From contig JAKSIF010000006.1 in NCBI GenBank assembly GCA_024398965.1, positions 1 through 64,000 on the forward strand: 64,000 nucleotides of DNA, written 5' to 3'. This document shows positions 1-64,000 of the stretch, piece by piece. The notes below the pieces were generated by a model, which saw only the letters and a list, made by a program, of their open reading frames with translations, searched no databases and was not told the origin of the DNA. This DNA is from Fibrobacter sp. GTDB lineage: Bacteria; Fibrobacterota; Fibrobacteria; Fibrobacterales; Fibrobacteraceae. A program made the position numbers and the translations under genes. Numbering within the stretch: position 1 is the first letter of the stretch; each line of letters begins with the position of its first letter.

Positions 1-36
1 GAAGCTAACAAGGCTTTCGCTCACTTCCGTTTCTAA
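1..36 (+). CDS. 3' end of an upstream gene
   Basis: An open frame enters from the left edge and stops with TAA at 34-36, encoding the last eleven residues EANKAFAHFRF. A strong terminator follows at 67-103. A C-terminal phenylalanine is typical of outer-membrane beta-barrel proteins, but eleven residues are too few to assign a family. Confidence 0.55.
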   Translation, partial: EANKAFAHFRF

Positions 37-66
37 TTCTTGCGATAGTAAAGAATATCCTAGAAG

Positions 67-103
67 AAAAGGTTCCACTGAAAAGTGGAACCTTTTCTTT
101 TGT
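67..103 (+). terminator. Rho-independent terminator
   Basis: A 13-bp perfect stem (AAAAGGTTCCACT / AGTGGAACCTTTT) with a GAAA loop is followed by a T-rich run. It ends the transcript of the partial gene at 1-36. Confidence 0.9.
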
Positions 104-162
104 AGTATCCTAGAGTAGCACGTAAGGTAAGTGTCGCATGTTGCTGGTATCTGATATCGGAA

Positions 163-189
163 TTGTTTTGTTTAGGTTTTTCGTATATT
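163..189 (+). promoter_or_regulatory. Putative promoter for the lipoprotein gene
   Basis: TATATT at 184-189 is the same -10-like box found before many genes in this window. A weak TTGTTT lies at 163-168 with a 15-nt spacer. The box is 26 nt before the ATG at 216. Confidence 0.35.
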
Positions 190-215
190 GGTGATTGCTT
201 CAGGCTAAAAAAAAG

Positions 216-1103
216 ATGATGAAAATTTTAACGAGCTCCATTCTATTTTTACTGTTATCCATGCTTTTTTCGGGATGCTGCATGTCGCCCGAAAGGCGTG
301 CCTACGAGGCTCATGAAAAGTCTGTGGAGAAAGATCGCCTACACAAGCGAGCCTTGTTCCAACAGACGAAGGATGGACTGGATGCTGACTCCACCTACGC
401 CTTGCTGAATAAGGCCTACGAACTCTACAGGTTCAACTTGTCTGAAGATGAAGATCTGGCTTTTAACGATAGCGTGGAATTGCTTGCTCGTCCTTTCTTT
501 GAAAAATGGAAACAGCGCTCTGATTTGACCTGCGCTGCATCTGCTGCCCAGGGGCCCGTTGCAGACGAGTTAAGGGCTATTTACTTGGCTCTGTATAAAC
601 CAGGTGGGTGTTCTGACCGAAACGCGCAATTCTCTTTGTACTTTGCAGAACAAGTAGATGTTGTGTACAAAGTAATTTCTGCTGGAGGTTTTGAGGAATT
701 AGAGGCTTACGTTAAAAAGATTGATTGTCATTATGAAAAATGTCCAGTGGCGAGCAATCTGTGTGTTGTAGCGGATTCCTTGAATCTGAATAGACTCTTG
801 ATGACCGAGACCGATAAGTATGCTTTGGATGTATTTATGGAGCTTGAGTCTCCCTGGAGTTACGAAAGCAATCTCCTGAAAAAGAAGTTTCTAGGCAACA
901 TTATTCCTGTTAGCGACTTGACTCCTAATGGCGTTCCGATGTATGGAAATGAGGGACTACTTAAGGTGACTGGAATATATGTGAATGAAAATAGAGACTT
1001 GGCTCTTGTTGAGGGCTATTCTATTACGATGGATAGATTTTACCTGCGAAAAGAGAACGGATCCTGGTGCGTAGTAAAAAATGAAATCATTGGATGGTTC
1101 TAG
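216..1103 (+). CDS. Putative lipoprotein of unknown function
   Basis: About 295 residues. The N-terminus MMKILTSSILFLLLSMLF has a hydrophobic core followed by a lipobox (LFSG-Cys), so it is probably a lipid-anchored envelope protein. The rest is charged and alpha-helical at first; the last 50 residues look like a small beta-rich domain ending in Trp-Phe. An in-frame TTG lies upstream at 195, but the ATG pair at 216/219 places the signal peptide correctly. Codon use (GAT, AAT, TTG) is more AT-rich than in the following enolase, which suggests low expression or later acquisition. The family was not recognised. The gene stands alone between the terminator at 67-103 and the eno promoter. Confidence 0.75.
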   Translation: MMKILTSSILFLLLSMLFSGCCMSPERRAYEAHEKSVEKDRLHKRALFQQTKDGLDADSTYALLNKAYELYRFNLSEDEDLAFNDSVELLARPFFEKWKQRSDLTCAASAAQGPVADELRAIYLALYKPGGCSDRNAQFSLYFAEQVDVVYKVISAGGFEELEAYVKKIDCHYEKCPVASNLCVVADSLNLNRLLMTETDKYALDVFMELESPWSYESNLLKKKFLGNIIPVSDLTPNGVPMYGNEGLLKVTGIYVNENRDLALVEGYSITMDRFYLRKENGSWCVVKNEIIGWF

Positions 1104-1190
1104 GTATGTGTGGTACGAGTAGGTGAATTTTTTGTGTGCTTTTTCACCCTCATTTCCTTCACTCTTTATCACAAACATTTCCACAATTAT

Positions 1191-1203
1191 TCTATATTAC
1201 GAA
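1191..1203 (+). promoter_or_regulatory. -10-like box of the eno promoter
   Basis: The 13-mer TCTATATTACGAA is identical to the one before the ABC-importer operon at 2957-2969. It lies about 40 nt before the eno start. No convincing -35 element is visible. Confidence 0.45.
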
Positions 1204-1242
1204 TAGTTGAATTTTTTTCACTCTAACCAAAGGTCAAATAAA

Positions 1243-2661
1243 ATGGCTTCTAAAATTAAGTCCGTTGTTGCCCGCCAGATCCTCGACTCTCGCGGCAATC
1301 CCTCCCTCGAAGTTGATGTTACCCTCGAAAACGGTGTGACCGGTCACGCCGCTGTTCCGAGTGGTGCTTCCACCGGTGAACGCGAAGCTTGCGAACTCCG
1401 CGACGGTGACAAGAAGACTTACCTCGGCAAGGGCACCCTTACCGCTGTTAAGAACGTCAACACCAAGATCGCTAAGAAGCTCGTCGGCATGGATCCTTCC
1501 AAGCAGGTCGAAATTGACGACGCTATGATCGCTCTCGACGGCAACCGCATGCTCAAGAACAAGCTCGGTGCAAACGCTATCCTCGGCGTTTCCATGGCTG
1601 TTTGCGTTGCTGCTGCTAACGACGCTAAGATGCCGCTCTACCAGTACATCGCAAAGATGCACGGCACCACCAAGCTCACTCTCCCCTGCCCGATGTGCAA
1701 CGTCATCAACGGCGGTGCTCACTCTTCCGCTCCGATCGACTTCCAGGAATTCATGATCGCTCCGGTTGGCGCTAAGACTTTCTCCAAGGGTCTCCAGATG
1801 GTGACCGAAATCTTCCACGCTCTTAAGGCTGTCCTTAAGAAGGGTGGCTTCGACACCACCGTTGGTGACGAAGGTGGCTTCGCTCCTGGCGTAAGCATCA
1901 AGCCGGCTAAGAACAAGTTCGGTTACGAAATCACTGGCGTTATGACCCTCGAAAAGGCTCTCGACGCTCTGAAGACTGCAACCACCAATGCTGGTTACAA
2001 GTTCGGCACCGACATCAAGATCGCTCTTGACGTTGCTTCTTCTGAATTCTGCGACAAGAACACCAAGGCTGGCAAGCCCGAAACCTACACCTTCAAGAAG
2101 TCCACCAAGAAGACCCTCAAGTCTGCTGACATGGTGAAGCTCTATGAAAAGCTCATCGACAAGTATTCCATCTTCTCCATCGAAGACGGTCTGGATGAAG
2201 CTGACTGGGCAGGTTGGAAGGTTATGACCGACAAGCTCGGTTCCAAGCTCAACCTCGTGGGTGACGACCTGTTCGTTACCAACCCGACCATCTTCGACGA
2301 AGGCATCAAGGCTGGCATCGCTAACGCTATCCTCATCAAGGTGAACCAGGTTGGTTCCGTTTCTGAAACCCTCGCTGCTATCAAGCGCGCTCAGAACGAA
2401 GGCTATGCTCCGATCGTTTCTCACCGTTCCGGCGAAACCGAAGACACCTTCATTGCTGACCTCGCTGTTGGTACCGCTGCTGGCCAGATCAAGACCGGTT
2501 CTCTCTCTCGTACCGACCGCGTCTGCAAGTACAACCGCCTCCTCCGCATCGAAGAAGAACTTGGCAAGGCTGCTGTCTATGCCGGTGATCCTCGCAAGGC
2601 TGTCAAGGCTGCAAAGCCGGCTGCCAAGAAGGCTGCTTGCAAGAAGGCTTGCAAGAAGTAA
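1243..2661 (+). CDS. eno: Enolase with Lys/Ala/Cys-rich C-terminal tail
   Basis: Enolase (phosphopyruvate hydratase) interconverts 2-phosphoglycerate and phosphoenolpyruvate in cytosolic glycolysis. Family hallmarks are clear: [12 protein letters not shown] at the N-terminus, the [10 protein letters not shown] catalytic loop, [14 protein letters not shown], the metal ligands in [15 protein letters not shown] and GDDLFVTN, and [18 protein letters not shown] near the end. The start is ATG 1243 (MASKIKSV); the open frame reaches back to 1207 but has no support there, and an AAGG element precedes 1243. At 472 residues it is longer than the usual ~430, because after the normal end ([10 protein letters not shown]) it carries about 23 extra residues rich in Lys, Ala and Cys. 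The codon bias is extreme, as expected for a highly expressed gene. A single-gene transcript is likely, since a terminator follows. Confidence 0.97.
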
Positions 2662-2688
2662 TTTTTAACTCTGTTAGAAATTGAAGAG

Positions 2689-2721
2689 AGCTCCGACTTA
2701 GGTCGGGGCTTTCTTTTTTTA
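2689..2721 (+). terminator. Rho-independent terminator after eno
   Basis: The stem AGCTCCGAC / GTCGGGGCT (one G-T pair) with a short loop is followed by TTCTTTTTTT. Confidence 0.85.
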
Positions 2722-3003
2722 TAACAAAATATGATTGATTAATCCGATGTATTATGTTGTATGTAACTCTGGCTTGGATGACGAATATTTTCCGTAAGAC
2801 GAGGGCATGTAGGTGATGTGACTCTTGTTTGTAAACTTTTGTATACTGCCAATAAACTCGGCATGTTATTTTCTATGAACTTGGGGCAATATGGAGCTTG
2901 TACTCGTTTGTAAACGGCATTTTTTTTATTGGCGAGAATACTTTTTTTCTAGAAAATCTATATTACGAAAGAATTTTTTCACACAGGCTTTTAATAGCTA
3001 TCA
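2722..3003 (+). promoter_or_regulatory. Regulatory region of the ABC-importer operon
   Basis: AT-rich and without a credible ORF. The box TCTATATTACGAA at 2957-2969 is shared with eno. Two direct copies of TTTGTAAAC (2828-2836 and 2907-2915), each preceded by ACTC within 7 nt, could be operator sites. A possible second -10 (TATACT, about 2841-2846) lies just after the first copy. Confidence 0.4.
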
Positions 3004-4845
3004 ATGAGGACACAAATGATTGGATTGAAATCGATTGCCAAAACGGCGCTTGCGCTGACGGCAACTGGTGCGCTCCTTTCCGGCTGCGGTGACGCATCCT
3101 CGGAAGACGCACTGGCTGGCGGCTCCTTGCCCCGTCAGGAAACGCTGTACCTTTCTGGCCAGCAGAACTCCGCTCCGGGTTCCTTCAACCCCCTGGCTGA
3201 AAGCTGGGCTGCCTCCTGGCCGGTAGGTGGACGTTTTAACCTGATGTACGAACCGCTCATCACCTATAACTCTCTGAACGGTCAGATCGAAGATCTTCTC
3301 GGTCATCTGGTTGAAGAACTTTCCAACAACGACAGTATCGTGGTTGACTTGAACCCCGCTGCAAAGTGGAGCGATGGCAAGCCGGTGACCTCCACCGACG
3401 TAACCTTCATGTTCCTGCGCGGTTCCCTGAATACTGCAGAACAGATTTCTGCTATTCATATCGATACTTTGAAGAACGGACCGGAGGGTCAGGTTACCGA
3501 ACGCCTTGCCTTTATGGTTAACAAGAAGGCTCGTAACAACCCGCTTACAGTTCGCGACTTGCTGCAGGCAACTCGTATCGCTCCGTCCCATATCTTTGAA
3601 CCTATGATCAAGGAAAAGGGCTTGGACGAAGTGAAGAAGATGGCTATGGACCAGAATCCGGTTGTTTCCGGTCCCTATGGTCTTCGCTCTGCTAACGAAA
3701 CCAAGATTATCCTTGAACGTCGTGACGACTACTGGGGCAACGCAGCTCTCCATAACGGTCAGCTTCCCGCTCCTAAGTACGTGGTTCACCCGATTTACAA
3801 GAACAACGAACATAACACCATTGCAATGCGCGAAGGCAACCTTGATGCTTCTCAGAGCTTCATTCCTCGCATTAACCGCAAGGCTGGCGCAGGCGTCCAC
3901 ACTTGGTGGAATGAACCGCCTTACTTCCGCCCGGGTGCAATGCCCATGCTTGTGATCAATACCACTAAGGAACCGCTTAACGACAAGCGCTTCCGTCGTG
4001 CCTTGGCCACTGCCATTGACTACAACGCTCTTCGTCAGTTCGCCGTCTCCAACTACACTTCCACTCTGAAGGCTGGCCTCATTATGCCTACCGACCTGGA
4101 AGGCAAGTACATCGTTGACGAAGACCTGGACAAGTTTGGCGCAAACCTCGCCATTACCGATGACGCAGAACGTCTTGCAACCGTTAAGCAGATGCTTTCC
4201 GAAGCAGGCTTCAAGTCTGTGTTTAACGATGACGGTTCCCTGGACCACATGGAAAATGCCAAGGGCGAACGTCTTCCCACTCTCTCCATTACTTCCCCTG
4301 CTGGTTGGACCGACTGGGAAGCCATGGTCACCATCGCTGTCGACGGTATGCGTAAGGCCGGTATCGACATTCGCGAAGGCTTCGTAGATGGCGGTGCTTA
4401 CTGGCCGGCTATGGGTCTTGGCAACTTCGACCTGGTTATGCACAAGCCGGTTGCCGACGTGACTCCGTCTCTCCCCTGGAGCCGCTTCAACGAAATCATG
4501 TCTTCTCGTGACTGGACCGACCTTGGTGGTTGGGCCGGCGTGAACATCGGCCGTTACAACAAGCCCGGTTCTCCGGAATATCGTCCGGAAGTTGACCAGC
4601 TTTTGTCTGCAATTCCGCTGATGACTGATTCTACTGAAATCGCCAAGGCTTACCGCGAACTGAACAAGATCTTCATGGAAGATCAGCCGTCCATTCCGCT
4701 GGTATACCTCCCGGAACAGTTCTACGAATTCAGCGACCGTGTATGGACCAACTGGCCCACCGCTGAAAATCCGTATGCTCCTGCCCAGCTCCCCTGGGTT
4801 GCATCCGGCACCAAGATCCTCTGGAACTTAAAGCTTGCAAAATAA
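3004..4845 (+). CDS. ABC importer, family 5 (peptide/oligosaccharide) binding lipoprotein
   Basis: 613 residues. A lipoprotein signal peptide with lipobox (LLSG-Cys, about residue 28) precedes an SBP_bac_5-type fold: FNPLAESWAASW, NLMYEPLITYN, AAKWSDGKPVTSTDVTFMF, VVSGPYGLRS, RRDDYWGN and DKRFRRALATAIDY. It should capture solute in the periplasm and hand it to the permeases encoded directly downstream. Family 5 includes oligopeptide, dipeptide, nickel and cello- or manno-oligosaccharide binders; the many Trp residues and the neighbouring GH9 and GH127 genes make an oligosaccharide plausible, but the ligand cannot be read from sequence. It is the first gene of a five-gene operon, 18 nt before the first permease. 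The start GAGG-ACACAA-ATG is unclear at the RBS level, but ATG 3004 fits the signal peptide; a second ATG lies at 3016. Confidence 0.9.
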   Translation: MRTQMIGLKSIAKTALALTATGALLSGCGDASSEDALAGGSLPRQETLYLSGQQNSAPGSFNPLAESWAASWPVGGRFNLMYEPLITYNSLNGQIEDLLGHLVEELSNNDSIVVDLNPAAKWSDGKPVTSTDVTFMFLRGSLNTAEQISAIHIDTLKNGPEGQVTERLAFMVNKKARNNPLTVRDLLQATRIAPSHIFEPMIKEKGLDEVKKMAMDQNPVVSGPYGLRSANETKIILERRDDYWGNAALHNGQLPAPKYVVHPIYKNNEHNTIAMREGNLDASQSFIPRINRKAGAGVHTWWNEPPYFRPGAMPMLVINTTKEPLNDKRFRRALATAIDYNALRQFAVSNYTSTLKAGLIMPTDLEGKYIVDEDLDKFGANLAITDDAERLATVKQMLSEAGFKSVFNDDGSLDHMENAKGERLPTLSITSPAGWTDWEAMVTIAVDGMRKAGIDIREGFVDGGAYWPAMGLGNFDLVMHKPVADVTPSLPWSRFNEIMSSRDWTDLGGWAGVNIGRYNKPGSPEYRPEVDQLLSAIPLMTDSTEIAKAYRELNKIFMEDQPSIPLVYLPEQFYEFSDRVWTNWPTAENPYAPAQLPWVASGTKILWNLKLAK

Positions 4846-4863
4846 AGGTTAAAGGGAATACAA

Positions 4864-6033
4864 ATGCTTAAACAATATCCTATGCTACGCTATGTCCTGC
4901 AGAAGGGGTTCTGGTATCTCCTGACCTTCATCTTTGCAGTGGCATTGAACTTCGCATTGCCCCGCGTGGGCGGTAGCGATCCGGTCGACATCATTATGGG
5001 TCAGGCCGGTAAGGGCCTTTCTCCGACTGAAGCTCAGTTGAAGAAGGCTGAACTCCTTGTCTCCTTCGGTATGGCCGACGTGGACGAACAGGGCAACCTG
5101 TTTGACGAAGAAGGTAACATCGTCATTCGCAAGGTTCCGAAGCTTGACGCCGATGGAAATCCTGTCATGAATGGCAATGATGCCGTTATGGTCAACGAAG
5201 TCGTTTCCATGAAGGAACCGAAGCGTACCTCTGCCATCTCCCAGTTCTTTGCCTACATCGGCAACGTGTTCAAGGGTGACCTCGGCAAGTCCTATTCTAA
5301 CAACACTGAAGTGACTACCATCATCAAGAATGCTCTTCCCTGGACTCTCCTCATCCAGGCTCCCACCATTCTTCTTGGTTGGATCATCGGTAACCTCCTT
5401 GGCGCATTTGCTGCTTACAAGCGCGGCATCTTTGACAAGGTGTTCTTCCCGGTTGCCATGTTCCTGAACGGCGTGCCCTACTTCGTGTTCGGTATGCTTC
5501 TCGTGGCTCTCTTCTCCATCACTCTCGGCTGGTTCCCGGCTGTGGGTAACATGAGCCCGGATATTTCCGAGTTCAGCTTCTCCTGGAATTGCTTGAAGAG
5601 CGTCGGTTGGTACTACATCCTTCCGTTCTTCTCCTGCTTCCCGATTCTTCTTTCCGGCCAGGCTACCGGTATGCGTTCCATGTCCATCTATGAACTTGGT
5701 ACCGACTACATGAAGTATGCTAAGTGGCTGGGTCTCCGTGAAGGTCGTATCATTAGCTACGTTTTCCGTAATGCAATGCTCCCGCAGCTTACCGGTCTTG
5801 CCCAGTCTCTTGGTGCAATGGTGGGCGGCGCCCTCATTACTGAAATGATCTTCTCTTACCCGGGTCTCGGCATGGCTATGCTTGACGCAATCAACAAGCA
5901 GGACTATGCAACTATCCAGGGTTGTACCTTGATGATTTCCACCTGCGTGCTTCTCGCTAACTTCGCAGTGGACGTCTTGATCGCTATCTTTGACCCGCGC
6001 GTTAAGGCTGGTCTCCAGATGGGAGGTAAGTAA
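4864..6033 (+). CDS. ABC importer permease, OppB/DppB type
   Basis: 389 residues. A first membrane segment near residues 14-32 is followed by a long periplasmic region and then by the binding-protein-dependent transport domain with about five further segments. The EAA-type loop (GTDYMKYAKWLGLREGRII) that docks on the ATPases is present. The usual length is about 310-340; the excess is an acidic insert around residues 70-115 with repeated D-x-D/E-G-N motifs, between the first helix and the ISQFFAYIGNVFKGDLGKS segment. An AAGGG RBS precedes the start. It is translated with the second permease, 2 nt downstream. Confidence 0.92.
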   Translation: MLKQYPMLRYVLQKGFWYLLTFIFAVALNFALPRVGGSDPVDIIMGQAGKGLSPTEAQLKKAELLVSFGMADVDEQGNLFDEEGNIVIRKVPKLDADGNPVMNGNDAVMVNEVVSMKEPKRTSAISQFFAYIGNVFKGDLGKSYSNNTEVTTIIKNALPWTLLIQAPTILLGWIIGNLLGAFAAYKRGIFDKVFFPVAMFLNGVPYFVFGMLLVALFSITLGWFPAVGNMSPDISEFSFSWNCLKSVGWYYILPFFSCFPILLSGQATGMRSMSIYELGTDYMKYAKWLGLREGRIISYVFRNAMLPQLTGLAQSLGAMVGGALITEMIFSYPGLGMAMLDAINKQDYATIQGCTLMISTCVLLANFAVDVLIAIFDPRVKAGLQMGGK

Positions 6034-6035
6034 TT

Positions 6036-6881
6036 ATGGGAAAGCTTTTTAGAAACCTTCTCAAGTCCCCGATGTTCGTCATCGGTCTGTCCATCTTCGT
6101 GATCACTATGTTGATCGCCGTCTTTGGACCTGTTATCTATAACGTGGACACCCACGCCCGTGACATTCTTGCTGGCCCCTATGCTGGATCCAGCTCCGCT
6201 CACTTGCTGGGTACCGACCATCTTGGTCGTGACTACGTATCCCTGTTGATCGAAGGCCTTGGCAACTCCCTCTATGTGGGTTTCCTTGCCGGTATCATCG
6301 CTACTACTCTCGGTGTTCTTATTGGTCTGTATGGCGGTTTCCGCGGCGGCTGGATTGACGAAGTCCTGAACATGTTCACCAACCTGTTCATCGTTATCCC
6401 GCAGTTCGTGATTCTCGTGCTCATCAGCTCTGCCTTTAAGGATGGCCGTTCCCTGACTCTTATCGGTGTGGTGATTGGCCTTACCGCTTGGAGCTGGTCT
6501 GCTCGTGCAGTGCGCGCCCAGGCTTCTTCTCTCCGTAGCCGTGACCATATCTCCCTTGCACGCATCAACGGTGCAAACACTCTGACCATCGTTATCAAGC
6601 ATGTGCTCCCGTACTTGCTCTCCTACGTGTTCATGGTGTTCATCATGCAGGTGTGCTCCGGTATTCTTTCTGAAGCTTCCATCTCCATGATCGGTCTTGG
6701 TCCTGTGGATACCACTTCTCTGGGTATCATCCTGAACCAGGCTAAGGACAACGGCGCTCTGGCAGACTCCATCTGGATTGCATTCCTGCCGGCAACCATC
6801 GTTGTTACTTTGACTGTGTTCGCCCTCTACCTGATCAATACTTCCATGGAAGGCGTCTTTAACCCGCGTCTGCGCAAGTAA
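6036..6881 (+). CDS. ABC importer permease, OppC/DppC type
   Basis: 281 residues with an N-terminal OppC-type segment (FVIGLSIFVITMLIAVFGP), the motif HLLGTDHLGRDYVS typical of OppC/DppC, and about six membrane helices. The EAA loop (LRSRDHISLARINGANTL) contacts the ATPase subunits. It forms the transmembrane channel as a heterodimer with the permease encoded just upstream. GGGAGG just before the upstream stop serves as its RBS. Confidence 0.93.
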   Translation: MGKLFRNLLKSPMFVIGLSIFVITMLIAVFGPVIYNVDTHARDILAGPYAGSSSAHLLGTDHLGRDYVSLLIEGLGNSLYVGFLAGIIATTLGVLIGLYGGFRGGWIDEVLNMFTNLFIVIPQFVILVLISSAFKDGRSLTLIGVVIGLTAWSWSARAVRAQASSLRSRDHISLARINGANTLTIVIKHVLPYLLSYVFMVFIMQVCSGILSEASISMIGLGPVDTTSLGIILNQAKDNGALADSIWIAFLPATIVVTLTVFALYLINTSMEGVFNPRLRK

Positions 6882-6892
6882 GAGGTAACGAA

Positions 6893-7891
6893 ATGTCTGA
6901 AAATGTATTTGAAGTAGAAAACCTCGGCCTCTATTACTTGGGTCGTTTCGGCGACAAGACTCACGCTGTTACCGACGTGTCCTTCTCCATGAAGCAGGGC
7001 GAAATCCTCGGTATCGCAGGTGAATCTGGTTGCGGTAAGTCCACTCTCGTGTCCGGCCTCATGGGCATGTGCATTCCTCCTCTGTACCCCGAAAAGGGTG
7101 ACGTCCGCGTTAAGGTGGGCGACAAGATGGAATCTCTCATGAACCGCTCCATCGAAGACGTTCGTGCCAACGTTTTGGCTCAGAAGGTCTCCATGATTCC
7201 TCAGGGCGCATTCAACGCTCTGAACCCGGTTCGTAAGATCAAGGACATCGCTGCAGACGTGATCGCTGCTCACCAGCAGGCTGGCAAGTCTCTTGACAAG
7301 GCCCAGATCTACGAAACCCTCCGCAAGCGTTTCGACCTGTTCGGTATGGACACTGACCGTGTGCTGAACTCTTACCCGATCCAGCTGACCGCAGGCGAAC
7401 GCCAGCGTTCTGTGATCGGTATCTCCACCTTGCTCAACCCGCAGATGGTGATCGCTGACGAACCTACTTCCGCTCTGGACGTTTCTACCCAGAAGGAAGT
7501 GATCAGCATGATCTTCGATCTTTTGGACAAGAAGATCTTCAGCACCATGATCTTCATTACCCACGAACTTCCGCTGCTCTATCATGTGGCCGACAATATC
7601 GCTATCATGTACGCCGGCGAAATCGTTGAAATGGGTACTGCAGAACAGATCGTTAAGGATCCGCGTCACCCGTACACCCAGGCTTTGATGGGCGCAATGC
7701 TCTCCACTGAAGCTTCTCAGCGTACTCGTCACCCGGAAGCAATCGAAGGTGCTCCTCCCAGCCTCAAGAACAAGATTGTGGGTTGCCGCTTTGCAGACCG
7801 CTGCAAGAAGGCATGCCCGGATTGCAAGAAGAACACTCAGGAAATCCGCATTGTCGGCGGCCGTCAAGTGAGGTGCGATTATGCCCAGTAA
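6893..7891 (+). CDS. ABC importer ATPase, OppD/DppD type
   Basis: 332 residues. Walker A is GESGCGKST, the signature is LTAGERQR (a variant of LSGGQxQR), Walker B is MVIADEPTSALD, and the switch histidine is in FITHELPLL. The C-terminal oligopeptide-transporter domain has the four-Cys pattern GCRFADRC...CPDC...VRC known from OppD/DppD proteins, some of which bind an iron-sulfur cluster. It hydrolyses ATP on the cytosolic face to power import. AGAGG precedes the ATG and the 3' end overlaps the next gene by 11 nt. Confidence 0.94.
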   Translation: MSENVFEVENLGLYYLGRFGDKTHAVTDVSFSMKQGEILGIAGESGCGKSTLVSGLMGMCIPPLYPEKGDVRVKVGDKMESLMNRSIEDVRANVLAQKVSMIPQGAFNALNPVRKIKDIAADVIAAHQQAGKSLDKAQIYETLRKRFDLFGMDTDRVLNSYPIQLTAGERQRSVIGISTLLNPQMVIADEPTSALDVSTQKEVISMIFDLLDKKIFSTMIFITHELPLLYHVADNIAIMYAGEIVEMGTAEQIVKDPRHPYTQALMGAMLSTEASQRTRHPEAIEGAPPSLKNKIVGCRFADRCKKACPDCKKNTQEIRIVGGRQVRCDYAQ

Positions 7892-8693
7892 TAAGCCAGT
7901 TGTATTTTCTGCCAAGCGCATCAGCAAGGACTTTGGTGCCGGCAAGTCTCTGAAGACTGCAGTGAAGGACGTGTCCTTCGACATCTACGACGAAGAATTC
8001 ATCTCCATCGTGGGTGGTTCCGGTTGCGGTAAGTCTGTTCTCGCAAAGATCATGCTTGGTCTTTACGAACCGACCCGCGGTCAGTTCCTCTATCGCGACA
8101 AGCCCATCAAGAACCTGAAGGACCACTGGAACGAAGTCCAGTCTGTGTTCCAGGATCCGTTCGGCTGCTTCAACCAGTTCTTTACTATCCGTAGCCAGCT
8201 GGAAGACGCCTTGAACATCCTGAAGGACAAGCCCTCTAAGGAAGAAGTTCGCCGTCGCGTGGACGAAGGCCTGATGGCTGTTAACGTTAAGCCCTCCGAT
8301 ATTGAAGGCAAGTATCCGTTCGAACTTTCCGGTGGTCAGATGCAGCGTATGCTTCTCGCCCGTATCTTCGCCCTCCGTCCGAAGGTGTTGATCGCTGACG
8401 AAGCTACCTCCATGGTGGACGCTTGCGTTCGTGCAAACATCCTCGATTACCTCCGTAAGCTGAAAGACGAACTGAAGATGACTGTTGTGTTCGTGACCCA
8501 CGATATCGGTCTTGCAAACTACGTTTCCGACCGTATCTTCATCATGCACGACGGTAAGATCGTTAACCAGGGTACTCCGGCTGAAGTGTTGGACAACACC
8601 ACCGAACCGCACACCCTGAAGCTGCTCGACGATATTCCTGAAGTCCACAAGACCGAATGGATCAAGAACAGCCATCGTTCTAAGAAGGGTTAA
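7881..8693 (+). CDS. ABC importer ATPase, OppF/DppF type
   Basis: 270 residues. Walker A GGSGCGKSV, signature LSGGQMQR, Walker B VLIADEATSMVD (the usual Pro is Ala) and switch His in FVTHDIGLA. It is shorter than most OppF proteins (about 310-330) because the C-terminal oligopeptide-type extension with its cysteines is missing. It should pair with the preceding ATPase as a heterodimer. It is the last gene of the operon; a terminator follows about 50 nt downstream. Confidence 0.93.
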   Translation: MPSNKPVVFSAKRISKDFGAGKSLKTAVKDVSFDIYDEEFISIVGGSGCGKSVLAKIMLGLYEPTRGQFLYRDKPIKNLKDHWNEVQSVFQDPFGCFNQFFTIRSQLEDALNILKDKPSKEEVRRRVDEGLMAVNVKPSDIEGKYPFELSGGQMQRMLLARIFALRPKVLIADEATSMVDACVRANILDYLRKLKDELKMTVVFVTHDIGLANYVSDRIFIMHDGKIVNQGTPAEVLDNTTEPHTLKLLDDIPEVHKTEWIKNSHRSKKG

Positions 8694-8743
8694 TTCCCTT
8701 GATAGCTTGGTGCGGGTAACTGCACAAGGTTATTGAAAGATTG

Positions 8744-8786
8744 AAGCCTCGGCTCCGAGAAATCGGTGCCGGGGTTTCTTTTTTTT
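8744..8786 (+). terminator. Rho-independent terminator of the ABC operon
   Basis: The stem AAGCCTCGGC / GCCGGGGTTT (with G-T pairs) is followed by CTTTTTTTT. Confidence 0.8.
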
Positions 8787-8857
8787 GCGTTTCCCATCCG
8801 TTTTCTTTTGAAAACGGAAAAAAGACGGAAAAGTTCCCTCTAGATGGATTTTGTAGG

Positions 8858-8863
8858 TATATT
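8858..8863 (+). promoter_or_regulatory. TATATT box directly before the GH9 gene
   Basis: TATATT ends 6 nt before ATG 8870. The upstream terminator ends at 8786, so the promoter must lie in this 80-nt gap, and the spacing would put the transcription start at or next to the start codon. Confidence 0.4.
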
Positions 8864-8869
8864 CTGGAC

Positions 8870-10657
8870 ATGATGAATCGTAACTCTGCTTTTAGCAAGG
8901 TGGCTTTGTCCGCCCCTCTTATGCTCCTGGCCACCAGTGCCTTTGCTGTTCCCCTTTTCAACCAGGTGGGTTATACTCCCGAGTCCGAAAAACAGATTGT
9001 AATTCCGGGTAGTGACGCCAACCCGCTGGAAATCCGTGACCTTAACGGAAAGACTGTGCTGAAGCTTGATGCTCCCATGGTCTATGACTGGGAATTTAGC
9101 GGTGAGGAAGTCCAGACTTACGATATTTCCGCTTTGAAGACTCCCGGCACCTACCGCATTTATCGTGACGGCTATATGGCGGCTCCCATCGTAATTTCAA
9201 AGAATGCCTACGAGGACGTGACCAAGGCTGCGCTGAAGTGGTTCTACTACCAGCGTGCAAGCATGCCTCTGGAAACCCAGTATGCAGGCAAGTGGGCCCG
9301 TTCTGCAGGCCATATGGATGACCAGGTGATTGTCTACGGTACAGACGCTGCAACTGCTCCCGGCTACGAGAAGGCTACTGGTAAGCCTGCCCCCAAGACG
9401 GACAAACCGCAGGTGATCAAGTCTGACCGCGGTTGGTACGACGCCGGTGACTACGGCAAGTACATCGTGAACTCCGGCATTACCGTGTTCACCTTGCTGG
9501 ATCTCTATGAACGTTTCCCGAAGTTCGGCGACACCCTGAAGTGGAACATTCCCCAGGAATTCAAGAAGTACCCGCAGCTTCTTGAGGAAATCCGCTACAA
9601 TCTTGACTGGATGCTGACCATGCAGGATTCCGATGGCGGTGTTTACCATAAGGTGACCACCTTGAAGTTCAGCGGTTCCGTGATGCCTGAGATGGATGGC
9701 GCCGCCCGCTATGCCATCATCAAGAACGTTACCGCCACTCTGGACTTTGCCGGCGTCATGGCCCAGGCTTCCGTGATTTACAAGAAGAAGGATGCCGCCT
9801 ATGCCAAGAAGATGCTGGACGCAGCCGAAAAGGCTTATGCCTGGGCAAAGGAACATCCTACGGAATTCTACAAGCAGCCCGAGGACGTACAGACCGGTAA
9901 CTACATGCATGGTGGCGAAGACGGTAAGGATGAATTCCGCTTTGCCGCTGCAGAACTTTATCGCGCAACCAAGAAGGCCATGTATCTTGACGAGTTCAAG
10001 ACCAACGCCTTTAACGCCAATGGTCCCTGGTGGGGCGACATGAACATGATTGCCGCCTTCCGCGTGGCAACCGAGGCAAAGCTTTTTGGCAAGGAACTTT
10101 CCGAGACCGCCAAGAGTGTTGTGATGAACGAGGCCAACAATCTCCGTGCCATTGGCGATACCAGCGCCTACCGCCTGCCTATGAACAAGTGGAACTGGAA
10201 CTGGGGCAGCAACAGCGCTGTGGCCAACAACGGTATTGTCCTTCTTTACGCCTACTATATGACCGGCGACAAGAGTTACGTGGATGGCGCCCAGCAGGCC
10301 CTGGACTATCTCCTGGGTAAGAATCCCATGGAAATCAGCTATGTGACCGGCTTTGGCTACAGAAGTGTCCGTAACCCCCATCATCGTCCCAGCGAATCCG
10401 ACATGGTAGACGATCCGGTACCGGGCATGTTGGCTGGTGGCCCCCATCTTGGCAAGCAGGATATTAACCTGGATGGCAAGGAACTTTGGAAGTGCCCCAA
10501 CTATGCTGCCGCTGATAAGGAAGCCTTGGCCTACATCGATGACCGTTGCAGCTACGCTACCAACGAAGTGGCTATTAACTGGAATGCTCCCTTGGCTTAC
10601 TTGGCTGGCGCCTTGCAGGCAATTTACAATGGACACAAACCGGTAGTTTCTAAGTAA
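8870..10657 (+). CDS. Secreted GH9 glycoside hydrolase (endoglucanase/cellulase)
   Basis: 595 residues. A Sec signal peptide ends at about ATSAFA. An N-terminal Ig-like CelD_N domain (VPLFNQVGYTPESEKQ, about 25-110) precedes the (alpha/alpha)6 GH9 barrel. Catalytic elements are visible: D191 and D194 in WYDAGDYGKY (water-activating base), the histidine motif SVRNPHHRPS, and E566 as the general acid in YATNEVAINWNAP. It probably cleaves beta-1,4-glucan. No carbohydrate-binding module and no type IX sorting domain follow the catalytic domain, unlike in the GH127 next door. Start: ATG 8870 or 8873; the open frame further upstream runs through the terminator and is not coding. There is no recognisable RBS. 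Confidence 0.94.
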   Translation: MMNRNSAFSKVALSAPLMLLATSAFAVPLFNQVGYTPESEKQIVIPGSDANPLEIRDLNGKTVLKLDAPMVYDWEFSGEEVQTYDISALKTPGTYRIYRDGYMAAPIVISKNAYEDVTKAALKWFYYQRASMPLETQYAGKWARSAGHMDDQVIVYGTDAATAPGYEKATGKPAPKTDKPQVIKSDRGWYDAGDYGKYIVNSGITVFTLLDLYERFPKFGDTLKWNIPQEFKKYPQLLEEIRYNLDWMLTMQDSDGGVYHKVTTLKFSGSVMPEMDGAARYAIIKNVTATLDFAGVMAQASVIYKKKDAAYAKKMLDAAEKAYAWAKEHPTEFYKQPEDVQTGNYMHGGEDGKDEFRFAAAELYRATKKAMYLDEFKTNAFNANGPWWGDMNMIAAFRVATEAKLFGKELSETAKSVVMNEANNLRAIGDTSAYRLPMNKWNWNWGSNSAVANNGIVLLYAYYMTGDKSYVDGAQQALDYLLGKNPMEISYVTGFGYRSVRNPHHRPSESDMVDDPVPGMLAGGPHLGKQDINLDGKELWKCPNYAAADKEALAYIDDRCSYATNEVAINWNAPLAYLAGALQAIYNGHKPVVSK

Positions 10658-10662
10658 AAATT

Positions 10663-10704
10663 CAAGTAAACTTGGATGCCATGACACTCGGCTTTTGCAT
10701 TTTT
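10663..10704 (+). repeat. Intergenic repeat family A, copy 1
   Basis: 42 bp beginning with the short palindrome CAAGT-AA-ACTTG and ending CTCGGCTTTTGCATTTTT. It matches copy 2 at 40 of 42 positions and immediately follows the GH9 stop. Confidence 0.8.
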
Positions 10705-10737
10705 ATAGAAAATGCGGCGCCTCGGTCATGTCGTTAC

Positions 10738-10779
10738 CAAGTAAACTTGGACGCCATGACGCTCGGCTTTTGCATTTTT
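10738..10779 (+). repeat. Intergenic repeat family A, copy 2
   Basis: Direct copy of 10663-10704, 75 bp away, differing at two positions. The two copies create a spurious 62-codon ORF (10672-10860) that is not considered a gene. Confidence 0.8.
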
Positions 10780-10799
10780 GACAAAAGAAAGTTTTTTGG

Positions 10800-10835
10800 T
10801 ACCTCTGCAGGTGTAGCCCTGCGGAGGTATTTTTA
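10800..10835 (+). terminator. Rho-independent terminator after GH9
   Basis: The 12-bp stem TACCTCTGCAGG / CCTGCGGAGGTA has one mismatch and is followed by TTTTTATA. Confidence 0.8.
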
Positions 10836-10893
10836 TATCAGTGAATTACGGGCGGGATAGGTGTTTGGCGTCCGTGCAACAAGAGGAAATGGT

Positions 10894-13641
10894 ATGTTTG
10901 GAATTTCTCTACGGACATCGGCACGCGCTCTCGCGCTGTCTCTTGGCCTGATGGCTGGTGCAGGCTTTGCCCAGGATCAACTTTATTCGGAAATGTTTCC
11001 GCTGTCTGCGGTGAAGCTTCTGGACGGTCCCTTGAAGGAACGCCAGGATCTTAATGGCGAAACCTTGCTTGCCTATGATACGGACAAGCTGATCGCGCCT
11101 TTCTACGAAGAAGCCGGCATGCGCCCCAAGGCTGTTAAGTTCAGCAACTGGGCGGGCCTCGATGGACATGTGCTAGGCCATTACCTGAGCGCCTTGGCCA
11201 TGCATTATGCTGCTACCGGTGATTCCAAGATCAAGGCCCGTATGGAATATGTGGTGGATGAGTTGGAAATCATCCAGAAGCAGAATTCCAAGGATGCAAA
11301 TTTTGTGGGCTATATCAGCGGCGTGCCTAATGGCAAGGCCATGTGGCTCAAGTTCAAGAACGGCGATGCCGGCGCACAGAACGGCTATTGGGTTCCTTGG
11401 TACAATATTCACAAGACATACGCTGGCTTGCGTGACGCCTGGATGTACGGCGGTATTTCCAAGGCCAAGACCATGTTCCTTGCCCTTTGCGACTGGGGCA
11501 TTACCATTACCAACGGCCTTAACGATTCCAAGATGGAATCCATGATGGGTACGGAATACGGTGGCATGAACGAAGTGTACGCCGACGCCTACGAAATCAC
11601 AAAGAACTCCAAGTACCTGGATGCGGCAAAGAAGTGGTCCCACAAGTGGCTGCTGAATTCCATGGCATCTAACAATGATGTGCTTTCCAATAGGCATGCC
11701 AATACCCAGGTTCCCAAGGTTGTGGGTTTTGCCCGCGTGGCGGAACTGAGCGGCGACAAGACTTACAAGGCTGGCGCTGAAACTTTCTGGGACATCGTGG
11801 TGAACAAGCGTAGTATTGCCATCGGTGGCAACAGCATTTCTGAACACTTCCCGGATTACGACAAGTACAACAAGTACATCGAGGAACGTGAAGGACCTGA
11901 ATCCTGCAATACATACAACATGCTGAAGCTGACGGAACGCTTGTTCCATATGACGCCCAATGCCAAGTATGCGGATTTCTATGAACGAGCCTTGTTCAAC
12001 CATATTCTTTCTACACTTCATCCGAAGCACGGCGGCTACTGCTACTTTACTCCTGCAAGACCGCGTCATTACCGCGTGTATTCCAAGGTAAATGCGGGCA
12101 TGTGGTGCTGTGTGGGTTCCGGCATGGAAAACCCGGGTAAGTACGCCCAGTTTGTTTATACCAAGGAAAATGATGCTCTGTATGTGAACCTTTACGCTGC
12201 CACCGAATTGGATTGGAAGGATAAGGGCATTAAGATCAAGCAGGAAACAGCTTTCCCCAAGGGTGAATCTTCCAAGTTTACCGTGAGCGGCGCCGGCAGT
12301 TTCAAGATGATGCTTCGTCACCCCTACTGGGTGAAGGCCGACGAATTCAAGGTTGTGGTAAATGGCGATACCGTTGTGTCGAAGTCTGATGTGTCCAGCT
12401 ATGTTTCTGCAGGCACTGTCAAGGGCGGCGACGTGGTGGAAGTGATTTACCCCATGTACACTCATACCGAAGACCTGCGCGGCATGGATAACTACGTGGC
12501 TTTGCTTCACGGCCCCATTGTGCTGAGTGCAAAGACCGGTACCGAAAACTTGAGCGGCCTTGTGGCTGATGATGGTCGCTGGAGCCATATTGCAGGTGGC
12601 CCCCTCCAGTCTCTGGATGGCGCTCCTATGCTGGCCAGCGAAAAGAAGGACATTCCTTCCAAGGTGACTCCGGTGAAGGGCGAACCGCTCCACTTTAAGG
12701 CTCCTTACTTGTTTGCCGCCCAGAAGGACGCAAACCTGCTGTTGGAACCTTTCTATGAAGTTCACGACGCTCGCTACATGATGTATTGGATGGTGCTGAC
12801 GGATCCTGCAATTCTTGAAAAACTGAAGAAGGAACAGGCCGAGGCGTTGGCACTTGACGAAAAGACGGTGGACAAGGTGTCGCCGGGTGAGCAGCAGCCC
12901 GAAGCAGATCACCGCATGCAGAAGGAAAATTCCTCTACCGGAAATCATCAGGGCGAATTCTACCGCGATGCGGGCCAGTGTTCCGGTGGCGATGGAGGAT
13001 TCATTAGCTACGAGCTGGAAACCAACAGCGAGGACTCCCTGGACCTGATGGTGCGTTACTGGGGTAACGAAGGCTGTAACCGAGCCTTTGATATCATGAT
13101 TGATGACAAGAAACTTGCCAGCGAAAATATTTCCAACAAGTGGAAGGTGGATGAATTCGTCAACGTGAAGTATCCCATTCCCGACAACATGGTGAAGGGC
13201 AAGAAGGTGATTACCGTAAAGTTCCAGGCAAGCACCGGCATGGTGGGCGGTATCTTTGCTGTGCGACTGCTTCGCAATAAACCTAAGCCTGAACCTGTTG
13301 AAGAAGTGGATTCCACAAAGACCGACACCACTGCAACTTCTGTTGATGATTCTACAGTTACAAAGGTTGAAACCGGCTTTGCAAAAACTGTGCCGCAGCT
13401 TCGTGCTCGCGCTACCCAGGATAATCTCCAGATCGAATCCAGTATGCCGTTGCAGGGTAACATGGCTGTGAAGATTTATTCCATGGATGGACGCGTCGTG
13501 AAGGCGCAGGTGCTGAAATCGGGTGAATCTTCCTTCAACATTGGAATTTCTGACGTGCAGAATGGCATGTATATTCTTCGAGTAATCCAGAATGGGGCGG
13601 TATACAGCAGTTCCATATTCAATAAGACTGGAAACTTCTAA
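10894..13641 (+). CDS. Secreted GH127-type beta-L-arabinofuranosidase with type IX-like C-terminal domain
   Basis: 915 residues. After a Sec signal peptide (ending near GAGFAQ) comes a GH127 (DUF1680) (alpha/alpha)6 catalytic domain. By analogy with the characterised Bifidobacterium enzyme HypBA1, E336 and C338 (GPESCNTYN) plus the C405-C406 pair (MWCCVGSG) should form the Zn-thiolate site with a cysteine nucleophile, and E317 in ISEHF is a candidate acid/base. A later beta-domain (about 690-800) resembles the C-terminal module often found behind GH127. A Thr/Asp-rich linker then leads to a final ~80-residue domain (IYSMDGRVV, GMYILRVIQNG) like type IX secretion sorting domains. Likely role: removing beta-L-arabinofuranose from plant glycans. 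Start ATG 10894 is preceded by AGAGGA; the GTG at 10861 is less likely. Confidence 0.9.
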   Translation: MFGISLRTSARALALSLGLMAGAGFAQDQLYSEMFPLSAVKLLDGPLKERQDLNGETLLAYDTDKLIAPFYEEAGMRPKAVKFSNWAGLDGHVLGHYLSALAMHYAATGDSKIKARMEYVVDELEIIQKQNSKDANFVGYISGVPNGKAMWLKFKNGDAGAQNGYWVPWYNIHKTYAGLRDAWMYGGISKAKTMFLALCDWGITITNGLNDSKMESMMGTEYGGMNEVYADAYEITKNSKYLDAAKKWSHKWLLNSMASNNDVLSNRHANTQVPKVVGFARVAELSGDKTYKAGAETFWDIVVNKRSIAIGGNSISEHFPDYDKYNKYIEEREGPESCNTYNMLKLTERLFHMTPNAKYADFYERALFNHILSTLHPKHGGYCYFTPARPRHYRVYSKVNAGMWCCVGSGMENPGKYAQFVYTKENDALYVNLYAATELDWKDKGIKIKQETAFPKGESSKFTVSGAGSFKMMLRHPYWVKADEFKVVVNGDTVVSKSDVSSYVSAGTVKGGDVVEVIYPMYTHTEDLRGMDNYVALLHGPIVLSAKTGTENLSGLVADDGRWSHIAGGPLQSLDGAPMLASEKKDIPSKVTPVKGEPLHFKAPYLFAAQKDANLLLEPFYEVHDARYMMYWMVLTDPAILEKLKKEQAEALALDEKTVDKVSPGEQQPEADHRMQKENSSTGNHQGEFYRDAGQCSGGDGGFISYELETNSEDSLDLMVRYWGNEGCNRAFDIMIDDKKLASENISNKWKVDEFVNVKYPIPDNMVKGKKVITVKFQASTGMVGGIFAVRLLRNKPKPEPVEEVDSTKTDTTATSVDDSTVTKVETGFAKTVPQLRARATQDNLQIESSMPLQGNMAVKIYSMDGRVVKAQVLKSGESSFNIGISDVQNGMYILRVIQNGAVYSSSIFNKTGNF

Positions 13642-13666
13642 AAAGAGCCTAACACACATCCAAAGA

Positions 13667-13698
13667 GGTACTTCGCGAAAGCGGGGTACCTTTTTTTG
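13667..13698 (+). terminator. Rho-independent terminator after GH127
   Basis: Arms AGGTACTTCGC and GCGGGGTACCT around a GAAA loop, followed by a T7 run. Confidence 0.8.
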
Positions 13699-13746
13699 TC
13701 TAAGGGATTTATATTTACGGGTATGGAAATGGTAAGGAGAAAAAGA

Positions 13747-15483
13747 ATGATTCTAAAAAACAGCTGCGCTCTTGCTTTTGCAACCATGGCGCTTGTGATT
13801 GGCGCATCGAATACCGCTGCTGCAGTTGCTGACTCCATTGAAAGATTGACGCTTCAGGATTTGGACTATACGGACCACTTGCAGACATTGCCCAATTACG
13901 ATCGTGGTTTTTATTATTCCCAGGCGCTCCACGTTAAGGTGGAAGGCTCCAAGCCTATTGAAAAGCCATACGGTAAGCTGGTTCACCTTCGTGCAGACCT
14001 TGCGGAATTCAGCAGCCGTGCTTGGCTGAAGATTGATACTACTGGGGGCCGGCGCGATACCACTTGGGGCAAGTCCCAGGATCTAACAGAAGATGCCCTG
14101 AACGTTTTGCAGACCACCTTCGATAACATCCGCAAGAACGGTAGCAAGGTCATTGTGCGATTCTGTTACGACCCGTGGTTTGATGGGCACTCCAACACAA
14201 CCGCGGAACACGAGTGGGTGCTGCGCCACATTGAACAGCTGGCTCCGCTTCTGACAAAGAACGTAGACATCATCGTGGCTCTTGAAATGGGCATGCATGG
14301 CGCCTTCGGTGAAATGCACTCCGATACGGCGATTACTTACCCGCGAGTTGTGGAGGCCGTGAACAAGATGCTGCGCCTGACTCCTCCGGAACTTAAGATT
14401 CTCACCCGCACGGGAAATTACTCTGCCGCAGTTCTTGGCTTTGAAAACTGGGGCGTTGATTTCCATATTGACGGTGACGTGTTCAAGCGAATCGCCGAGG
14501 CCAAGGGCGATACCATGTACCGCGTAGGAATGTTCAACGATGGCTACCTGGGGACGCAATACGATTACGGAACCTGGGGTGCGGATTGCAAGACTTCCAT
14601 CTGTCGTGAAGAAGGTGTGGCCTGGCTTGAAAAGTACAGCATCAACACGCCTTATGGTGGCGAGGCTGTGGCGACGGCCAGCGGTTACCAAGTCATCAAT
14701 ACGCCGGAGTTCCTGGCCTACGAAGGCTTCCGTACCCACACCAGTTACTTGAACATGCATTGGAATAACAATGTGGTGGATGGCTGGAAGGCCAAGCATT
14801 TTAGCGGCAAGGATTTTGAATACGACGGAACAAAAATTGATTCCCTTACAGGTTACAAGTTTATTGAAGATCATCTAGGTTATCGATTTGTGCTGCGAGA
14901 ATCCTGGTTGCCCGATACAATTGGTTCTAGCCGACATTTTCAGGCGAAGCTGAAAATTCAAAACGTGGGCTTTGGAAATCTGACTAAAGATCAGCCAGTG
15001 TATCTTCTTATTGAACAGGACCGTGACATGGGCGGCCTTGCTGTTGAACCGAGTGGTGATTCTCTTCTGCTAGAAAATCTTGACTTTAGAAATGTGTTGA
15101 GTAGGAAAATCGTCGTTGCCGATGGTGATACCAACATGACTTTTGATGGAGTCAATGACATTGATATTGATGTAAAGGATTGCCCCATGGCTTATGGAAA
15201 GAATGATGTTTACCTCCTTGTGGGTAACGTGTCCTTTGCCAATAAATCATCAAGAGATCCTTTTGTTTTTCATGAAAATAAAAATGCAATGTACTTAGGT
15301 TCTTTTGTGTATGATCGCGAGAAATCAGATGCTATTGGAGTGTTGCGCAATGTTCGAAACAAGGGGACTGAAACTCGCGTAGAACGTGCCGACCAGAAAA
15401 TCCAAGTCCGCGATGGCCGCGGCAAAAATCGCAACGGGTCTGGCGACAAGCTGTTCCGTGTGAATGGAAAAGCCGTGAAATAA
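13747..15483 (+). CDS. Secreted DUF4874/DUF4832-type protein, probable TIM-barrel glycosidase-like
   Basis: 578 residues with a signal peptide (about 1-25). The early motif NYDRGFYYSQ, the LVHLRADLAEFS strand and IVRFCYDPWFDG, then IVALEMGMHGAFGEMH, fit the DUF4874 half; the second half (FNDGYLG, GGEAV, HTSYLNMHWNN, GYRFVLRESW) fits DUF4832. These two families usually occur together in secreted polysaccharide-associated proteins, and acidic residues at strand ends resemble a glycosidase, but activity is unproven. The last ~40 residues form a tail with VERADQKIQVRDGRG and LFRVNGKAVK, repeated in the protein at 15765-16517. RBS AAGGAGA lies 6 nt before ATG 13747. It follows GH9 and GH127, so a plant cell-wall role is plausible. 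Confidence 0.75.
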   Translation: MILKNSCALAFATMALVIGASNTAAAVADSIERLTLQDLDYTDHLQTLPNYDRGFYYSQALHVKVEGSKPIEKPYGKLVHLRADLAEFSSRAWLKIDTTGGRRDTTWGKSQDLTEDALNVLQTTFDNIRKNGSKVIVRFCYDPWFDGHSNTTAEHEWVLRHIEQLAPLLTKNVDIIVALEMGMHGAFGEMHSDTAITYPRVVEAVNKMLRLTPPELKILTRTGNYSAAVLGFENWGVDFHIDGDVFKRIAEAKGDTMYRVGMFNDGYLGTQYDYGTWGADCKTSICREEGVAWLEKYSINTPYGGEAVATASGYQVINTPEFLAYEGFRTHTSYLNMHWNNNVVDGWKAKHFSGKDFEYDGTKIDSLTGYKFIEDHLGYRFVLRESWLPDTIGSSRHFQAKLKIQNVGFGNLTKDQPVYLLIEQDRDMGGLAVEPSGDSLLLENLDFRNVLSRKIVVADGDTNMTFDGVNDIDIDVKDCPMAYGKNDVYLLVGNVSFANKSSRDPFVFHENKNAMYLGSFVYDREKSDAIGVLRNVRNKGTETRVERADQKIQVRDGRGKNRNGSGDKLFRVNGKAVK

Positions 15484-15485
15484 AA

Positions 15486-15761
15486 GTCATCTGGCGTGGA
15501 AAATTTGACCCAAAAGCAAATATTGTTTCTATAGCAAGGGGTTTCAAATTATATCATTATGGAACGGAGCGTTTCTTTGTTGAAGGTTCTTGGGGAGGTA
15601 CGATTATTGCTCCAAATGCGAAGTTGATTCTTGGACAGACGCAATATAAATCTTTGTATGGTCAGTTTTTGGGAAATGGTTTGTCTGTTCATCAGTATTC
15701 TCGTGTGATAAACGTTGTTTTTAATCCGTTGAGTAGTAGTGCTATCGCTTATAGGGATTGA
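15486..15761 (+). pseudogene. 3' fragment of a surface-protein gene
   Basis: A 91-codon frame without a start codon ends at TGA 15759-15761. It reads protein-like throughout, with VIWRGKFDPKANIVSIARG, then GGTIIAPNAKLILGQT and YGQFLGNGLSVHQYSRV, the style of the C-terminal beta-solenoid-like domain of large secreted proteins. Its 5' part would overlap the end of the preceding gene in another frame. It is most simply a truncated gene remnant left by recombination; a frameshifted continuation of the preceding gene is less likely because the preceding gene ends in its own conserved tail. Confidence 0.5.
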
Positions 15762-15764
15762 TTT

Positions 15765-16517
15765 ATGAAAAAAATCTTACTTGTAATCTTAGTCATCGCT
15801 GCAAGCCTATTTGCCCAGGTCAAGATTGATCGAGGGGTGGATGCTGTTTTTCCTCGTGAATTATGGAATTTTGAAGAATATAGCCGTACTGAAGATTGTC
15901 AAACCTATCTGCGTTTGGAAAATGCAGATGACAGTCTAGGATGCTTCAATAGAGAGAACGTCGTGTGCCAAAGTTTGTTGGACTCCAGTGTGTTTTTTTA
16001 TTGGAGCCAAGCTTGGACTTCTGAAGCCAATGGATATTTCTACCATCTCTCTGATGCCACGCATTCGATCCTTGACGTGATTATGGATGAATTTAGACAT
16101 TACCATGATTGTGGTTTAATCGTTGCGACGGAAACGGGCATGGATTCCATTGAATTCATTTTGAAAAGGGATTTGCAGCCCGCTTTGGATAGCGTTACAT
16201 TTGACATTGGTTATTTCTTCATGTATTCTTATAGACGGTCGTTGGATGGTTCTTCTCAGCCAGCATTTACTAATGTAGGTGAACTTCCTGTTCCTCAATC
16301 AGACTATGTGGACAGTGTCGTGAATATGCGCAACGGAAATACTCTAGCGATTTTTTCACCTGTTTTACGTAATAATGGATTCCGCGGAGTTCGTGTGGAG
16401 CGTGCTGGCCAGAAAATTCAGGTCCGCGATGGTCGTGGCGGTTTGCAAAATGATCGCGGTGTGGACGGTTCACCCAGCAACAAACTATTCCGTGTGAACG
16501 GGGAAATGGTGAAGTAA
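15765..16517 (+). CDS. Small secreted protein of unknown function sharing a C-terminal tail with its neighbour
   Basis: 250 residues. A clear signal peptide (MKKILLVILVIAASLFAQ) is followed by a body of about 190 residues with paired Cys, aromatic-rich segments and no recognised motif. The last ~45 residues contain VERAGQKIQVRDGRG and LFRVNGEMVK, nearly the same as the end of the protein encoded at 13747-15483. The gene begins 3 nt after the end of the fragment at 15486-15761. Codon use is AT-rich (TTT, AAT, GTT) compared with GH9 and GH127 but turns GC-richer in the tail, suggesting a composite origin. Confidence 0.7.
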   Translation: MKKILLVILVIAASLFAQVKIDRGVDAVFPRELWNFEEYSRTEDCQTYLRLENADDSLGCFNRENVVCQSLLDSSVFFYWSQAWTSEANGYFYHLSDATHSILDVIMDEFRHYHDCGLIVATETGMDSIEFILKRDLQPALDSVTFDIGYFFMYSYRRSLDGSSQPAFTNVGELPVPQSDYVDSVVNMRNGNTLAIFSPVLRNNGFRGVRVERAGQKIQVRDGRGGLQNDRGVDGSPSNKLFRVNGEMVK

Positions 16518-16518
16518 A

Positions 16519-16550
16519 AAAATCCCCGGCACAGAAGTGTCGGGGTTTAA
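16519..16550. terminator. Bidirectional terminator between the secreted protein and rpe
   Basis: AATCCCCGGCAC / GTGTCGGGGTTT with a short loop, flanked by A-run and T-run, lies between two convergent genes. Confidence 0.75.
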
Positions 16551-16567
16551 TGCTTTCGTAGATTCAA

Positions 16568-17215
16568 TTAGCCGTTGACGAGTTCAACGAACTGATGGCA
16601 GACTTCTTCGGGGTTGGGTTTGCCGAAGATTGCGGAACCCACCACGAAGACGTTGGCGCCGGCATCCTTGCAGGCGAGGATGTTGTCCAGCTTGACGCCG
16701 CCATCGATCTGGATGTCAAGTTCCGGCTTCATCTGGCGAAGTTCGCGGATCTTGTCCAGGCAATAGGGAATGAGGCTCTGGCCGCCGAAACCCGGATTCA
16801 CGCTCATCACGAGGACCATGTCCACGATGTCAAGCACATGCTTGATGCTTGTAAGCGGAGTTGCAGGATTGATGGCCACGGCGGGCTTTACGCCCAGTTC
16901 TGCAATCTGGTGCAGCAGGCGATCCAGGTGGTTGGTGGTTTCGGCGTGGACGCTAATGAGGTGTGCGCCGGCCTTTGCAAATTCGCCCACGTAGTTTTCG
17001 GGATTTGCAATCATCAGGTGGCAATCCAGCGGAAGGCTTGTGCCCTTCTTGACGCAGGCGGAAATGCCCGGGCCAAAGCTGATGTTGGGAACGAAATGAC
17101 CGTCCATGATGTCCAGGTGAACAAGGCCTGCGCCGCCGTTTTCGATAGCCTTGAGGCCGTTACCTAATTCCAGAAAGTTTGCGTTCAATACGCTGGGTGC
17201 GATAATCTGCTTCAT
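16568..17215 (-). CDS. rpe: Ribulose-phosphate 3-epimerase
   Basis: 215 residues. Interconverts D-ribulose 5-phosphate and D-xylulose 5-phosphate in the pentose phosphate pathway. The TIM-barrel family motifs are all visible: APSVLNANF, HLDIMDGHFVPN (metal-binding His and Asp), LDCHLMI, SVHAE, VMSVNPGFGGQ and QIDGGV (second catalytic Asp), VVGSAIFG. Start: ATG at 17213-17215 (MKQIIAPS) matches family length; an in-frame ATG at 17251 would add 12 unneeded residues. No good RBS is visible. It stands alone on the minus strand. Confidence 0.96.
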   Translation of the reverse strand: MKQIIAPSVLNANFLELGNGLKAIENGGAGLVHLDIMDGHFVPNISFGPGISACVKKGTSLPLDCHLMIANPENYVGEFAKAGAHLISVHAETTNHLDRLLHQIAELGVKPAVAINPATPLTSIKHVLDIVDMVLVMSVNPGFGGQSLIPYCLDKIRELRQMKPELDIQIDGGVKLDNILACKDAGANVFVVGSAIFGKPNPEEVCHQFVELVNG

Positions 17216-17399
17216 GATGAACAAGTTAGAAATTTTGAAACTGAGTCGCAAGGCGGTTCATAGGAAGAACAAATGATTCGTGTTTTGGTAGGGTTGATTC
17301 GTCGTCAAAAGATTGTCGTTCGTCAAAATGATGTAAGTAAATATTAGACAAAAAAAAGTTTTATTACTATTTTTGGCACCAAATTCAAAGGAGAAGATT

Positions 17400-17939
17400 A
17401 TGTCCAAAGGTACTAAGACTGTAGTTGCTAAGCCGGCCGCCAAGAAGGCTGCTCCCGCTAAGGCAAAGGCTGCAGCAAAGCCCGTTGCCGAAAAGAAGGT
17501 TGCTGCTAAGGCTGCTGCCAAGAAGGAAGCCCCTGCCAAGGCTAAGGCTGCAAAGCCTGCTGCCGAAAAGAAGGTTGTTGCCAAGGCTGCCGCTGTTAAG
17601 GCTGCTCCTGCAAAGAAGGCTGCAGCAAAGCCCGCTGCCGAAAAGAAAGTTGCTGCAAAGGTTGCTGCTCCCAAGGCCGCTGCTAAGAAGGCTGCCCCCA
17701 AGGCTGCTGCCGCTAAGAAGGTTTCCGTGACCCTCGAAGCTGATTGCCCGCTGGCTACCACCGTTTCCGTTGCTGGTTCTTTCAACAACTGGATGGTTGA
17801 CGTTGACATGCTCAAGAAGGACAAGAAGTCTGGTCTCTGGAAGATCAAGCTGGAAGTCCTCCCCGGCGAATACGAATACAAGTTCGTATGCGACGGCAAG
17901 AACTGGGACGAAGGTGCCAACAAGGTTCTCAAGGCCTAA
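17400..17939 (+). CDS. Histone-H1-like Lys/Ala-rich protein fused to a CBM48 (glycogen-binding) domain
   Basis: 179 residues. Residues 1 to about 108 are almost wholly Lys, Ala, Pro and Val in repeats such as AKPAAEKKV and KAAPAK, like bacterial H1-type nucleoid proteins. From about 109 to the end comes an isoamylase-early-set/CBM48 fold: VSVTLEADCPLATTVSVAG, SFNNW, YEYKFVCDGKNW, ANKV. The Trp of SFNNW, the Lys of YKF and the second Trp correspond to glycogen-contacting residues in the AMPK beta subunit. RBS AAAGGAGAAG precedes ATG 17400. The open frame on the opposite strand is a compositional shadow. It could tether glycogen to a polyanion or to the nucleoid; this is inference. Confidence 0.85.
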   Translation: MSKGTKTVVAKPAAKKAAPAKAKAAAKPVAEKKVAAKAAAKKEAPAKAKAAKPAAEKKVVAKAAAVKAAPAKKAAAKPAAEKKVAAKVAAPKAAAKKAAPKAAAAKKVSVTLEADCPLATTVSVAGSFNNWMVDVDMLKKDKKSGLWKIKLEVLPGEYEYKFVCDGKNWDEGANKVLKA

Positions 17940-17964
17940 TTCAGTATTTTTTGCAAATTTAGAG

Positions 17965-17994
17965 GAAGCTCCTTTTCAAGGGGCTTCTTTTTTT
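17965..17994 (+). terminator. Rho-independent terminator
   Basis: GAAGCTCC / GGGGCTTC stem with one mismatch and a T7 run. Confidence 0.8.
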
Positions 17995-18029
17995 GTTCAA
18001 AATGTCATCTTTTGTCATGACATCAAATC

Positions 18030-18035
18030 TATATT
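18030..18035 (+). promoter_or_regulatory. TATATT box at the start of the macro-domain gene
   Basis: TATATT ends 6 nt before ATG 18042, only 36 nt after the upstream terminator. This is the same spacing as at the GH9 gene and would give a leaderless transcript. Confidence 0.4.
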
Positions 18036-18041
18036 ATGGTC

Positions 18042-19139
18042 ATGGCATTCAAGATTATTCGAAACGATATTACCAAGGTTAAGGCCGATGTCATTGTGAA
18101 CTCGGCTAACACGAAACCCATTTGCGCTGGCTACCGTACCGATGCAGCCATTTACGAGGCTGCCGGTTACGATGAGATGCTTGCTGCCCGTCAAAAGATT
18201 GGTGACATCCAGGTGGGCCACGCCGAAGTTACCCCGGCATTCAAGCTTCCGGCCAAGTATGTCATCCACACGGTGGGTCCCAAGTGGATCGATGGTAATT
18301 CCGGCGAGCCCGAGGCCTTGCGCAGTTGCTATCGTGAATGTCTTACCAAGGCTGTTGCGCTTAGGGCAAAGTCCATTGCCTTTCCGCTGATTTCTACGGG
18401 AGCCTTCAAGTATCCCAAGGACCAGGCGCTGGATATTGTTACCGAGATTGCCAAGGAATTCACCAGCGAGCACAAGCTGGATGTGATTCTTGTTGTTTAT
18501 GACGAAGAGTCCTTTGGCTTGACTTCGGAACTGTCCGATTTTGTGAGTGCCTATATCGATGAGCATTATGTAGGCAAGGTTACCGAAAAGCGCTTGAAAA
18601 TGTACAGCGACATGAATTCCCCGGAGGAGGAACGCTGGCAGTGGCGTGGTGAAAGTTCTTTGAACAGACGTAGCCCGGTGTTAGAAGCCGCCTGCGAGAA
18701 TGAAGATTGTCTTGTTGAAGATCGTCCAAACGCTAAGGCCTATGTTTCTTTTGTCGGTAAGTTGGAGGAAGATCTTGATAAAAAAGTCAGGGAATTTGAA
18801 GTGCCGACATTCGGACAGCGTTTGGCGTATTACCTTCACAAAAAGAAACTTGAATCAACAATGGTCTATAACGCAGTGTTCATGGATCGCAAGCATTTTT
18901 CGAAGTTGTTGAGTGATAAAATCAAGAATCCTAGGCGAGGAACTATTTTGGCTCTTGCTATTGGTATGAAACTGACCGTTACTGAGACGAAGGATTTACT
19001 TTCTCACGCGGAGTACTCCTTTAATCCTCAAGTTAATTTGACTGATACAATCGTTGAAGCGTTCATTGAGCAAAAAGTCTACGATATCATTCGAATAAAC
19101 TATTCGCTTTCACTGCATAAACTACCTCAACTTGGTTAA
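18042..19139 (+). CDS. Macro-domain (ADP-ribose-binding) protein with C-terminal helical domain
   Basis: 365 residues. The N-terminal ~175 residues are a macro domain: FKIIRNDITKVKADVIVNSAN, a variant glycine loop (PICAGYRTDAAIYEAAG), YVIHTVGPKW, and the phosphate loop FPLISTGAFKYP. Such domains bind or remove ADP-ribose from proteins or nucleic acids. The C-terminal ~120 residues (FGQRLAYYLHKKKL, DRKHFSKLLSDK, TILALAIGMKLTVTETKDLL) resemble a Cro/CI-like helix-turn-helix. The same macro/VWA association is familiar from Firmicutes. Base use in the second half is more AT-rich than in the first. An alternative start lies two codons upstream at 18036. Confidence 0.85.
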   Translation: MAFKIIRNDITKVKADVIVNSANTKPICAGYRTDAAIYEAAGYDEMLAARQKIGDIQVGHAEVTPAFKLPAKYVIHTVGPKWIDGNSGEPEALRSCYRECLTKAVALRAKSIAFPLISTGAFKYPKDQALDIVTEIAKEFTSEHKLDVILVVYDEESFGLTSELSDFVSAYIDEHYVGKVTEKRLKMYSDMNSPEEERWQWRGESSLNRRSPVLEAACENEDCLVEDRPNAKAYVSFVGKLEEDLDKKVREFEVPTFGQRLAYYLHKKKLESTMVYNAVFMDRKHFSKLLSDKIKNPRRGTILALAIGMKLTVTETKDLLSHAEYSFNPQVNLTDTIVEAFIEQKVYDIIRINYSLSLHKLPQLG

Positions 19140-19145
19140 ACATCG

Positions 19146-19169
19146 CGCCGGGAAACCGGCGTTTTTTTT
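19146..19169 (+). terminator. Rho-independent terminator between macro and VWA genes
   Basis: CGCCGG / CCGGCG with a GAAA loop and T8 run, 6 nt after the macro-gene stop. It may attenuate transcription into the VWA gene. Confidence 0.8.
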
Positions 19170-19269
19170 GTCGCTTGATGAGCGACCCAACGGCCCTTGC
19201 GATGGAGTATCTTTGTTTTCGTTAAGAGGGAATGGCAATTCCGCCAACCCAAACAAAACGAGGCAAAAT

Positions 19270-19917
19270 ATGAAGCAAGGTTTGACTGAAATGGTTTTCA
19301 TTATGGATCGCAGCGGTTCCATGAGCGGTCTTGAAAAAGATACTATCGGTGGTTTCAATTCCACTATAGCAAAGCAGAGACAGGAACCAGGCGAAGCCAT
19401 TGTTTCTACAGTCCTATTCGATGGCGATACGGAAGTTCTTCATGACCGAGTCCCTATCGCCGAAATTCCCACCTTGACAGATAAGGAATACTATGCCCGT
19501 GGCTGTACCGCCTTGCTGGATGCGGTTGGTAGCGCCATTCATCATATCGGAAACGTCCACAAATACGCCCGTGACGAGGACCGCCCGGAAAAGACCATCT
19601 TTGTGATTACTACCGATGGCTACGAAAATTCCAGTCATATGTATACTGCCAGGAAGGTAAAGGAAATGGTGGAACGTCAGAAATCCAAGTACGGCTGGGA
19701 ATTCATTTTTCTAGGCGCAAACATCGATGCCGTGGAAACGGCCCGAGGCTTTGGAATTTCGGAAGAGTGCGCGGCAAACTTTATGTGCGACGAGAAAGGC
19801 ATTGCCTTGTGCTACGAGGCTCAGGACGCAATGATGACGAATTTCCGAAAGGGAAGGAAGGATTGTTCCTGGAAGACTAATATCGAAGCGGATGTAAAAA
19901 AACGTTCTCGTCGCTGA
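19270..19917 (+). CDS. VWA-domain protein
   Basis: 215 residues. A von Willebrand A fold with an intact metal-ion-dependent adhesion site: DRSGSMSG near the N-terminus (DxSxS), a Thr in GCTAL, and ITTDGYEN. It has no signal peptide or membrane segment, so it acts in the cytosol. The wording (GFNSTIAKQRQEPGEAIVST, YARGCTALLDAVGSAIHHIG) is that of a conserved family found beside macro-domain proteins. RBS GAGG lies 6 nt before ATG 19270. It is co-directional with the macro gene, and a shared role in stress or ADP-ribosylation signalling is inferred. Confidence 0.87.
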   Translation: MKQGLTEMVFIMDRSGSMSGLEKDTIGGFNSTIAKQRQEPGEAIVSTVLFDGDTEVLHDRVPIAEIPTLTDKEYYARGCTALLDAVGSAIHHIGNVHKYARDEDRPEKTIFVITTDGYENSSHMYTARKVKEMVERQKSKYGWEFIFLGANIDAVETARGFGISEECAANFMCDEKGIALCYEAQDAMMTNFRKGRKDCSWKTNIEADVKKRSRR

Positions 19918-19972
19918 TAATGTTAGGGACCGAAGTGGCGTAGCCATTCGAACGAGTTTACGTTTTTTGTAA

Positions 19973-19999
19973 GGTTCCCGCCTTCGCGGGGATGATGTT
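19973..19999 (-). repeat. Intergenic GC-hairpin repeat
   Basis: CCCGCC-TTC-GCGGGG flanked by GGTT and ATGATGTT; read on the minus strand it is the ATCATCCCCGCGAAGGCGGG type of dispersed repeat seen between genes of many bacteria. Confidence 0.5.
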
Positions 20000-20074
20000 C
20001 CGTAAACCCGGTTGAACGATCTGTATTATTGGCGAATGCCAGCACAGCCAAAAATTGAGCTTGTTTAGATTTGC

Positions 20075-20109
20075 TGGGCCCTATCGGTCGTTCCTCCCTC
20101 CAGGGTGAC
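20075..20109 (-). repeat. Intergenic repeat family B (GTCAYCCTGGAG...GATAGG), minus-strand copy
   Basis: On the minus strand it reads GTCACCCTGGAGGGAGG, then GACCGATAGGG. It is the same family as 21570-21603 and 58571-58606. The whole gap 19918-20188 holds only this and the repeat at 19973 besides the lysA leader. Confidence 0.6.
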
Positions 20110-20188
20110 GAGTGAGAAATTTTTCTAAATTTTTCCCGTAATTTAACGGGGCGGCTTTTTGAAGTTTCGCCCAGAAAGGGAATACAAA

Positions 20189-21451
20189 ATGAAGAACACC
20201 AATATCCCCGAAGAACAGTTTGTGAAGGCTGCCGCTCAGTTCGGCACCCCGCTTTGGATTTACGACCGCGCAACCATCGAACAGCGTTGCAAGGAAGTGA
20301 AGGTTTTTGATAACGTGCGTTTTGCCCAGAAGGCTTGCCCCAACCTGAGCGTGATCTCCCTGGTCCGCAAGCAGGGTTGCGTGGTGGACGCTGTGAGCGC
20401 CGGTGAAATTGTCCGCGCTCTCAAGGCTGGCTACAAGGGCGGCTGCGAAAAGGGTAAGGTTCCCGAAATCGTCTACACCGCAGACATCTTCGACAAGGAT
20501 GCTCTGGAACTGGTGAAGCAGCACAACATCGCTGTGAACGTTGGTTCCCCGGACATGATCCAGCAGCTTGCCGATGCAGGCGTGAAGTCCGAACTCACCA
20601 TCCGCGTGAACCCGGGTTTCGGTCACGGTCATTCCCGCAAGACCAACACCGGTGGCGATCTTTCTAAGCACGGTATCTGGCACGAACAGATCAAGGACTG
20701 CGTAAAGCTTGCCCAGGCAAACGGCATGTGGATCACTGGTCTGCATATGCATATCGGTTCCGGTTCTGACTTTGAACATCTGGCTTCTGTTGCAGAGGCT
20801 ATGTGCGACGCAAGCCGCCGTCTCGGTTCTCACCTCCGCACCATCAGCGCAGGCGGTGGTCTTCCCATCGAATACCACGAAGAGAACAAGGGCCCGCATA
20901 TCGACATGGCTGCCTACTACGGCATTTGGGACAAGGCCCGCAAGAACATCCAGCAGAGCATCGGTCACGATGTTCATCTGGAAGTGGAACCGGGTCGCTA
21001 CCTGGTTGCAGAAAGCGGCTACCTCATGGCTGAAATCCGCGCTGTGAAGAAGCAGGGCGACAATCTGTTCTACATCGTGGACGCTGGCTTTACCGACCTG
21101 GTTCGCCCCAGCTTCTACGGCTCCTACCATCAGATTTCTGTGATCGCCCGCGATGGCCGCGAACTGAACGAAACTGTTGACGCCGTTGTTGGTGGCCCGC
21201 TTTGCGAATCCGGTGACGTGTTCACCCAGGAAGAAGGCGGTTTCGTCGTGACCCGCAAGCTCCCGAAGGCTAAGGTGGGCGACCTCCTGGTTCTCCACGA
21301 TGCTGGCGCCTACGGTGCTGCAATGAGTAGCAACTACAACAGCCGTCGTTACGCTGCCGAAGTGATGTACACCAACGGCGAAATGAAGGTTGTCCGCGAA
21401 CGCCAGACCTGGGATCAGTTACTGCAGAATGATAAAATCATAGAGTTCTGA
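20189..21451 (+). CDS. lysA: Diaminopimelate decarboxylase
   Basis: 420 residues. A PLP fold-III decarboxylase making L-lysine from meso-diaminopimelate. Visible are the PLP-lysine strand (VRFAQKACPN), GLHMHIGSG, SAGGGLPIEY (phosphate-binding glycines), LEVEPGRYLV, the CESGDVF motif donating a residue across the dimer, and AGAYGAAMSSNYN. Start ATG 20189 (MKNTNIPEE) follows AGAAAGGG; the longer frame from 20159 lies in the repeat-rich leader. The last fourteen codons reappear downstream in recoded form (21517-21561), see findings. The final codons of the gene (AAT GAT AAA ATC ATA GAG) are atypical for this otherwise strongly biased gene. Confidence 0.95.
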   Translation: MKNTNIPEEQFVKAAAQFGTPLWIYDRATIEQRCKEVKVFDNVRFAQKACPNLSVISLVRKQGCVVDAVSAGEIVRALKAGYKGGCEKGKVPEIVYTADIFDKDALELVKQHNIAVNVGSPDMIQQLADAGVKSELTIRVNPGFGHGHSRKTNTGGDLSKHGIWHEQIKDCVKLAQANGMWITGLHMHIGSGSDFEHLASVAEAMCDASRRLGSHLRTISAGGGLPIEYHEENKGPHIDMAAYYGIWDKARKNIQQSIGHDVHLEVEPGRYLVAESGYLMAEIRAVKKQGDNLFYIVDAGFTDLVRPSFYGSYHQISVIARDGRELNETVDAVVGGPLCESGDVFTQEEGGFVVTRKLPKAKVGDLLVLHDAGAYGAAMSSNYNSRRYAAEVMYTNGEMKVVRERQTWDQLLQNDKIIEF

Positions 21452-21475
21452 TCCTAGTTTCTTCGCCTCGGATAT

Positions 21476-21514
21476 AAAATCAAGTGAACTTGATTTTGCA
21501 TCGCTCGGCTTCGG
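21476..21514 (+). repeat. Intergenic repeat family A, diverged copy inside the lysA 3' duplication
   Basis: AAAATCAAGT-GA-ACTTGATTTT is a perfect 10-bp inverted repeat followed by GCATCGCTCGGCTTCGG. It has the same order as the copies at 10663 and 10738 (CAAGT palindrome, then CTCGGCTT). Confidence 0.65.
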
Positions 21515-21516
21515 AA

Positions 21517-21561
21517 ACTTTCGAACAGATGATGCAGAACGACAAGATTATTGAATTCTAA
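21517..21561 (+). pseudogene. Duplicated 3' end of lysA
   Basis: Read from 21517 this segment encodes TFEQMMQNDKIIEF-stop. The real lysA ends TWDQLLQNDKIIEF-stop. Ten of fourteen residues match, with many synonymous changes. There is no start codon or RBS of its own, so it is a remnant of a lysA 3' end. Confidence 0.7.
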
Positions 21562-21569
21562 TTCGTCAC

Positions 21570-21603
21570 GTCATCCTGGAGCGACGAAGTCGCGATAGGA
21601 TCC
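21570..21603 (+). repeat. Intergenic repeat family B, plus-strand copy
   Basis: GTCATCCTGGAG, then a small hairpin GCGAC-GAA-GTCGC, then GATAGGATCC. It lies 8 nt after the duplicated lysA end. Confidence 0.7.
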
Positions 21604-21628
21604 ACGCAGTGGCGTATATGCAATTAAA

Positions 21629-21665
21629 AAGGCCGATGAAGAGAGTTCTTCATCGGTCTTTTTTT
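21629..21665 (+). terminator. Rho-independent terminator downstream of lysA
   Basis: GGCCGATGAAG / CTTCATCGGTC stem followed by T7. It is located after both intergenic repeats. Confidence 0.85.
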
Positions 21666-21682
21666 ACAAGAGAGAAAAGGAT

Positions 21683-21880
21683 TGGCATCCATGCACGGCA
21701 AAATACTCGAAGCTACTTTATAAAAAAAGATAGCAGTGCCTTGGAAGTTCGTTTTTCACGCTTCATACTATAATCGGAGCTGGTCCGAAACCGCTTGGCC
21801 GATGGCGTGCCTAAACTGTATCACAAGAGCAACGAGCTTTAATAATATTGTTAGATCGGGCATTGATCCGTGAGGATGCC
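21683..21880. other. Unassigned AT-rich gap with a possible long-range RNA stem
   Basis: The ~300 bp between the lysA terminator and uvrC hold no credible ORF. GGCATCC (21683-21689) and CACGG (21693-21697) pair in order with CCGTG and GGATGCC (ending 21880), a 12-bp closing helix around about 175 nt. A TATAAT lies at 21769-21774 without a -35. No known RNA family was recognised. Confidence 0.3.
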
Positions 21881-21966
21881 TAGGCTTAATATACCTAACT
21901 GCAGTTCCAAAAACAATAAGACCCGGAAATATATTTTTCTTCCAAAAAGCAGAAATGTGTCAACTG

Positions 21967-23865
21967 TTAGTTGTCGGAAGGCGGAAATTCATCGTTTTCC
22001 GCGAAATCCTGGGAAAAATCGGGCGTAATGAATTCCTTGCAGTACTCCGCAACCTGTTCCCGGAGCTTGTTTCCTCGGGCCTTGCCCAAGAGTATTTCGA
22101 TGTCCTCCAGAGGGGCGGCCATGAAGGCTTCGGCACTCTTGTACTTGGAAAGAACTTTCACGCGGGTCTCGTGACCGACGCCAGGCTGTTTAAGCCATTC
22201 CACTTCCAAGTCCTTCTTGCGCTTGCTGCGCTGGTAGGTGATGGCGAATCGGTGGGCCTCGTCACGGGCGTTCTGCAAAAGCTTTAGGGCGGGGCTGGTT
22301 CGGTGCAGCACGATGCTCTGGCGTTCATCGGGGAATACGATTTCTTCCAGGCGCTTTGCTAGCCCGATAAGGGGGAGGTCCTTGTCGTGGCCTAGCTCCT
22401 TCAGGATCTGCATGGTGGCGTCTACCTGGCCTTTACCGCCATCGCATACCCACAGGTCGGGCATGGGGGTGCCTTCGTCTTCCAGGCGGCGGATACGGCG
22501 GGTCATGACTTCGCGCATGCTGGCAAAGTCGTCTACGCCTTCTACGGTCTTGATAATGAACTTACGGTAGTTGGCCTTGTCGGGCTTTCCGTTCTTGAAG
22601 GCCACAAGGCTTGCCACGGTGTTCGTTCCCGACAGATGGGAGATGTCCACGCACTCGATGCGGAAAGGCGTCTTCTTGAGGCCAAGGACTTTCTGCAGTT
22701 CAAAGACGCTCTGGTCGATTTCGCTGTACTTTTGGACCTCTGCACGCATTTCCACCAGGATCATGTCAGCGTTGGCGCCAGCCAGTTTCAGGAACCCAAG
22801 TTTTTCTCCTCGTTGGGGAACGTTGAAGAAAACCTTTCTGCCGGCTTTTTCCGTAAGGGCGTCGCTGAGCAGTGTGGCGTCCTCGGGCAGGGCGATGTCG
22901 GTGGCAATCTCCTTCGGGATGAAATCCTGGTCCAGGTACCAGTTCAGGATCATCTGGCGGAAGATTTCGGTCTCGTCGTCTTCTAGGGCGCATTCTAGGC
23001 GGTAGTGCCTGCGTCCGGTAAGAACGCCCTCGCGGTATTCCAGGATCACTGCGGCAGCCAGCGTTCCGTTGCGGCGTAGTGTGACGATATCCAGCGAAAG
23101 GTTGGGGTCGCTGGTATCTGTCTTGGCGTGAATTCCCGTAGACTGAAGCGCTTGGATGGCGTCACGTTTTTTTGCCGCGGCTTCAAAGTCTAGATTGGCC
23201 GCAGCCTCCTCCATTTCCTTTTGCCAGATTTCCTGGAGGTCGTCTCGCTTGCCCTCTAGCAGAAGCCTTGCCTGCATTACGTCCTTGTAATACTCCTCCT
23301 GGGAGACAAGGCCTGCGCAGGGCGCCTTGCAACGGCCTATGTGGTAGTTGAGGCAGGGGCGCTGGGGTGTTCGGGCCGGCAAGTCCATGGTGCATTCGCG
23401 GATGTTGAATAACCTTGCGCAAATGTCTTTTAGTTTGTCTACATAGCGGGAGCTCATGTAGGGGCCGTAATACTGATTGCAGTCTTTTTTTACGGAACGG
23501 GTCAGGAATAAACGGGGGAAGGGCTCGCGAACGCTGAAGGCTAGGTAGGGGAAATGCTTGTCGTCCTTTAGCAGTACGTTGTACTTTGGAGTGTGCTTGC
23601 GGATCAGGTTTGCTTCAAGGATCAGCGCTTCTTCTTCAGTTTCGGTAATGATCCATTCGATGTCCCGGATGTAGGGGAGCATCAGGGTTGCCGCACGGTG
23701 CCCGTTGTGTTCTGTACCGTCGAAGTAGCTTCGCACGCGGTTCTTCAGGACCTTTGCCTTGCCGATATAGATGATCTTGCCCGAGGCGTTTTTCATGATG
23801 TAAACGCCCGGTCGGTCCGGCAGCTCGTCGAGCCTTCGTTGGATATGTTCATTTACCGAAATCAT
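21967..23865 (-). CDS. uvrC: UvrABC excinuclease subunit C
   Basis: 632 residues. Makes the dual incisions in nucleotide excision repair. An N-terminal GIY-YIG nuclease (PGVYIMKN...IIYIGKA, then R and E of the catalytic set) makes the 3' cut; a four-Cys-type segment (CLNYHIGRCKAPCAG) and a UVR motif (EAAAKKRDAIQAL) bind UvrB; the UvrC RNase-H-like domain (IECVDISHLSGTNTVASLV, DGGKGQ, GLAKR) makes the 5' cut; helix-hairpin-helix motifs (PGVGHETRVKVL) end the protein. Start ATG 23863-23865 (MISVNEHIQRR) fits the family; the frame continues upstream but that part is not conserved in style. It is divergent from the coiled-coil gene at 23952. Confidence 0.96.
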   Translation of the reverse strand: MISVNEHIQRRLDELPDRPGVYIMKNASGKIIYIGKAKVLKNRVRSYFDGTEHNGHRAATLMLPYIRDIEWIITETEEEALILEANLIRKHTPKYNVLLKDDKHFPYLAFSVREPFPRLFLTRSVKKDCNQYYGPYMSSRYVDKLKDICARLFNIRECTMDLPARTPQRPCLNYHIGRCKAPCAGLVSQEEYYKDVMQARLLLEGKRDDLQEIWQKEMEEAAANLDFEAAAKKRDAIQALQSTGIHAKTDTSDPNLSLDIVTLRRNGTLAAAVILEYREGVLTGRRHYRLECALEDDETEIFRQMILNWYLDQDFIPKEIATDIALPEDATLLSDALTEKAGRKVFFNVPQRGEKLGFLKLAGANADMILVEMRAEVQKYSEIDQSVFELQKVLGLKKTPFRIECVDISHLSGTNTVASLVAFKNGKPDKANYRKFIIKTVEGVDDFASMREVMTRRIRRLEDEGTPMPDLWVCDGGKGQVDATMQILKELGHDKDLPLIGLAKRLEEIVFPDERQSIVLHRTSPALKLLQNARDEAHRFAITYQRSKRKKDLEVEWLKQPGVGHETRVKVLSKYKSAEAFMAAPLEDIEILLGKARGNKLREQVAEYCKEFITPDFSQDFAENDEFPPSDN

Positions 23866-23951
23866 CTGCAGTACGGCTTTTCTTTTTATTTGAAATTTAG
23901 TTATCTTATGAAGGTAAAAGTCTACAAGAGAATTCAACTCATGGAGCAAAG

Positions 23952-24764
23952 ATGAATTTAGAAAACATGAATGTCCTTTCCCAGAAGATCGAAGGGGTCC
24001 TGGGAACTGTTCGCACCCTTAGAGAAGAGAACGCCAAGGTCAAGGCTCAGTTGGCTTCCGCCCAGGCTGCTCTTCAGGATAAGACGATGCTTTTGGATTC
24101 TGCCAATCAGAATCTCGCCGGCATGAACGCCGCCTTGACCGATGCAAAGGCCGCCCTTGACGCCCGTGCAAACCAGGCTGCAGCTCTTGACGAGTCCGTT
24201 ACCGCAAAGCAGGCAGAAATCAATTCCCTTAGCGAGCAGCTCAATGCGCAGAATGCCGCTGTGGCAAGCCTCCAGTCCCAGCTGCAGGAAATGAGCGAAA
24301 AGATTGCGGCTCTTAACGCAACTGTAAATGAAAAGCTTGTTTCCATTGCGAACCTTACCGAACAGCTTGCTGCAAAGGAACAGGAACTTGCTTCCAAGAA
24401 CCAGGAAATTGAAGTCAAGGATCAGGAACTCCAGGCCCAGGCCGATGAAATCGCCGAAGCTCAGGAAAAGTTCCAGCAGCTTGTTTCCACCATCGAAACT
24501 GAACTGGGTACGGAGCTGCCCATTGTAGAAGCAGACGAAATGCCTGCTGACGAAATCTCCGACGAAGAATCCTTCATCGATGCTGCAGACGTTCCTGAAA
24601 TGAATCAGGAGCCCGAAGTCAAGGCTGAAGACGTTGTTGAAGAACCTGAAATCCTTTCCAAGGAACCTGCAAAGAACAATGCGAGCGGGGAGGGCTCGCA
24701 GACAAGTTTTTTTAGGTTGAACTGGCTGATGGATGCTGATCCCTTCGGCGTAGGAATGAAATAA
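23952..24764 (+). CDS. Coiled-coil protein upstream of zapA
   Basis: 270 residues. Residues 1 to about 185 are one long Ala/Gln/Glu/Leu-rich coiled coil (repeats such as LTEQLAAKEQELASKNQEIE); the acidic tail (about 185-245) is disordered-looking and ends with a small hydrophobic patch (FFRLNWLMDADPFG). It has no signal peptide. GGAG lies before ATG 23952. It overlaps zapA by one base (TAATG), so the two are translationally coupled, and a ZapB-like role at the division ring is a reasonable guess from position and shape only. Confidence 0.8.
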   Translation: MNLENMNVLSQKIEGVLGTVRTLREENAKVKAQLASAQAALQDKTMLLDSANQNLAGMNAALTDAKAALDARANQAAALDESVTAKQAEINSLSEQLNAQNAAVASLQSQLQEMSEKIAALNATVNEKLVSIANLTEQLAAKEQELASKNQEIEVKDQELQAQADEIAEAQEKFQQLVSTIETELGTELPIVEADEMPADEISDEESFIDAADVPEMNQEPEVKAEDVVEEPEILSKEPAKNNASGEGSQTSFFRLNWLMDADPFGVGMK

Positions 24765-25084
24765 TGGCAGAAATTCAAGCTCTTAGATCTGTAAACGTCA
24801 ATGTTGCGCAGGAAAGCATTCAGATTCGCACGGACTTGCCCGATGCGGAGCTGAAGGAGATTGCGGACTTCATTGACCAGCGTTTTGGACGTTCCTCCAA
24901 GTTCCAGATGGACAACCGCAAGCGTCTTGCTCTCTTGGCTGTGGAACTGTCTTCCGAAATTTTTGAATTGCGTAAGCAGTTGCGTCGTGCGAAGGTCTAC
25001 TATGAACAGACTGAGCAGGACCTTAAGAATCTTGCGCTTTTGCTGGACGAGGGAATGAGTCACACGGGCTCCGACGGTATCTAG
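24764..25084 (+). CDS. zapA: Cell division protein ZapA-like
   Basis: 106 residues. A short N-terminal beta segment (VNVNVAQESIQIRTDLPDAELKEIADFIDQRF) followed by a helix that becomes a coiled coil matches ZapA, which bundles FtsZ filaments. The length is typical. The RBS lies in the end of the upstream coiled-coil gene, whose stop codon overlaps the start codon. Confidence 0.82.
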   Translation: MAEIQALRSVNVNVAQESIQIRTDLPDAELKEIADFIDQRFGRSSKFQMDNRKRLALLAVELSSEIFELRKQLRRAKVYYEQTEQDLKNLALLLDEGMSHTGSDGI

Positions 25085-25121
25085 TGAATGCTTGAATAAT
25101 CTGGCTAAGGCCAAAACAAGA

Positions 25122-25149
25122 AACCCCGCCAAATGGCGGGGCTCTTTTT
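25122..25149 (+). terminator. Rho-independent terminator after zapA
   Basis: CCCCGCC-AAAT-GGCGGGG with flanking A and T runs. It can also serve the convergent gene ending at 25170. Confidence 0.85.
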
Positions 25150-25169
25150 ATGGATAAAGTTTGACTTGA

Positions 25170-26024
25170 TTACTCGCCCTGAACGCAACGGACGTTGTAG
25201 CCGCGTTCGGACATTGCGTGGAACTCGTATTCCTTTGTTCCGTCGTCGGCGTAGTTCTTCAACTGGACGTACTTGTTGTCGGCAACCCAAAGGTAACCCA
25301 GCTTCTTGTCGTCGCCGAATTCGGTTATTTCGCCGTTTTCAAGTTTGAAGCGACCGCCGAAATTCCACCATTTCCATTCCTGGCTCTCGATTGCGGCTTC
25401 GAACTCTGCTTCGGTAGGCAGACGCCAGCCATCGGGGCATGCCTTGAGGGCTCCAGAATAGCTGTAGTAACCGCCGTAGGTTGCGCACATGTCGTCACTA
25501 CCGCTGCCGGAGCAGTAATATCCGCCCTTGACTGCGTAGTTGATGTTCTGTGCCATCCACTTCTTGCCGGCAATGTCAACAAGGGGGTAGCTCTTCTGGT
25601 CGCGCTGGTCGAGCATCTGGTTGCCATTGATCACAGGAGGTGTCGGCTGGCTTGAGCTCATGTTGATGTCTATGCTTGCTATAGAAGAGGAACTTGCGGG
25701 TGCCTGGACCGCCTCGCAGGGTTCGTTCCAGCAGAAAACGCCGCTACTGTAGTTCGGAGTCTCGTAGGAACCGGCGCTGTTGATGACCACCTGTGTGTGA
25801 ATGGTGTCATGAACTACGCCTCCGGTGCCATTGTCGACGGAACCAGAAGGCTTTGCCGCGGAGGACGAGGACCTCTTGACTGAAGATGAAGACGAAGGTG
25901 AGTTACCCGCGTCCGAGGAAATTGCCACACTGGTGTCATCCGGCGCAGAAAGAGTTGCTGTGTCGGAGCATCCTGAAAGGCACACTACACCCACTAATCC
26001 CAAAAATGCAGTGATCTTTTTCAT
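25170..26024 (-). CDS. Lipoprotein with Fibrobacter succinogenes major paralogous domain
   Basis: 284 residues. A lipobox (CLSG-Cys at about 19) is followed by a Ser-rich linker with runs of serine, then about 135 residues of the domain so abundant in Fibrobacter (TIGR02145): KKWMAQNINYAV, paired cysteines, ACPDGWRLPTEAEFEAAI, GYLWVAD, GYNVRCVQGE. Function is unknown; family members are surface-exposed and expanded in this genus. The gene diverges from nuoA. On the minus strand a TATATT box (26032-26037) sits only 7 nt before the ATG. Confidence 0.92.
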   Translation of the reverse strand: MKKITAFLGLVGVVCLSGCSDTATLSAPDDTSVAISSDAGNSPSSSSSVKRSSSSAAKPSGSVDNGTGGVVHDTIHTQVVINSAGSYETPNYSSGVFCWNEPCEAVQAPASSSSIASIDINMSSSQPTPPVINGNQMLDQRDQKSYPLVDIAGKKWMAQNINYAVKGGYYCSGSGSDDMCATYGGYYSYSGALKACPDGWRLPTEAEFEAAIESQEWKWWNFGGRFKLENGEITEFGDDKKLGYLWVADNKYVQLKNYADDGTKEYEFHAMSERGYNVRCVQGE

Positions 26025-26031
26025 GTGCCTA

Positions 26032-26046
26032 AATATAGTTTACAAA
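26032..26046 (-). promoter_or_regulatory. TATATT box and TTTGTAAAC element before the minus-strand lipoprotein
   Basis: Read on the minus strand: TTTGTAAAC directly followed by TATATT, then 7 nt to ATG. TTTGTAAAC also occurs twice before the ABC operon. Confidence 0.4.
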
Positions 26047-26092
26047 TCTTTTTTGCACTTGCAAAAAGTTTTTTACTATCTTTTTCGTCACT

Positions 26093-26485
26093 ATGACGAA
26101 CGTTGAAATTTTCGACACCACCTTTGCTATGACCATTTTGGTCATTATGGCTCTTTGCATCCCCACCATCCTGCTCCTTGCCAACTGGATTCTTCATCCG
26201 GGCAAGATCAAGGATACCTCCATCAAGGGTACTTCCTACGAAAGTGGTATCGCCCATGTTGCCGGTACCTCCAACGAACGTTACCCGGTTAAGTACTACA
26301 TGGTGGCAATGCTGTTCCTGGTGTTCGACCTTGAAGTAGCGTTCCTCTACCCCTGGACCATCCAGTTCCTCGCTGGTGGCTGGGAACTTCTCTATGTGCT
26401 TTTGGCATTCCTGGTTATCCTCGAAGCCGGCTACTGCTACCTGATGAAGAAGGGTGTCCTCAACTGGACCCGCGTTCAGGACTAG
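26093..26485 (+). CDS. nuoA: NADH-quinone oxidoreductase subunit A, isolated
   Basis: 130 residues. Three membrane helices and the family core YPVKYYMVAMLFLVFDLEVAFLYPW (abridged: FDLEVAFLYPW) identify the complex I subunit A, part of the membrane arm near the quinone site. The usual YECG motif reads YESG, so the conserved loop cysteine is a serine. Complex I genes normally run A-B-C-D onward, but here no other nuo gene follows and a terminator comes 30 nt after the stop. The promoter area has TATCTT at 26077-26082, 10 nt before the ATG. Confidence 0.9.
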   Translation: MTNVEIFDTTFAMTILVIMALCIPTILLLANWILHPGKIKDTSIKGTSYESGIAHVAGTSNERYPVKYYMVAMLFLVFDLEVAFLYPWTIQFLAGGWELLYVLLAFLVILEAGYCYLMKKGVLNWTRVQD

Positions 26486-26516
26486 TACTAGCGTAGATTA
26501 TTCTATCTCAAAAATG

Positions 26517-26550
26517 ACGGTCGCAAGTCCAACTTGCGGCCGCCTTTTTT
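26517..26550 (+). terminator. Rho-independent terminator after nuoA
   Basis: GGTCGCAAGT / ACTTGCGGCC stem with T6. It sits between convergent genes. Confidence 0.85.
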
Positions 26551-26564
26551 ATTTGAAGTGTCTG

Positions 26565-27746
26565 TTAGAATGCCTGGCGGATGTAGACCGTCAGTGCCAG
26601 ATGCTCGTTGTCGATCCAGGAGAATTCGCCTCGGGCGTAAAGGCTTTCCTTGAGGTTCAGGGCCAGTTCGCCTCCGAACCCGATGGCTCGGTGCCACTGA
26701 TTTCGGAGCAGTTCGCTGAAGTGGTCTCCGACCTTTCCGCCTTCGAAGAAGATGTCTCCGGCCAGTCTCCAGAACAGGACCTTTCTCAGTTCCGCCTGCA
26801 AAATCAGGGATTGATTGTCGCGGAAGTAAAGACTTTCCACACCGCGGAACCTCTTGACTCCGTCGGGCCCGGACAGTTTATCGAAGGGGGTGTCGCCGCT
26901 GGTGCGCTGCCACAGGGCGCCTACGGCCATGGAAGTCTTCCAGAACAGATAGGTGTAACCTCGCAGGTCCAGGGTCTCGGTCTGGTAGCTGTAGTCGCCG
27001 ATCAGGTCACTGTAGAACATCTGCTGCCATTGCAGCAGGAACCCGTGGCGGGCCCAGTTCTTGTTGTCGCGGGTGTCGTAGGCCAGCAGGTAGCCAAGTC
27101 CGTTACGGAAGCCGGAATTTGCGTCGGGGGCGGCAATGTTGTTTGTTACTTTATCTGCACTCTCGTCAAGGAGGTAGGTGCCGTCGAGGTCTTTGGGGTC
27201 GCCCTGGTCGTCACGAACGCCTTTGCTGTCGGACTTGCCGCTTCGGAAGCTGATGTCGGCGTATTCCAGGTCTATTTCCATGCCGTACTTGAAACCCTTG
27301 GGAAGGATTTCGGAAATACCCAGGTTGGACTCCAGTTCAAGGCCTACGTTAAGCTTTTGGCGGTCGAAGAGAATGTATTCGTCGAAGTCCGGATTGTTCC
27401 CCATGCCGAAGTAGCTTGCCACCCAGTCCTGGTAACGCAGATTGAACCAGCCACTGACCTGGTCGTGCATCAGGTAGAAGTAAGGCGTGAACATGAAGCT
27501 GTATTGACCGCGGCTGGTACCCTGGACGGAAATGTCTATCTCGGGGACTTCTCCGCCGGGAGCTTCGGGCCGGAAGAACACCAGCGCCATGGCTCCGTAC
27601 TGCAGCTTGGTTTCCTCGGAATACCCCAGGATAGGCAGCGCCGAGAACCTTTGGAATCCGTCGTCTTTCGCGGATGTGGAGTCGGCTGCGGCCGCCACCC
27701 CTGCCAGGGCGAGAATAGCTGCATGTAAGCACGGGGACAATTTCAT
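26565..27746 (-). CDS. Omp85/BamA-type surface-antigen beta-barrel protein
   Basis: 393 residues. A signal peptide (to about AAAAD) is followed by alternating beta strands. GLGYLLAYDTRDNKNW and LRGYTYLF, and KRFRGVESLYFRDNQSLILQAELRK, match the bacterial surface antigen (D15) barrel domain, and the protein ends in Phe as outer-membrane barrels do. POTRA domains are absent, unlike BamA (about 800 residues), so it is a small member that may act with a partner or alone as an outer-membrane pore or lipid-handling protein. A minus-strand TATATT (27755-27760) lies 8 nt before the start. It is divergent from prs. Confidence 0.82.
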   Translation of the reverse strand: MKLSPCLHAAILALAGVAAAADSTSAKDDGFQRFSALPILGYSEETKLQYGAMALVFFRPEAPGGEVPEIDISVQGTSRGQYSFMFTPYFYLMHDQVSGWFNLRYQDWVASYFGMGNNPDFDEYILFDRQKLNVGLELESNLGISEILPKGFKYGMEIDLEYADISFRSGKSDSKGVRDDQGDPKDLDGTYLLDESADKVTNNIAAPDANSGFRNGLGYLLAYDTRDNKNWARHGFLLQWQQMFYSDLIGDYSYQTETLDLRGYTYLFWKTSMAVGALWQRTSGDTPFDKLSGPDGVKRFRGVESLYFRDNQSLILQAELRKVLFWRLAGDIFFEGGKVGDHFSELLRNQWHRAIGFGGELALNLKESLYARGEFSWIDNEHLALTVYIRQAF

Positions 27747-27795
27747 TACATTGAAATATAGTCTTTTAAAGGTTGAAACACTCCTGCAATCTATC

Positions 27796-27801
27796 TATAT
27801 T
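27796..27801 (+). promoter_or_regulatory. TATATT box of the prs promoter
   Basis: Located 32 nt before ATG 27834 in the 87-bp divergent gap, leaving a normal short leader with AAGG. Confidence 0.4.
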
Positions 27802-27833
27802 TGCGGAACAACTTTAAACCAAAAGGCAATCTT

Positions 27834-29000
27834 ATGTCAGATCGTTTTATCGTGACCGGTAACTTCACCGATGATCCGTTCGCCATCGACATGGCCCAGT
27901 ACATTGGTCTTCGTGAAGATATTTCCGACGTGGTTTCCCTCAAGACCTTCGCCAACTCCGAATTCTGCCCCCGCTATATGCTGGATGCCGATGACATCGA
28001 ACATATCGGTCGCCGCCTCGAAGGCAAGATTGTCCTTATCTGCTCCGTTTCCAACCACGAACGCAGCCGTAACGACTACGCCATGCGTAACATGATCCTC
28101 GCTCGCGCCGCCAAGGACAATGGTGCCGAACAGGTCGTTCTCGTGGAACCGGACTTGTTCTACTCTGCACAGGACCGCGGCCCGCACCGCGTTGGCGAAC
28201 TTGAAAAGGATCGCCCGGATGCAGACCTCAAGAAGTTCGACGGCCAGGCTTTCTCCAGCATGCTCTATGCTGAACTCCTGAAGAAGTCCGGCGTGGACGC
28301 TGTGGTCACCTGCCACAACCACTCCATCAAGGTCCAGAACCTCTTCAACGACATTTTCGAAGGTCACTTCCACAACCTGATTCCGACTGACGTTTACGCT
28401 CACTACATCAAGAACAGCAACTTCGTGCAGTGCGGTAAGGATGGCAACAACCTGGTGATCGTCTCCCCGGACAAGGGCGCACGCCCCTTCATGAACGCTG
28501 TCTACGATGCTCTCCAGCTCCCGGAATGCAAGCGCGTGGTGATGGACAAGGTCCGTACCGGCGAACGTGAAATCTCCATGACCTTCAACCCGGAACTTTC
28601 CGACATCAGCATCGACGAAATCGAAGGCAAGGACGTGATCGTATTCGACGACATGGTCCGTACCGGTACCACCATCGTTCAGTGCTGCGAACACATCAAG
28701 AAGGGCAACCCCAACCGCGTGTGCTTCGGCGTCACCCACTTCCACACCAGTGCAGAAGCTCGTGAAAAGCTGAACAGCCCCGCAATCGACGAAATTCTTA
28801 CCACCTCCACCCTGCCGGATATCATGAACCGTGACTGCCAGGGTCGTCTCCGTAAGAAGCTCACCGTCCTCAAGCTGGGTAAGTGGATTGCTCGCCACGT
28901 GATGCAGATGTACGGCATGGACGACGGTCGTTTCGAACGCGACTTCTACAAGATCGACATGTCCTCCAAGAACCCCCGTTGGCCGCCTCAGCAGTACTAA
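27834..29000 (+). CDS. prs: Ribose-phosphate pyrophosphokinase (PRPP synthetase), long divergent form
   Basis: 388 residues. Makes PRPP from ribose 5-phosphate and ATP for nucleotides, His and Trp. The two-domain PRPP synthetase plan is visible: an N-terminal domain with SVSNHERSRNDYAMRNMILARAAKDNGA and FYSAQDRGP, and the C-terminal PRPP-binding loop VIVFDDMVRTGTT. The classical loop is DDxxxTGGT, so Gly-Gly is Gly-Thr here. The usual length is about 315; extra residues lie in the N-terminal half (EKDRPDADLKKFDG) and at the C-terminus (to RWPPQQY). The start is MSDRFIV with AAGG upstream. Codon bias is strong, so it is highly expressed. A different phosphoribosyltransferase-fold enzyme is possible but less likely. 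Confidence 0.85.
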   Translation: MSDRFIVTGNFTDDPFAIDMAQYIGLREDISDVVSLKTFANSEFCPRYMLDADDIEHIGRRLEGKIVLICSVSNHERSRNDYAMRNMILARAAKDNGAEQVVLVEPDLFYSAQDRGPHRVGELEKDRPDADLKKFDGQAFSSMLYAELLKKSGVDAVVTCHNHSIKVQNLFNDIFEGHFHNLIPTDVYAHYIKNSNFVQCGKDGNNLVIVSPDKGARPFMNAVYDALQLPECKRVVMDKVRTGEREISMTFNPELSDISIDEIEGKDVIVFDDMVRTGTTIVQCCEHIKKGNPNRVCFGVTHFHTSAEAREKLNSPAIDEILTTSTLPDIMNRDCQGRLRKKLTVLKLGKWIARHVMQMYGMDDGRFERDFYKIDMSSKNPRWPPQQY

Positions 29001-29003
29001 TTT

Positions 29004-29043
29004 AGGCTCGAGGCTCGAGGCTCAAGGTTCGAGTTCGAGCTCG
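29004..29043. repeat. Degenerate short tandem repeat
   Basis: Imperfect 7-8-bp units GGCTCGA-GGCTCGA-GGCTCAA-GGTTCGA-GTTCGAG immediately after the prs stop. A similar degenerate array follows the metY-like gene at 58533. Confidence 0.55.
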
Positions 29044-29074
29044 CGCGGCATAAGGCTCGCGGAATTCGCATTTA

Positions 29075-29113
29075 AAAAATCCCCGGACGTTCTGTCTGGG
29101 GATTTTGCTTTTT
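29075..29113 (+). terminator. Rho-independent terminator after prs
   Basis: AATCCCCGGAC / GTCTGGGGATT with a short loop, followed by a TTTGCTTTTT tract. Confidence 0.85.
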
Positions 29114-29263
29114 ATGCCAAACCACTGTTGCACTGGCCTTCGGGGATTATTATTTGGCGTTTCGTCAGTTTTGTTGAATCTTTTTCCCACGAATTTTTTA
29201 AAAATGATTATTTTATAGACACAAAGGCTGAAGAATAAACCTCCAACCATTCAATAGGTGCCT

Positions 29264-30652
29264 ATGTCGGCAAAAGTGACTAGCAGCGATCGCGTAGAAG
29301 AACTGTTCCCGGAAACCCCGGTCCGTAAGATTATAACTCCCATCGAGCGCCTGATGCAGGTGGAAACCACCGGCGGCATTGTGCTGATTATTATGACGGT
29401 GGCGGCTCTCCTCTGGGCTAACTTCGGTACCCACGCCTATCATCACGTTTGGCATCTGCCCTTTGCTGTGAATATCGCCGGCTATGACCTTGCTTCCCTG
29501 CTGGGGATCAAGGAAGGCTTCAACCTTCACTGGCTCATTAACGACGCCCTCATGACCATCTTCTTCTTCAACATCGGTCTTGAGGTGAAGGGCGAAATGA
29601 CCTACGGCGAACTTCGCGACCCGAAGGCTGCCAGCCTGCCCATTATCGCGGCTGCCGGCGGTATGCTTTTCCCCGCATTGATCTACCTGGCTATTAACGG
29701 ACTGACTGGCACGGATGCCGCCCGCGGTTGGGGTATTCCTACTGCCACTGATATTGCCTTCGTGGTTGGCTGTATGGCGATCCTTGGCAAGAAGGTTCCC
29801 CACGCTCTTCGTGTCATGATCCTGACCCTTGCCATTGCCGATGATATCGGCGCAATCCTGGTGATTGCCATCGGTTATCCCAGCGGCGACGGCTTGAACT
29901 TTGCCGCCCTCGGAACCGGTATCGCTCTCCTTGTCTTGATCAACGTGCTGTTCCGTATCGGTGTCCGCAACCTTCTGCTCCACTGCCTCGTTGGTGTTGC
30001 CGTATGGGCCTTCTTTGTGAAGTCCGGCGTTCATCCCACCATTGCCGGTGTGCTGCTCGGCCTTTCTGTTCCTGCCAAGGCCGTGATTACCAGCGGCAAG
30101 GTCCGTAGCTTTGTAAGCGGTGTGGACCATGTCCTCTCTGGCGAAACCAAGGATGAAAACGAAAAGTACCGCGTGTTCTCTTTGCTGAAGAAGGCTTCCA
30201 GCGACAGTATCTCTATGCAGGAACGCCTCTACAAGTCCCTGGCCCCCTGGGTCAACTTCTTCATTATGCCTCTCTTTGCTCTTTCCAACGCCGGCGTGGA
30301 AATCAAGCTTGGCGGTGTGGAAGTCCCGGTTATGGGTGCTGTGGCTCTAGCTCTTGTCTTTGGTAAGCCCATTGGCATTTTCCTCTTCAGCTTGATTTCT
30401 GTAAAGGTCGGCATTTCCAAGAAGCCCAGCTACAGCTGGAAGATTCTTTGGGGTGGTGGCATGCTGGCCGGTATCGGCTTTACCATGGCCCTGTTCGTTG
30501 CTAGCCTCGCCTTTGACGTGGGCGACCGTCAGGACTCCGCAAAGCTGGGTATCCTGCTTGGAAGCTTCAGTGCCGCAATCCTTGGAACCATCTACATGAG
30601 TGTGGTTTCCAAGCCTGGCAAGGACGAGCCTGAAGGCCATGGTCATCACTAA
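29264..30652 (+). CDS. nhaA: Na+/H+ antiporter NhaA
   Basis: 462 residues. Exports Na+ in exchange for H+ across the inner membrane for pH and salt balance. About twelve membrane helices are visible. Key elements: TGGIVLIIMTVAALLWAN (first helix), FFFNIGLEVKGEMTYGELRD, GWGIPTATDIAFVVG (unwound helix IV), and the ion-binding Asp pair in LAIADDIGAILVIA. It is longer than E. coli NhaA (388) because of extra loop residues around 280-330. Start ATG 29264 follows AGGTG; the GTG at 29258 is less likely. It is a single gene with its own terminator. Confidence 0.95.
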   Translation: MSAKVTSSDRVEELFPETPVRKIITPIERLMQVETTGGIVLIIMTVAALLWANFGTHAYHHVWHLPFAVNIAGYDLASLLGIKEGFNLHWLINDALMTIFFFNIGLEVKGEMTYGELRDPKAASLPIIAAAGGMLFPALIYLAINGLTGTDAARGWGIPTATDIAFVVGCMAILGKKVPHALRVMILTLAIADDIGAILVIAIGYPSGDGLNFAALGTGIALLVLINVLFRIGVRNLLLHCLVGVAVWAFFVKSGVHPTIAGVLLGLSVPAKAVITSGKVRSFVSGVDHVLSGETKDENEKYRVFSLLKKASSDSISMQERLYKSLAPWVNFFIMPLFALSNAGVEIKLGGVEVPVMGAVALALVFGKPIGIFLFSLISVKVGISKKPSYSWKILWGGGMLAGIGFTMALFVASLAFDVGDRQDSAKLGILLGSFSAAILGTIYMSVVSKPGKDEPEGHGHH

Positions 30653-30661
30653 GGTTTAAAA

Positions 30662-30686
30662 GCGGGGTTCGCCCCGCCTTTTTTTT
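30662..30686 (+). terminator. Rho-independent terminator after nhaA
   Basis: GCGGGG-TTCG-CCCCGC with T8. Confidence 0.9.
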
Positions 30687-30731
30687 CACCCTTACAATAC
30701 ATCCTTCACTCTTCATTCTTCATTGAAACAC

Positions 30732-31067
30732 ATGTCGCACTTTGTCTACATGCTCCGTTGTCAGGGAAGCCGTATCTACACCGGGTACGCAGTAGATGTT
30801 GCTGCCCGTTTTGATCAGCACAGGAACGGAAAGGGGGCCAAGTTTACCAAGGCATTTCCGCCGGAATGTATTTTACGTTATTTCATCCTTGAGGAGAAGG
30901 GTTCTGCCCTTCGACTGGAAGCCCGGATAAAGAAAATGCCCCGGCCGCAAAAGGACCTGCTTGCTCAGGGTTGTCGGAAAATCTTGGAGATGTTATCGGA
31001 GGAACTAGGTTTTGCCATAACCGATGGGGGAAATGACCCTTCTGAAAAATCGGATGGCCCGTCTTAA
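30732..31067 (+). CDS. GIY-YIG nuclease-family protein (YhbQ/UPF0213 type)
   Basis: 111 residues. An early FVYMLRCQGSRIYTGYAVD segment carries the GIY-YIG strands (VYM...YTG), followed by the catalytic Arg in ARFDQHRNGKGAKFT and the Glu in RLEARIKK, the layout of the small stand-alone YhbQ family. The exact role of these nucleases is unsettled; DNA repair is often suggested. The last ~25 residues are a polar tail. ATG 30732 is taken as start; an in-frame TTG at 30723 is possible. It is convergent with the regulator at 31073, with 5 nt between stop codons. Confidence 0.88.
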   Translation: MSHFVYMLRCQGSRIYTGYAVDVAARFDQHRNGKGAKFTKAFPPECILRYFILEEKGSALRLEARIKKMPRPQKDLLAQGCRKILEMLSEELGFAITDGGNDPSEKSDGPS

Positions 31068-31072
31068 AAAGA

Positions 31073-31411
31073 CTAGTCCTTGTTGTTGGCCTTGCGACGT
31101 TTGTTCTTTTTAAAGTATTCAAGGCCTTGATTGTGTTCTGCTACCATTTTTGCCGGGGCTTTCTGTTGGTCGAAGATTCTGCAGGCTTCGTTCAGTAACT
31201 CACCCATGTCTATGCCGACGGCTTTGGTATAGTAGTGTAAATTCAATATGGAGGGGAGACTGTTGCCGTTTTCGATCTTGCTAACCCACTGGCGATGCTT
31301 GCCGACTTTAAGAGAAAACTCCTCCTGGCTATGATGACCGTCATCACGCCTTTTTTTGAGAAGAATCCCCAATATTTTGGATAGCTCTTTTAAGTCATTT
31401 CCGTCTTCCAT
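31073..31411 (-). CDS. XRE-family helix-turn-helix regulator
   Basis: 112 residues. An N-terminal Cro/CI-type HTH (LSKILGILLKKRR, SQEEFSLKVGKHRQWVSKIENGNSLPSILNL) is followed by a short helix and a Lys/Asn-rich tail (KKNKRRKANNKD). It probably represses its own or a neighbouring promoter. No obvious target operator was identified. The upstream gap to 31505 holds nothing else recognisable. Confidence 0.88.
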   Translation of the reverse strand: MEDGNDLKELSKILGILLKKRRDDGHHSQEEFSLKVGKHRQWVSKIENGNSLPSILNLHYYTKAVGIDMGELLNEACRIFDQQKAPAKMVAEHNQGLEYFKKNKRRKANNKD

Positions 31412-31504
31412 ACAGAAACAACTTATTAGGAATTTTTAGGGGAAAATGCGCAACGAAGTAGTTGCGATTTTTAGGGCTTCATTGTAAATAGTTGTTTGTA
31501 TTTA

Positions 31505-32290
31505 CTAGGCGATGATTAGATCTACGGCCAGGTAGATGGCCATGGCGATGCTACAGACGCTGACAAAGTTCTCTACGAACTTGTTGCCTTTCTTGCGCTG
31601 CAGGGAACTCCCGAGGTAGCCTCCGAACCAGGCGCCGGCTGCCATGACGATGGCGACAGGCCAAAGGATTTTGCCTGCGATGCCTAGGGCTATGGTACTG
31701 AGAATCAGGAATATGGTTGTGAGCGCGTTCTTTAAAGCGTTTACGTGGATGGGGTCGAGGCCGGTATAACGCGTGAGGCTGAATATCTGGACGAAACCGA
31801 CACCCACCTGCACGATACATCCGTAGATGGACACTAAGGCGAAACCGATGGCGCCGCCAGGGGTGAGCCTTTCCGGAGGTGTAGCGGGAGGTTTGCCCAG
31901 GATATCTTTACGCAGCCTGCTCATGACGACAACAAGGCAGATAACGCCTGCCAAAATTGCCTGGAAGGCCTTGTCCCCGATATTCACCAGGAAACATACG
32001 CCGATGCATGCGCCTATAAAGGACGGTATAAAAAGCTGCTTAAAAATTTTCTTGTTCAGGTAGCCATGCTTAGCCAGATTGTGGACGCTGCTCAGGTTCC
32101 CGATGATAAGCCCGATTCGGTTGGTTCCGTTTGCAACGGTAGGCGGCATTCCCAGGAAAATCATGATGGGCAGGCTCAAGGTGCTGCCGCCGCCGGCGAT
32201 ACTGTTGATGAGACTGACGACTGCGCCCAGGATGAAGAAGGCGGGGTACTGTGCGTACTGCCAAATTTCGGTACTGGTTAGGCTATCCAT
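31505..32290 (-). CDS. TSUP (TauE/SafE) family membrane permease
   Basis: 261 residues with about eight membrane helices. GAVVSLINSIAGGGSTLSLP and LGMPPTVANGTNRIGLIIGN are the first half-repeat, and GFVQIFSLTRYTGLDPIHVNALKNA the second, as in TauE/SafE sulfite/sulfonate-type exporters. Substrate is unknown; members handle sulfur oxyanions or small organic acids. It is the last gene of a minus-strand run and starts 8 nt after the lipoprotein gene stop, so it is co-transcribed with the PBP and lipoprotein genes. Confidence 0.88.
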   Translation of the reverse strand: MDSLTSTEIWQYAQYPAFFILGAVVSLINSIAGGGSTLSLPIMIFLGMPPTVANGTNRIGLIIGNLSSVHNLAKHGYLNKKIFKQLFIPSFIGACIGVCFLVNIGDKAFQAILAGVICLVVVMSRLRKDILGKPPATPPERLTPGGAIGFALVSIYGCIVQVGVGFVQIFSLTRYTGLDPIHVNALKNALTTIFLILSTIALGIAGKILWPVAIVMAAGAWFGGYLGSSLQRKKGNKFVENFVSVCSIAMAIYLAVDLIIA

Positions 32291-32298
32291 GACAGGCT

Positions 32299-33627
32299 CT
32301 AGCGTTCAATTTCCTTTTCAAGGAAAGTCTTGTTGTCCAGGACTTTCTGCATGTTGTTGTATTCGGGATATTCCTGGATGCAACGGTCAAGAGGCGCGAT
32401 GGCTTCTTTCAGCAGTTGCTTTTTCTTTGCGGCGTCCTTTTGCTTCTGGGCCTTGGCGAACAGCTGGCTAGTGGTCTTGCGTTCTGCGTTGCAGAAGGCT
32501 TCTGCCAGCTTGTTGTATTCTTCCATGGCTTCCTTGCGGAGAGAACTTACCTTGAGCTTGTTCAGGATTTCCTTGGCTTCTGCGAACTTGGATTTTTCGA
32601 TAAGTTCCTTTGCCTTCTTAAGGGCTTCTGCCGGATCGTGGGATTCCCAGTACTTGACGGCTTCGGAATCTGCAGATTCTGCCATGTTGCGAATTTTGTC
32701 GATGAATTCCTGAACCTTGAGGGCATCGGCGAAGTCGCTATATCGCATTAGGAATTCTTCGGCCTTCTTGAGGGCTTCTGCAAATTTTGCCTGGCTATTG
32801 GCAAGGCTGTTAATTTGTTCAAATTCCTTCTTTGCCTTGTTCAAGGTGTTTGCGTAAGCGGTCTGCTTTTGGATTTTGGCCCAGCTTACGAGGGAATCGC
32901 CCGGGGCTTTTGCAATCAGGCTGTCCACCGCTTCGCTTACCAGGCTGTAGGCGGCCTGTGCTCGGTTCATATTCTGGATTTCAAGGACCATGGGCTCGAA
33001 TGCCTTGGCCTTTTCTGCGCGGGTCTTGCCGAACTCGTTCAGCATGGAGTCTGCCTGGGCTTCCCACTGGTTCCATAAGGGCTTGATGACTCTGAAACGT
33101 TCCAGGTAGGCGGAGGCGGAATCTTCCTTGCCCTGCTTGTACAGCGAGTCGGCGAAGGCGAGAATTTCGTTGGCCAGGGCGGGGAAGGCTACGTAAGGAT
33201 CCGGCGGGAGGATTGCGTTTGCAGTATCTGCCGGAATGGAAGATGTTGCCGAACTGGAAGCGATTGCAGAGCCGGAGGCTGCGGAACTAGAAGCAGCGGC
33301 GGAGCCAGAAACAGTTGCAGAGGCGGAAACTGCGGCGGGGTCCTTCTTGGATTCTACCGCGATAGACGAGGGCTTGACGGGAGCGGCGGCCTGCGGGACT
33401 TCGCCTGCAGTGGAGGAATTGGCCTGCTTGGAATCGCTGGACTTGGCCTCGGTTGCAACGCTTGTGCTTGACTCCTGTACGGAGGCGGCGTCACTGGGAA
33501 CGGACTGCTCCTGAGGCAGGCCGGACTCTGTGCAAGGAGCGGGGACTGAACCTGCACAGGCGCTAAGCGAGATTGCCGCGGATAAAATTGCGGGGGCTGC
33601 AAGAACTTTTCTGATTTGCTTGTTCAT
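32299..33627 (-). CDS. Lipoprotein with Ser/Ala-rich linker and helical repeat domain
   Basis: 442 residues. The lipobox (LSA-Cys, about 24) is followed by about 115 residues of Ser, Ala, Pro and Val linker, then helical repeats from about 145 to the end (EILAFADSLYKQGKEDSASAYLERF, ALKKAKELIEKSKFAEAKEIL) that look like TPR or TPR-like units. Being between the class A PBP and a permease, and directly behind the PBP (31 nt), it may be a periplasmic partner of the peptidoglycan synthase; this is inference from context. Coiled-coil scaffold is an alternative. Confidence 0.8.
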   Translation of the reverse strand: MNKQIRKVLAAPAILSAAISLSACAGSVPAPCTESGLPQEQSVPSDAASVQESSTSVATEAKSSDSKQANSSTAGEVPQAAAPVKPSSIAVESKKDPAAVSASATVSGSAAASSSAASGSAIASSSATSSIPADTANAILPPDPYVAFPALANEILAFADSLYKQGKEDSASAYLERFRVIKPLWNQWEAQADSMLNEFGKTRAEKAKAFEPMVLEIQNMNRAQAAYSLVSEAVDSLIAKAPGDSLVSWAKIQKQTAYANTLNKAKKEFEQINSLANSQAKFAEALKKAEEFLMRYSDFADALKVQEFIDKIRNMAESADSEAVKYWESHDPAEALKKAKELIEKSKFAEAKEILNKLKVSSLRKEAMEEYNKLAEAFCNAERKTTSQLFAKAQKQKDAAKKKQLLKEAIAPLDRCIQEYPEYNNMQKVLDNKTFLEKEIER

Positions 33628-33658
33628 AATAAGATTCCCTTTGCCTTAAAGCTTGATG

Positions 33659-36600
33659 TTACTCTGCCTCGATAGGAACGAATGCGTTTCCGCTAAAGCC
33701 TTCGGGCAGATCCCACTCGTCGTCCTTGGGCATGGCGGCGGGCTTTTCTGCCGCCGGTGCTGCCGCGGGCTGGGAAACTGCAGGTTGTGCGGCCTGCACC
33801 ACGTTCTGTTCAGTGGTGGCGGCCTGTTCGGTTGCAGCGGGCTGTACCTGGGCTGCGTCGCCAGAAGCGGTTTCTGCTGCTGCGGTATTCTGTTCGGCAG
33901 GTGCCGCAGGTTCTGTGCCCGGCATAGGCAGGCTGATCATGATGCCGCTTTCTGCGGCGGATTCAGCAGCGATCGCCTGCACCTGCGGCGGCGTAAAGCC
34001 CGGAACGTCCAGCCATGGGAGCGGACGTCCCTGGCTTGCGCTTGCGCCAGCCAGCGCCATGCCCGTCATGGGGTCGACCGTCAGCTGGCCGCGTTCGTTG
34101 GTAAGTACCAGGGGGACTTCTCCAGCGGCAAGCATGCTGATATCCAAAAAGTCAATCTTCTTTGCCACGCCGAGAATCTCGATTTCTTCCTGGGCAAATG
34201 CCGCCCACTGGGGAAGGCCGCCGGAGGAACCTGCAATTCGTGTACGGCCGGATTTCAAGGGCTTGTTGTCGTCGAAGCCCACATAGCTACCGATGGCTAC
34301 CACAGAATCCGCGGCGAGTCCGTTCTTGCTGTCTACATACGTGGGGATGGCGCCCATGAAGGCTACGTTACGGTAGTCGTTGGTTGTACCCGTCTTACCG
34401 AAGGCCGGGTACCGCAGGGTGGTCGCCTTGTCCGGGGAAGTAACGGTCAGGTTGTTGTACTGGCTGCGGGCCGTACCGTTCACAAATACGGAGTGGAGCA
34501 TCACAGCCATCTGGGTGGTAACCGTATCGTCAAGCACAGTCTTGCTTTCGGTGCTGTTCGTAAAGATTACGCGGCCGTCACGGTTCTTGATTTCCTTGAT
34601 GAAGCAGGGGTCCGTCCAATCGCCATCCTTGCACTTAAAGATCTTTCCGGTAAGGAGCGCCTGGTAGGCGGTAGAGATTTCCACCAGGGTGATTTCGTTT
34701 ACGCCAAGAGGCATGCTGAATACTTTCTGCAACTTCTGGTGGATGCCGATCTCCTTTGCGAATCGGGCGTATTCCGCCATGGAGAGGGAACGTCTGTAGT
34801 CGGGCCAGTACCGCACGTGCTCGGCGTCCAGGTAGTCCGCCTCGCCGTCCACGGGCTCGATCATCGTATTCAGGCGCTTAAAGTCTGCCAGTGTGAATTC
34901 GCCAAGGAGCTGTACGGATTCCAGGGGAGGCAAGGAGCTGGCCACATCGGGGTCAAGTTCCTTTGCCTCGCGGGCACGAAGGATTTCGTAGTAGTTCTTG
35001 AAGTTATGGTTAATGAACTTGATGATGTCGGCGTCTTTCTTGGCCTGCTTGAGGGCCACGTCGTTGTAGGTGCCGTAACGCAGGTTCAGCACGGCGCGTG
35101 CCTTGTCGTCCTTGCCTTCGTTCCTGTAACGTTCGGCCAGGGCGTCGCGGGCCTTGGTAAACTCGATTTCACGCTTGACATCTTCCTTCATGGTAAGGCC
35201 GAACTTGTCGCGGAGCCTTGCAAAGTAGGACTTGTATTCTTCCTCGGCTTCCCGGGCGTATCCGTTTTGCGCAGCCACTTCGGCAAACTCGTCGTCACTC
35301 AGCTTGTCCAGCAGGTGTTCCAGGAGCCAGATGCTGGCGATGTTTTCGGAACGGGTGGCAGACCAGGCGATGCTTACGTAGTCACCCTTGTTCTTGTGGT
35401 CGGGTCTTGGGAAGTAGAACTGGTTCACGTACTGGAAAACGTTGAAGTCGTTTTCCACAGGGTCCAGGTAGTTCCAGTGGTGCTGTAGGGCCAGGGCATA
35501 GAGCAGGGGCTTCCAGCTGGAGCCCAGCTGACGAATCGCCTTGAAGCTACGGTCATAGCCTGTGTTGTGGAAACCGCCCTGGGTGGCAATGACGTTACCG
35601 TTATGGATAGCGAAGAGACCGCCCTGGAGCACAGGCTCCGTTTCAATCTGGCAGGGAGCGTAACCATCTACGGTCTTGTCGTCAAGAACGCTCACCAGCA
35701 GGATGGCGTCCTTCTTGAGCTGGCTTGCAAGAATCTTGTTTACATCGGCCGGGTGCCTGGAATCGCCGCTCACCTTCTTGGCGAAGTCCTTTACGGATTC
35801 CTCGGTAACGATACCCTTCAACTGACCGAAGCTCAGTGTAAGAGACTTGAGCTTGCCTTGGGCATCCACCATGATGCTGTCTACGGCGCCGTAGAGGTAG
35901 TCACCCTTGCGGGCGCTCTGGGCCTTGTTTGCAAACTGTGCCTTGGGCAAGGTAAAACCGCCCAGCTGCATCTGGAGTCCGCTGATGTTTGTCTGCAGGG
36001 CGCGCTTGGCGGCGTCCTGTGCCTTGGCGTCCAAGGTGGTAGTAATGGAGAGCTGGGCCTTGCGCCAATCGTCGATACCTTCCTTGTCGAAAAGCTTGTT
36101 GAAGTACTCGCCGTCCAGCTTTTCCTCGATGCGTTCCAGGATGGTGCTTACGCTAAAGCGGAAGTTGCCGTGGTTGAATGCCAGGGGCTTGGCCAGGGCG
36201 TTGTCCATGTCTTCCTGGGAAATGTATTCCTCTTCCACCATGCGGCCAAGGACATAGCGAAGGCGTTCCTCGCCGCGCTTGATCGCCTTTTCGCGACGTT
36301 CGGTGCTGCGCTGGATAAAGGGGTCGTAGTTGAAGGGACCCTTGACGGAGCCTGCGATAAAGGCGCACTCGGCGAGAGTCAGGTCCTTCAGTTCCTTGTT
36401 GAAGAAGTACTGCGCTGCAATGGCCACACCCTTGCCCGTACCGGAAACGTGGAACTGGTTCAGGTAGAATTCCAGGATCTCTTCCTTGCTGAAGTGACGT
36501 TCCATGCGGAGGGCGTTAAGCAACTCCTTGCCCTTCTCCTTGATGGAACGCTCCTCACGACCGAAGATGTTCTTTACGGTCTGCTGGGTCAGTGTGGAAC

Positions 36601-36976
36601 CACCCTGGCGCATGTGGCCGCTCTTGATGTTGCTTGCCATGGCGCGGGCAAAACCGTAAATGCTGAAACCGTCGTGGTGCCAGTAGCCGGCATCTTCGGC
36701 GGCGATAAGTGCGTTGACGATGTTCTTGGGAATGTCACCGTAGTTCACGTACACGCGGTGGTTTGCGTCAAAGAAGGCACCCAGCAACTCGTCGTTGTTG
36801 TAGTAGACTCGGGTTTCGCCCGAGAGAACCTGCATGATGTTCTTTTTGTCGAACTGGTTATCGGGATCCTGGTCCGGAAGCACCTTGAAAACCAGGATAT
36901 AGAGGGGGATGCAGCAAATAAGGCCAACCAATGCCAGCGCTGCGACGATTTTGAACAGTTTACTAAGGAGTCGCAT
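33659..36976 (-). CDS. mrcA: Class A penicillin-binding protein (glycosyltransferase/transpeptidase)
   Basis: 1105 residues. One N-terminal membrane anchor (about 8-33), a GT51 glycosyltransferase domain (EDAGYWHHDGFSIYGFARA; RQGGSTLTQQTVKN; NQFHVSGTGKGVAIAAQYFF), and a transpeptidase domain with S486-x-x-K489 (GSSWKP), S543-x-N (RSENIA) and K861-T-G (FGKTGTTND). It polymerises and cross-links peptidoglycan in the periplasm. The SxN-to-KTG distance is about 318 residues against about 190 in E. coli PBP1a, because of a charged helical insert (about 570-700). The C-terminal ~100 residues are Ala/Pro/Gln/Glu-rich and probably disordered. First gene of a three-gene minus-strand operon. The gene symbol is by family only. 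Confidence 0.94.
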   Translation of the reverse strand: MRLLSKLFKIVAALALVGLICCIPLYILVFKVLPDQDPDNQFDKKNIMQVLSGETRVYYNNDELLGAFFDANHRVYVNYGDIPKNIVNALIAAEDAGYWHHDGFSIYGFARAMASNIKSGHMRQGGSTLTQQTVKNIFGREERSIKEKGKELLNALRMERHFSKEEILEFYLNQFHVSGTGKGVAIAAQYFFNKELKDLTLAECAFIAGSVKGPFNYDPFIQRSTERREKAIKRGEERLRYVLGRMVEEEYISQEDMDNALAKPLAFNHGNFRFSVSTILERIEEKLDGEYFNKLFDKEGIDDWRKAQLSITTTLDAKAQDAAKRALQTNISGLQMQLGGFTLPKAQFANKAQSARKGDYLYGAVDSIMVDAQGKLKSLTLSFGQLKGIVTEESVKDFAKKVSGDSRHPADVNKILASQLKKDAILLVSVLDDKTVDGYAPCQIETEPVLQGGLFAIHNGNVIATQGGFHNTGYDRSFKAIRQLGSSWKPLLYALALQHHWNYLDPVENDFNVFQYVNQFYFPRPDHKNKGDYVSIAWSATRSENIASIWLLEHLLDKLSDDEFAEVAAQNGYAREAEEEYKSYFARLRDKFGLTMKEDVKREIEFTKARDALAERYRNEGKDDKARAVLNLRYGTYNDVALKQAKKDADIIKFINHNFKNYYEILRAREAKELDPDVASSLPPLESVQLLGEFTLADFKRLNTMIEPVDGEADYLDAEHVRYWPDYRRSLSMAEYARFAKEIGIHQKLQKVFSMPLGVNEITLVEISTAYQALLTGKIFKCKDGDWTDPCFIKEIKNRDGRVIFTNSTESKTVLDDTVTTQMAVMLHSVFVNGTARSQYNNLTVTSPDKATTLRYPAFGKTGTTNDYRNVAFMGAIPTYVDSKNGLAADSVVAIGSYVGFDDNKPLKSGRTRIAGSSGGLPQWAAFAQEEIEILGVAKKIDFLDISMLAAGEVPLVLTNERGQLTVDPMTGMALAGASASQGRPLPWLDVPGFTPPQVQAIAAESAAESGIMISLPMPGTEPAAPAEQNTAAAETASGDAAQVQPAATEQAATTEQNVVQAAQPAVSQPAAAPAAEKPAAMPKDDEWDLPEGFSGNAFVPIEAE

Positions 36977-37007
36977 AGCTAAAATCTAGAAATTTTGGGG
37001 GTACCCC

Positions 37008-37036
37008 TTGAAAAATCCGTCGAATATATGTAAAAT
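37008..37036 (+). promoter_or_regulatory. Promoter of tRNA-Ser
   Basis: -35 TTGAAA (37008-37013), 17-nt spacer, -10 TAAAAT (37031-37036). The start of transcription would fall about 9 nt before the mature tRNA. It is the best sigma-70-like promoter in the window. Confidence 0.7.
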
Positions 37037-37051
37037 TGGGGTCTCCAAGAT

Positions 37052-37140
37052 GGGAAGATGGCCGAGCTGGCCGAAGGCGCGTCCCTGCTAAGGACGTATA
37101 GGACTTAATCCTATCGCGAGTTCGAATCTCGCTCTTCCCG
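37052..37140 (+). tRNA. tRNA-Ser (anticodon GCU)
   Basis: Acceptor stem GGGAAGA / TCTTCCC, D-arm GCCGAGCTGGCCGAAGGC, anticodon stem CGTCC / GGACG with loop CTGCTAA (anticodon GCT at 37087-37089), a long class II variable arm typical of Ser, and T-loop GTTCGAATC. The discriminator is G. CCA is not encoded. It reads AGC and AGU codons. Confidence 0.96.
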
Positions 37141-37146
37141 CTGCAA

Positions 37147-37178
37147 AGACCCCTGGCGAAAGCTGGGGGTCTTTTGCT
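37147..37178 (+). terminator. Rho-independent terminator after tRNA-Ser
   Basis: AGACCCC / GGGGTCT stem followed by TTTGCTTTTA. Confidence 0.8.
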
Positions 37179-37292
37179 TTTATTTTTATTAAAAATTGCC
37201 CGAAATGGGTCAAAATCCCTTTTTTACTTGACTTTTGGCGCCCAAAAAACGATATTATGCGGTGAAAAAACGATTTTTAAGGAGAAATCCGA

Positions 37293-37652
37293 ATGAAAGC
37301 ATCTAGTTTCATCACGGGCCTTGCCCTGGGCGCAGCCGCAGCCGTCGCTGTTGTCAAGAAGTTCAACTTGGTAAAGTCCGGCGAAAGCAGCGCAACCGAC
37401 GCCTCCGAGAGCCCGGCCCTCAAGGATGCAGAGAACGCTGTAGAAACCCTCCGCAGCTCCGTGGACATTCTCCGCAAGGAACTGAATACCCGCATCGAGT
37501 CCGAGCAGACCTACGCAGCCGAATGCGAAGACCTTAAGGACCAGGTGGCCAAGAAGGACGTTGAAATCCGCAACCTCCAGAACATCTGCGACAAGCAGGC
37601 CGGCCTCACCAAGAAGCTGGAAGTGGAACTGGACGACGTCAAGGAAAAGTAG
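37293..37652 (+). CDS. Small membrane-anchored coiled-coil protein
   Basis: 119 residues. An N-terminal Ala/Gly-rich hydrophobic segment (about 5-22, FITGLALGAAAAVAVV) is followed by a charged coiled coil (about 45-115, with LKDQVAKKDVEIRNLQ). No lipobox or clear cleavage site. RBS AAGGAG lies 7 nt before ATG 37293. The family was not recognised. It stands alone between the tRNA and its own terminator; an envelope or cell-shape accessory role would be a guess. Confidence 0.75.
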   Translation: MKASSFITGLALGAAAAVAVVKKFNLVKSGESSATDASESPALKDAENAVETLRSSVDILRKELNTRIESEQTYAAECEDLKDQVAKKDVEIRNLQNICDKQAGLTKKLEVELDDVKEK

Positions 37653-37687
37653 TCCCCGACGCATAGGGCGAAAGTCCAACAAATTTG

Positions 37688-37718
37688 ATCCGGAGCCAAG
37701 AGGCCCCGGATTTTTTTT
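37688..37718 (+). terminator. Rho-independent terminator
   Basis: ATCCGG / CCGGAT stem and T8. Confidence 0.75.
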
Positions 37719-37723
37719 GCTCC

Positions 37724-37750
37724 GCAACGCTCGGCTTTGGATTTTTTTTT
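37724..37750 (+). repeat. Intergenic repeat family A, partial copy
   Basis: GCAACGCTCGGCTTTGG followed by ATTTTTTTTT. It shares the CGCTCGGCTT core and T-run of the copies near 10.7 and 21.5 kb but lacks the CAAGT palindrome. Confidence 0.45.
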
Positions 37751-37819
37751 AGAAAAAAGGTCGCCTATAAAGGGTCGGAAGGTGGAATTTGCGTCTCTAA
37801 AATTGTAAATTTGAGTACG

Positions 37820-38656
37820 ATGGCACGATTTTTGCAAATGACGTTGCGCCTGACGCAAAAAGGCTCCTTTATCACGCTCTGCCTAAGCGTGGTTATGGGT
37901 TGTGCCGCCCTGTTTTTGACCGCCTGTGAGGAAATTGAGGAAGAAAAGCCCTGGCTCCATGTGGAACGCCCTGAAATGCTTTTTACGGATACCACCCTCC
38001 TGGATAGTTACGACAAGGGAGTGCTGGCCTGGAAATTGAAGACCGCCTATCTGGAGCGCTGGAACGACAAGGAAGTGGTGTTTGTCCGTCCGGTTCTTGT
38101 GGATATTTATGACTCCCTGGGCGAACGTACGGCGTTCTTGCGTGCAGACTCCGGCCGTCTCGACATGAAGTTCACCTACGTGTATGCTTATGGCCATGTT
38201 TACGCTTTGACTCCCAAGGGCGCTTCCGTTAGGTCCGACTCCCTGCATTGGAACAAGAAGGACAACCTGGTTCGTACCGACAGCCATGTTCGTGTGGTCA
38301 GTGAAGATGGCGACGTGCTGCAGGGCAAGGGCTTTGTCAGCGATGCCAAGTTGGATAACTGGCGCATTGTTTCCGAGGTGACGGGTATTTTCCAGGATGC
38401 GGCCAAACGCCTCAAGGATGAAGACAAGAAGGAGGCTGTGGAAATCGAGAACCGCGACCATGCGGAACAGTCTTCTTCCTCCATGACGGCGGCTTCTATC
38501 CATCGAGGGATGCCTGCAGCCATGGCGAAATCCAGCAGCTCTGTATCGTCCTCCTCCTCGGTAGCCCAGGCGGTTAACGACTCTGCGACTATCGATCGAG
38601 TTAACAGGATGCGAAACAGGATAAAGCGCGCTACAGCAAAGAGCCGGGAGGAATGA
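37820..38656 (+). CDS. lptC: LPS transport protein LptC-like lipoprotein
   Basis: 278 residues. A hydrophobic segment ending in a lipobox-like LFLTA-Cys (about 36) precedes the LptC jellyroll (about 50-195): WKLKTAYLERW, VLVDIYDSLGERTAFLRADSGRLD, YGHVYALTPKGASVRSDSLHWNKKDNLVRTDS. LptC receives LPS from the LptB2FG extractor and passes it to LptA. The last ~80 residues are Ser-rich and basic, an unusual extension. The start ATG 37820 is preceded by TTGAGTACG with no strong RBS. It overlaps lptA by 4 nt (ATGA), and lptA and lptB follow, supporting the call. Confidence 0.88.
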   Translation: MARFLQMTLRLTQKGSFITLCLSVVMGCAALFLTACEEIEEEKPWLHVERPEMLFTDTTLLDSYDKGVLAWKLKTAYLERWNDKEVVFVRPVLVDIYDSLGERTAFLRADSGRLDMKFTYVYAYGHVYALTPKGASVRSDSLHWNKKDNLVRTDSHVRVVSEDGDVLQGKGFVSDAKLDNWRIVSEVTGIFQDAAKRLKDEDKKEAVEIENRDHAEQSSSSMTAASIHRGMPAAMAKSSSSVSSSSSVAQAVNDSATIDRVNRMRNRIKRATAKSREE

Positions 38657-40278
38657 TGATTCGCCTTCTGGTTTTAACCATGTTCCTGCTTTCGTCCATG
38701 GCGTTTTCCCAGACGTCACCCTTGATCATGAAGCATGCGGACAGCCTTGCGGTGGCCCGTACCAGGGGAACCCTGTTGCTGCAGGGCCGTGTGTATTTTG
38801 TTCACGACAGTGTGCAGTTCCGCACCCAGCGTGCCACCTGGAACAAGGGGTCCGAGGTAGTGCAGTGTGATGGCTATTTCAGGTTGAACCATCCTTCCGG
38901 ATATATCAATGCCAATACAGGTGTGTACCAGAAGAAACAGGGAATCGCTACGGCCACAGGAAACGTGCATGCGTCTGACTCTGCCCACAGCTACTACTTT
39001 ACCGGGGAGCACCTGATTTACGACAGGGAAAAGGAAATCCTGACCATGCCCGAGAAACCGGTGCTGTACCAGTTCGAGAAGAACAAGGAAGGCGGCGAGG
39101 ATACGGTGAAGGTGGTGGCCAAGCGTATCGCCTACAACAAGAAGGACTCCTTTGCGGAAGCCCACGACCAGGTTGTGATCACCCAGAAGGAAGTAACCAT
39201 CTCTGCGGACCATATCAATTACGATCGCCAGAAGGATTTTGCCGCGGCCAAGGACAATGTGGTTTTGACCCATCAGGAAGTGACCATCGCTGCGGACCGT
39301 ATCAATTACGACCGCAAGACGGAATATGCTACGGCCAGGGATAATGTGACCTTGACCCATAAGGACATTACAGTCTCTGCGGACATCATGAACTACAACC
39401 GCAAGGATGATTATGCGGAAGCATTCAACCATGTGAAACTGGTGCAGAACGACATGGTGGTGACCTGCGACACCGGATATTTCAACCATGGTGCTGGATG
39501 GCTTTCCATGAAGGGAAATCCCACCTTCGACATGAAGAACTACCATTTGACTGGAGACTCCATTTTCCTGGTGCTGGATTCTGCCGGAAAGACAATGAAG
39601 AGCGCCTTGGTGATTCGCAATGCTCATGGCATCCAGCAAGAGGAAGCCAAACGCAATGCTCCTGGCTCTGTGACGGAAGCCTTTGGGGATACTCTCTATG
39701 CGGAATTTGCGGATAGCAAGATTGAACGGCTTTACGTAAATCTCAATGCACGCGGATTCTTTTACGAAACCGACCTGAAGGATTTTCGCAACTTGATGGA
39801 TGGCGATCGTCTTGACCTGTATTTCAACAAGGGCAAGATGGACAAGGCTGTTGTTTCGGGCAAGGCCCAAAGCACTTATTTCTACGTGAAGAAGGATCGA
39901 TCTGTTGCCGGCAAGAATGAAGCAACCGGCGACACGATTCACATTCTGTTTGATGCTCAGAAGAATGCGGTGAAGTCCCTTAAACTGTTGGGTAATTCCG
40001 CCATGGCAAGCGGTCGATACGTGGACATGGAAAAGGAACGTCGCAACAAGGAAAAGGCCGAGAAGGATTCCCTTGAAGCCATGGCCCAAAAGGAATTGGA
40101 TTCAGATAAGGCTGGCCTTACAAAAACCGAAGCGGCAAAGGCAGACTCTGCGAAGGTCGACCTGCCTAGGCCTGCAACCCCGAAGGATTCCCTTGCATCC
40201 AAGAACGTATTGAGGCGAGTCGAGGAATTGCGCAAGGCACAGAAATTGAAGAAAGAGAAGGCGGAGAAGAACAAATGA
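38653..40278 (+). CDS. lptA: LPS transport protein LptA/OstA-like, extended with internal repeats
   Basis: 541 residues against about 185 in E. coli. A signal peptide ends near SSMAFSQ. The OstA/LptA beta-jellyroll pattern ([52 protein letters not shown]) recurs along the chain. Residues 152-267 are four tandem 29-residue units of the form V-T-I-S-A-D-x-I-N-Y-D-R-K, each one about one strand pair. A Lys/Glu/Ala-rich tail follows. It should form the periplasmic bridge carrying LPS; the repeats may set bridge length. It overlaps lptC and lptB by 4 nt each. Confidence 0.85.
39106..39453 (+). repeat. Four tandem 87-bp units inside lptA
   Basis: Each unit encodes 29 residues; units 2 and 3 are most alike (V-T-I-x-A-D-x-I-N-Y-D-R, then D-N-V-x-L-T-H), units 1 and 4 are diverged. 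No frame change occurs. Confidence 0.75.
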
Positions 40279-41012
40279 AGAATCTAGTCAGTACAATCCG
40301 TACAGAACATCTGCGCAAGGTCTATGGCGGCCGCCAGGTGGTAAGTGATGTTTCTATCCGTGTTTCCCAGGGAGAGATTGTTGGACTGCTAGGGCCCAAT
40401 GGTGCAGGCAAGACCACATCTTTCTATATGATCGTGGGCATGGTCCGTCCGGAGTCCGGCCACATCTTTCTGGACGATATCGAGATGACGGACAAGCCCA
40501 TGTACAAGCGGGCCCGCCTTGGCATTGGCTATCTGCCCCAGGAAGCCTCCATCTTTAGAAAGCTTAGTGTAGAAGATAATATCATGGCTATTCTTGAAAC
40601 TCAGGACATGAAGCGAGCCCAGCGCAAGAAGCGTCTGGAAGAACTCCTGGAAGAATTCAAGATTACCCATATCCGTAAGACAAAGTCCATGAGCTGTTCC
40701 GGTGGTGAACGCCGCCGTCTGGAAATCGCCCGCGCTCTCGCCAGCGATCCCAGCTTCCTGTTGCTGGATGAACCTTTCGCAGGTATCGACCCCATTGCGG
40801 TGGCCGACATCCAGTCCATTATTTCGGGCCTTAAGGAAAAGGGCATGGGCGTTCTCATTACGGACCACAACGTGCGTGAGACGCTCTCTATTACGGATCG
40901 CGCCTACATCATGTACAAGAGCCAGGTGTTGACCGAGGGTTCCTCCGAGTACCTGGCCAACGATCCCGAGGCACGCCGTATTTACCTCGGTGACAGTTTC
41001 CGTTTGGATTAG
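40275..41012 (+). CDS. lptB: LPS export ABC ATPase
   Basis: 245 residues. Walker [11 protein letters not shown]-loop, signature SCSGGERRR, Walker [13 protein letters not shown] and switch His [10 protein letters not shown], all in the LptB form (also [19 protein letters not shown] and [20 protein letters not shown]). It powers LPS extraction with LptFG, which are not in this window. It overlaps lptA and is followed 12 nt later by rpoN, the same order as in Proteobacteria. Confidence 0.96.
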
Positions 41013-41024
41013 TTTGGGGTCAAG

Positions 41025-42620
41025 ATGGATTTAGGAATCAACATAGGTACTAGCCAGCGTCTGGAGCAGACTTTATCGCCCCAGCTTTTGCAGTCCGTTA
41101 ATATCCTGCAAAAGACGTCTCTTGAATTGGAGACCGCCATCAAGGATGAGCTGGAAAGCAATCCCCTGCTGGAGCTGGATGAAAGCGTTCCCGATGAAAG
41201 CCGTGAGTCTGACGAATACAGCGAAAACAACGAGGATAACCCGGCGGATTCCGGCTCCGACATGCGGGACGTTGACGATCGCGACATGGATGAGCGTTAC
41301 CAGGACGGCGATTCCCTCCTTGACTTTAACTTCGACCGTTTTTTGGAAAACGGAAACAATGACGACGCTCCTTTCAAGGATCTGAACGAAAGATCCACCG
41401 ACGCGGAAGACGAATGGGACCGCCCTCTGAAGGATGTGGGCAAGTCTCTGCAGGATAACTTGCGCGACCAGCTGATGCTCTGGTCTGGTACCCGCGAACT
41501 TCTGGAACAGCTTGCGGAATGCGGCTGCTCTGAACGTCGTTTCCGTGCTCTGGTGGAATACCTCATTGACTCTGTCAGCGAGGAGGGCTTCTTGCAGGGC
41601 GCGGGCCCGGAGCAGGCCCCTATCCAGCTGTCTCACGATGAATACATTAACGAAATCGAGGCCATGCTCCGTGCCGAACAGGAGCTGGACTCCTGTTCAA
41701 TTCCCGTTCGGGAAGCGGTCCATGTTCTGCAGGGTTTCAACCCGAAGGGAATTGGCGCCCGTGACCAGCGGGAATGCTTCCTGATTCAGGCCTACGCCAT
41801 GCCGGGCTTCCCGACTCTTGGCATCAAGATTCTGGAGAACTGCTACGAGGATCTTCTGGCCCTGCGTTATGCCAAGATCGGAAAATCTCTTGGCGCTTCT
41901 ACCGAGGAAGTGCAGAAGGCGGTGGCAAGTTTTGCAAGGCTCAATCCCCATCCGGGCTTCCAGCTGTCCAATGCCCGCCTGCAGACCATTTCCGCCGATC
42001 TCAAGATTGTAGAGAAGAAGGGACGCTTTACCGTGGAGGCCGTTCGTTCATCCCTCCAGAAGCGACTTCGAATCAATCAGACTTACAAGTCCATTCTCGA
42101 CGACAAGAACGCATCCAAGAGCGACAAGGATTACGTTCGCACTCACTTGAACAAGGCCGTGGAATTCATGAAGGCGGTGGACAACCGCTACTCCACCATG
42201 GAGCTTGTGATGCAGGCCATCTTGAAACGTCAGAAGGCCTTCTTCTCCCAGGGCCCCGCTTTCCTCAAGCCCATGGTGTTGCAGGACATTGCCGACGATG
42301 TAAAGCGCGACGTAAGTACGGTGAACCGTGTTACCAACGGCAAGTTCGTGGATACTCCCTTTGGCGTGTACGAGCTGAAGCGTTTCTTTACCTCCGGTGT
42401 TAAGCAGGGTTCCGCTCCCGATGCCGAGGAGGTTGGCTCCGCCCAAATTATCGATGCCATCAAGAAGATGATCGATGAGGAAGACAAGAAGAAGCCTCTC
42501 TCCGACCAGGCTATTTCAGACAAGCTTGCAGAACAGGGCGTGAAGGTTGCTCGCCGTACGGTGGCCAAGTATCGCGAAAATAATCTGCATATTTTGACTG
42601 CAAGCCAAAGAAAACGCTGA
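41025..42620 (+). CDS. rpoN: RNA polymerase sigma-54 factor
   Basis: 531 residues. Region I is Gln/Leu-rich (QRLEQTLSPQLLQSVNILQ, SNPLLEL) and contacts the activator; region II is acidic and rather long (about 50-130); the core-binding part (LQGFNPKGIGARDQRECF) and HTH (DIADDVKRDVSTVNRVTNGKF) follow; the RpoN box ARRTVAKYREN near the C-terminus reads the -24 element. It directs transcription that needs AAA+ activators, none of which is in this window. It sits 12 nt after lptB, probably in the same operon. Confidence 0.97.
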   Translation: MDLGINIGTSQRLEQTLSPQLLQSVNILQKTSLELETAIKDELESNPLLELDESVPDESRESDEYSENNEDNPADSGSDMRDVDDRDMDERYQDGDSLLDFNFDRFLENGNNDDAPFKDLNERSTDAEDEWDRPLKDVGKSLQDNLRDQLMLWSGTRELLEQLAECGCSERRFRALVEYLIDSVSEEGFLQGAGPEQAPIQLSHDEYINEIEAMLRAEQELDSCSIPVREAVHVLQGFNPKGIGARDQRECFLIQAYAMPGFPTLGIKILENCYEDLLALRYAKIGKSLGASTEEVQKAVASFARLNPHPGFQLSNARLQTISADLKIVEKKGRFTVEAVRSSLQKRLRINQTYKSILDDKNASKSDKDYVRTHLNKAVEFMKAVDNRYSTMELVMQAILKRQKAFFSQGPAFLKPMVLQDIADDVKRDVSTVNRVTNGKFVDTPFGVYELKRFFTSGVKQGSAPDAEEVGSAQIIDAIKKMIDEEDKKKPLSDQAISDKLAEQGVKVARRTVAKYRENNLHILTASQRKR

Positions 42621-42625
42621 TTTCC

Positions 42626-42685
42626 CAATTTTTAGGCATAAAACGCGTGTTCCAAGTTGGAATATCGTTGTGCCTAAAAAAATTG
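42626..42685. promoter_or_regulatory. 60-bp interrupted palindrome between rpoN and hpf
   Basis: Arms CAATTTTTAGGCA and TGCCTAAAAAAATTG enclose AACG/CGTT and TTCCAA/TTGGAA pairs, all centred on 42656. The plus-strand 3' side is A-rich rather than T-rich, so it is not a standard terminator for rpoN; it could be an operator, an RNA hairpin in the hpf leader or a processing site. Confidence 0.5.
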
Positions 42686-42693
42686 AAATAAAG

Positions 42694-42723
42694 TTGTTCT
42701 TTATTCGAAAAAAGATGTATATA
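42694..42723 (+). promoter_or_regulatory. Putative hpf promoter
   Basis: TTGTTC (42694-42699), 18-nt spacer, TATATA (42718-42723; TATACT overlaps at 42720), about 61 nt before the hpf start. Confidence 0.4.
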
Positions 42724-42784
42724 CTCTAAACGTGAGGCTGACAAAGCCTCGAATCGAAACCTTTTTTCTACGGAGGATATTACT

Positions 42785-43102
42785 ATGGAAATTCAGTTCT
42801 CTGCTCGTCACTTCAATGCTTCTGCTGGCCTTCAGGATCGTATTCAGGAAGAAATGGACAAACTCGCAAAGTTCTACCCGAACATTACCAGCGCCTCCGT
42901 CATCCTTGATCATGAAGTGGAACACCAGCGTCACTGCGAAATCACCGTGAACATTACCGGTTCTCAGGTTGTAGCTTCCGCAGACGAAGAAAACATGGGT
43001 AAGGCTGTTGATGTTACCCTCGAACGCATCAAGACCCAGTTGAAGAAGGCAAACGAAAAGCAGAACGATCATCGTGCCCAGCCCGTCTCTGAAGTCGTAT
43101 AA
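42785..43102 (+). CDS. hpf: Ribosome hibernation-promoting factor, short form
   Basis: 105 residues. The beta-alpha-beta-beta-beta-alpha fold of the HPF/RaiA family is visible (MEIQFSARHFNASAGLQDRIQEE, AVDVTLERIKTQLKKANEK). It binds the 30S decoding region in stationary phase; the short form without C-terminal dimerisation domain promotes 100S dimers in Proteobacteria only together with RMF. RBS GGAGG is 9 nt before ATG 42785. The position between rpoN and hprK matches the rpoN-hpf-ptsN order elsewhere. Confidence 0.94.
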   Translation: MEIQFSARHFNASAGLQDRIQEEMDKLAKFYPNITSASVILDHEVEHQRHCEITVNITGSQVVASADEENMGKAVDVTLERIKTQLKKANEKQNDHRAQPVSEVV

Positions 43103-43107
43103 TCAAG

Positions 43108-44139
43108 ATGGCTGAATCTAGATTGAAAGATCTGAAAATCCTGCACCGGGATAGTCTCCTGGTGCGGGACTTTTTTTGTCGTTATGGCAAGGACCTGCAG
43201 ATGGCTTGCCATTCCTCCGACAATACGCTGGATGCCCAGATCGCCGAGAGCGGTATCCATCGACCCGGCCTTGCTATGGCCGGCTATACCAAGGTTTACA
43301 GTTCCCAGCAGATTCAGGTGGTTGGCCATACGGAATGGAACTATCTGGAATCCATCGGTCCTGAGGGTCGAGCCAAGGTCTTCGAGGACCTGTCTCAGTT
43401 CAAGGCTCCCATGTGGGTTGTGACCCATGCCCAGATGCCTCATCCGGAGCTGAGGGACATGTGTGAACGTCTAGGAATTCCTCTGTTCTCTACGACGCTC
43501 CACACTTACGAATTTGTCAAGCTGGCCCAGCGAATCCTGGAGGAGTTCTTTGCTCCCCATGCCGTGATTCACGGAAGCCTTGTGGACGTTTACGGTATCG
43601 GCATGCTCTTTATTGGCGACAGTAACGTGGGCAAGTCCGAATGCGTGCTGGACCTTGTGGAAAGTGGTCACCGCATGGTTGCCGACGACGTGGTCCATAT
43701 CAGTCACGTGGGAAAGTCCATCATTGGCCGCCCCGATCCCTTGATCAAGCACCATATGGAAATCCGAGGCGTGGGTATCCTTGATATCCGCTCCATGTTC
43801 GGAATCCACGCTATCCGTAAGCAGAAGAAGATCGAGACTATCGTGGAACTGCAGCAGTGGCGTCAGGATGGGGGTTACGACCGTACGGGCCTCAACACCC
43901 AGGACGAGGAAATCATGGGGGTCAAGATCCCTAAAATCGTGATTCCCGTGGCTCCGGGCAAGAACCTGACGGTGATTTCCGAAGTCATTGCCATGAATAC
44001 CCTCATGAAAATGAACGGTCAGAACGTGGCAGAAGACTTCAATACCTCCTTAATGCAGAAGATTAAGGCCAAGGCCAAGGGCGAATATGTGGATGATTTA
44101 TTAGATTTTGATCCACAGCATTGGTCCTACTATGAATAG
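43108..44139 (+). CDS. hprK: HPr kinase/phosphorylase
   Basis: 343 residues. The N-terminal domain (about 1-130) has the HprK fold (AGYTKVYSSQQIQVVGHTEWNYL); the kinase domain has the P-loop GDSNVGKSE, the catalytic VADDVV and the signature EIRGVGILDIRSMFG, plus the C-terminal K3-type loop (VAPGKNL). It phosphorylates Ser-46 of HPr-like proteins in carbon or nitrogen control. In place of the ptsN found here in Proteobacteria this locus has hprK. No HPr gene is visible in the window. It starts 5 nt after hpf and overlaps the MCE gene by 8 nt. Confidence 0.95.
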   Translation: MAESRLKDLKILHRDSLLVRDFFCRYGKDLQMACHSSDNTLDAQIAESGIHRPGLAMAGYTKVYSSQQIQVVGHTEWNYLESIGPEGRAKVFEDLSQFKAPMWVVTHAQMPHPELRDMCERLGIPLFSTTLHTYEFVKLAQRILEEFFAPHAVIHGSLVDVYGIGMLFIGDSNVGKSECVLDLVESGHRMVADDVVHISHVGKSIIGRPDPLIKHHMEIRGVGILDIRSMFGIHAIRKQKKIETIVELQQWRQDGGYDRTGLNTQDEEIMGVKIPKIVIPVAPGKNLTVISEVIAMNTLMKMNGQNVAEDFNTSLMQKIKAKAKGEYVDDLLDFDPQHWSYYE

Positions 44140-45046
44140 ATTCGCAAAACTGGTCAAGGAAAACCTTTTACCCAGTATCGTGTTCGCGATACTGGCGTTT
44201 TCCTGTTGTGCTGCATGGTATTTCCTGCATCCGGCCAGTCCCTATCACGAACGGTATTCCTTTGTGGTATCCTACGAGGCTATCGGTACCTTGAGCCCCG
44301 GAAACCGGGTGGAAGTCCGTGGCATTGCCAAGGGGCAGATCCTTAAGGTGGAACTGACGGACGACGCAGTTTTTGTGACTGCGGAGGTCCTTGCGGATAC
44401 CAAGATTCCTGTAAATTCAGAGTACCGCTTGATTAACTCCGGCCTGATGGGCGAACGTGAGATGTGCATTTTGACTGGGGACAGCGACCAGCTGATTCAC
44501 CCGGGCGATACCGTAATCGGTCACTATGACGAAGGCACCTCCGGTGTGATGAAGAATTTGAACGCGGCTCTGCAGGATTTCGATGTTATCATGGATACTG
44601 TGAATGCGGTTTTGGATTCCCTGAGCTATGGCGACAGCCGAAAGAGGCTTGACCGTGTTATCTCCAAGGGAAAGAACATTGTAAACCTGGCCCAGTCCGA
44701 TGTAAAGTCTTGGCTTGACGATGCAAGCCAGGTGCTTGACAACCTTGACGGATCCCTGAAAAAGGCCAGGTCCGTTTTGGAAGACGTAAGCAGTAAGGCT
44801 GGCCCCAAGGTAGACGAGGTGGCCGCTCTCCTGGAACGTGTCAATCCGTTGCTTTCCAAGGTCGAGGAACTGAAGAACCGTGCCGTAGTCCTTGCCGACC
44901 CCCTTGGCAAAGACGATAATACCGCGGGTGCGGTTCTTAACGGCGAAGAATTTTCTCAAGAGTTTGACAAACTTATTAAGGACGTAAAGGCCCTTGTGGA
45001 CGACATGAAAAAGAACGGTGTACGTTTCAATGTGGATATTTTCTAA
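44132..45046 (+). CDS. MCE/MlaD-family lipid transport protein
   Basis: 304 residues. One N-terminal membrane anchor (about 11-31), then an MCE domain (about 40-125: FVVSYEAIGTLSPGNRVEVRGIAKGQI, INSGLMGEREMCILTG), then a long helical region (about 135-290) as in lipid-shuttling MCE proteins with a periplasmic helical needle or barrel. It likely moves phospholipid between membranes with an ABC transporter not present here. Start ATG 44132 (MNRFAKLV) overlaps the hprK stop; the frame from 44108 is less likely. Confidence 0.88.
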   Translation: MNRFAKLVKENLLPSIVFAILAFSCCAAWYFLHPASPYHERYSFVVSYEAIGTLSPGNRVEVRGIAKGQILKVELTDDAVFVTAEVLADTKIPVNSEYRLINSGLMGEREMCILTGDSDQLIHPGDTVIGHYDEGTSGVMKNLNAALQDFDVIMDTVNAVLDSLSYGDSRKRLDRVISKGKNIVNLAQSDVKSWLDDASQVLDNLDGSLKKARSVLEDVSSKAGPKVDEVAALLERVNPLLSKVEELKNRAVVLADPLGKDDNTAGAVLNGEEFSQEFDKLIKDVKALVDDMKKNGVRFNVDIF

Positions 45047-45142
45047 CAAATTTTTAATTTGTGAAAAAAGTTTGTCCGCTTTTGTAAAAAAAAACTTATT
45101 ATCTCATCATATTGTAGAGTTTAACACAACCAAGGAGTAACC

Positions 45143-45607
45143 ATGGCTGAAAAGAAACCTGTAAAAATGAGCGACGCTGATCTCAAGTTCTTTGAGGATA
45201 TGCTGATTGAAAAACGCCGCGAATTGGTAACAGCCCAGAGCGAATCCGAAAAGGCTGAAACTTTCAAGAGCCAGGTGCAGGCAGGCGATGGTGGCGACAC
45301 CAATAGCGCAGACCTTGCAACCGACTATAACGCTCTCGAAACCAACTTCTCCTTGGCTGCTCGCGAAGGCAAGTACCTTGTTTACCTGGAAGAAGCCCTC
45401 AAGCGCATCAAGAAGGGTACCTTCGGTATCTGTAAGGTTTGTGGCCAGCTGATTCCCAAGGCTCGTCTGATGGCAGTGCCGACCGCAACCAAGTGCGTCA
45501 ACTGTAAGGAAGAAACCAAGCGTAAGGAACGTGAAGACAACCGTCTTGAAATGGCCCGCATGCTTGCCGAAGCCCAGCGTAAAGAAATGCTCAGCAAGAA
45601 GAAGTAA
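45143..45607 (+). CDS. DksA/TraR-type zinc-finger protein
   Basis: 154 residues. The N-terminal helices form a coiled coil (ADLKFFEDMLIEKRRELVTAQSE, ATDYNALETNFSL) and the zinc finger CKVCGQLIPKARL...CVNCKEE uses all four Cys, as in DksA/TraR proteins that enter the RNA polymerase secondary channel. The DxxDxA acidic tip reads as DTNSADLATD. It could modulate the stringent response. RBS AAGGAG is 7 nt before ATG 45143; a separate promoter region (TTATTATCTC) precedes it. Confidence 0.88.
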   Translation: MAEKKPVKMSDADLKFFEDMLIEKRRELVTAQSESEKAETFKSQVQAGDGGDTNSADLATDYNALETNFSLAAREGKYLVYLEEALKRIKKGTFGICKVCGQLIPKARLMAVPTATKCVNCKEETKRKEREDNRLEMARMLAEAQRKEMLSKKK

Positions 45608-45608
45608 T

Positions 45609-45706
45609 TCTTCTTTATGCGAAGCAGGGGAGAAACGATTCTCTTGCGATAGAATTTGGGTGTCGCATCGCTGAGAGGCCGTAGAGTGTTCGGCCTGGCA
45701 GGTGCG
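45609..45706 (+). other. Structured 3' region after the zinc-finger gene
   Basis: Two nested hairpins are visible before the terminator: GAGAA-ACGA-TTCTC (about 45630-45643) and AGGCCG...CGGCCT (45676-45696) enclosed by TCGCA / TGCGA (45663-45667, 45702-45706). No known RNA family was recognised. It may be a 3' UTR or a small RNA. Confidence 0.3.
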
Positions 45707-45747
45707 AAAAATCCCCCGCGGATAGAGTCCGCGGGGGGATTTTTTTA
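45707..45747 (+). terminator. Strong Rho-independent terminator
   Basis: AATCCCCCGCGG / CCGCGGGGGGATT with T7, able to act in both directions between convergent genes. Confidence 0.9.
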
Positions 45748-45791
45748 TCGTGCGAATGCCGGAGGAAATGGGCCTGACTTAGGGCGTGTTC

Positions 45792-46886
45792 CTACCCGAA
45801 GAAGGCGTCGGCCAGCTGGGCACGGAAGGCGTGGATGCGGTCTGCGTTGGGTTCCCTATGGGGATAGGTGAAGTTGCTTAGCAATACCACGGCGGCCCCC
45901 TTGTCTGGGTCGGCGACGATGCTTGCCCCGGTAAAGCCTGTTTTTCCGAAGGTCCTGGGGGAGACCTTGGTTCCCATGAACTTGGCTGCGTTCAGTTCCC
46001 AGCCTAGGGCGGTGCAGTCGCCAGCGGCGCCTGCAGGGCAGTTGCCGTAGGTTGGGTTGGTGAAAGCGTTGACGCTAGCCAGTTGGAGAATGCCTGCGGG
46101 AGCGACTCTCCTGTTGCTAGCGCCTTCGGGGGCATTTACGTTGATGCCGTCGTTTAACATCATCTGGACGAACTTTAGAAGGTCGGGAACGCAACTGAAC
46201 ATGCCTGCGCTACCTACCGGAAAAAGCTTACGCAAAACCCAGGCGCTTTCGTCGTGAATTTCGCCCTGGATTTCGCGACCGCGGAAGCCGCAGATTTCGG
46301 TAGGGCTAATTTCTTCCCTGGGAATCGGGTTTACATCTCGAATTAGCGGGTCCCAGCCGGAGCGGGTCATTCCGAGAGGCTTGAAGAAACGCTCGTAACC
46401 TTGCTCCTGCAGGCTCTTGCCCGTAAGGCGGCAGAGGATCATGCCCAGCAGCACGCTTGCCGGATTACCGTAGTTGAACTGTGCGCCTGGCGCGGCATTG
46501 AACTGGTATCTATACAAGGCGTCAAGAATCCCCTCCGGCGGAAGTTCCCGCAAGGTCTTCATGGGCACGCGGTAGTCCAGGCTGTGGGTCAGCAGATGGA
46601 ACACCTTGATGTCTTCGCGGTAGTTTGTCTGTAATTCAGGAATATAGTCGATGACCTTGGTATCGACGGAGAGCTTTCCTTCTAGAATATAACTGAGGGC
46701 AAGTGTCGACGTGGGGCAAACCTTGGTCAGTGAGGCTATGTCAAAAACCGTGTCCTCGGGGGTTCCGAGGGCTTCCATTCGTGTGCTTCCGTCGGGGAGA
46801 ATAAAGCCTGCCACGGCTTTGTTGAAAATCCCTTGTCGGAGGGCTTCCTGCATGAGGCTGCTGATTTTTTCCTGGTTGAAATTCAT
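45792..46886 (-). CDS. Serine hydrolase, class C beta-lactamase family
   Basis: 364 residues. The beta-lactamase/transpeptidase-like fold has SLTK as the SxxK nucleophile motif, NYGNP as Y-x-N, and FGKTGFTG as the third box (KTG). No signal peptide is visible, so it is probably cytosolic, an esterase or peptidase rather than a true beta-lactamase. Start: ATG 46884-46886 (MNFNQEKISSL) fits the family; a longer frame with ATG at 46925 (MASASFPV) would add 13 residues. Divergent from the kinase gene at 46964. Confidence 0.88.
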   Translation of the reverse strand: MNFNQEKISSLMQEALRQGIFNKAVAGFILPDGSTRMEALGTPEDTVFDIASLTKVCPTSTLALSYILEGKLSVDTKVIDYIPELQTNYREDIKVFHLLTHSLDYRVPMKTLRELPPEGILDALYRYQFNAAPGAQFNYGNPASVLLGMILCRLTGKSLQEQGYERFFKPLGMTRSGWDPLIRDVNPIPREEISPTEICGFRGREIQGEIHDESAWVLRKLFPVGSAGMFSCVPDLLKFVQMMLNDGINVNAPEGASNRRVAPAGILQLASVNAFTNPTYGNCPAGAAGDCTALGWELNAAKFMGTKVSPRTFGKTGFTGASIVADPDKGAAVVLLSNFTYPHREPNADRIHAFRAQLADAFFG

Positions 46887-46930
46887 ATAAGGAAAATAGC
46901 AAACTGGAAATGAGGCGGAAGCCATTATCT

Positions 46931-46936
46931 TATATT
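46931..46936 (+). promoter_or_regulatory. TATATT box of the kinase-BMP operon
   Basis: TATATT lies 27 nt before ATG 46964, in the short divergent gap. Confidence 0.4.
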
Positions 46937-46963
46937 TTGTATCAGTAGTGTAGTTTAATAAGT

Positions 46964-49519
46964 ATGCCAGAAACAAACCGTCTCAAAACCTTGAAGAAAC
47001 AAGGCTCCATGATCTTGTACGTCACGTTCGTGGCGATTTTTTCTGTTGGCCTTGTTTTGATTGTATTCAATACATACAAATCCTACAAGAACCTTTTGTT
47101 TAGGGGTGCCGCTAAGGTGGCGGAATCCGTTACCCAGCGGGATGCCGCCAGTGTGGAAAACGTATTGCAGGAGGGAATTCAATTCCTGGAAGCAACGAGT
47201 TTACGTATTGATGAAATGATGGAGAGAGGTGCTGCCGCCGCCGAGGTGGAGGCTTTGCTGCTTAAGGAAACGGAACGCCATGTAAGCGAGAATCATCCCA
47301 ATTTCAGAGGATTGTTCGCCTATATCAACGATCGATTGGTCGACCCTTTGAACTGGCAGTCGGACGTATCCTATGATCCAACGAGGCGACCGTGGTATAG
47401 CGAGGCTTTCAAGCAACGTGGTGAGATTGCCATTGTTCCGACCTATACAGATGCCAAGTACGGTGTGCCCGTGGTGTCTGTATGCAAGAGGCTGGCCGAC
47501 AAGAAAAGCGTTCTTGTGTTCAACATTTTGCTGGATAAGGTTAAAACCCGCGTTACCAAGGTTGAGTTCGAAAACGACCAGTGGTTTATCATGAGCAAGA
47601 GTGGGCTTGTTGTATCCCACTCCAATGTTTCCGACCAGGGTGTTGGCTACTTGTCGTCCCTTTTCTGGGGCAGCGAAAAGGAAGCGCTTGCACGTAAGAT
47701 TATTCAGGTGGAACTTGGAAGTTTCGACTTTATTCTTGATTCCCGAAAATATACGGTATATGTAGAACCTATTTTGAATTACTGGTACATGGTACGCCTT
47801 GTGGATCGTTCACTGGTAAGCGGAAGGGATAGAGGATTTTTCCTGCAGAATATCCTGGTGATGATACTTCTTTTCGTTTTCTCTTTCGTTGTGGTCACCA
47901 TTCTTTATCGCATTTGTATCAAGGCTGAACGAGGCAATCGTTCAAAACTTCTGTTCCTGGGAAACATCTGTAACGAGCTGAGGGGACCTGTCAGCGGAAT
48001 TGTTGGGCTATCCTCCATTATTCAAAAAAGTTCCCGTGAAAAATCCATTTCGGATTATGGCGCGAACATAAGGAGCGTTGGCAACGGGTTGCTTTCTGTT
48101 ATTAACGACGTGCAGGACTATGCCCGAATAGAAGGTGGAGCGCTCAAGCTGAGCGAGATGGAATACGACTTGTTCTCTGTGCTGAAGGATTGTTTTGATT
48201 CTGTTTCCGCGAAGGCTGCCGCCAAAAACCTGAGATTGAGCATCGACTGCAATCCGTCCATTCCTTCGAGTATCTGGGGTGACAGGAGCCGCTTGCGCCA
48301 GGCGTTGAATAATGTTTTGATGGATGCCGTGGAGCATACGGAAATAGGCGGTGTCCAGGTAATGGTGGATTATTCGCCCATGCCTAATATTCTTGGGCTT
48401 GCCACGGGCGAGAGTGTGATGCTGAATATTACGGTGAAGGATTCTGGCCTTGGTGCCGCACGATCTGAAGGGAACGGACTTGGCTTGGGAGCGAATCTGA
48501 CCAAGATGCTGATGTCTGCCTATGGCGGGGATTGCACCGTGAATCATAAGTATGGGGAAGGTACCACCACCACCCTCTCCATTCCTCAGCAGGTTCTGAA
48601 TGTGGAACCTATGGGTGATTTTGCCACTAAGTACAAGATTGCCACGGGTATTGACAACGGCTTTGCCGAGAAGATCTTTATTCCTGGTGTCCGTATTCTT
48701 GTGGTGGATGACATGGAAATGAACTTGAAGGTTTTCTGTGGTCTGCTGAAGGATTCCAAGGCTCAGATCGATACGGCGTTGAATGGAGCCCGCGCCCTGG
48801 AACTTATCCAGAACCGTCGTTATAACATTATATTCCTAGACCAGATGATGCCTGCCATGGACGGCTTTGAAACGTTGGAACGCATCAAGGCCCTGAAGGA
48901 TTCGCCCAATCAGGAAACTCCGGTAATCATGTTTACTGCAGGCAATGGGGAGGATTCGACGAAATCGTTCCTGAACGCCGGCTTTGCGGATTATATTCCG
49001 AAGCCCCTCAAGGAGCGCGACCTTGTTCGCTTGCTGAAGTGGCATCTGCCTAAGGATCAGGTGCTGACCCAGGACGACTTGGCAGATATTGAGGTCAAGA
49101 AGGAAACTCCCGTTAAGGAGGAATCTCAGGAAATTGAGTTGAAAACGGTAACGGTGTCCCCTGCGGAACGTATTGCTGTTTTCCGCCGTTGCCTGAATGT
49201 CAGTGTAGGACTTGAGTATTGCGCTAATGACGAATCGTTCTACATTGAAATGCTTGGCGAGTATGTCAATGATGAAAAGTCCAAGTCCATCCGGAGTACC
49301 TTTGAACGTAGGGACTGGAAAAATTACCAGATTCTTGTTCACTCCCTTAAGGGAATGTCTTTGACCATCGGGGCCGAGAATGTGTACGAGATTGCGAAGA
49401 ATATCGACCTTGCCTGCAAGGACCAGAGATTTGATTACATCCAGGAACATCATGCAGAATTGCTTGGTGTATACGAATCGTTAATTTCCGAGCTTAGAAA
49501 AGGATTGAACGACTTATGA
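46964..49519 (+). CDS. Hybrid histidine kinase-like protein lacking the phospho-acceptor histidine
   Basis: 851 residues. TM1 (about 16-38), a periplasmic dCache sensor (about 40-285; YDPTRRPWYSEAFKQRGEI, GVPVVSV), TM2 (about 288-318), then a HisKA-like helix whose H-box reads LGNICNELRGPVSGI: the expected His is N337. The ATPase domain is also worn: the N-box has Asp for Asn (LMDAVEHT) and the G-boxes are close together (KDSGLGAARSEGNGLGLG). The receiver (VRILVVDDMEMN, D626 in FLDQMMP, Lys in PKPL) and HPt (H793 in HSLKGMSLTIGA) look intact. It may act as a sensor pseudokinase or phosphorelay hub for the kinase at 51684. It overlaps the next gene by 4 nt (ATGA). Confidence 0.9.
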   Translation: MPETNRLKTLKKQGSMILYVTFVAIFSVGLVLIVFNTYKSYKNLLFRGAAKVAESVTQRDAASVENVLQEGIQFLEATSLRIDEMMERGAAAAEVEALLLKETERHVSENHPNFRGLFAYINDRLVDPLNWQSDVSYDPTRRPWYSEAFKQRGEIAIVPTYTDAKYGVPVVSVCKRLADKKSVLVFNILLDKVKTRVTKVEFENDQWFIMSKSGLVVSHSNVSDQGVGYLSSLFWGSEKEALARKIIQVELGSFDFILDSRKYTVYVEPILNYWYMVRLVDRSLVSGRDRGFFLQNILVMILLFVFSFVVVTILYRICIKAERGNRSKLLFLGNICNELRGPVSGIVGLSSIIQKSSREKSISDYGANIRSVGNGLLSVINDVQDYARIEGGALKLSEMEYDLFSVLKDCFDSVSAKAAAKNLRLSIDCNPSIPSSIWGDRSRLRQALNNVLMDAVEHTEIGGVQVMVDYSPMPNILGLATGESVMLNITVKDSGLGAARSEGNGLGLGANLTKMLMSAYGGDCTVNHKYGEGTTTTLSIPQQVLNVEPMGDFATKYKIATGIDNGFAEKIFIPGVRILVVDDMEMNLKVFCGLLKDSKAQIDTALNGARALELIQNRRYNIIFLDQMMPAMDGFETLERIKALKDSPNQETPVIMFTAGNGEDSTKSFLNAGFADYIPKPLKERDLVRLLKWHLPKDQVLTQDDLADIEVKKETPVKEESQEIELKTVTVSPAERIAVFRRCLNVSVGLEYCANDESFYIEMLGEYVNDEKSKSIRSTFERRDWKNYQILVHSLKGMSLTIGAENVYEIAKNIDLACKDQRFDYIQEHHAELLGVYESLISELRKGLNDL

Positions 49520-50610
49520 GAATAGTAGGTGTTATCGCCGCGATTGTGGTAGCCTTGATTCTTGGAGGAATGCTTTTTACCGAAGTCCAGAAGAGAGAAA
49601 CCAACGTGACCTTGAACAAGACCAAGGTGGTCATGTTCATGAATGGCGACCGAAATGACCATAGCTGGAGCGAGTCGCATTTCAATGGCATGGAGGTGGC
49701 TGCCAAGGAACTTAATTTGAACGTTACCTACATAGAGAATGCTGTTGGCGATTCCGTTATGGAATCTGACATGGAACGCGTGATTAGCGAAGGCGCAAAG
49801 GTTGTCGTGTGCAATTCCTTCGGGCTTGGCGAGGTGGCGTTGAAGGTGGCTGCAAGACATCCCGAGGTAAAGTTCTTTCATGCGTCCGGAATCAAGAACA
49901 GCAATAATTTCTCCACATTCTTCGGTCGAATCTACCAGATGCGATACCTGTCTGGAATCGTTGCTGGTTTGACTACCAAGACAGGGAACATTGGCTATGT
50001 GGCCGCCTTTGACATTTCCGAAGTCAATCGAGGTATTAATGCTTTTACCCTGGGCGTTCGTAAGGTGAATCCCGATGCCAAGGTTTTTGTTCGCTGGAGT
50101 AAGTCCTGGGTAGATAGCGTTGTCACGGCCCAGGTGACGAAGGAACTTCTGGATAGCCATCCAATTGATGTAATCACGGTTCATTCTGATGCTCTGTCCG
50201 CCTACGACGTGGCGCAGGAACGTGATGTCTGGATTATCGGTTACAACCTGGACAATGGTTCCCGCTATCCAGGGAAATTCCTGACGGCCCCCGTATGGAA
50301 ATGGGACCGCTTTTATGTGCCTCGAATCTTGGAAGTGCTGCAGAATAAGTTTGTCAGCAACCAGTACTGGCTTGGCGCAGAAAGCGGTATGATCGGTCTT
50401 GCGCCTTTGTCCAAGAACGTCTCCGAGGAGGCGCGTAAGGTTGTCGAACGGGAAATGCTTCGTCTTGAAAGCGGTGAGTTCGATGTGTTTTTTGGACCGA
50501 TCAAGGATAACAGCGGGAATTTGCGTATCGAGTCTGGCGAAAGCATGACGGATATGGACATGCTGAATAATTTCGACTGGTATGTTGAGGGAGTTGTAAA
50601 TGAACAATAA
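49516..50610 (+). CDS. Membrane-anchored BMP-family periplasmic binding protein 1
   Basis: 364 residues. An N-terminal hydrophobic helix (about 3-22) without lipobox anchors a type I binding fold of the Med/BmpA (basic membrane protein) family: [101 protein letters not shown] proteins in other bacteria bind purine nucleosides; ligand here is unknown. No ABC permease or ATPase accompanies it. It overlaps both neighbours (4 and 11 nt), so it is made together with the two kinases; a sensory rather than uptake role is likely. Confidence 0.88.
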   Translation: MRIVGVIAAIVVALILGGMLFTEVQKRETNVTLNKTKVVMFMNGDRNDHSWSESHFNGMEVAAKELNLNVTYIENAVGDSVMESDMERVISEGAKVVVCNSFGLGEVALKVAARHPEVKFFHASGIKNSNNFSTFFGRIYQMRYLSGIVAGLTTKTGNIGYVAAFDISEVNRGINAFTLGVRKVNPDAKVFVRWSKSWVDSVVTAQVTKELLDSHPIDVITVHSDALSAYDVAQERDVWIIGYNLDNGSRYPGKFLTAPVWKWDRFYVPRILEVLQNKFVSNQYWLGAESGMIGLAPLSKNVSEEARKVVEREMLRLESGEFDVFFGPIKDNSGNLRIESGESMTDMDMLNNFDWYVEGVVNEQ

Positions 50611-51694
50611 GCACATTACCGCCATTGCCATGTTCCTTATGGCGATTCTTGCTGTGATTGTTGTGCTGATCACCACTTTCGGCAGTGAGAAGAAGGTTGA
50701 TAAGGTGACCATCGGTATTATTGTGCCGGGCAGTATCGATGAGGTGGGCTGGAACCGCATTCACTATGAAGGCGTCAAGCAAGCCACCGACGAACTTGGC
50801 GTAGACCTTGTGCTGGAGCAGAATGTGACGGAATATTCGGGACTTTGCGGCAAGGCCATTGAAAAGATGATCCAGTCCGGGGTCAAGATGATTATTCTTG
50901 GCAGCTACAACTATCCCGACGAAGTTGCCGACATTATAAAGACTCATCCCGACGTACAGTTTTTCTGCTGTTCCGGAGGTTTTTCTGCCAACAATTACAA
51001 GGCGTTCTTTGCCCGCGTTTACCAGGCGCGGTACCTGTCGGGTATCGTGGCTGGTATGCAGACGAAAACCGGACGGATTGGCTATGTGGCGGCAATGAAC
51101 AATAGCGAGGTGAACCGCGGTATCAATGCCTTTACGCTGGGCGTTAGGCGCGTGAATCCCGAGGCCACGGTCGTTGTGAGCTGGACGAAATCGTGGGATG
51201 ATGCCACTGCCGAAACAAGGGCCGTGGAAAAGCTTGTTGCCTCCGAGAACGTTGACCTGGTGGCTTACCATCAGAATCAGGCCCATGTAATCGATGCCGC
51301 GGAATCCATGAACATCTATTCCGTTGGCTACAACGTGGGGAGGGGTGACCGTTCCCAGAAAATGCTTACTTCCGTAGTGACTGACTGGAAGGTGGTCTAT
51401 AAGGAATTTATTCAGGATTATCTACAGCAGAAGAACAGCGAAAATAATTACTGGCTTGGCTTGGAGAAAGATGCAGTTTCTCTTGCCTTCTATTCCGAGT
51501 TTGTTTCGGATTCCACCAGGTCTTTGATTCAGAGCGCCACTCTTGAATTGCTGTCTGGTCGTGACGTGTTTGTAGGCCCTATTGTAGATAACACGGGTGT
51601 GATCCGTTGTGGCAAGGATGAAATTGTTAGTGATTTGACGCTGCGCGAAGAAATGAACTGGTTTGTGGCGGGAGTAAAGTTCAATGAAGAATAA
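50600..51694 (+). CDS. Membrane-anchored BMP-family periplasmic binding protein 2
   Basis: 364 residues, the same length and plan as the protein encoded upstream and clearly its paralogue (shared RYLSGIVAG, KTGxIGYVAA, [24 protein letters not shown] / RWSKSW). An N-terminal anchor (about 7-27) has no lipobox. The binding-site face differs ([22 protein letters not shown] against MNGDRNDHSWSESHFNGMEVA), suggesting a different or no ligand. It overlaps the upstream gene and the kinase gene by 11 nt each. Together with protein 1 it could form a heterodimeric sensor. Confidence 0.88.
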
Positions 51695-54308
51695 CCTTAG
51701 TTTTCGGACCATTTTTTTGATGGCCGTTTTATGTGCGGTCTTTGTTGTTGTAGGTTTCTTGCTTTTTGCCAAGCTGAACATTCTTTATACCGAGTACATG
51801 TGCAGTCAGGTATCCAAGCAGTCTGCAATTATGGCCGACTTGGTGAATGAAAAGTTTGAGATCCAGTTACAGGCTCTGAAGGGTATTTCCAAGGAAATTG
51901 AACTTGACAATTCCAGCGCCCATAAAGTTCTAGAGGCCTATGCCGATGTGGAACCGGGTGTTTCTTATGGCTTGCTCTCCACGAAGGGGTTCCTGGTAAG
52001 TGGAGACAGTAGTCTTAATCTTTCTGCAAGGGATTATTCCGGTATTACCCGTTCTTCTCGTGGAAACCTTGCTGCAAGCTACAAGAAGGACGAAGGCTTC
52101 TTGCTTAGTGTTCCCGTGTTCCATAATCGTAACGTCCTTTATGTTCTTTACAAGTTCTATAGCGACAGCAGTGCCAGGGCTTATTTTGGCTTAAGGGGCT
52201 ACAACGACGATAGCTACGTTTCCATTCGTGACGAGGATGGCATTGAGGTGGTGGGCGCTCTGGATACTTCCTTGTCCTCGTTATCCCTGTGGCAGGCTGA
52301 ACGTTTTTCTGATGTCCGCTACAAGCTTAAGAAACTATTGAATACTTCCATTACGGCCTCTGTGCTGGAGAAAGTCGATGGCGATGGCTACTATGTCTTT
52401 ATGGCAGACTTGAAGTTCCCCGGACTTTCCTTGGTCGGTGCTGTTTCTGAACATGAGGCAACCAAGGGCGTGGAAAATATCAATCGCCTTATATTCTGGG
52501 TGTTCGGCATGCTGGTGCTGCTTTTTGTTGTAGGCTATGGCTACCTGGTTATTTCCCAGAGAAAGATTGACGAAAACGAAAGCTTGCGTCGCGCCAAGTC
52601 CATTGCCGAAAATGCAAGCCAGGCCAAGAGCCAGTTCCTTGCAAACATGAGCCATGAGATTCGTACTCCTATTAATGGCATATTGGGCATGGACACCATG
52701 TTGCTGAAGGAATGCAAGGACCCGACATTGAGAGAGTATGCCAACAACATTCGAAGTGCTGGACATACCCTGCTTTCCTTGATTAACGATATCCTGGATA
52801 TTTCAAAGATTGAATCGGGCAAGATGGAAATTGTTCCGGTGGAATATAGCCTGTTCTCGGTTTTGAATGATTGCTACAACATGGTTGCCTCCCGAGCTAA
52901 GGACAAGTCCCTTGACTTTGTAGTGAAAGTCGATGAGAATATTCCCTCGGAATTGTACGGCGACGAAGTTCGTGTACGCCAGATTATAAACAACTTGCTG
53001 TCAAATGCAGTAAAGTATACGTCACGCGGAAGCATCACCCTGAATGTCCGCTACGAAAAGACAACTCCCAGCAATCCGTTGGCTGCCGAGGAAGTATCCA
53101 GCATTAACCTGATCGTTTCTGTGGAGGATACGGGCATCGGTATTCGCGAAGAGGACAAGGGTAAGTTGTTCATGACATTCCAGCGTCTTGAAGAAAAACG
53201 CAACAGGAATATCGAAGGCACGGGACTTGGCTTGAACTTGACCAAGCATCTTGTGGATCTGATGAACGGTGTCATTCGAGTGGAAAGCATCTACGGAAAG
53301 GGCTCCTCGTTTACGGTCTGCATTCCCCAGGTTGTCAAGAAGCATACGCCCATGGGTGATTTTAACGCCAAGTACAAGGTGTATACAGAGGCTTCCGAAA
53401 TTGTGCGAGACAAGTTCCGTGCGTCGGACGCCAATATCCTTGTGGTTGATGACGTGCCTATGAACCTCCGCGTGATGCGCGGCCTTCTTAAGGATACCGA
53501 AATCCAGATTGACGAAGCCAACAATGGTATGGAGGCCTTGGAACGAATCAAGCGCAAGCATTACGATGTCATCTTCCTAGACCACATGATGCCTGTGATG
53601 GATGGTATTGAAACACTTGAGGTGATGAAGACTCTGGTAGGAAATCCCAACGAGAAGACTCCGGTGATTATGCTTACGGCAAACGCCATTACTGGTGTAC
53701 GTGAAGGTTACATCAAGGCTGGCTTTACGGATTATCTCTCAAAGCCTGTTCGCGAAGACGATCTGCTGGTCATGCTCAAGAAGTATCTTCCGAGAAATCT
53801 TGTGGTTGAATGCAAGCAGGCGACAGAGCAAGCTTTTGCAGAGGGTCTGGAAATACGAAATGGGGTAGAAAGTCGACCTCTGGTAAACGAGCCTGCCGTC
53901 CATGTCCAGATGGGACAGGTGCCGGAGTCGCAGCCCTTGAATGACGACGTTCCAAAGGGGCTTGCCGACCTTGCAGCCACAGGATTTGTAGACGTCAAGG
54001 TGGGCTTGGGCTATTGCATGAATGACGAAGCGTTCTATCGCGAGATGCTGATTGAATATTGCAATAGCTCGAAGATTGCGGTTTTGGAAGATGCCCTCAA
54101 GGATGGCGATTTTGAGAAGTATCGTATAGAGGTTCATGCCCTGAAGAGTACGTCGCTCACCATCGGGGCGGTGGAACTTTCCGGCAAGGCGAAATCTCTG
54201 GAGTTTGCCTGCAAGGAAGGTCGTTACGACTTTGTCCAGATGAAACATGGCGATGTTATCCGCGAATACAGCAACTTCTTGAAGGTGCTTAAGGATATCC
54301 TGGCTTGA
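51684..54308 (+). CDS. Hybrid histidine kinase with receiver and HPt domains
   Basis: 874 residues. TM1 (about 6-30), periplasmic Cache-like sensor (about 32-265), TM2 (about 272-293), HisKA with H324 in [16 protein letters not shown], a full HATPase ([41 protein letters not shown]), a receiver with D633 in [11 protein letters not shown] and Lys in SKPV, and an HPt with H818 in [13 protein letters not shown]. All relay residues are present, so autophosphorylation and relay to an outside response regulator are expected. The domain plan and wording match the degenerate kinase at 46964, pointing to duplication. No DNA-binding regulator is in this cluster. Confidence 0.94.
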
Positions 54309-54324
54309 TTCGAGAGGAGGACTT

Positions 54325-54861
54325 ATGGAAGAACAGATTGATATCTTGAACAGGGATGGAAACTTTAGTGGCTACTCCTGTGGCCGAACCAAGGTTCATG
54401 CCGAAGGCCTCTGGCACCGTACCGTGCATATCTGGGCCTTTGACAAGGATGAGCGTATCCTGTTCCAGCTTCGTGCTGCAGTAAAGGAAAACAACCCCGG
54501 CCTTTTGGATACAAGTTGCGCTGGCCATATCTCCGCTGGCGACAGTAGCCTGAATGCCGCCGTCAGGGAACTCCGCGAGGAATTGGGTGTAACCAAGCGC
54601 CCCGGGGATCTGGAATACCTGTTCGAGTCGACACACGAAAGTGTATTGAATGGCGGTGCCTACCTGGACAACGAATACTACGATGTCTATCGCATTACCT
54701 TGTCTCCGGAGGAAGCGGCGTCGCTGGTTCCTCAGCCTGGTGAAGTGGATGATTTCGTATGGATGACCAGGGATCAGTTTTTAACAAAGTATAGACTGTG
54801 CCCTCAAAAATTTGTATCTCATCCTAAGGATTTTGAGTGGCTCAAGGGAAATATTGTATAA
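54325..54861 (+). CDS. Nudix hydrolase
   Basis: 178 residues. The Nudix box reads GHISAGDSSLNAAVRELREELGV, abridged here as GHISAGD then RELREELG; the first Glu of the consensus is Asp, the metal-binding REL-REE core is intact. The N-terminal part (WHRTVHIWAFDKDERILFQLRA) resembles the YfcD/isopentenyl-diphosphate-isomerase-like branch. Substrate is unknown. RBS GGAGG is 5-6 nt before ATG 54325. It begins 16 nt after the kinase stop and may belong to the same transcript. Confidence 0.9.
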   Translation: MEEQIDILNRDGNFSGYSCGRTKVHAEGLWHRTVHIWAFDKDERILFQLRAAVKENNPGLLDTSCAGHISAGDSSLNAAVRELREELGVTKRPGDLEYLFESTHESVLNGGAYLDNEYYDVYRITLSPEEAASLVPQPGEVDDFVWMTRDQFLTKYRLCPQKFVSHPKDFEWLKGNIV

Positions 54862-54897
54862 TTTGTCTTGAATAATGTAATTGCGGGTTTGTAGAAT

Positions 54898-55761
54898 ATG
54901 TATAAGGATATTGCACTGGTTCTTGAAGGTGGTGGCATGCGCGGGGCATACAGTTCCGGCGTATTGGATGTCATGCACGATAATGGCTTGAAGTTTGGCG
55001 GTTACGCGGGAACCTCTGCCGGAGCCACCCATATTTGCAGTTTCATGTCGGAACAGCGTGAACGCAATATGCGTATCGATACGGTCCATTCCCAGGATCC
55101 GCGCTACATGGGCTTTAAGCAGCTTATCAAGACGGGTGACTATTTCCCCAGGGAGTTCTGCTACATTACCATTCCTCGTGAAATCGATCCCTTTGACTAC
55201 GCCAAGTTCGAGGAGAACGCAAAGGTTTCCGACTTCTACTCCGTGGCTACCAATCTGGAGACAGGCGAGGCGGAGTACCTGCTGACACAGGAAGTGGACA
55301 AGGGCGATGGCCTGGAATGTGTTCGTGCTTCTGCATCGCTGCCCCTGATGAGCAAGATCGTGGAACTTCGCGGCATGAAGCTTCTGGATGGTGGCATTGG
55401 CGACAGCATTCCCTTTGGATTCATGGAACGCAAGGGCTTTAAAAAGCAGGTGGTTATCCTGACTCAGCAGGAAGGCTATGTGAAAAAGCCCAACTCCCTG
55501 ATTCCGCTGTTCAAGCTGATGTACCGCAAGTACCCGAAGTTTGTGGAGGCTGCTGCAACCCGCCACATCCGCTACAATGAGGCTCTTGCAAAACTGAAGG
55601 AAAACGAAAAGGCCGGAAAGAGTTTTGTCTTCCGTCCTAGCGAACCATTCAAGATCAGCCGCATCGAGAAGGATGCAAGTAAGCTTGTGGAACTCTACAA
55701 GATGGGCCTTAAGGATGGGGAGGCCAATATGCCTAGGCTGAAGGAATTCCTGGGGCTGTAA
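54898..55761 (+). CDS. Patatin-like phospholipase
   Basis: 287 residues. Oxyanion loop LEGGGMRGAYSSG, nucleophile S40 in GTSAGA, and the catalytic Asp in LLDGGIGDSIP make a complete Ser-Asp dyad of the patatin family (bacterial RssA/YjjU-like branch). It should act on phospholipids or acyl esters in the cytosol or at the inner membrane; there is no signal peptide. It is co-directional with the Nudix gene (36-nt gap) and the GGDEF gene (20-nt gap). Confidence 0.92.
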   Translation: MYKDIALVLEGGGMRGAYSSGVLDVMHDNGLKFGGYAGTSAGATHICSFMSEQRERNMRIDTVHSQDPRYMGFKQLIKTGDYFPREFCYITIPREIDPFDYAKFEENAKVSDFYSVATNLETGEAEYLLTQEVDKGDGLECVRASASLPLMSKIVELRGMKLLDGGIGDSIPFGFMERKGFKKQVVILTQQEGYVKKPNSLIPLFKLMYRKYPKFVEAAATRHIRYNEALAKLKENEKAGKSFVFRPSEPFKISRIEKDASKLVELYKMGLKDGEANMPRLKEFLGL

Positions 55762-55781
55762 AACGGTATACTGGGTTTTGT

Positions 55782-56945
55782 ATGACGAATGCGCCGAGCT
55801 TTGATCTGACCACCATTAACGTGTCCAACATGTTGGGCGTGTTGTTGCTGTGCGTGCTCTTTGTCGGCAATATCTGGCGTTTCCGTGATCGGTCATCGGA
55901 TAACTTCTCCCTGCTGCTGTTGATGTTCTTCTCCTTGACCAACTGCCTGGTCGATCCCCTTGTTTACGCTGTGGATGGAAAGCCCGGGAATTTTTACCGT
56001 TTCCTGATTTATGCCGGGAACAGCTGGCTGTTCTTTGCACAGATATCAGCGGCCATTGCCTGGGTCTATTTCTTCTGCATCCACCTGAACGGCAGTATTT
56101 CTCGGAGGCAGCATGTTTTCCTTATAGGAACCCATGCCCTATCCCTGATTTTATTGATTGTTAATTTGTTTGTACCGATGGTCTTTGACGTGTCCGACGC
56201 TAACGTGTATGTGCGAAAGCCTCTCTTCTTTGGCTTTGCGGTTGCCAATTACGTGATTCTATTGGATTCCTTGGTTATCTACCTGCGAAGCCGAGTCCGT
56301 GGCGGGGCGCTGAAGTTCTTCCCGGTGTTTGTCTTTGCTATGCCGGTGATGGTGGGCGGCGTTGTACAGTCCCTGTTCTACGGTATTTCTGTTACTTCTG
56401 TCTGCCTGGCCATTTCTGTAGCGGGAATTCTCTCTAGCTTGCAGAACGAGATGATCTTCAGGGATTCGCTTACAGGACTTTATAACCGGTCCTACCTGGA
56501 TTATCTTCTCAAGATGTATTCGAAGAAGAAGGACAAGTCCGTTACGGGCATCATGTTGGACTTGAACGGGTTTAAGTCCATTAACGATACCTATGGACAC
56601 GCAGTCGGTGATCTCGCCTTGGTTTCTGCGGCGAAGGTCTTGCGCGGTGTTGTGGTTGACCTGGGTGCAGTTATCCGCTATGCTGGCGATGAGTTCATCG
56701 TCCTTGTCAACAGCCAGGATGACCGTGTGATTGCATCCTGCATGTCCGAGATCCGTCGTACCTTCCAGGAGTTCAATCAAAATTCTAGCGCGCCGTATAA
56801 GCTGACGGTTTCCATGGGAAGCTGCAAGATGAATTTCGAGAAGTTCAGTGTTGATGAGTTCATCAATGAAATCGATAAGCGCATGTACGAGGACAAGAAG
56901 ACGTACTACGCCCAGAATGTGGACCAGGATCGTCGCCGTCGTTAG
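55782..56945 (+). CDS. Membrane GGDEF-domain protein (putative diguanylate cyclase, AGDEF variant)
   Basis: 387 residues. About seven N-terminal membrane helices (about 15-215) precede a GGDEF domain (about 225-380): RDSLTGLYNRSYLDYLL, IMLDLNGFKSINDTYGHAVGD, and the signature loop RYAGDEF in place of GGDEF. AGDEF enzymes can be active in c-di-GMP synthesis. No I-site RxxD is evident immediately upstream. Closely packed behind patatin. It is a candidate output of the upstream sensory cluster, though no direct link is visible. Confidence 0.9.
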   Translation: MTNAPSFDLTTINVSNMLGVLLLCVLFVGNIWRFRDRSSDNFSLLLLMFFSLTNCLVDPLVYAVDGKPGNFYRFLIYAGNSWLFFAQISAAIAWVYFFCIHLNGSISRRQHVFLIGTHALSLILLIVNLFVPMVFDVSDANVYVRKPLFFGFAVANYVILLDSLVIYLRSRVRGGALKFFPVFVFAMPVMVGGVVQSLFYGISVTSVCLAISVAGILSSLQNEMIFRDSLTGLYNRSYLDYLLKMYSKKKDKSVTGIMLDLNGFKSINDTYGHAVGDLALVSAAKVLRGVVVDLGAVIRYAGDEFIVLVNSQDDRVIASCMSEIRRTFQEFNQNSSAPYKLTVSMGSCKMNFEKFSVDEFINEIDKRMYEDKKTYYAQNVDQDRRRR

Positions 56946-57095
56946 ACCTAGGTCTGCAAGGTTATAGAAAAATCTTATTACTACTTATAATCTGCACCTT
57001 AATCGGCTGTGATTATTTAAACAATCGTTAATTAGTGTATTGGATTTTTATATAAAAAGCTATAGGGTCTAGCTATATTTTGACATGCAAGTATA

Positions 57096-57126
57096 TCTTG
57101 GATCTTTCGACTCTGTGCTACGCTCT
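57096..57126 (-). repeat. Intergenic dispersed repeat, minus-strand copy
   Basis: On the minus strand it reads GAGCGTAGCACAGAGTCGAAA then GATCC, abridged; this is the GAGCGNAGC...GATCC style of repeat also present at 57206. The 310-bp gap 56946-57255 holds these two copies, an AACTAAAGTT palindrome near 57160 and AT-rich sequence, with no gene. Confidence 0.45.
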
Positions 57127-57205
57127 CCTACCCAAAGGGCATAACTCAACTTGAGAACTAAAGTTCTTAGTTTCGTATAGCTCAAGATGACCCCCGCAAT
57201 GTAAT

Positions 57206-57232
57206 GTCATCCCGAGCATCGTCGAGGGATCT
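57206..57232 (+). repeat. Intergenic dispersed repeat, plus-strand copy
   Basis: GTCATCCCGAGCATCGTCGA then GGGATCT. Its ends ATCCCGA / TCGAGGGAT can pair. It lies 24 nt before the sulfhydrylase gene start, so it forms part of the leader. Confidence 0.5.
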
Positions 57233-57255
57233 GAACAGTGTAAAAAGGAAAAATC

Positions 57256-58533
57256 ATGGCAAATCTCGAAACATTGTGCGTTCAGGCTGGCTGGACCCCG
57301 AAAAAGGGCGAACCCCGCGTTCTCCCCATTTACCAGAGCACCACTTTCAAGTACGACACTTCCGCCCAGATGGCTGACCTGTTCGACCTGAAGGAATCCG
57401 GCTACTTCTATACTCGTCTCCAGAACCCCACCAACGACGCTGTGGCTTCCAAGATCGCCCAGCTGGAAGGTGGCGTAGGTGCCATGCTCACTTCCTCCGG
57501 TCAGGCTGCAAACTTCTACGCCGTGTTCAACATCTGCGAAGCTGGCGACCACTTCATTTCCACTTCCGCAATTTACGGCGGTACCAGCAACCTCTTCAGC
57601 GTTACCATGAAGAAGCTGGGCATCGAATGCACCTTCATCGACCAGGACGCTTCTGACGAAGAAGTCGAGAAGGCTTTCCGCCCCAACACCAAGTGCGTCT
57701 TCGGCGAAACCGTTGCAAACCCGGCTGGCAAGATTCTGGACCTGAAGCGTTTTGCAGATCTGGCTCACAAGCATGGCGTTCCCATGATCGTGGACAACAC
57801 TTTCCCCACTCCGATCCTCTGCCGTCCTTTTGAATTCGGCGTGGACATCGTGACCCACTCCACCACCAAGTACATGGACGGTCATGCCATGGCTGTGGGT
57901 GGCGCAGTGGTCGATAGCGGTAACTTCGACTGGGAAGCCCATCACGACAAGTTCCCGGGCCTTACCGAACCGGATCCGTCTTACCACGGCCTTCGCTACA
58001 CCGAAGCCTTCGGCAAGCTCTGCTACATCACCAAGGCTACCGTGCAGCTCATGCGCGACCTGGGTTCCATTCAGAGCCCGCAGAATGCATTCCTCCTGAA
58101 CGTTGGCCTTGAAACCTTGTTCCTCCGCATGCCCCGTCATTGCGAAAACGCTCTCGCCGCTGCCAAGTGGCTGAAGAAGCATCCGAAGGTTGCCTGGGTG
58201 GACTACGCAGGTCTCGAAGACAATGCTTCCTACGCTTTGGCCCAGAGGCAGTTCAAGGGCGGCCTGCCCTGCGGCGTGCTCACCTTCGGTATCAAGGGTG
58301 GCCGCGACAAGTCCATCCAGTTCATGGATGCCCTGAAGCTGATCTGCATCGTGACCCATGTGGCCGACGCCCGCAGCTGCGTGCTGCACCCCGCAAGCCA
58401 TACCCACCGCCAGCTTTCCGACGAACAGCTCATCGAGGCTGGCGTTGCTCCTGACCTGATCCGCTTCAGCGTTGGTATCGAAAATATCGAAGATATCATC
58501 GCCGACCTGGAACAGGCCCTGGCTCAGGTGTAG
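57256..58533 (+). CDS. metY: O-acetylhomoserine sulfhydrylase-type PLP enzyme
   Basis: 425 residues. A Cys/Met-metabolism PLP fold-I enzyme: YTRLQNPTNDAVASKIAQLEGG, TSSGQAANF, YGGTSNLF, VDNTFPTPILCRPFEFGVDIVTHSTTKYMDGH (abridged: the PLP lysine is in HSTTKYMDGH), and the C-terminal HPASHTHRQLSDEQ and IRFSVGIENIEDI. Length and wording match the O-acetylhomoserine aminocarboxypropyltransferase branch, making homocysteine from O-acetylhomoserine and sulfide. A cystathionine synthase/lyase function is the alternative. RBS AAAGG is 7-8 nt before ATG 57256. No SAM riboswitch motif was found in the leader. Confidence 0.92.
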   Translation: MANLETLCVQAGWTPKKGEPRVLPIYQSTTFKYDTSAQMADLFDLKESGYFYTRLQNPTNDAVASKIAQLEGGVGAMLTSSGQAANFYAVFNICEAGDHFISTSAIYGGTSNLFSVTMKKLGIECTFIDQDASDEEVEKAFRPNTKCVFGETVANPAGKILDLKRFADLAHKHGVPMIVDNTFPTPILCRPFEFGVDIVTHSTTKYMDGHAMAVGGAVVDSGNFDWEAHHDKFPGLTEPDPSYHGLRYTEAFGKLCYITKATVQLMRDLGSIQSPQNAFLLNVGLETLFLRMPRHCENALAAAKWLKKHPKVAWVDYAGLEDNASYALAQRQFKGGLPCGVLTFGIKGGRDKSIQFMDALKLICIVTHVADARSCVLHPASHTHRQLSDEQLIEAGVAPDLIRFSVGIENIEDIIADLEQALAQV

Positions 58534-58568
58534 GCACAAGGCACCAGGCGTCAGGCACGAGGCACGAA
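58533..58568. repeat. Degenerate short tandem repeat
   Basis: Units AGGCACA-AGGCACC-AGGCGTC-AGGCACG-AGGCACG directly after the metY stop. Similar in style to 29004-29043. Confidence 0.55.
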
Positions 58569-58570
58569 AC

Positions 58571-58606
58571 GTCATCCTGGAGGGTGCAGCGCACCCGATA
58601 GGATCT
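58571..58606 (+). repeat. Intergenic repeat family B, plus-strand copy
   Basis: GTCATCCTGGAG, hairpin GGGTGC-AGC-GCACCC, GATAGGATC. Compared with 21570-21603 the flanks are conserved while both hairpin arms differ but still pair. Confidence 0.7.
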
Positions 58607-58609
58607 CCA

Positions 58610-58646
58610 AAAAACTCCCGCGACGTACAATCGCGGGAGTTTTTGT
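58610..58646 (+). terminator. Rho-independent terminator after metY
   Basis: AAACTCCCGCGA / TCGCGGGAGTTT with loop CGTACAA and T-run. The terminator at 59585 has nearly the same stem and loop. Confidence 0.85.
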
Positions 58647-58668
58647 TTATATTTCAAAAGAGGTCCTC

Positions 58669-59586
58669 ATGAAATTTCGTATTTGCAATATAGCCTTGGC
58701 AATGTTGTTCATTGTTCTGCTGGTAGGGTGTGGTACTCCCGTTTATAGACAAGGTATCGTTAACAAGGGCTCTTTTGAAATCGGGGTGCCGGAGAATTTT
58801 GCCGGTGTAGGAAAGGCCATTCCTGAAAATTCCACAATCAACAGTTTTTCCGTAGGCTTTGATTACACCACATCTGCCGAGATGAAGGTGCGTGGAGTCA
58901 AGAATTCGGAACTTAAGCTCAGCGATTACGACCCTTTGTACGGCGGTTCCGATAATGATTTCACCGTTATAAAAGAAACGAAAGTCAAGAGTTTCAAGTA
59001 TAAAAGAAATCGTTTTCCTCTATCTGCAAGCTATACGCGCCTTACCAAAAAGTCATCTGAGTTCTATGGTTTTTCTGCGGGGGTTGATCCTGAGCCCTTT
59101 GGTCGCTTTATTTTCGGGGTCAACAAGGAATCCTTTGAATTTGGCGGCTATGTAGACTTGGGACTGGGAGTTTTTGGAATTGGAGACGTGACGGTTGACT
59201 ATTACGAATGTCTGTACGTTTATTCAAAGGAAGAACGGTGTTCCGAACGGACCAAGGAACGGCATTTCGAGACAGATGACGGGGCCTTCTGGCGGGCAGG
59301 CCTTGGAGTTTTTGCCTCATACTTTGTGAAGAACTTTGCCCTATCATACTCTCCATATCTGTATAAACCGCATCTCCAGGAATTTTTTGACATAAAGGAT
59401 GAGGACGGAATTTCTGCGGAATTTGGAATACCTGTAATCTATCCGTGGGTGCTTAGCCAGTATGCCGGTGCGTCCCTGTGGCTTAACGAGCACTGGAAAG
59501 TGTCCCTAGGCGTAACAGTGTTGAACAGTCTGGATTTTGATGACTTCTTCTTGACAGCCAACGGCTCCATCGGCTTCTGGTTTTAG
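58669..59586 (+). CDS. Outer-membrane-like lipoprotein of unknown function
   Basis: 305 residues. A lipobox (LLVG-Cys, about 21) is followed by about 280 residues of beta-rich sequence with alternating polar/apolar stretches (FPLSASYTRLTKK, EFGGYVDLGLGVFGIG, WKVSLGVTVLNSL) and a C-terminal FWF. This looks like a small beta-barrel or beta-sandwich at the outer membrane. The family was not recognised. Codons are AT-richer than in metY. A TATATT box at 58648-58653 and AGAGG precede ATG 58669. Confidence 0.75.
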   Translation: MKFRICNIALAMLFIVLLVGCGTPVYRQGIVNKGSFEIGVPENFAGVGKAIPENSTINSFSVGFDYTTSAEMKVRGVKNSELKLSDYDPLYGGSDNDFTVIKETKVKSFKYKRNRFPLSASYTRLTKKSSEFYGFSAGVDPEPFGRFIFGVNKESFEFGGYVDLGLGVFGIGDVTVDYYECLYVYSKEERCSERTKERHFETDDGAFWRAGLGVFASYFVKNFALSYSPYLYKPHLQEFFDIKDEDGISAEFGIPVIYPWVLSQYAGASLWLNEHWKVSLGVTVLNSLDFDDFFLTANGSIGFWF

Positions 59587-59622
59587 AAAAAATCCCGCGA
59601 CGTTCAATCGCGGGATTTTCTG
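59585..59622. terminator. Bidirectional terminator
   Basis: AAATCCCGCGA / TCGCGGGATTTT with loop CGTTCAA, between two convergent genes. Confidence 0.85.
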
Positions 59623-59642
59623 CATTTTCGAATTGCAGTGTT

Positions 59643-60260
59643 CTACTTGATTTTTTCCGTCAGGGGGAACACTTGCATGTTGACGCGGTAGACGCGATCA
59701 ATTTGCTTGTCCTCTGCGACGATTGACATAATGCGGTGGCGGCATTCTGCCAGTTCCTTAAGGATTTTGTCGTAGGAACCTTCGGAAATCCCCAGGGTGA
59801 GTCCCGTAAATTGACGTTCCTCCAGAGGCTCAAATCCCAGTTTCTTGTACAGGCGAACCGCAGCTTCATTTTCCGGTTCCGTTTCTAGGCGGAATCTTTT
59901 TACGTCTGGATTTTCTGCAATGACCTGCTTTATAAAGGCACTGCCAAGACCTTGTCCGCGGAACTCCTCACGGATGTAGATTTCGTCGAACCAGTAGCAA
60001 AGTCCGCCAGCTTCATTGGAGTATGTCTTTGTAACTGCTCCATAGCCTGCAATTTTTCCATCAGCTTCAAAAATGTACACATCAAAATAGGGCGTGCCAT
60101 TTTCTAGTTCGCTAATGGTTTTTTCAAAATGACTTTCAGGAACGTTGTGCAAAACAGCGGGACTTGCAAAGAATTCCTTCATCATTTGATGAAATTCTAC
60201 GCGATACTTTTTACTCGCATCGTTGTTTTTACCATCATATTTATGAATAGAAAAAATCAT
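59643..60260 (-). CDS. GNAT-family N-acetyltransferase
   Basis: 205 residues. The GNAT core is clear: strand-loop with the acetyl-CoA motif EFRGQGLGSAFIKQVI, EPENEAAVRLYKKLGFEPL, and YWFDEIYI before it. The N-terminal ~60 and last ~45 residues are additional. The substrate cannot be told. It is a single gene, convergent with the lipoprotein at 58669 and divergent from the one at 60328. The preceding minus-strand leader has no evident RBS. Confidence 0.88.
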   Translation of the reverse strand: MIFSIHKYDGKNNDASKKYRVEFHQMMKEFFASPAVLHNVPESHFEKTISELENGTPYFDVYIFEADGKIAGYGAVTKTYSNEAGGLCYWFDEIYIREEFRGQGLGSAFIKQVIAENPDVKRFRLETEPENEAAVRLYKKLGFEPLEERQFTGLTLGISEGSYDKILKELAECRHRIMSIVAEDKQIDRVYRVNMQVFPLTEKIK

Positions 60261-60327
60261 GCAATAATCCGTTGAATTTTGATTTGTAATAATGTAGTTT
60301 TATTTTTAATTGGTTAGGAGATGTATG

Positions 60328-61542
60328 ATGAACCGCGCTGCGAAATTTGTATCAACGTTAGCTCTGCTTCTTTTGGGAGCCTGCGGAGATTCTTTAAGTG
60401 TTGACGATCCTATTGAACAGAGTTCCTCTTCTGACTTTCTTGACCAAAGTTCTTCCAGCGAAGAAAATATTGCTGTGTCAAGCTCTTCGGCAAATTTAAA
60501 TTCCTCGGTGGAATCCAGTTCTTCTACAAAGGTTTTTAATGAAGTGAAGCCTACGTATGAAGGTAATCCTGCTGAAATTGCCAATTATACATTTAAACGT
60601 TACATCGCTCAGTTTACGGATGATCCTAGCGAGTTGTCATTTGATGAACATGTGTTGGCGTATAATTCAAACGCTTGCTATGATATGTATGAATCACCTA
60701 ATGGCTCGTTTGTTCGCCTCGACTATATCCAGGGTCTTGTGGATTACGAACAGATAGGAAGGTGCTTTCCTAAGACATGGTCTCAAATGTATAAGCAAGG
60801 ACCTAAGGAAAATTGCAAATACTATGTCGTTCTTGAAGATGATGTGAATCAGCCCACGGGTCACGTACTGAAGGAAATCACCAAGGATACGGTCTATTTT
60901 GTAAATGTCTATCAGACGGGAGATCCTTGTATTGTAACGAACATGGTCAATGTAATGTCTTTCCTTGTGGAAGATTGTGATGGCATTATGTCTGGATCCC
61001 AGGAGGCTTCTTTCCGTAGTTATGATAGTCCCAAGTGGAATTGCGGTCTGGATGAAAGAGGATTGGCTTATGGCGAATGGATGCGCGACGATTTGTTGAC
61101 TGTTTCTGAAAATTCGGCTATCGTATCGTCAAGTAGCGATGGCGATGTCACCTGGAATAAGGCGAACTTGACTTGGTATGAATCCTATCCGGATGAGGGT
61201 AGTGAAGAATGCATTGAATATAATGGCTGTGAATGGGCGGGAATGTTTGCTGGTCTTGATGACAAGCAAACTCCTGAATGGGTTGCAGAACACAATATCA
61301 TTGCGGTTCACGAAAAGGACTGGGAAACCTATAAGCTGAAAACATTCCGCCTGCGTAAAAATGGTCATGAAATTGATGCTGTTGTTTACGATATGTGTTC
61401 TGATGCGGATTGCGATGGCTGTTGTACGAAAAATGCAGGAAGTACTGGTTTTTTGATTGATATTGAAGTCAATACAAAAGTACGTTTTGGAAATCAAGGT
61501 TCTGGCGTAGTGGAATGGGCTTGCTTAGACTGTGTAGAATGA
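60328..61542 (+). CDS. Lipoprotein with polyserine linker and Cys-rich double-psi-barrel-like domain
   Basis: 404 residues. The lipobox (LLGA-Cys, about 19) is followed by a linker with repeated SSSS (about 30-70), a middle part with scattered Cys pairs (about 75-255), and a C-terminal ~110 residues: WAGMFAGLDDKQTPEW, IIAVHEKDWETY, VVYDMCSDADCDGCCTKNAG, FLIDIEVNTKVRFG, VVEWACLDC. The pattern of Cys and the AxH...VxDxC order resembles expansin/RlpA/barwin-type double-psi beta barrels in which Asp acts on glycans; this is a by-eye resemblance. RBS AGGAG is 7 nt before ATG 60328; an ATG at 60325 is adjacent. Confidence 0.75.
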   Translation: MNRAAKFVSTLALLLLGACGDSLSVDDPIEQSSSSDFLDQSSSSEENIAVSSSSANLNSSVESSSSTKVFNEVKPTYEGNPAEIANYTFKRYIAQFTDDPSELSFDEHVLAYNSNACYDMYESPNGSFVRLDYIQGLVDYEQIGRCFPKTWSQMYKQGPKENCKYYVVLEDDVNQPTGHVLKEITKDTVYFVNVYQTGDPCIVTNMVNVMSFLVEDCDGIMSGSQEASFRSYDSPKWNCGLDERGLAYGEWMRDDLLTVSENSAIVSSSSDGDVTWNKANLTWYESYPDEGSEECIEYNGCEWAGMFAGLDDKQTPEWVAEHNIIAVHEKDWETYKLKTFRLRKNGHEIDAVVYDMCSDADCDGCCTKNAGSTGFLIDIEVNTKVRFGNQGSGVVEWACLDCVE

Positions 61543-61552
61543 GGAATGAAAA

Positions 61553-61819
61553 ATGAACTGCAAGTGTATTCAGTGTGGCAAGGATTTCGAGGAACGTGTT
61601 GGCATGGGTCTTCTGGAAGGCCCTTGGGCAATTCGTGCCCGCAATAAGATCGGCAACATCTGCTTGGAATGCCAGACTGAAATCGCCTCTACAAAGAAGG
61701 GCCGGCGTAGACTTGCCTGGTGGAAGTTGAAGATTGCGGTTCGTTGTTCCCGAATATTTATTGGCCTTGCGATTGTGTTTGCCGCGCTGACTTACGGCCT
61801 TGCCGTGTACGTGCTCTAA
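61553..61819 (+). CDS. Small zinc-ribbon membrane protein
   Basis: 88 residues. Two CxxC pairs (CIQCGKDF and CLECQTE, with an extra Cys at position 3) should form a zinc ribbon at the N-terminus. A single membrane helix (about 66-86) ends the protein. The basic stretch KKGRRRLAWWKLK predicts a cytosolic N-terminus. GAGG upstream serves as RBS. It starts 10 nt after the lipoprotein gene and is probably co-transcribed with it. No function is known. Confidence 0.75.
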   Translation: MNCKCIQCGKDFEERVGMGLLEGPWAIRARNKIGNICLECQTEIASTKKGRRRLAWWKLKIAVRCSRIFIGLAIVFAALTYGLAVYVL

Positions 61820-61827
61820 GCTAGACT

Positions 61828-62736
61828 CTATTTCTTTTTGTACTCGGCCATGACCATGCCGGTCACGATGGCTGCAGCGCCTGCGATGGCCACCGCTGAA
61901 ATGTGTTCGCCGATGGTGAGGGCTGCCGTGATGATTGTAATCAGTGGCAGTGCGTAGATGTAGTTGGATGCAAGGACTGTTCCCAGCTTATCCATTACTT
62001 TATTCCAAATCAGGTAGCCGAAAAGATTGCTGAAAATGCATAGGCAGAGGAAGTTGCCGATGACCACCGGCTCCTTGAAGGCATCCCAGGGAATGGGGTG
62101 TGCAGCGAAACGTCCTTCGGTTCCGAGGCCGAAGTAGTCCAGTGCAAAAATCGGTAGGGATGTCAAAAAGCCGTAGAAGAAGATTTTTCTAATGGCGAAA
62201 AGCGTGGAATACTTGCTACGGACTTTTTCTGTACTGTAGGCGTAAACGGTCCAGGCGATAGCGGCGCAGAAGGCCAGCATGTCTCCAACAGGCGAAAGCT
62301 TCAGGATGAACTTTCCATTGAGCACCACGAGAATCATTCCCACAAAGGTGATGAGGGATCCTGCAATCTGTCGGGGGAGCAGTTTTTCTCGCTTAAAGAT
62401 GAAAATGCCTGCCAGCATGATGAGCAGCGGGTTGGTACACACGATTAGGGAAACGTTGCTGCTCTGGGAAATGGTGAGCGCCGTATTTTCTGCCCAGAAG
62501 TAGATGGTGCATCCGGTGATGCCGCCAAGAATAAAGAACAGTTCGTCTTTCAGGGAGTCCGCACGGAACCTTAAGTGGCGCATCCCAGCCAGCAGGAGCA
62601 TGAGGTAGGTGGCTGCGAAGCGGATGGTGAAAATCTGCACCGCGGAAAAGCCGTGGTTGATCAGTACCTTGGTGCTGACAAAGCTGGTTCCCCAGAAAGT
62701 AATGGTTGCAATGGCAAGAATGTGCCAGATGGCCAT
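61828..62736 (-). CDS. EamA/DMT-family transporter
   Basis: 302 residues, ten membrane helices in two EamA repeats (IATITFWGTSFVSTKVL at the start of the first; FCAAIAWTVYAYSTEKV at the start of the second). Such proteins export amino acids, nucleobases or other metabolites; the substrate cannot be predicted. The motif IYALPLITIITAALTIGEHIS is typical of the last helices. Start ATG 62734-62736 (MAIWHIL) places the first helix at the N-terminus; a GTG 9-10 codons upstream is possible. It is divergent from the ECF sigma gene. Confidence 0.9.
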   Translation of the reverse strand: MAIWHILAIATITFWGTSFVSTKVLINHGFSAVQIFTIRFAATYLMLLLAGMRHLRFRADSLKDELFFILGGITGCTIYFWAENTALTISQSSNVSLIVCTNPLLIMLAGIFIFKREKLLPRQIAGSLITFVGMILVVLNGKFILKLSPVGDMLAFCAAIAWTVYAYSTEKVRSKYSTLFAIRKIFFYGFLTSLPIFALDYFGLGTEGRFAAHPIPWDAFKEPVVIGNFLCLCIFSNLFGYLIWNKVMDKLGTVLASNYIYALPLITIITAALTIGEHISAVAIAGAAAIVTGMVMAEYKKK

Positions 62737-62841
62737 GGAACCGGAGGAGTTTTTTAAGCCGATTTTCACGAACTCAAATATAAAAATCAAAAAAATTATA
62801 TTTGGGGTGACACTTTTACCTCCCTGTGGTGTTTTACAGGT

Positions 62842-63345
62842 ATGAACAGGCAAGATTTTGCAGATAGAATGGCTTTTTCCAAGGTTTACGAGACCTTCGC
62901 ACCGATGGTGATGCGCCGTTGCCTTGCTCTCCTGAAGGATGAGGCCGAAGCTTGCGATATGATGCAGAATGTCTTCCTGAGGATTTACACAAACCGTAAT
63001 ACCTTGGACTTGTCATCTCCTTCCAGCCTTCTTTGGAATACGGCTACTCGCCTTTGCCTGAACCGTATCCGCGATAAGAAACGTAGGGGGCTGGATGTAG
63101 ACTGCAGCGAAATGCTATTGCAGATTGCTGACTTTGATGACGAGCTGGAGGCTTACGAGTCTGCAAGTCTTCTCAAGAAGATTTTTGCCAAGGAGCCCGA
63201 GTCTACCCGCACCATGGCTGTGTTGCATTATGTCGACAATATGACTTTAGAGGAAACCGCGGAAGCCGTCGGGCTTTCTGTAAGCGGTGTCCGTAAACGT
63301 CTCCGCACTTTGCAGGAGAAGGTCAAGAACTTGGAGGTGAAGTAA
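62842..63345 (+). CDS. ECF-type RNA polymerase sigma factor
   Basis: 167 residues. Sigma region 2 (FSKVYETFAPMVMRRCLALLKDEAEACDMMQNVFLRIY) and region 4 (VLHYVDNMTLEETAEAVGLSVSGVRKRLRTL) are present with a short linker, as in extracytoplasmic-function sigma factors. The start is ATG 62842 with AGG upstream. It overlaps the next gene by one base (TAATG), the usual arrangement with a cognate anti-sigma factor. Confidence 0.93.
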   Translation: MNRQDFADRMAFSKVYETFAPMVMRRCLALLKDEAEACDMMQNVFLRIYTNRNTLDLSSPSSLLWNTATRLCLNRIRDKKRRGLDVDCSEMLLQIADFDDELEAYESASLLKKIFAKEPESTRTMAVLHYVDNMTLEETAEAVGLSVSGVRKRLRTLQEKVKNLEVK

Positions 63346-64000
63346 TGAAATTTGACGTTCGCATTCCAGAATTGAAATTGGAACAGTACCTTCTGGGAGA
63401 ACTTCCGGAAGATGAAATGAAGGAACTTCGTCAGCGTGAAGAAGCGGATGAAATCTTTGCCGCTCGCGTGAAGTCCATGCGTGAACAGAACGCAAAGATC
63501 CTTCAGGAAAATCCCTTTGAAAAGTTGGCTGACAAGATGGCTGCTTCCGATGTGGATGGTTCCGCCGGCAGAAACATTGTCTCCCTTATGCCGCTGTTGA
63601 CGAAGGTGGCCGCTGTGGTAGTGGTTGCCCTTGGGATTATGTCTGCGGTGTTCATGATGAACCGCGACCAGGCTACCTTGATGAATACAAACGACGAGGG
63701 CGCCGTCATGGATGTAGCCATGGCCGATATTTCCTCGGATACTCGCATCAAGGGCATGAATGCCCGCATGGAAATCTGGAAGAAGTCCGAGTCCGGGATT
63801 GTGCAGCTTGGCGACAAGGACGTTGCATCCGAAGGCGATGAACTTCAGCTGCGCTACGCCGTTCCTGAAAAGTGCTACGGCATGCTTCTGAGCATGGATG
63901 GCAACGGAGTGTTGACAGTCCACATGGGAAACGAGAACAAGGCCATCGCCCTGGAACCTGGCAAGATGACGTCTCTGCCCTTTGCCTACAAGCTTGACAA
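63345..64000 (+). CDS. Probable anti-sigma factor, truncated by the window end
   Basis: The first ~218 residues are present. An N-terminal cytosolic part (LEQYLLGELPEDEMKELRQRE, about 12-35) looks like the sigma-binding zinc-free anti-sigma motif, a membrane segment follows (about 82-104, LLTKVAAVVVVALGIMSAVFMM), and the periplasmic part has a small beta domain (LQLRYAVPEKCYGMLLSMDG). Translational coupling to the ECF sigma gene supports the role. The 3' end lies beyond the window. Confidence 0.82.
   Translation, partial: MKFDVRIPELKLEQYLLGELPEDEMKELRQREEADEIFAARVKSMREQNAKILQENPFEKLADKMAASDVDGSAGRNIVSLMPLLTKVAAVVVVALGIMSAVFMMNRDQATLMNTNDEGAVMDVAMADISSDTRIKGMNARMEIWKKSESGIVQLGDKDVASEGDELQLRYAVPEKCYGMLLSMDGNGVLTVHMGNENKAIALEPGKMTSLPFAYKLD

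Follow-up and report, generated by a model that had tools for sequence, protein, structure and literature searches.

Boxes and start codons in the window

The window, a 64,000-nucleotide stretch of a contig from Fibrobacter sp., contains genes whose start codons are closely preceded by a hexamer of the TAnnTT type. Four of these, for which an earlier note had pointed to the exact word TATATT, are arranged with their boxes as follows:

8858-8863, + strand: TATATT box of the GH9 gene, 6 nt before ATG 8870
8870..10657, + strand: GH9 glycosyl hydrolase gene (Pfam PF00759), predicted leaderless, without an SD-like word at 3-13 nt
18030-18035, + strand: TATATT box of the macro-domain gene, 6 nt before ATG 18042
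18042..19139, + strand: macro-domain protein gene (Pfam PF01661; NCBIfam matches from residue 1-2), predicted leaderless
26037-26032, - strand: TATATT box of the lipoprotein gene, 7 nt before ATG 26024
25170..26024, - strand: FISUMP-domain lipoprotein gene (NCBIfam TIGR02145, Pfam PF09603), predicted leaderless
27760-27755, - strand: TATATT box of the Omp85-like gene, 8 nt before ATG 27746
26565..27746, - strand: Omp85-like gene (Pfam PF01103), predicted nearly leaderless

All four boxes were recovered with exactly the spacers given for them (6, 6, 7 and 8 nt), and the reported lack of a Shine-Dalgarno (SD) sequence at the four genes also holds: GGAG, AGGA, GAGG and AAGG are absent 3-13 nt upstream of their starts. 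Four further boxes of the wider type are seen in the window:

17223..17228, - strand: TAACTT box of rpe, 7 nt before ATG 17215
26077..26082, + strand: TATCTT box of the gene divergent from the lipoprotein gene, 10 nt before its start at 26093
36983..36988, - strand: TAGATT box of a PBP1A-type gene (NCBIfam TIGR02074 match, under the curated cut-off of that model), 6 nt before ATG 36976
46893..46898, - strand: TATTTT box, 6 nt before ATG 46886

SD-like words at 3-13 nt are missing in 8/8 window genes examined, a count that is partly built in, as a spacer of 6-7 nt leaves little room for them. The box is also present together with a leader at eno, the ABC gene and the kinase gene, as had been noted. 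In total the window has 31 copies of TATATT, as against a mean of 12.9 over 100 shuffles, none of which reaches 31 (largest 22).

The significance of these spacers depends on the correct identification of the start codons. A rival reading accepts the box as a -10 element yet sets the true start codon at a later position, giving the mRNA an ordinary leader. Start calls are indeed imperfect: the gene caller set the start of the Omp85-like gene at 27590, within the gene; we prefer ATG 27746, because the signal peptide opens there. By visual inspection, the signal peptide of the GH9 protein likewise opens at the box-adjacent ATG, as do the signal peptide and lipobox of the lipoprotein, whose start and box are kept together in 25/25 loci. 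The macro-domain start aligns with those of its orthologs, with family matches beginning at protein residue 1-2, and the Pfam PF00834 match of rpe (ribulose-phosphate epimerase) begins at residue 5, which is profile position 2. A second in-frame ATG of the macro gene lies at 18036, immediately after the box; the ATG at 18042 is the one common to five close loci (own locus included). Together with the fixed distance between ATG and box in orthologs (see below), these observations make a downstream start extremely unlikely; such starts, which the earlier note had named as an outcome that would speak against its reading, are excluded for most of the named genes by the evidence at the macro, lipoprotein, GH9 and Omp85-like genes.

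It had further been proposed that an upstream terminator or a divergent gene limits where a promoter could be placed. A terminator scan found one before the macro gene and none before GH9; upstream of GH9, however, the sequence leading up to a T run has a folding energy of -27.6 kcal/mol (z -4.7). What looks by eye like a terminator of the preceding gene, a GC-rich inverted repeat and T run, abuts the box in four GH9 orthologs (L262, L264, L270 and L273), in the place of a -35 element. The divergent neighbor of the lipoprotein gene is real, with ATG 26024 and ATG 26093 (+) 68 nt apart. Each of these starts has its own TAnnTT box (at 7 nt and 10 nt, respectively), an arrangement which would pack two promoters and two start codons into a very short stretch.

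Distance, frequency and placement of the box across the genome

In the 3,588,035 bases of the genome TATATT-N6-ATG occurs 79 times, as against 12 for the reversed pattern and 20 for TATATT-N14-ATG; TATATT-N6-GTG has no excess, and GTG starts are very few. Our survey of starts took in 864 kb, or 24% of the genome, made up of the window and 40 stretches of 20 kb from the same genome; a gene caller that relied on coding statistics and ignored upstream sequence found 600 genes there. The histogram of distances between TATATT and starts, which the earlier note had suggested as a check, shows a sharp peak 6-7 nt before starts: TATATT ends there in 21/599 genes, where 1.5 are expected from its density at 12-99 nt (Poisson p 2e-17), and the end-to-start counts are one at 0-5 nt and 27 at 6-10 nt. 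A mixture model with three classes of start (no signal, an 8-mer box, or SD), applied to 594 starts, assigned the box cTAtaTTT to 21% and the SD aAGGag to 57%. Box EM from random start values returned the same T-rich core, shifted two positions. A stricter estimate, using a fixed matrix at >5 bits with the more distant background subtracted, gives a box excess of 11% of starts; thus, the share of gene starts with the box is roughly 11-21%.

The window supplied 50 of the 594 model genes and just 7 of the 101 confident box calls, the other 544 genes giving 94; the effect is therefore independent of the window that raised it. Exact TATATT accounts for 27/101 confident boxes, and the hexamer originally noticed is therefore one member of a wider TAnnTT class. 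The start codon is ATG in 99/101 box genes and in 285/289 SD genes. The 16S gene runs off the end of its contig, with model positions 9-873 matched, and the anti-SD tail pattern gave a single match, with one mismatch, at an apparently unrelated place.

Base composition offers a trivial explanation, namely that AT-rich intergenic DNA yields TATATT near starts by chance, and the upstream regions are indeed 61% A+T. The peak, on the other hand, is position-specific relative to the same regions further upstream; the likelihood gain from the box on the 238 non-SD starts is 217 log units, as against ≤44 in 20 dinucleotide shuffles; and the N6 spacing outnumbers N14 in 94/94 family genomes sampled. 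The probability of a chance origin is practically nil.

The placement of confident boxes follows gene arrangement: they precede 44/164 divergent genes, 30/180 genes with a co-directional neighbor at least 80 nt upstream, 19/86 of those with one at 25-80 nt, and 8/164 of those with one at <25 nt. Put differently, the box is found in 93/430 genes with an upstream region of their own versus the 8/164 that follow a co-directional neighbor at <25 nt (p 2e-7): it marks genes needing their own promoter, either single or first in an operon. This distribution bears on a second rival proposal, under which the box is an AT-rich translation signal (for ribosomal protein S1 or Kozak-like, as discussed for Bacteroidota) and transcription starts well upstream. 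Bacteroidota, which belong to the same wider group, lack SDs and are described as using AT-rich upstream regions (PMC9581028, PMC5397173). Yet tightly packed downstream genes, in which the box is rare, also require translation; the TA..TT core is sharp and at a fixed distance, rather than a diffuse AT bias; the same hexamer class is found 18-84 nt upstream of SD genes; and the genome has clear SDs at the above-stated 57% of starts. A translation signal is thus very unlikely.

The base directly before the start codon is informative with regard to the site of transcription initiation. Bacterial RNA polymerase usually prefers to start at a purine (+1) that follows a pyrimidine (-1). With a spacing of 6 nt, C or T directly precedes the ATG in 30/32 genes, and with 7 nt in 30/37 (together 60/69); the comparison sets show this in 156/289 SD genes and in 16/30 box genes with a spacing of 8-10 nt. 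This pyrimidine excess at 6-7 nt is as expected if the A of the ATG is +1. An independent ruler is provided by the mapped starts of Flavobacterium psychrophilum, whose sigma-A box TAnnTTTG is reported at -12 to -5 (PMC9723704): by this measure TAnnTT followed by 6 nt places +1 on the A of the ATG.

No -35 element is visible in 69 aligned leaderless-type boxes, nor in 82 leadered-type boxes: upstream of the -10 the logo has no signal for a TTGACA-like hexamer at a distance of 16-18 nt, and none was found at GH9. At the macro gene the one + strand match ends in TATGGT, overlapping the box by a single base. The Bacteroidota sigma-A promoter class features TTTG at -33, and there is no such upstream signal in the 69 aligned Fibrobacter boxes. 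These have only a T/A-rich stretch, mostly ending in a pyrimidine just before the TA. With no visible -35, the promoter would therefore consist of just the -10 and the T-rich sequence flanking it. A sigma region 3 search of the genome recovered one sigma factor of 293 aa (L223) with regions 1.2, 2, 3 and 4; residues 36-284 of this short, primary-type factor best match solved SigA/RpoD chains, and region 1.1 was not matched in it.

Conservation of the box among orthologs and across the phylum

Counts for the lipoprotein, GH9, macro and mutL genes include the own locus in each case; for those of exact TATATT only an in-frame ATG with the hexamer at 5-8 nt was accepted, and misses stay in the denominators. 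At the lipoprotein gene, whose FISUMP domains (NCBIfam TIGR02145, Pfam PF09603) suggest Fibrobacter as the source and are matched at many places per genome, TATATT is kept in all 25 loci across 34-100% protein identity, 23 of them at 7 nt and two at 6 nt. GH9 retains TATATT-N6-ATG in 19/25 loci; the remaining six have TATCTT or TATTTT at 8-10 nt (four loci) or are missing the box (two). For the Omp85-like gene TAnnTT at 5-11 nt is found in 17/30 relatives, a count partly limited by uncertain starts.

Of 30 macro loci inspected, the five of the close group (L103-L107) all have TATATT at 6 nt, and most of the 25 outside it are distant or paralogous and without the box. In two relatives, L122 and L123, TATATT stands ahead of a leader that carries an SD of AGGAGG or CGGAGG type, whereas the close orthologs look leaderless. 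The macro gene thus shows an apparent switch of initiation mode between relatives, from leaderless to SD-led or the reverse. A box with leader and SD is also what one would see with a promoter independent of leader length.

mutL shows TATATT-N6-ATG in 21/30 loci of the genus. Beyond the genus TAnnTT is present at 6-9 nt in 17/20 genes from 12 other genera of the family, order and class (by eye; one before GTG), the exceptions being CATATT at 6 nt in L175, TTTATT at 7 nt in L177 and no box in L182. The other nine genus loci form one group (L094-L102) with TACATA 11 nt before the ATG and the SD also absent; these possibly have a leader of about 5 nt.

Across the phylum, we compared matches to TATATT-N6-ATG and TATATT-N14-ATG in 150 genomes. 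The former prevail in the genus (5608 versus 1698; higher in 67/67 genomes), in other genera of the family (2784 versus 913; 27/27) and in the f3 genomes (217 versus 72; 10/10), with a smaller ratio in the f9 genomes (1696 versus 1136; 23/24); in the f5 genome the counts are 96 versus 109 (higher in 0/1). Outside the family, where it is strong, the box signal extends to part of the class; further out it is weak or absent. When EM was run de novo on 110-137 genes from each of four other genomes, the motifs were unstable, a sign of overfitting, and the fixed box matrix was used instead: in G032, of the same family, it found 11 matches versus 7.6 expected in 137 genes, and in two f9 genomes no excess.

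Probable leaderless initiation and its relation to known systems

The above observations are very probably explained by a sigma-A -10 element that abuts the start codon and gives rise to mRNAs that are leaderless or nearly so. The housekeeping RNA polymerase would use the box (consensus cTAtaTTT, core TAnnTT) as its -10 element: with a spacer of 6-7 nt the A of the ATG would be +1 and the mRNA leaderless, and with 8-10 nt a leader of about 1-3 nt would result. Translation would then proceed by recognition of the 5'-terminal AUG in place of an SD. The original suggestion of TATATT as a -10 next to the ATG is thus supported by the promoter-like placement, the -1 pyrimidine and the conserved spacing, which add to the observed box and its enrichment; from these we infer promoter activity, the exact +1 and, with the leaderless step, the mode of translation. 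We count against the -10 reading the absence of a visible -35, the mutL group L094-L102, the six GH9 loci of 25, the 17/30 for Omp85, G032, the two f9 genomes and the 8/164 packed genes.

It is reasonably likely that Fibrobacteraceae are a further lineage in which leaderless expression is a principal mode. For as many as one in five starts the promoter would then consist of a -10 joined directly to the ATG and would lack a -35, in some cases with the terminator T run of the gene before immediately next to it; individual genes would switch between leaderless and SD-led forms from species to species. This would extend large-scale leaderless expression to a phylum for which we found no report of it. 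As a practical consequence, SD-based gene finders can misplace starts in Fibrobacter, a cellulose- and fiber-degrading group of importance. Moreover, leaderless mRNAs are described as reacting differently to some antibiotics (PMC9581028), and a gene that switches between the two modes would allow a direct test of how initiation modes evolve.

In the literature searched, supplementary files aside, no report of leaderless genes in Fibrobacterota was found, and Fibrobacter is unmentioned in the main texts of both a study of leaderless genes (PMC3160421) and a scan of the bacterial domain (PMC12340547). Related arrangements, though unusual, are known elsewhere. The so-called TA-led genes of many bacteria are marked by a TANNNT box some 12 bp ahead of the start, and are described as exceeding 20% in Actinobacteria and Deinococcus-Thermus (Zheng et al. 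2011, PMC3160421). Their defining features are found here too: a position-specific -10-like box ~10-12 bp upstream, no SD, and genes that are single or first in an operon. Both combine a sigma-70 -10-like box without SD with SD-led genes in one genome; they differ in that the Fibrobacter box is TAnnTT(T), and that of the TA-led genes TAnnnT/TAtaaT (PMC3160421). In Deinococcus-Thermus a -10 motif abutting the ORF is reported to drive leaderless mRNA by experiment, at about 30% of ORFs (PMC12340547). The putative -10 box, predicted here from sequence, adjoins the ORF in Fibrobacter as well, in another phylum and with another consensus.

With the Bacteroidota sigma-A promoters the Fibrobacter boxes share the TAnnTTT core and the predicted distance to +1; unlike the former (-7 box TAnnTTTG), they do not conserve the final G (0.30), and only 5.5% of the examined mRNAs of Flavobacterium psychrophilum are reported to be leaderless (PMC9723704). 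Furthermore, Bacteroidota are without SDs, whereas the Fibrobacter genome has them at more than half of its starts (57%), which fits the weak but detectable SD logo described for Fibrobacteres (PMC3155529). Taken together, this kind of leaderless gene is known in bacteria, and the Fibrobacter group appears to be a new and well-supported case of it.
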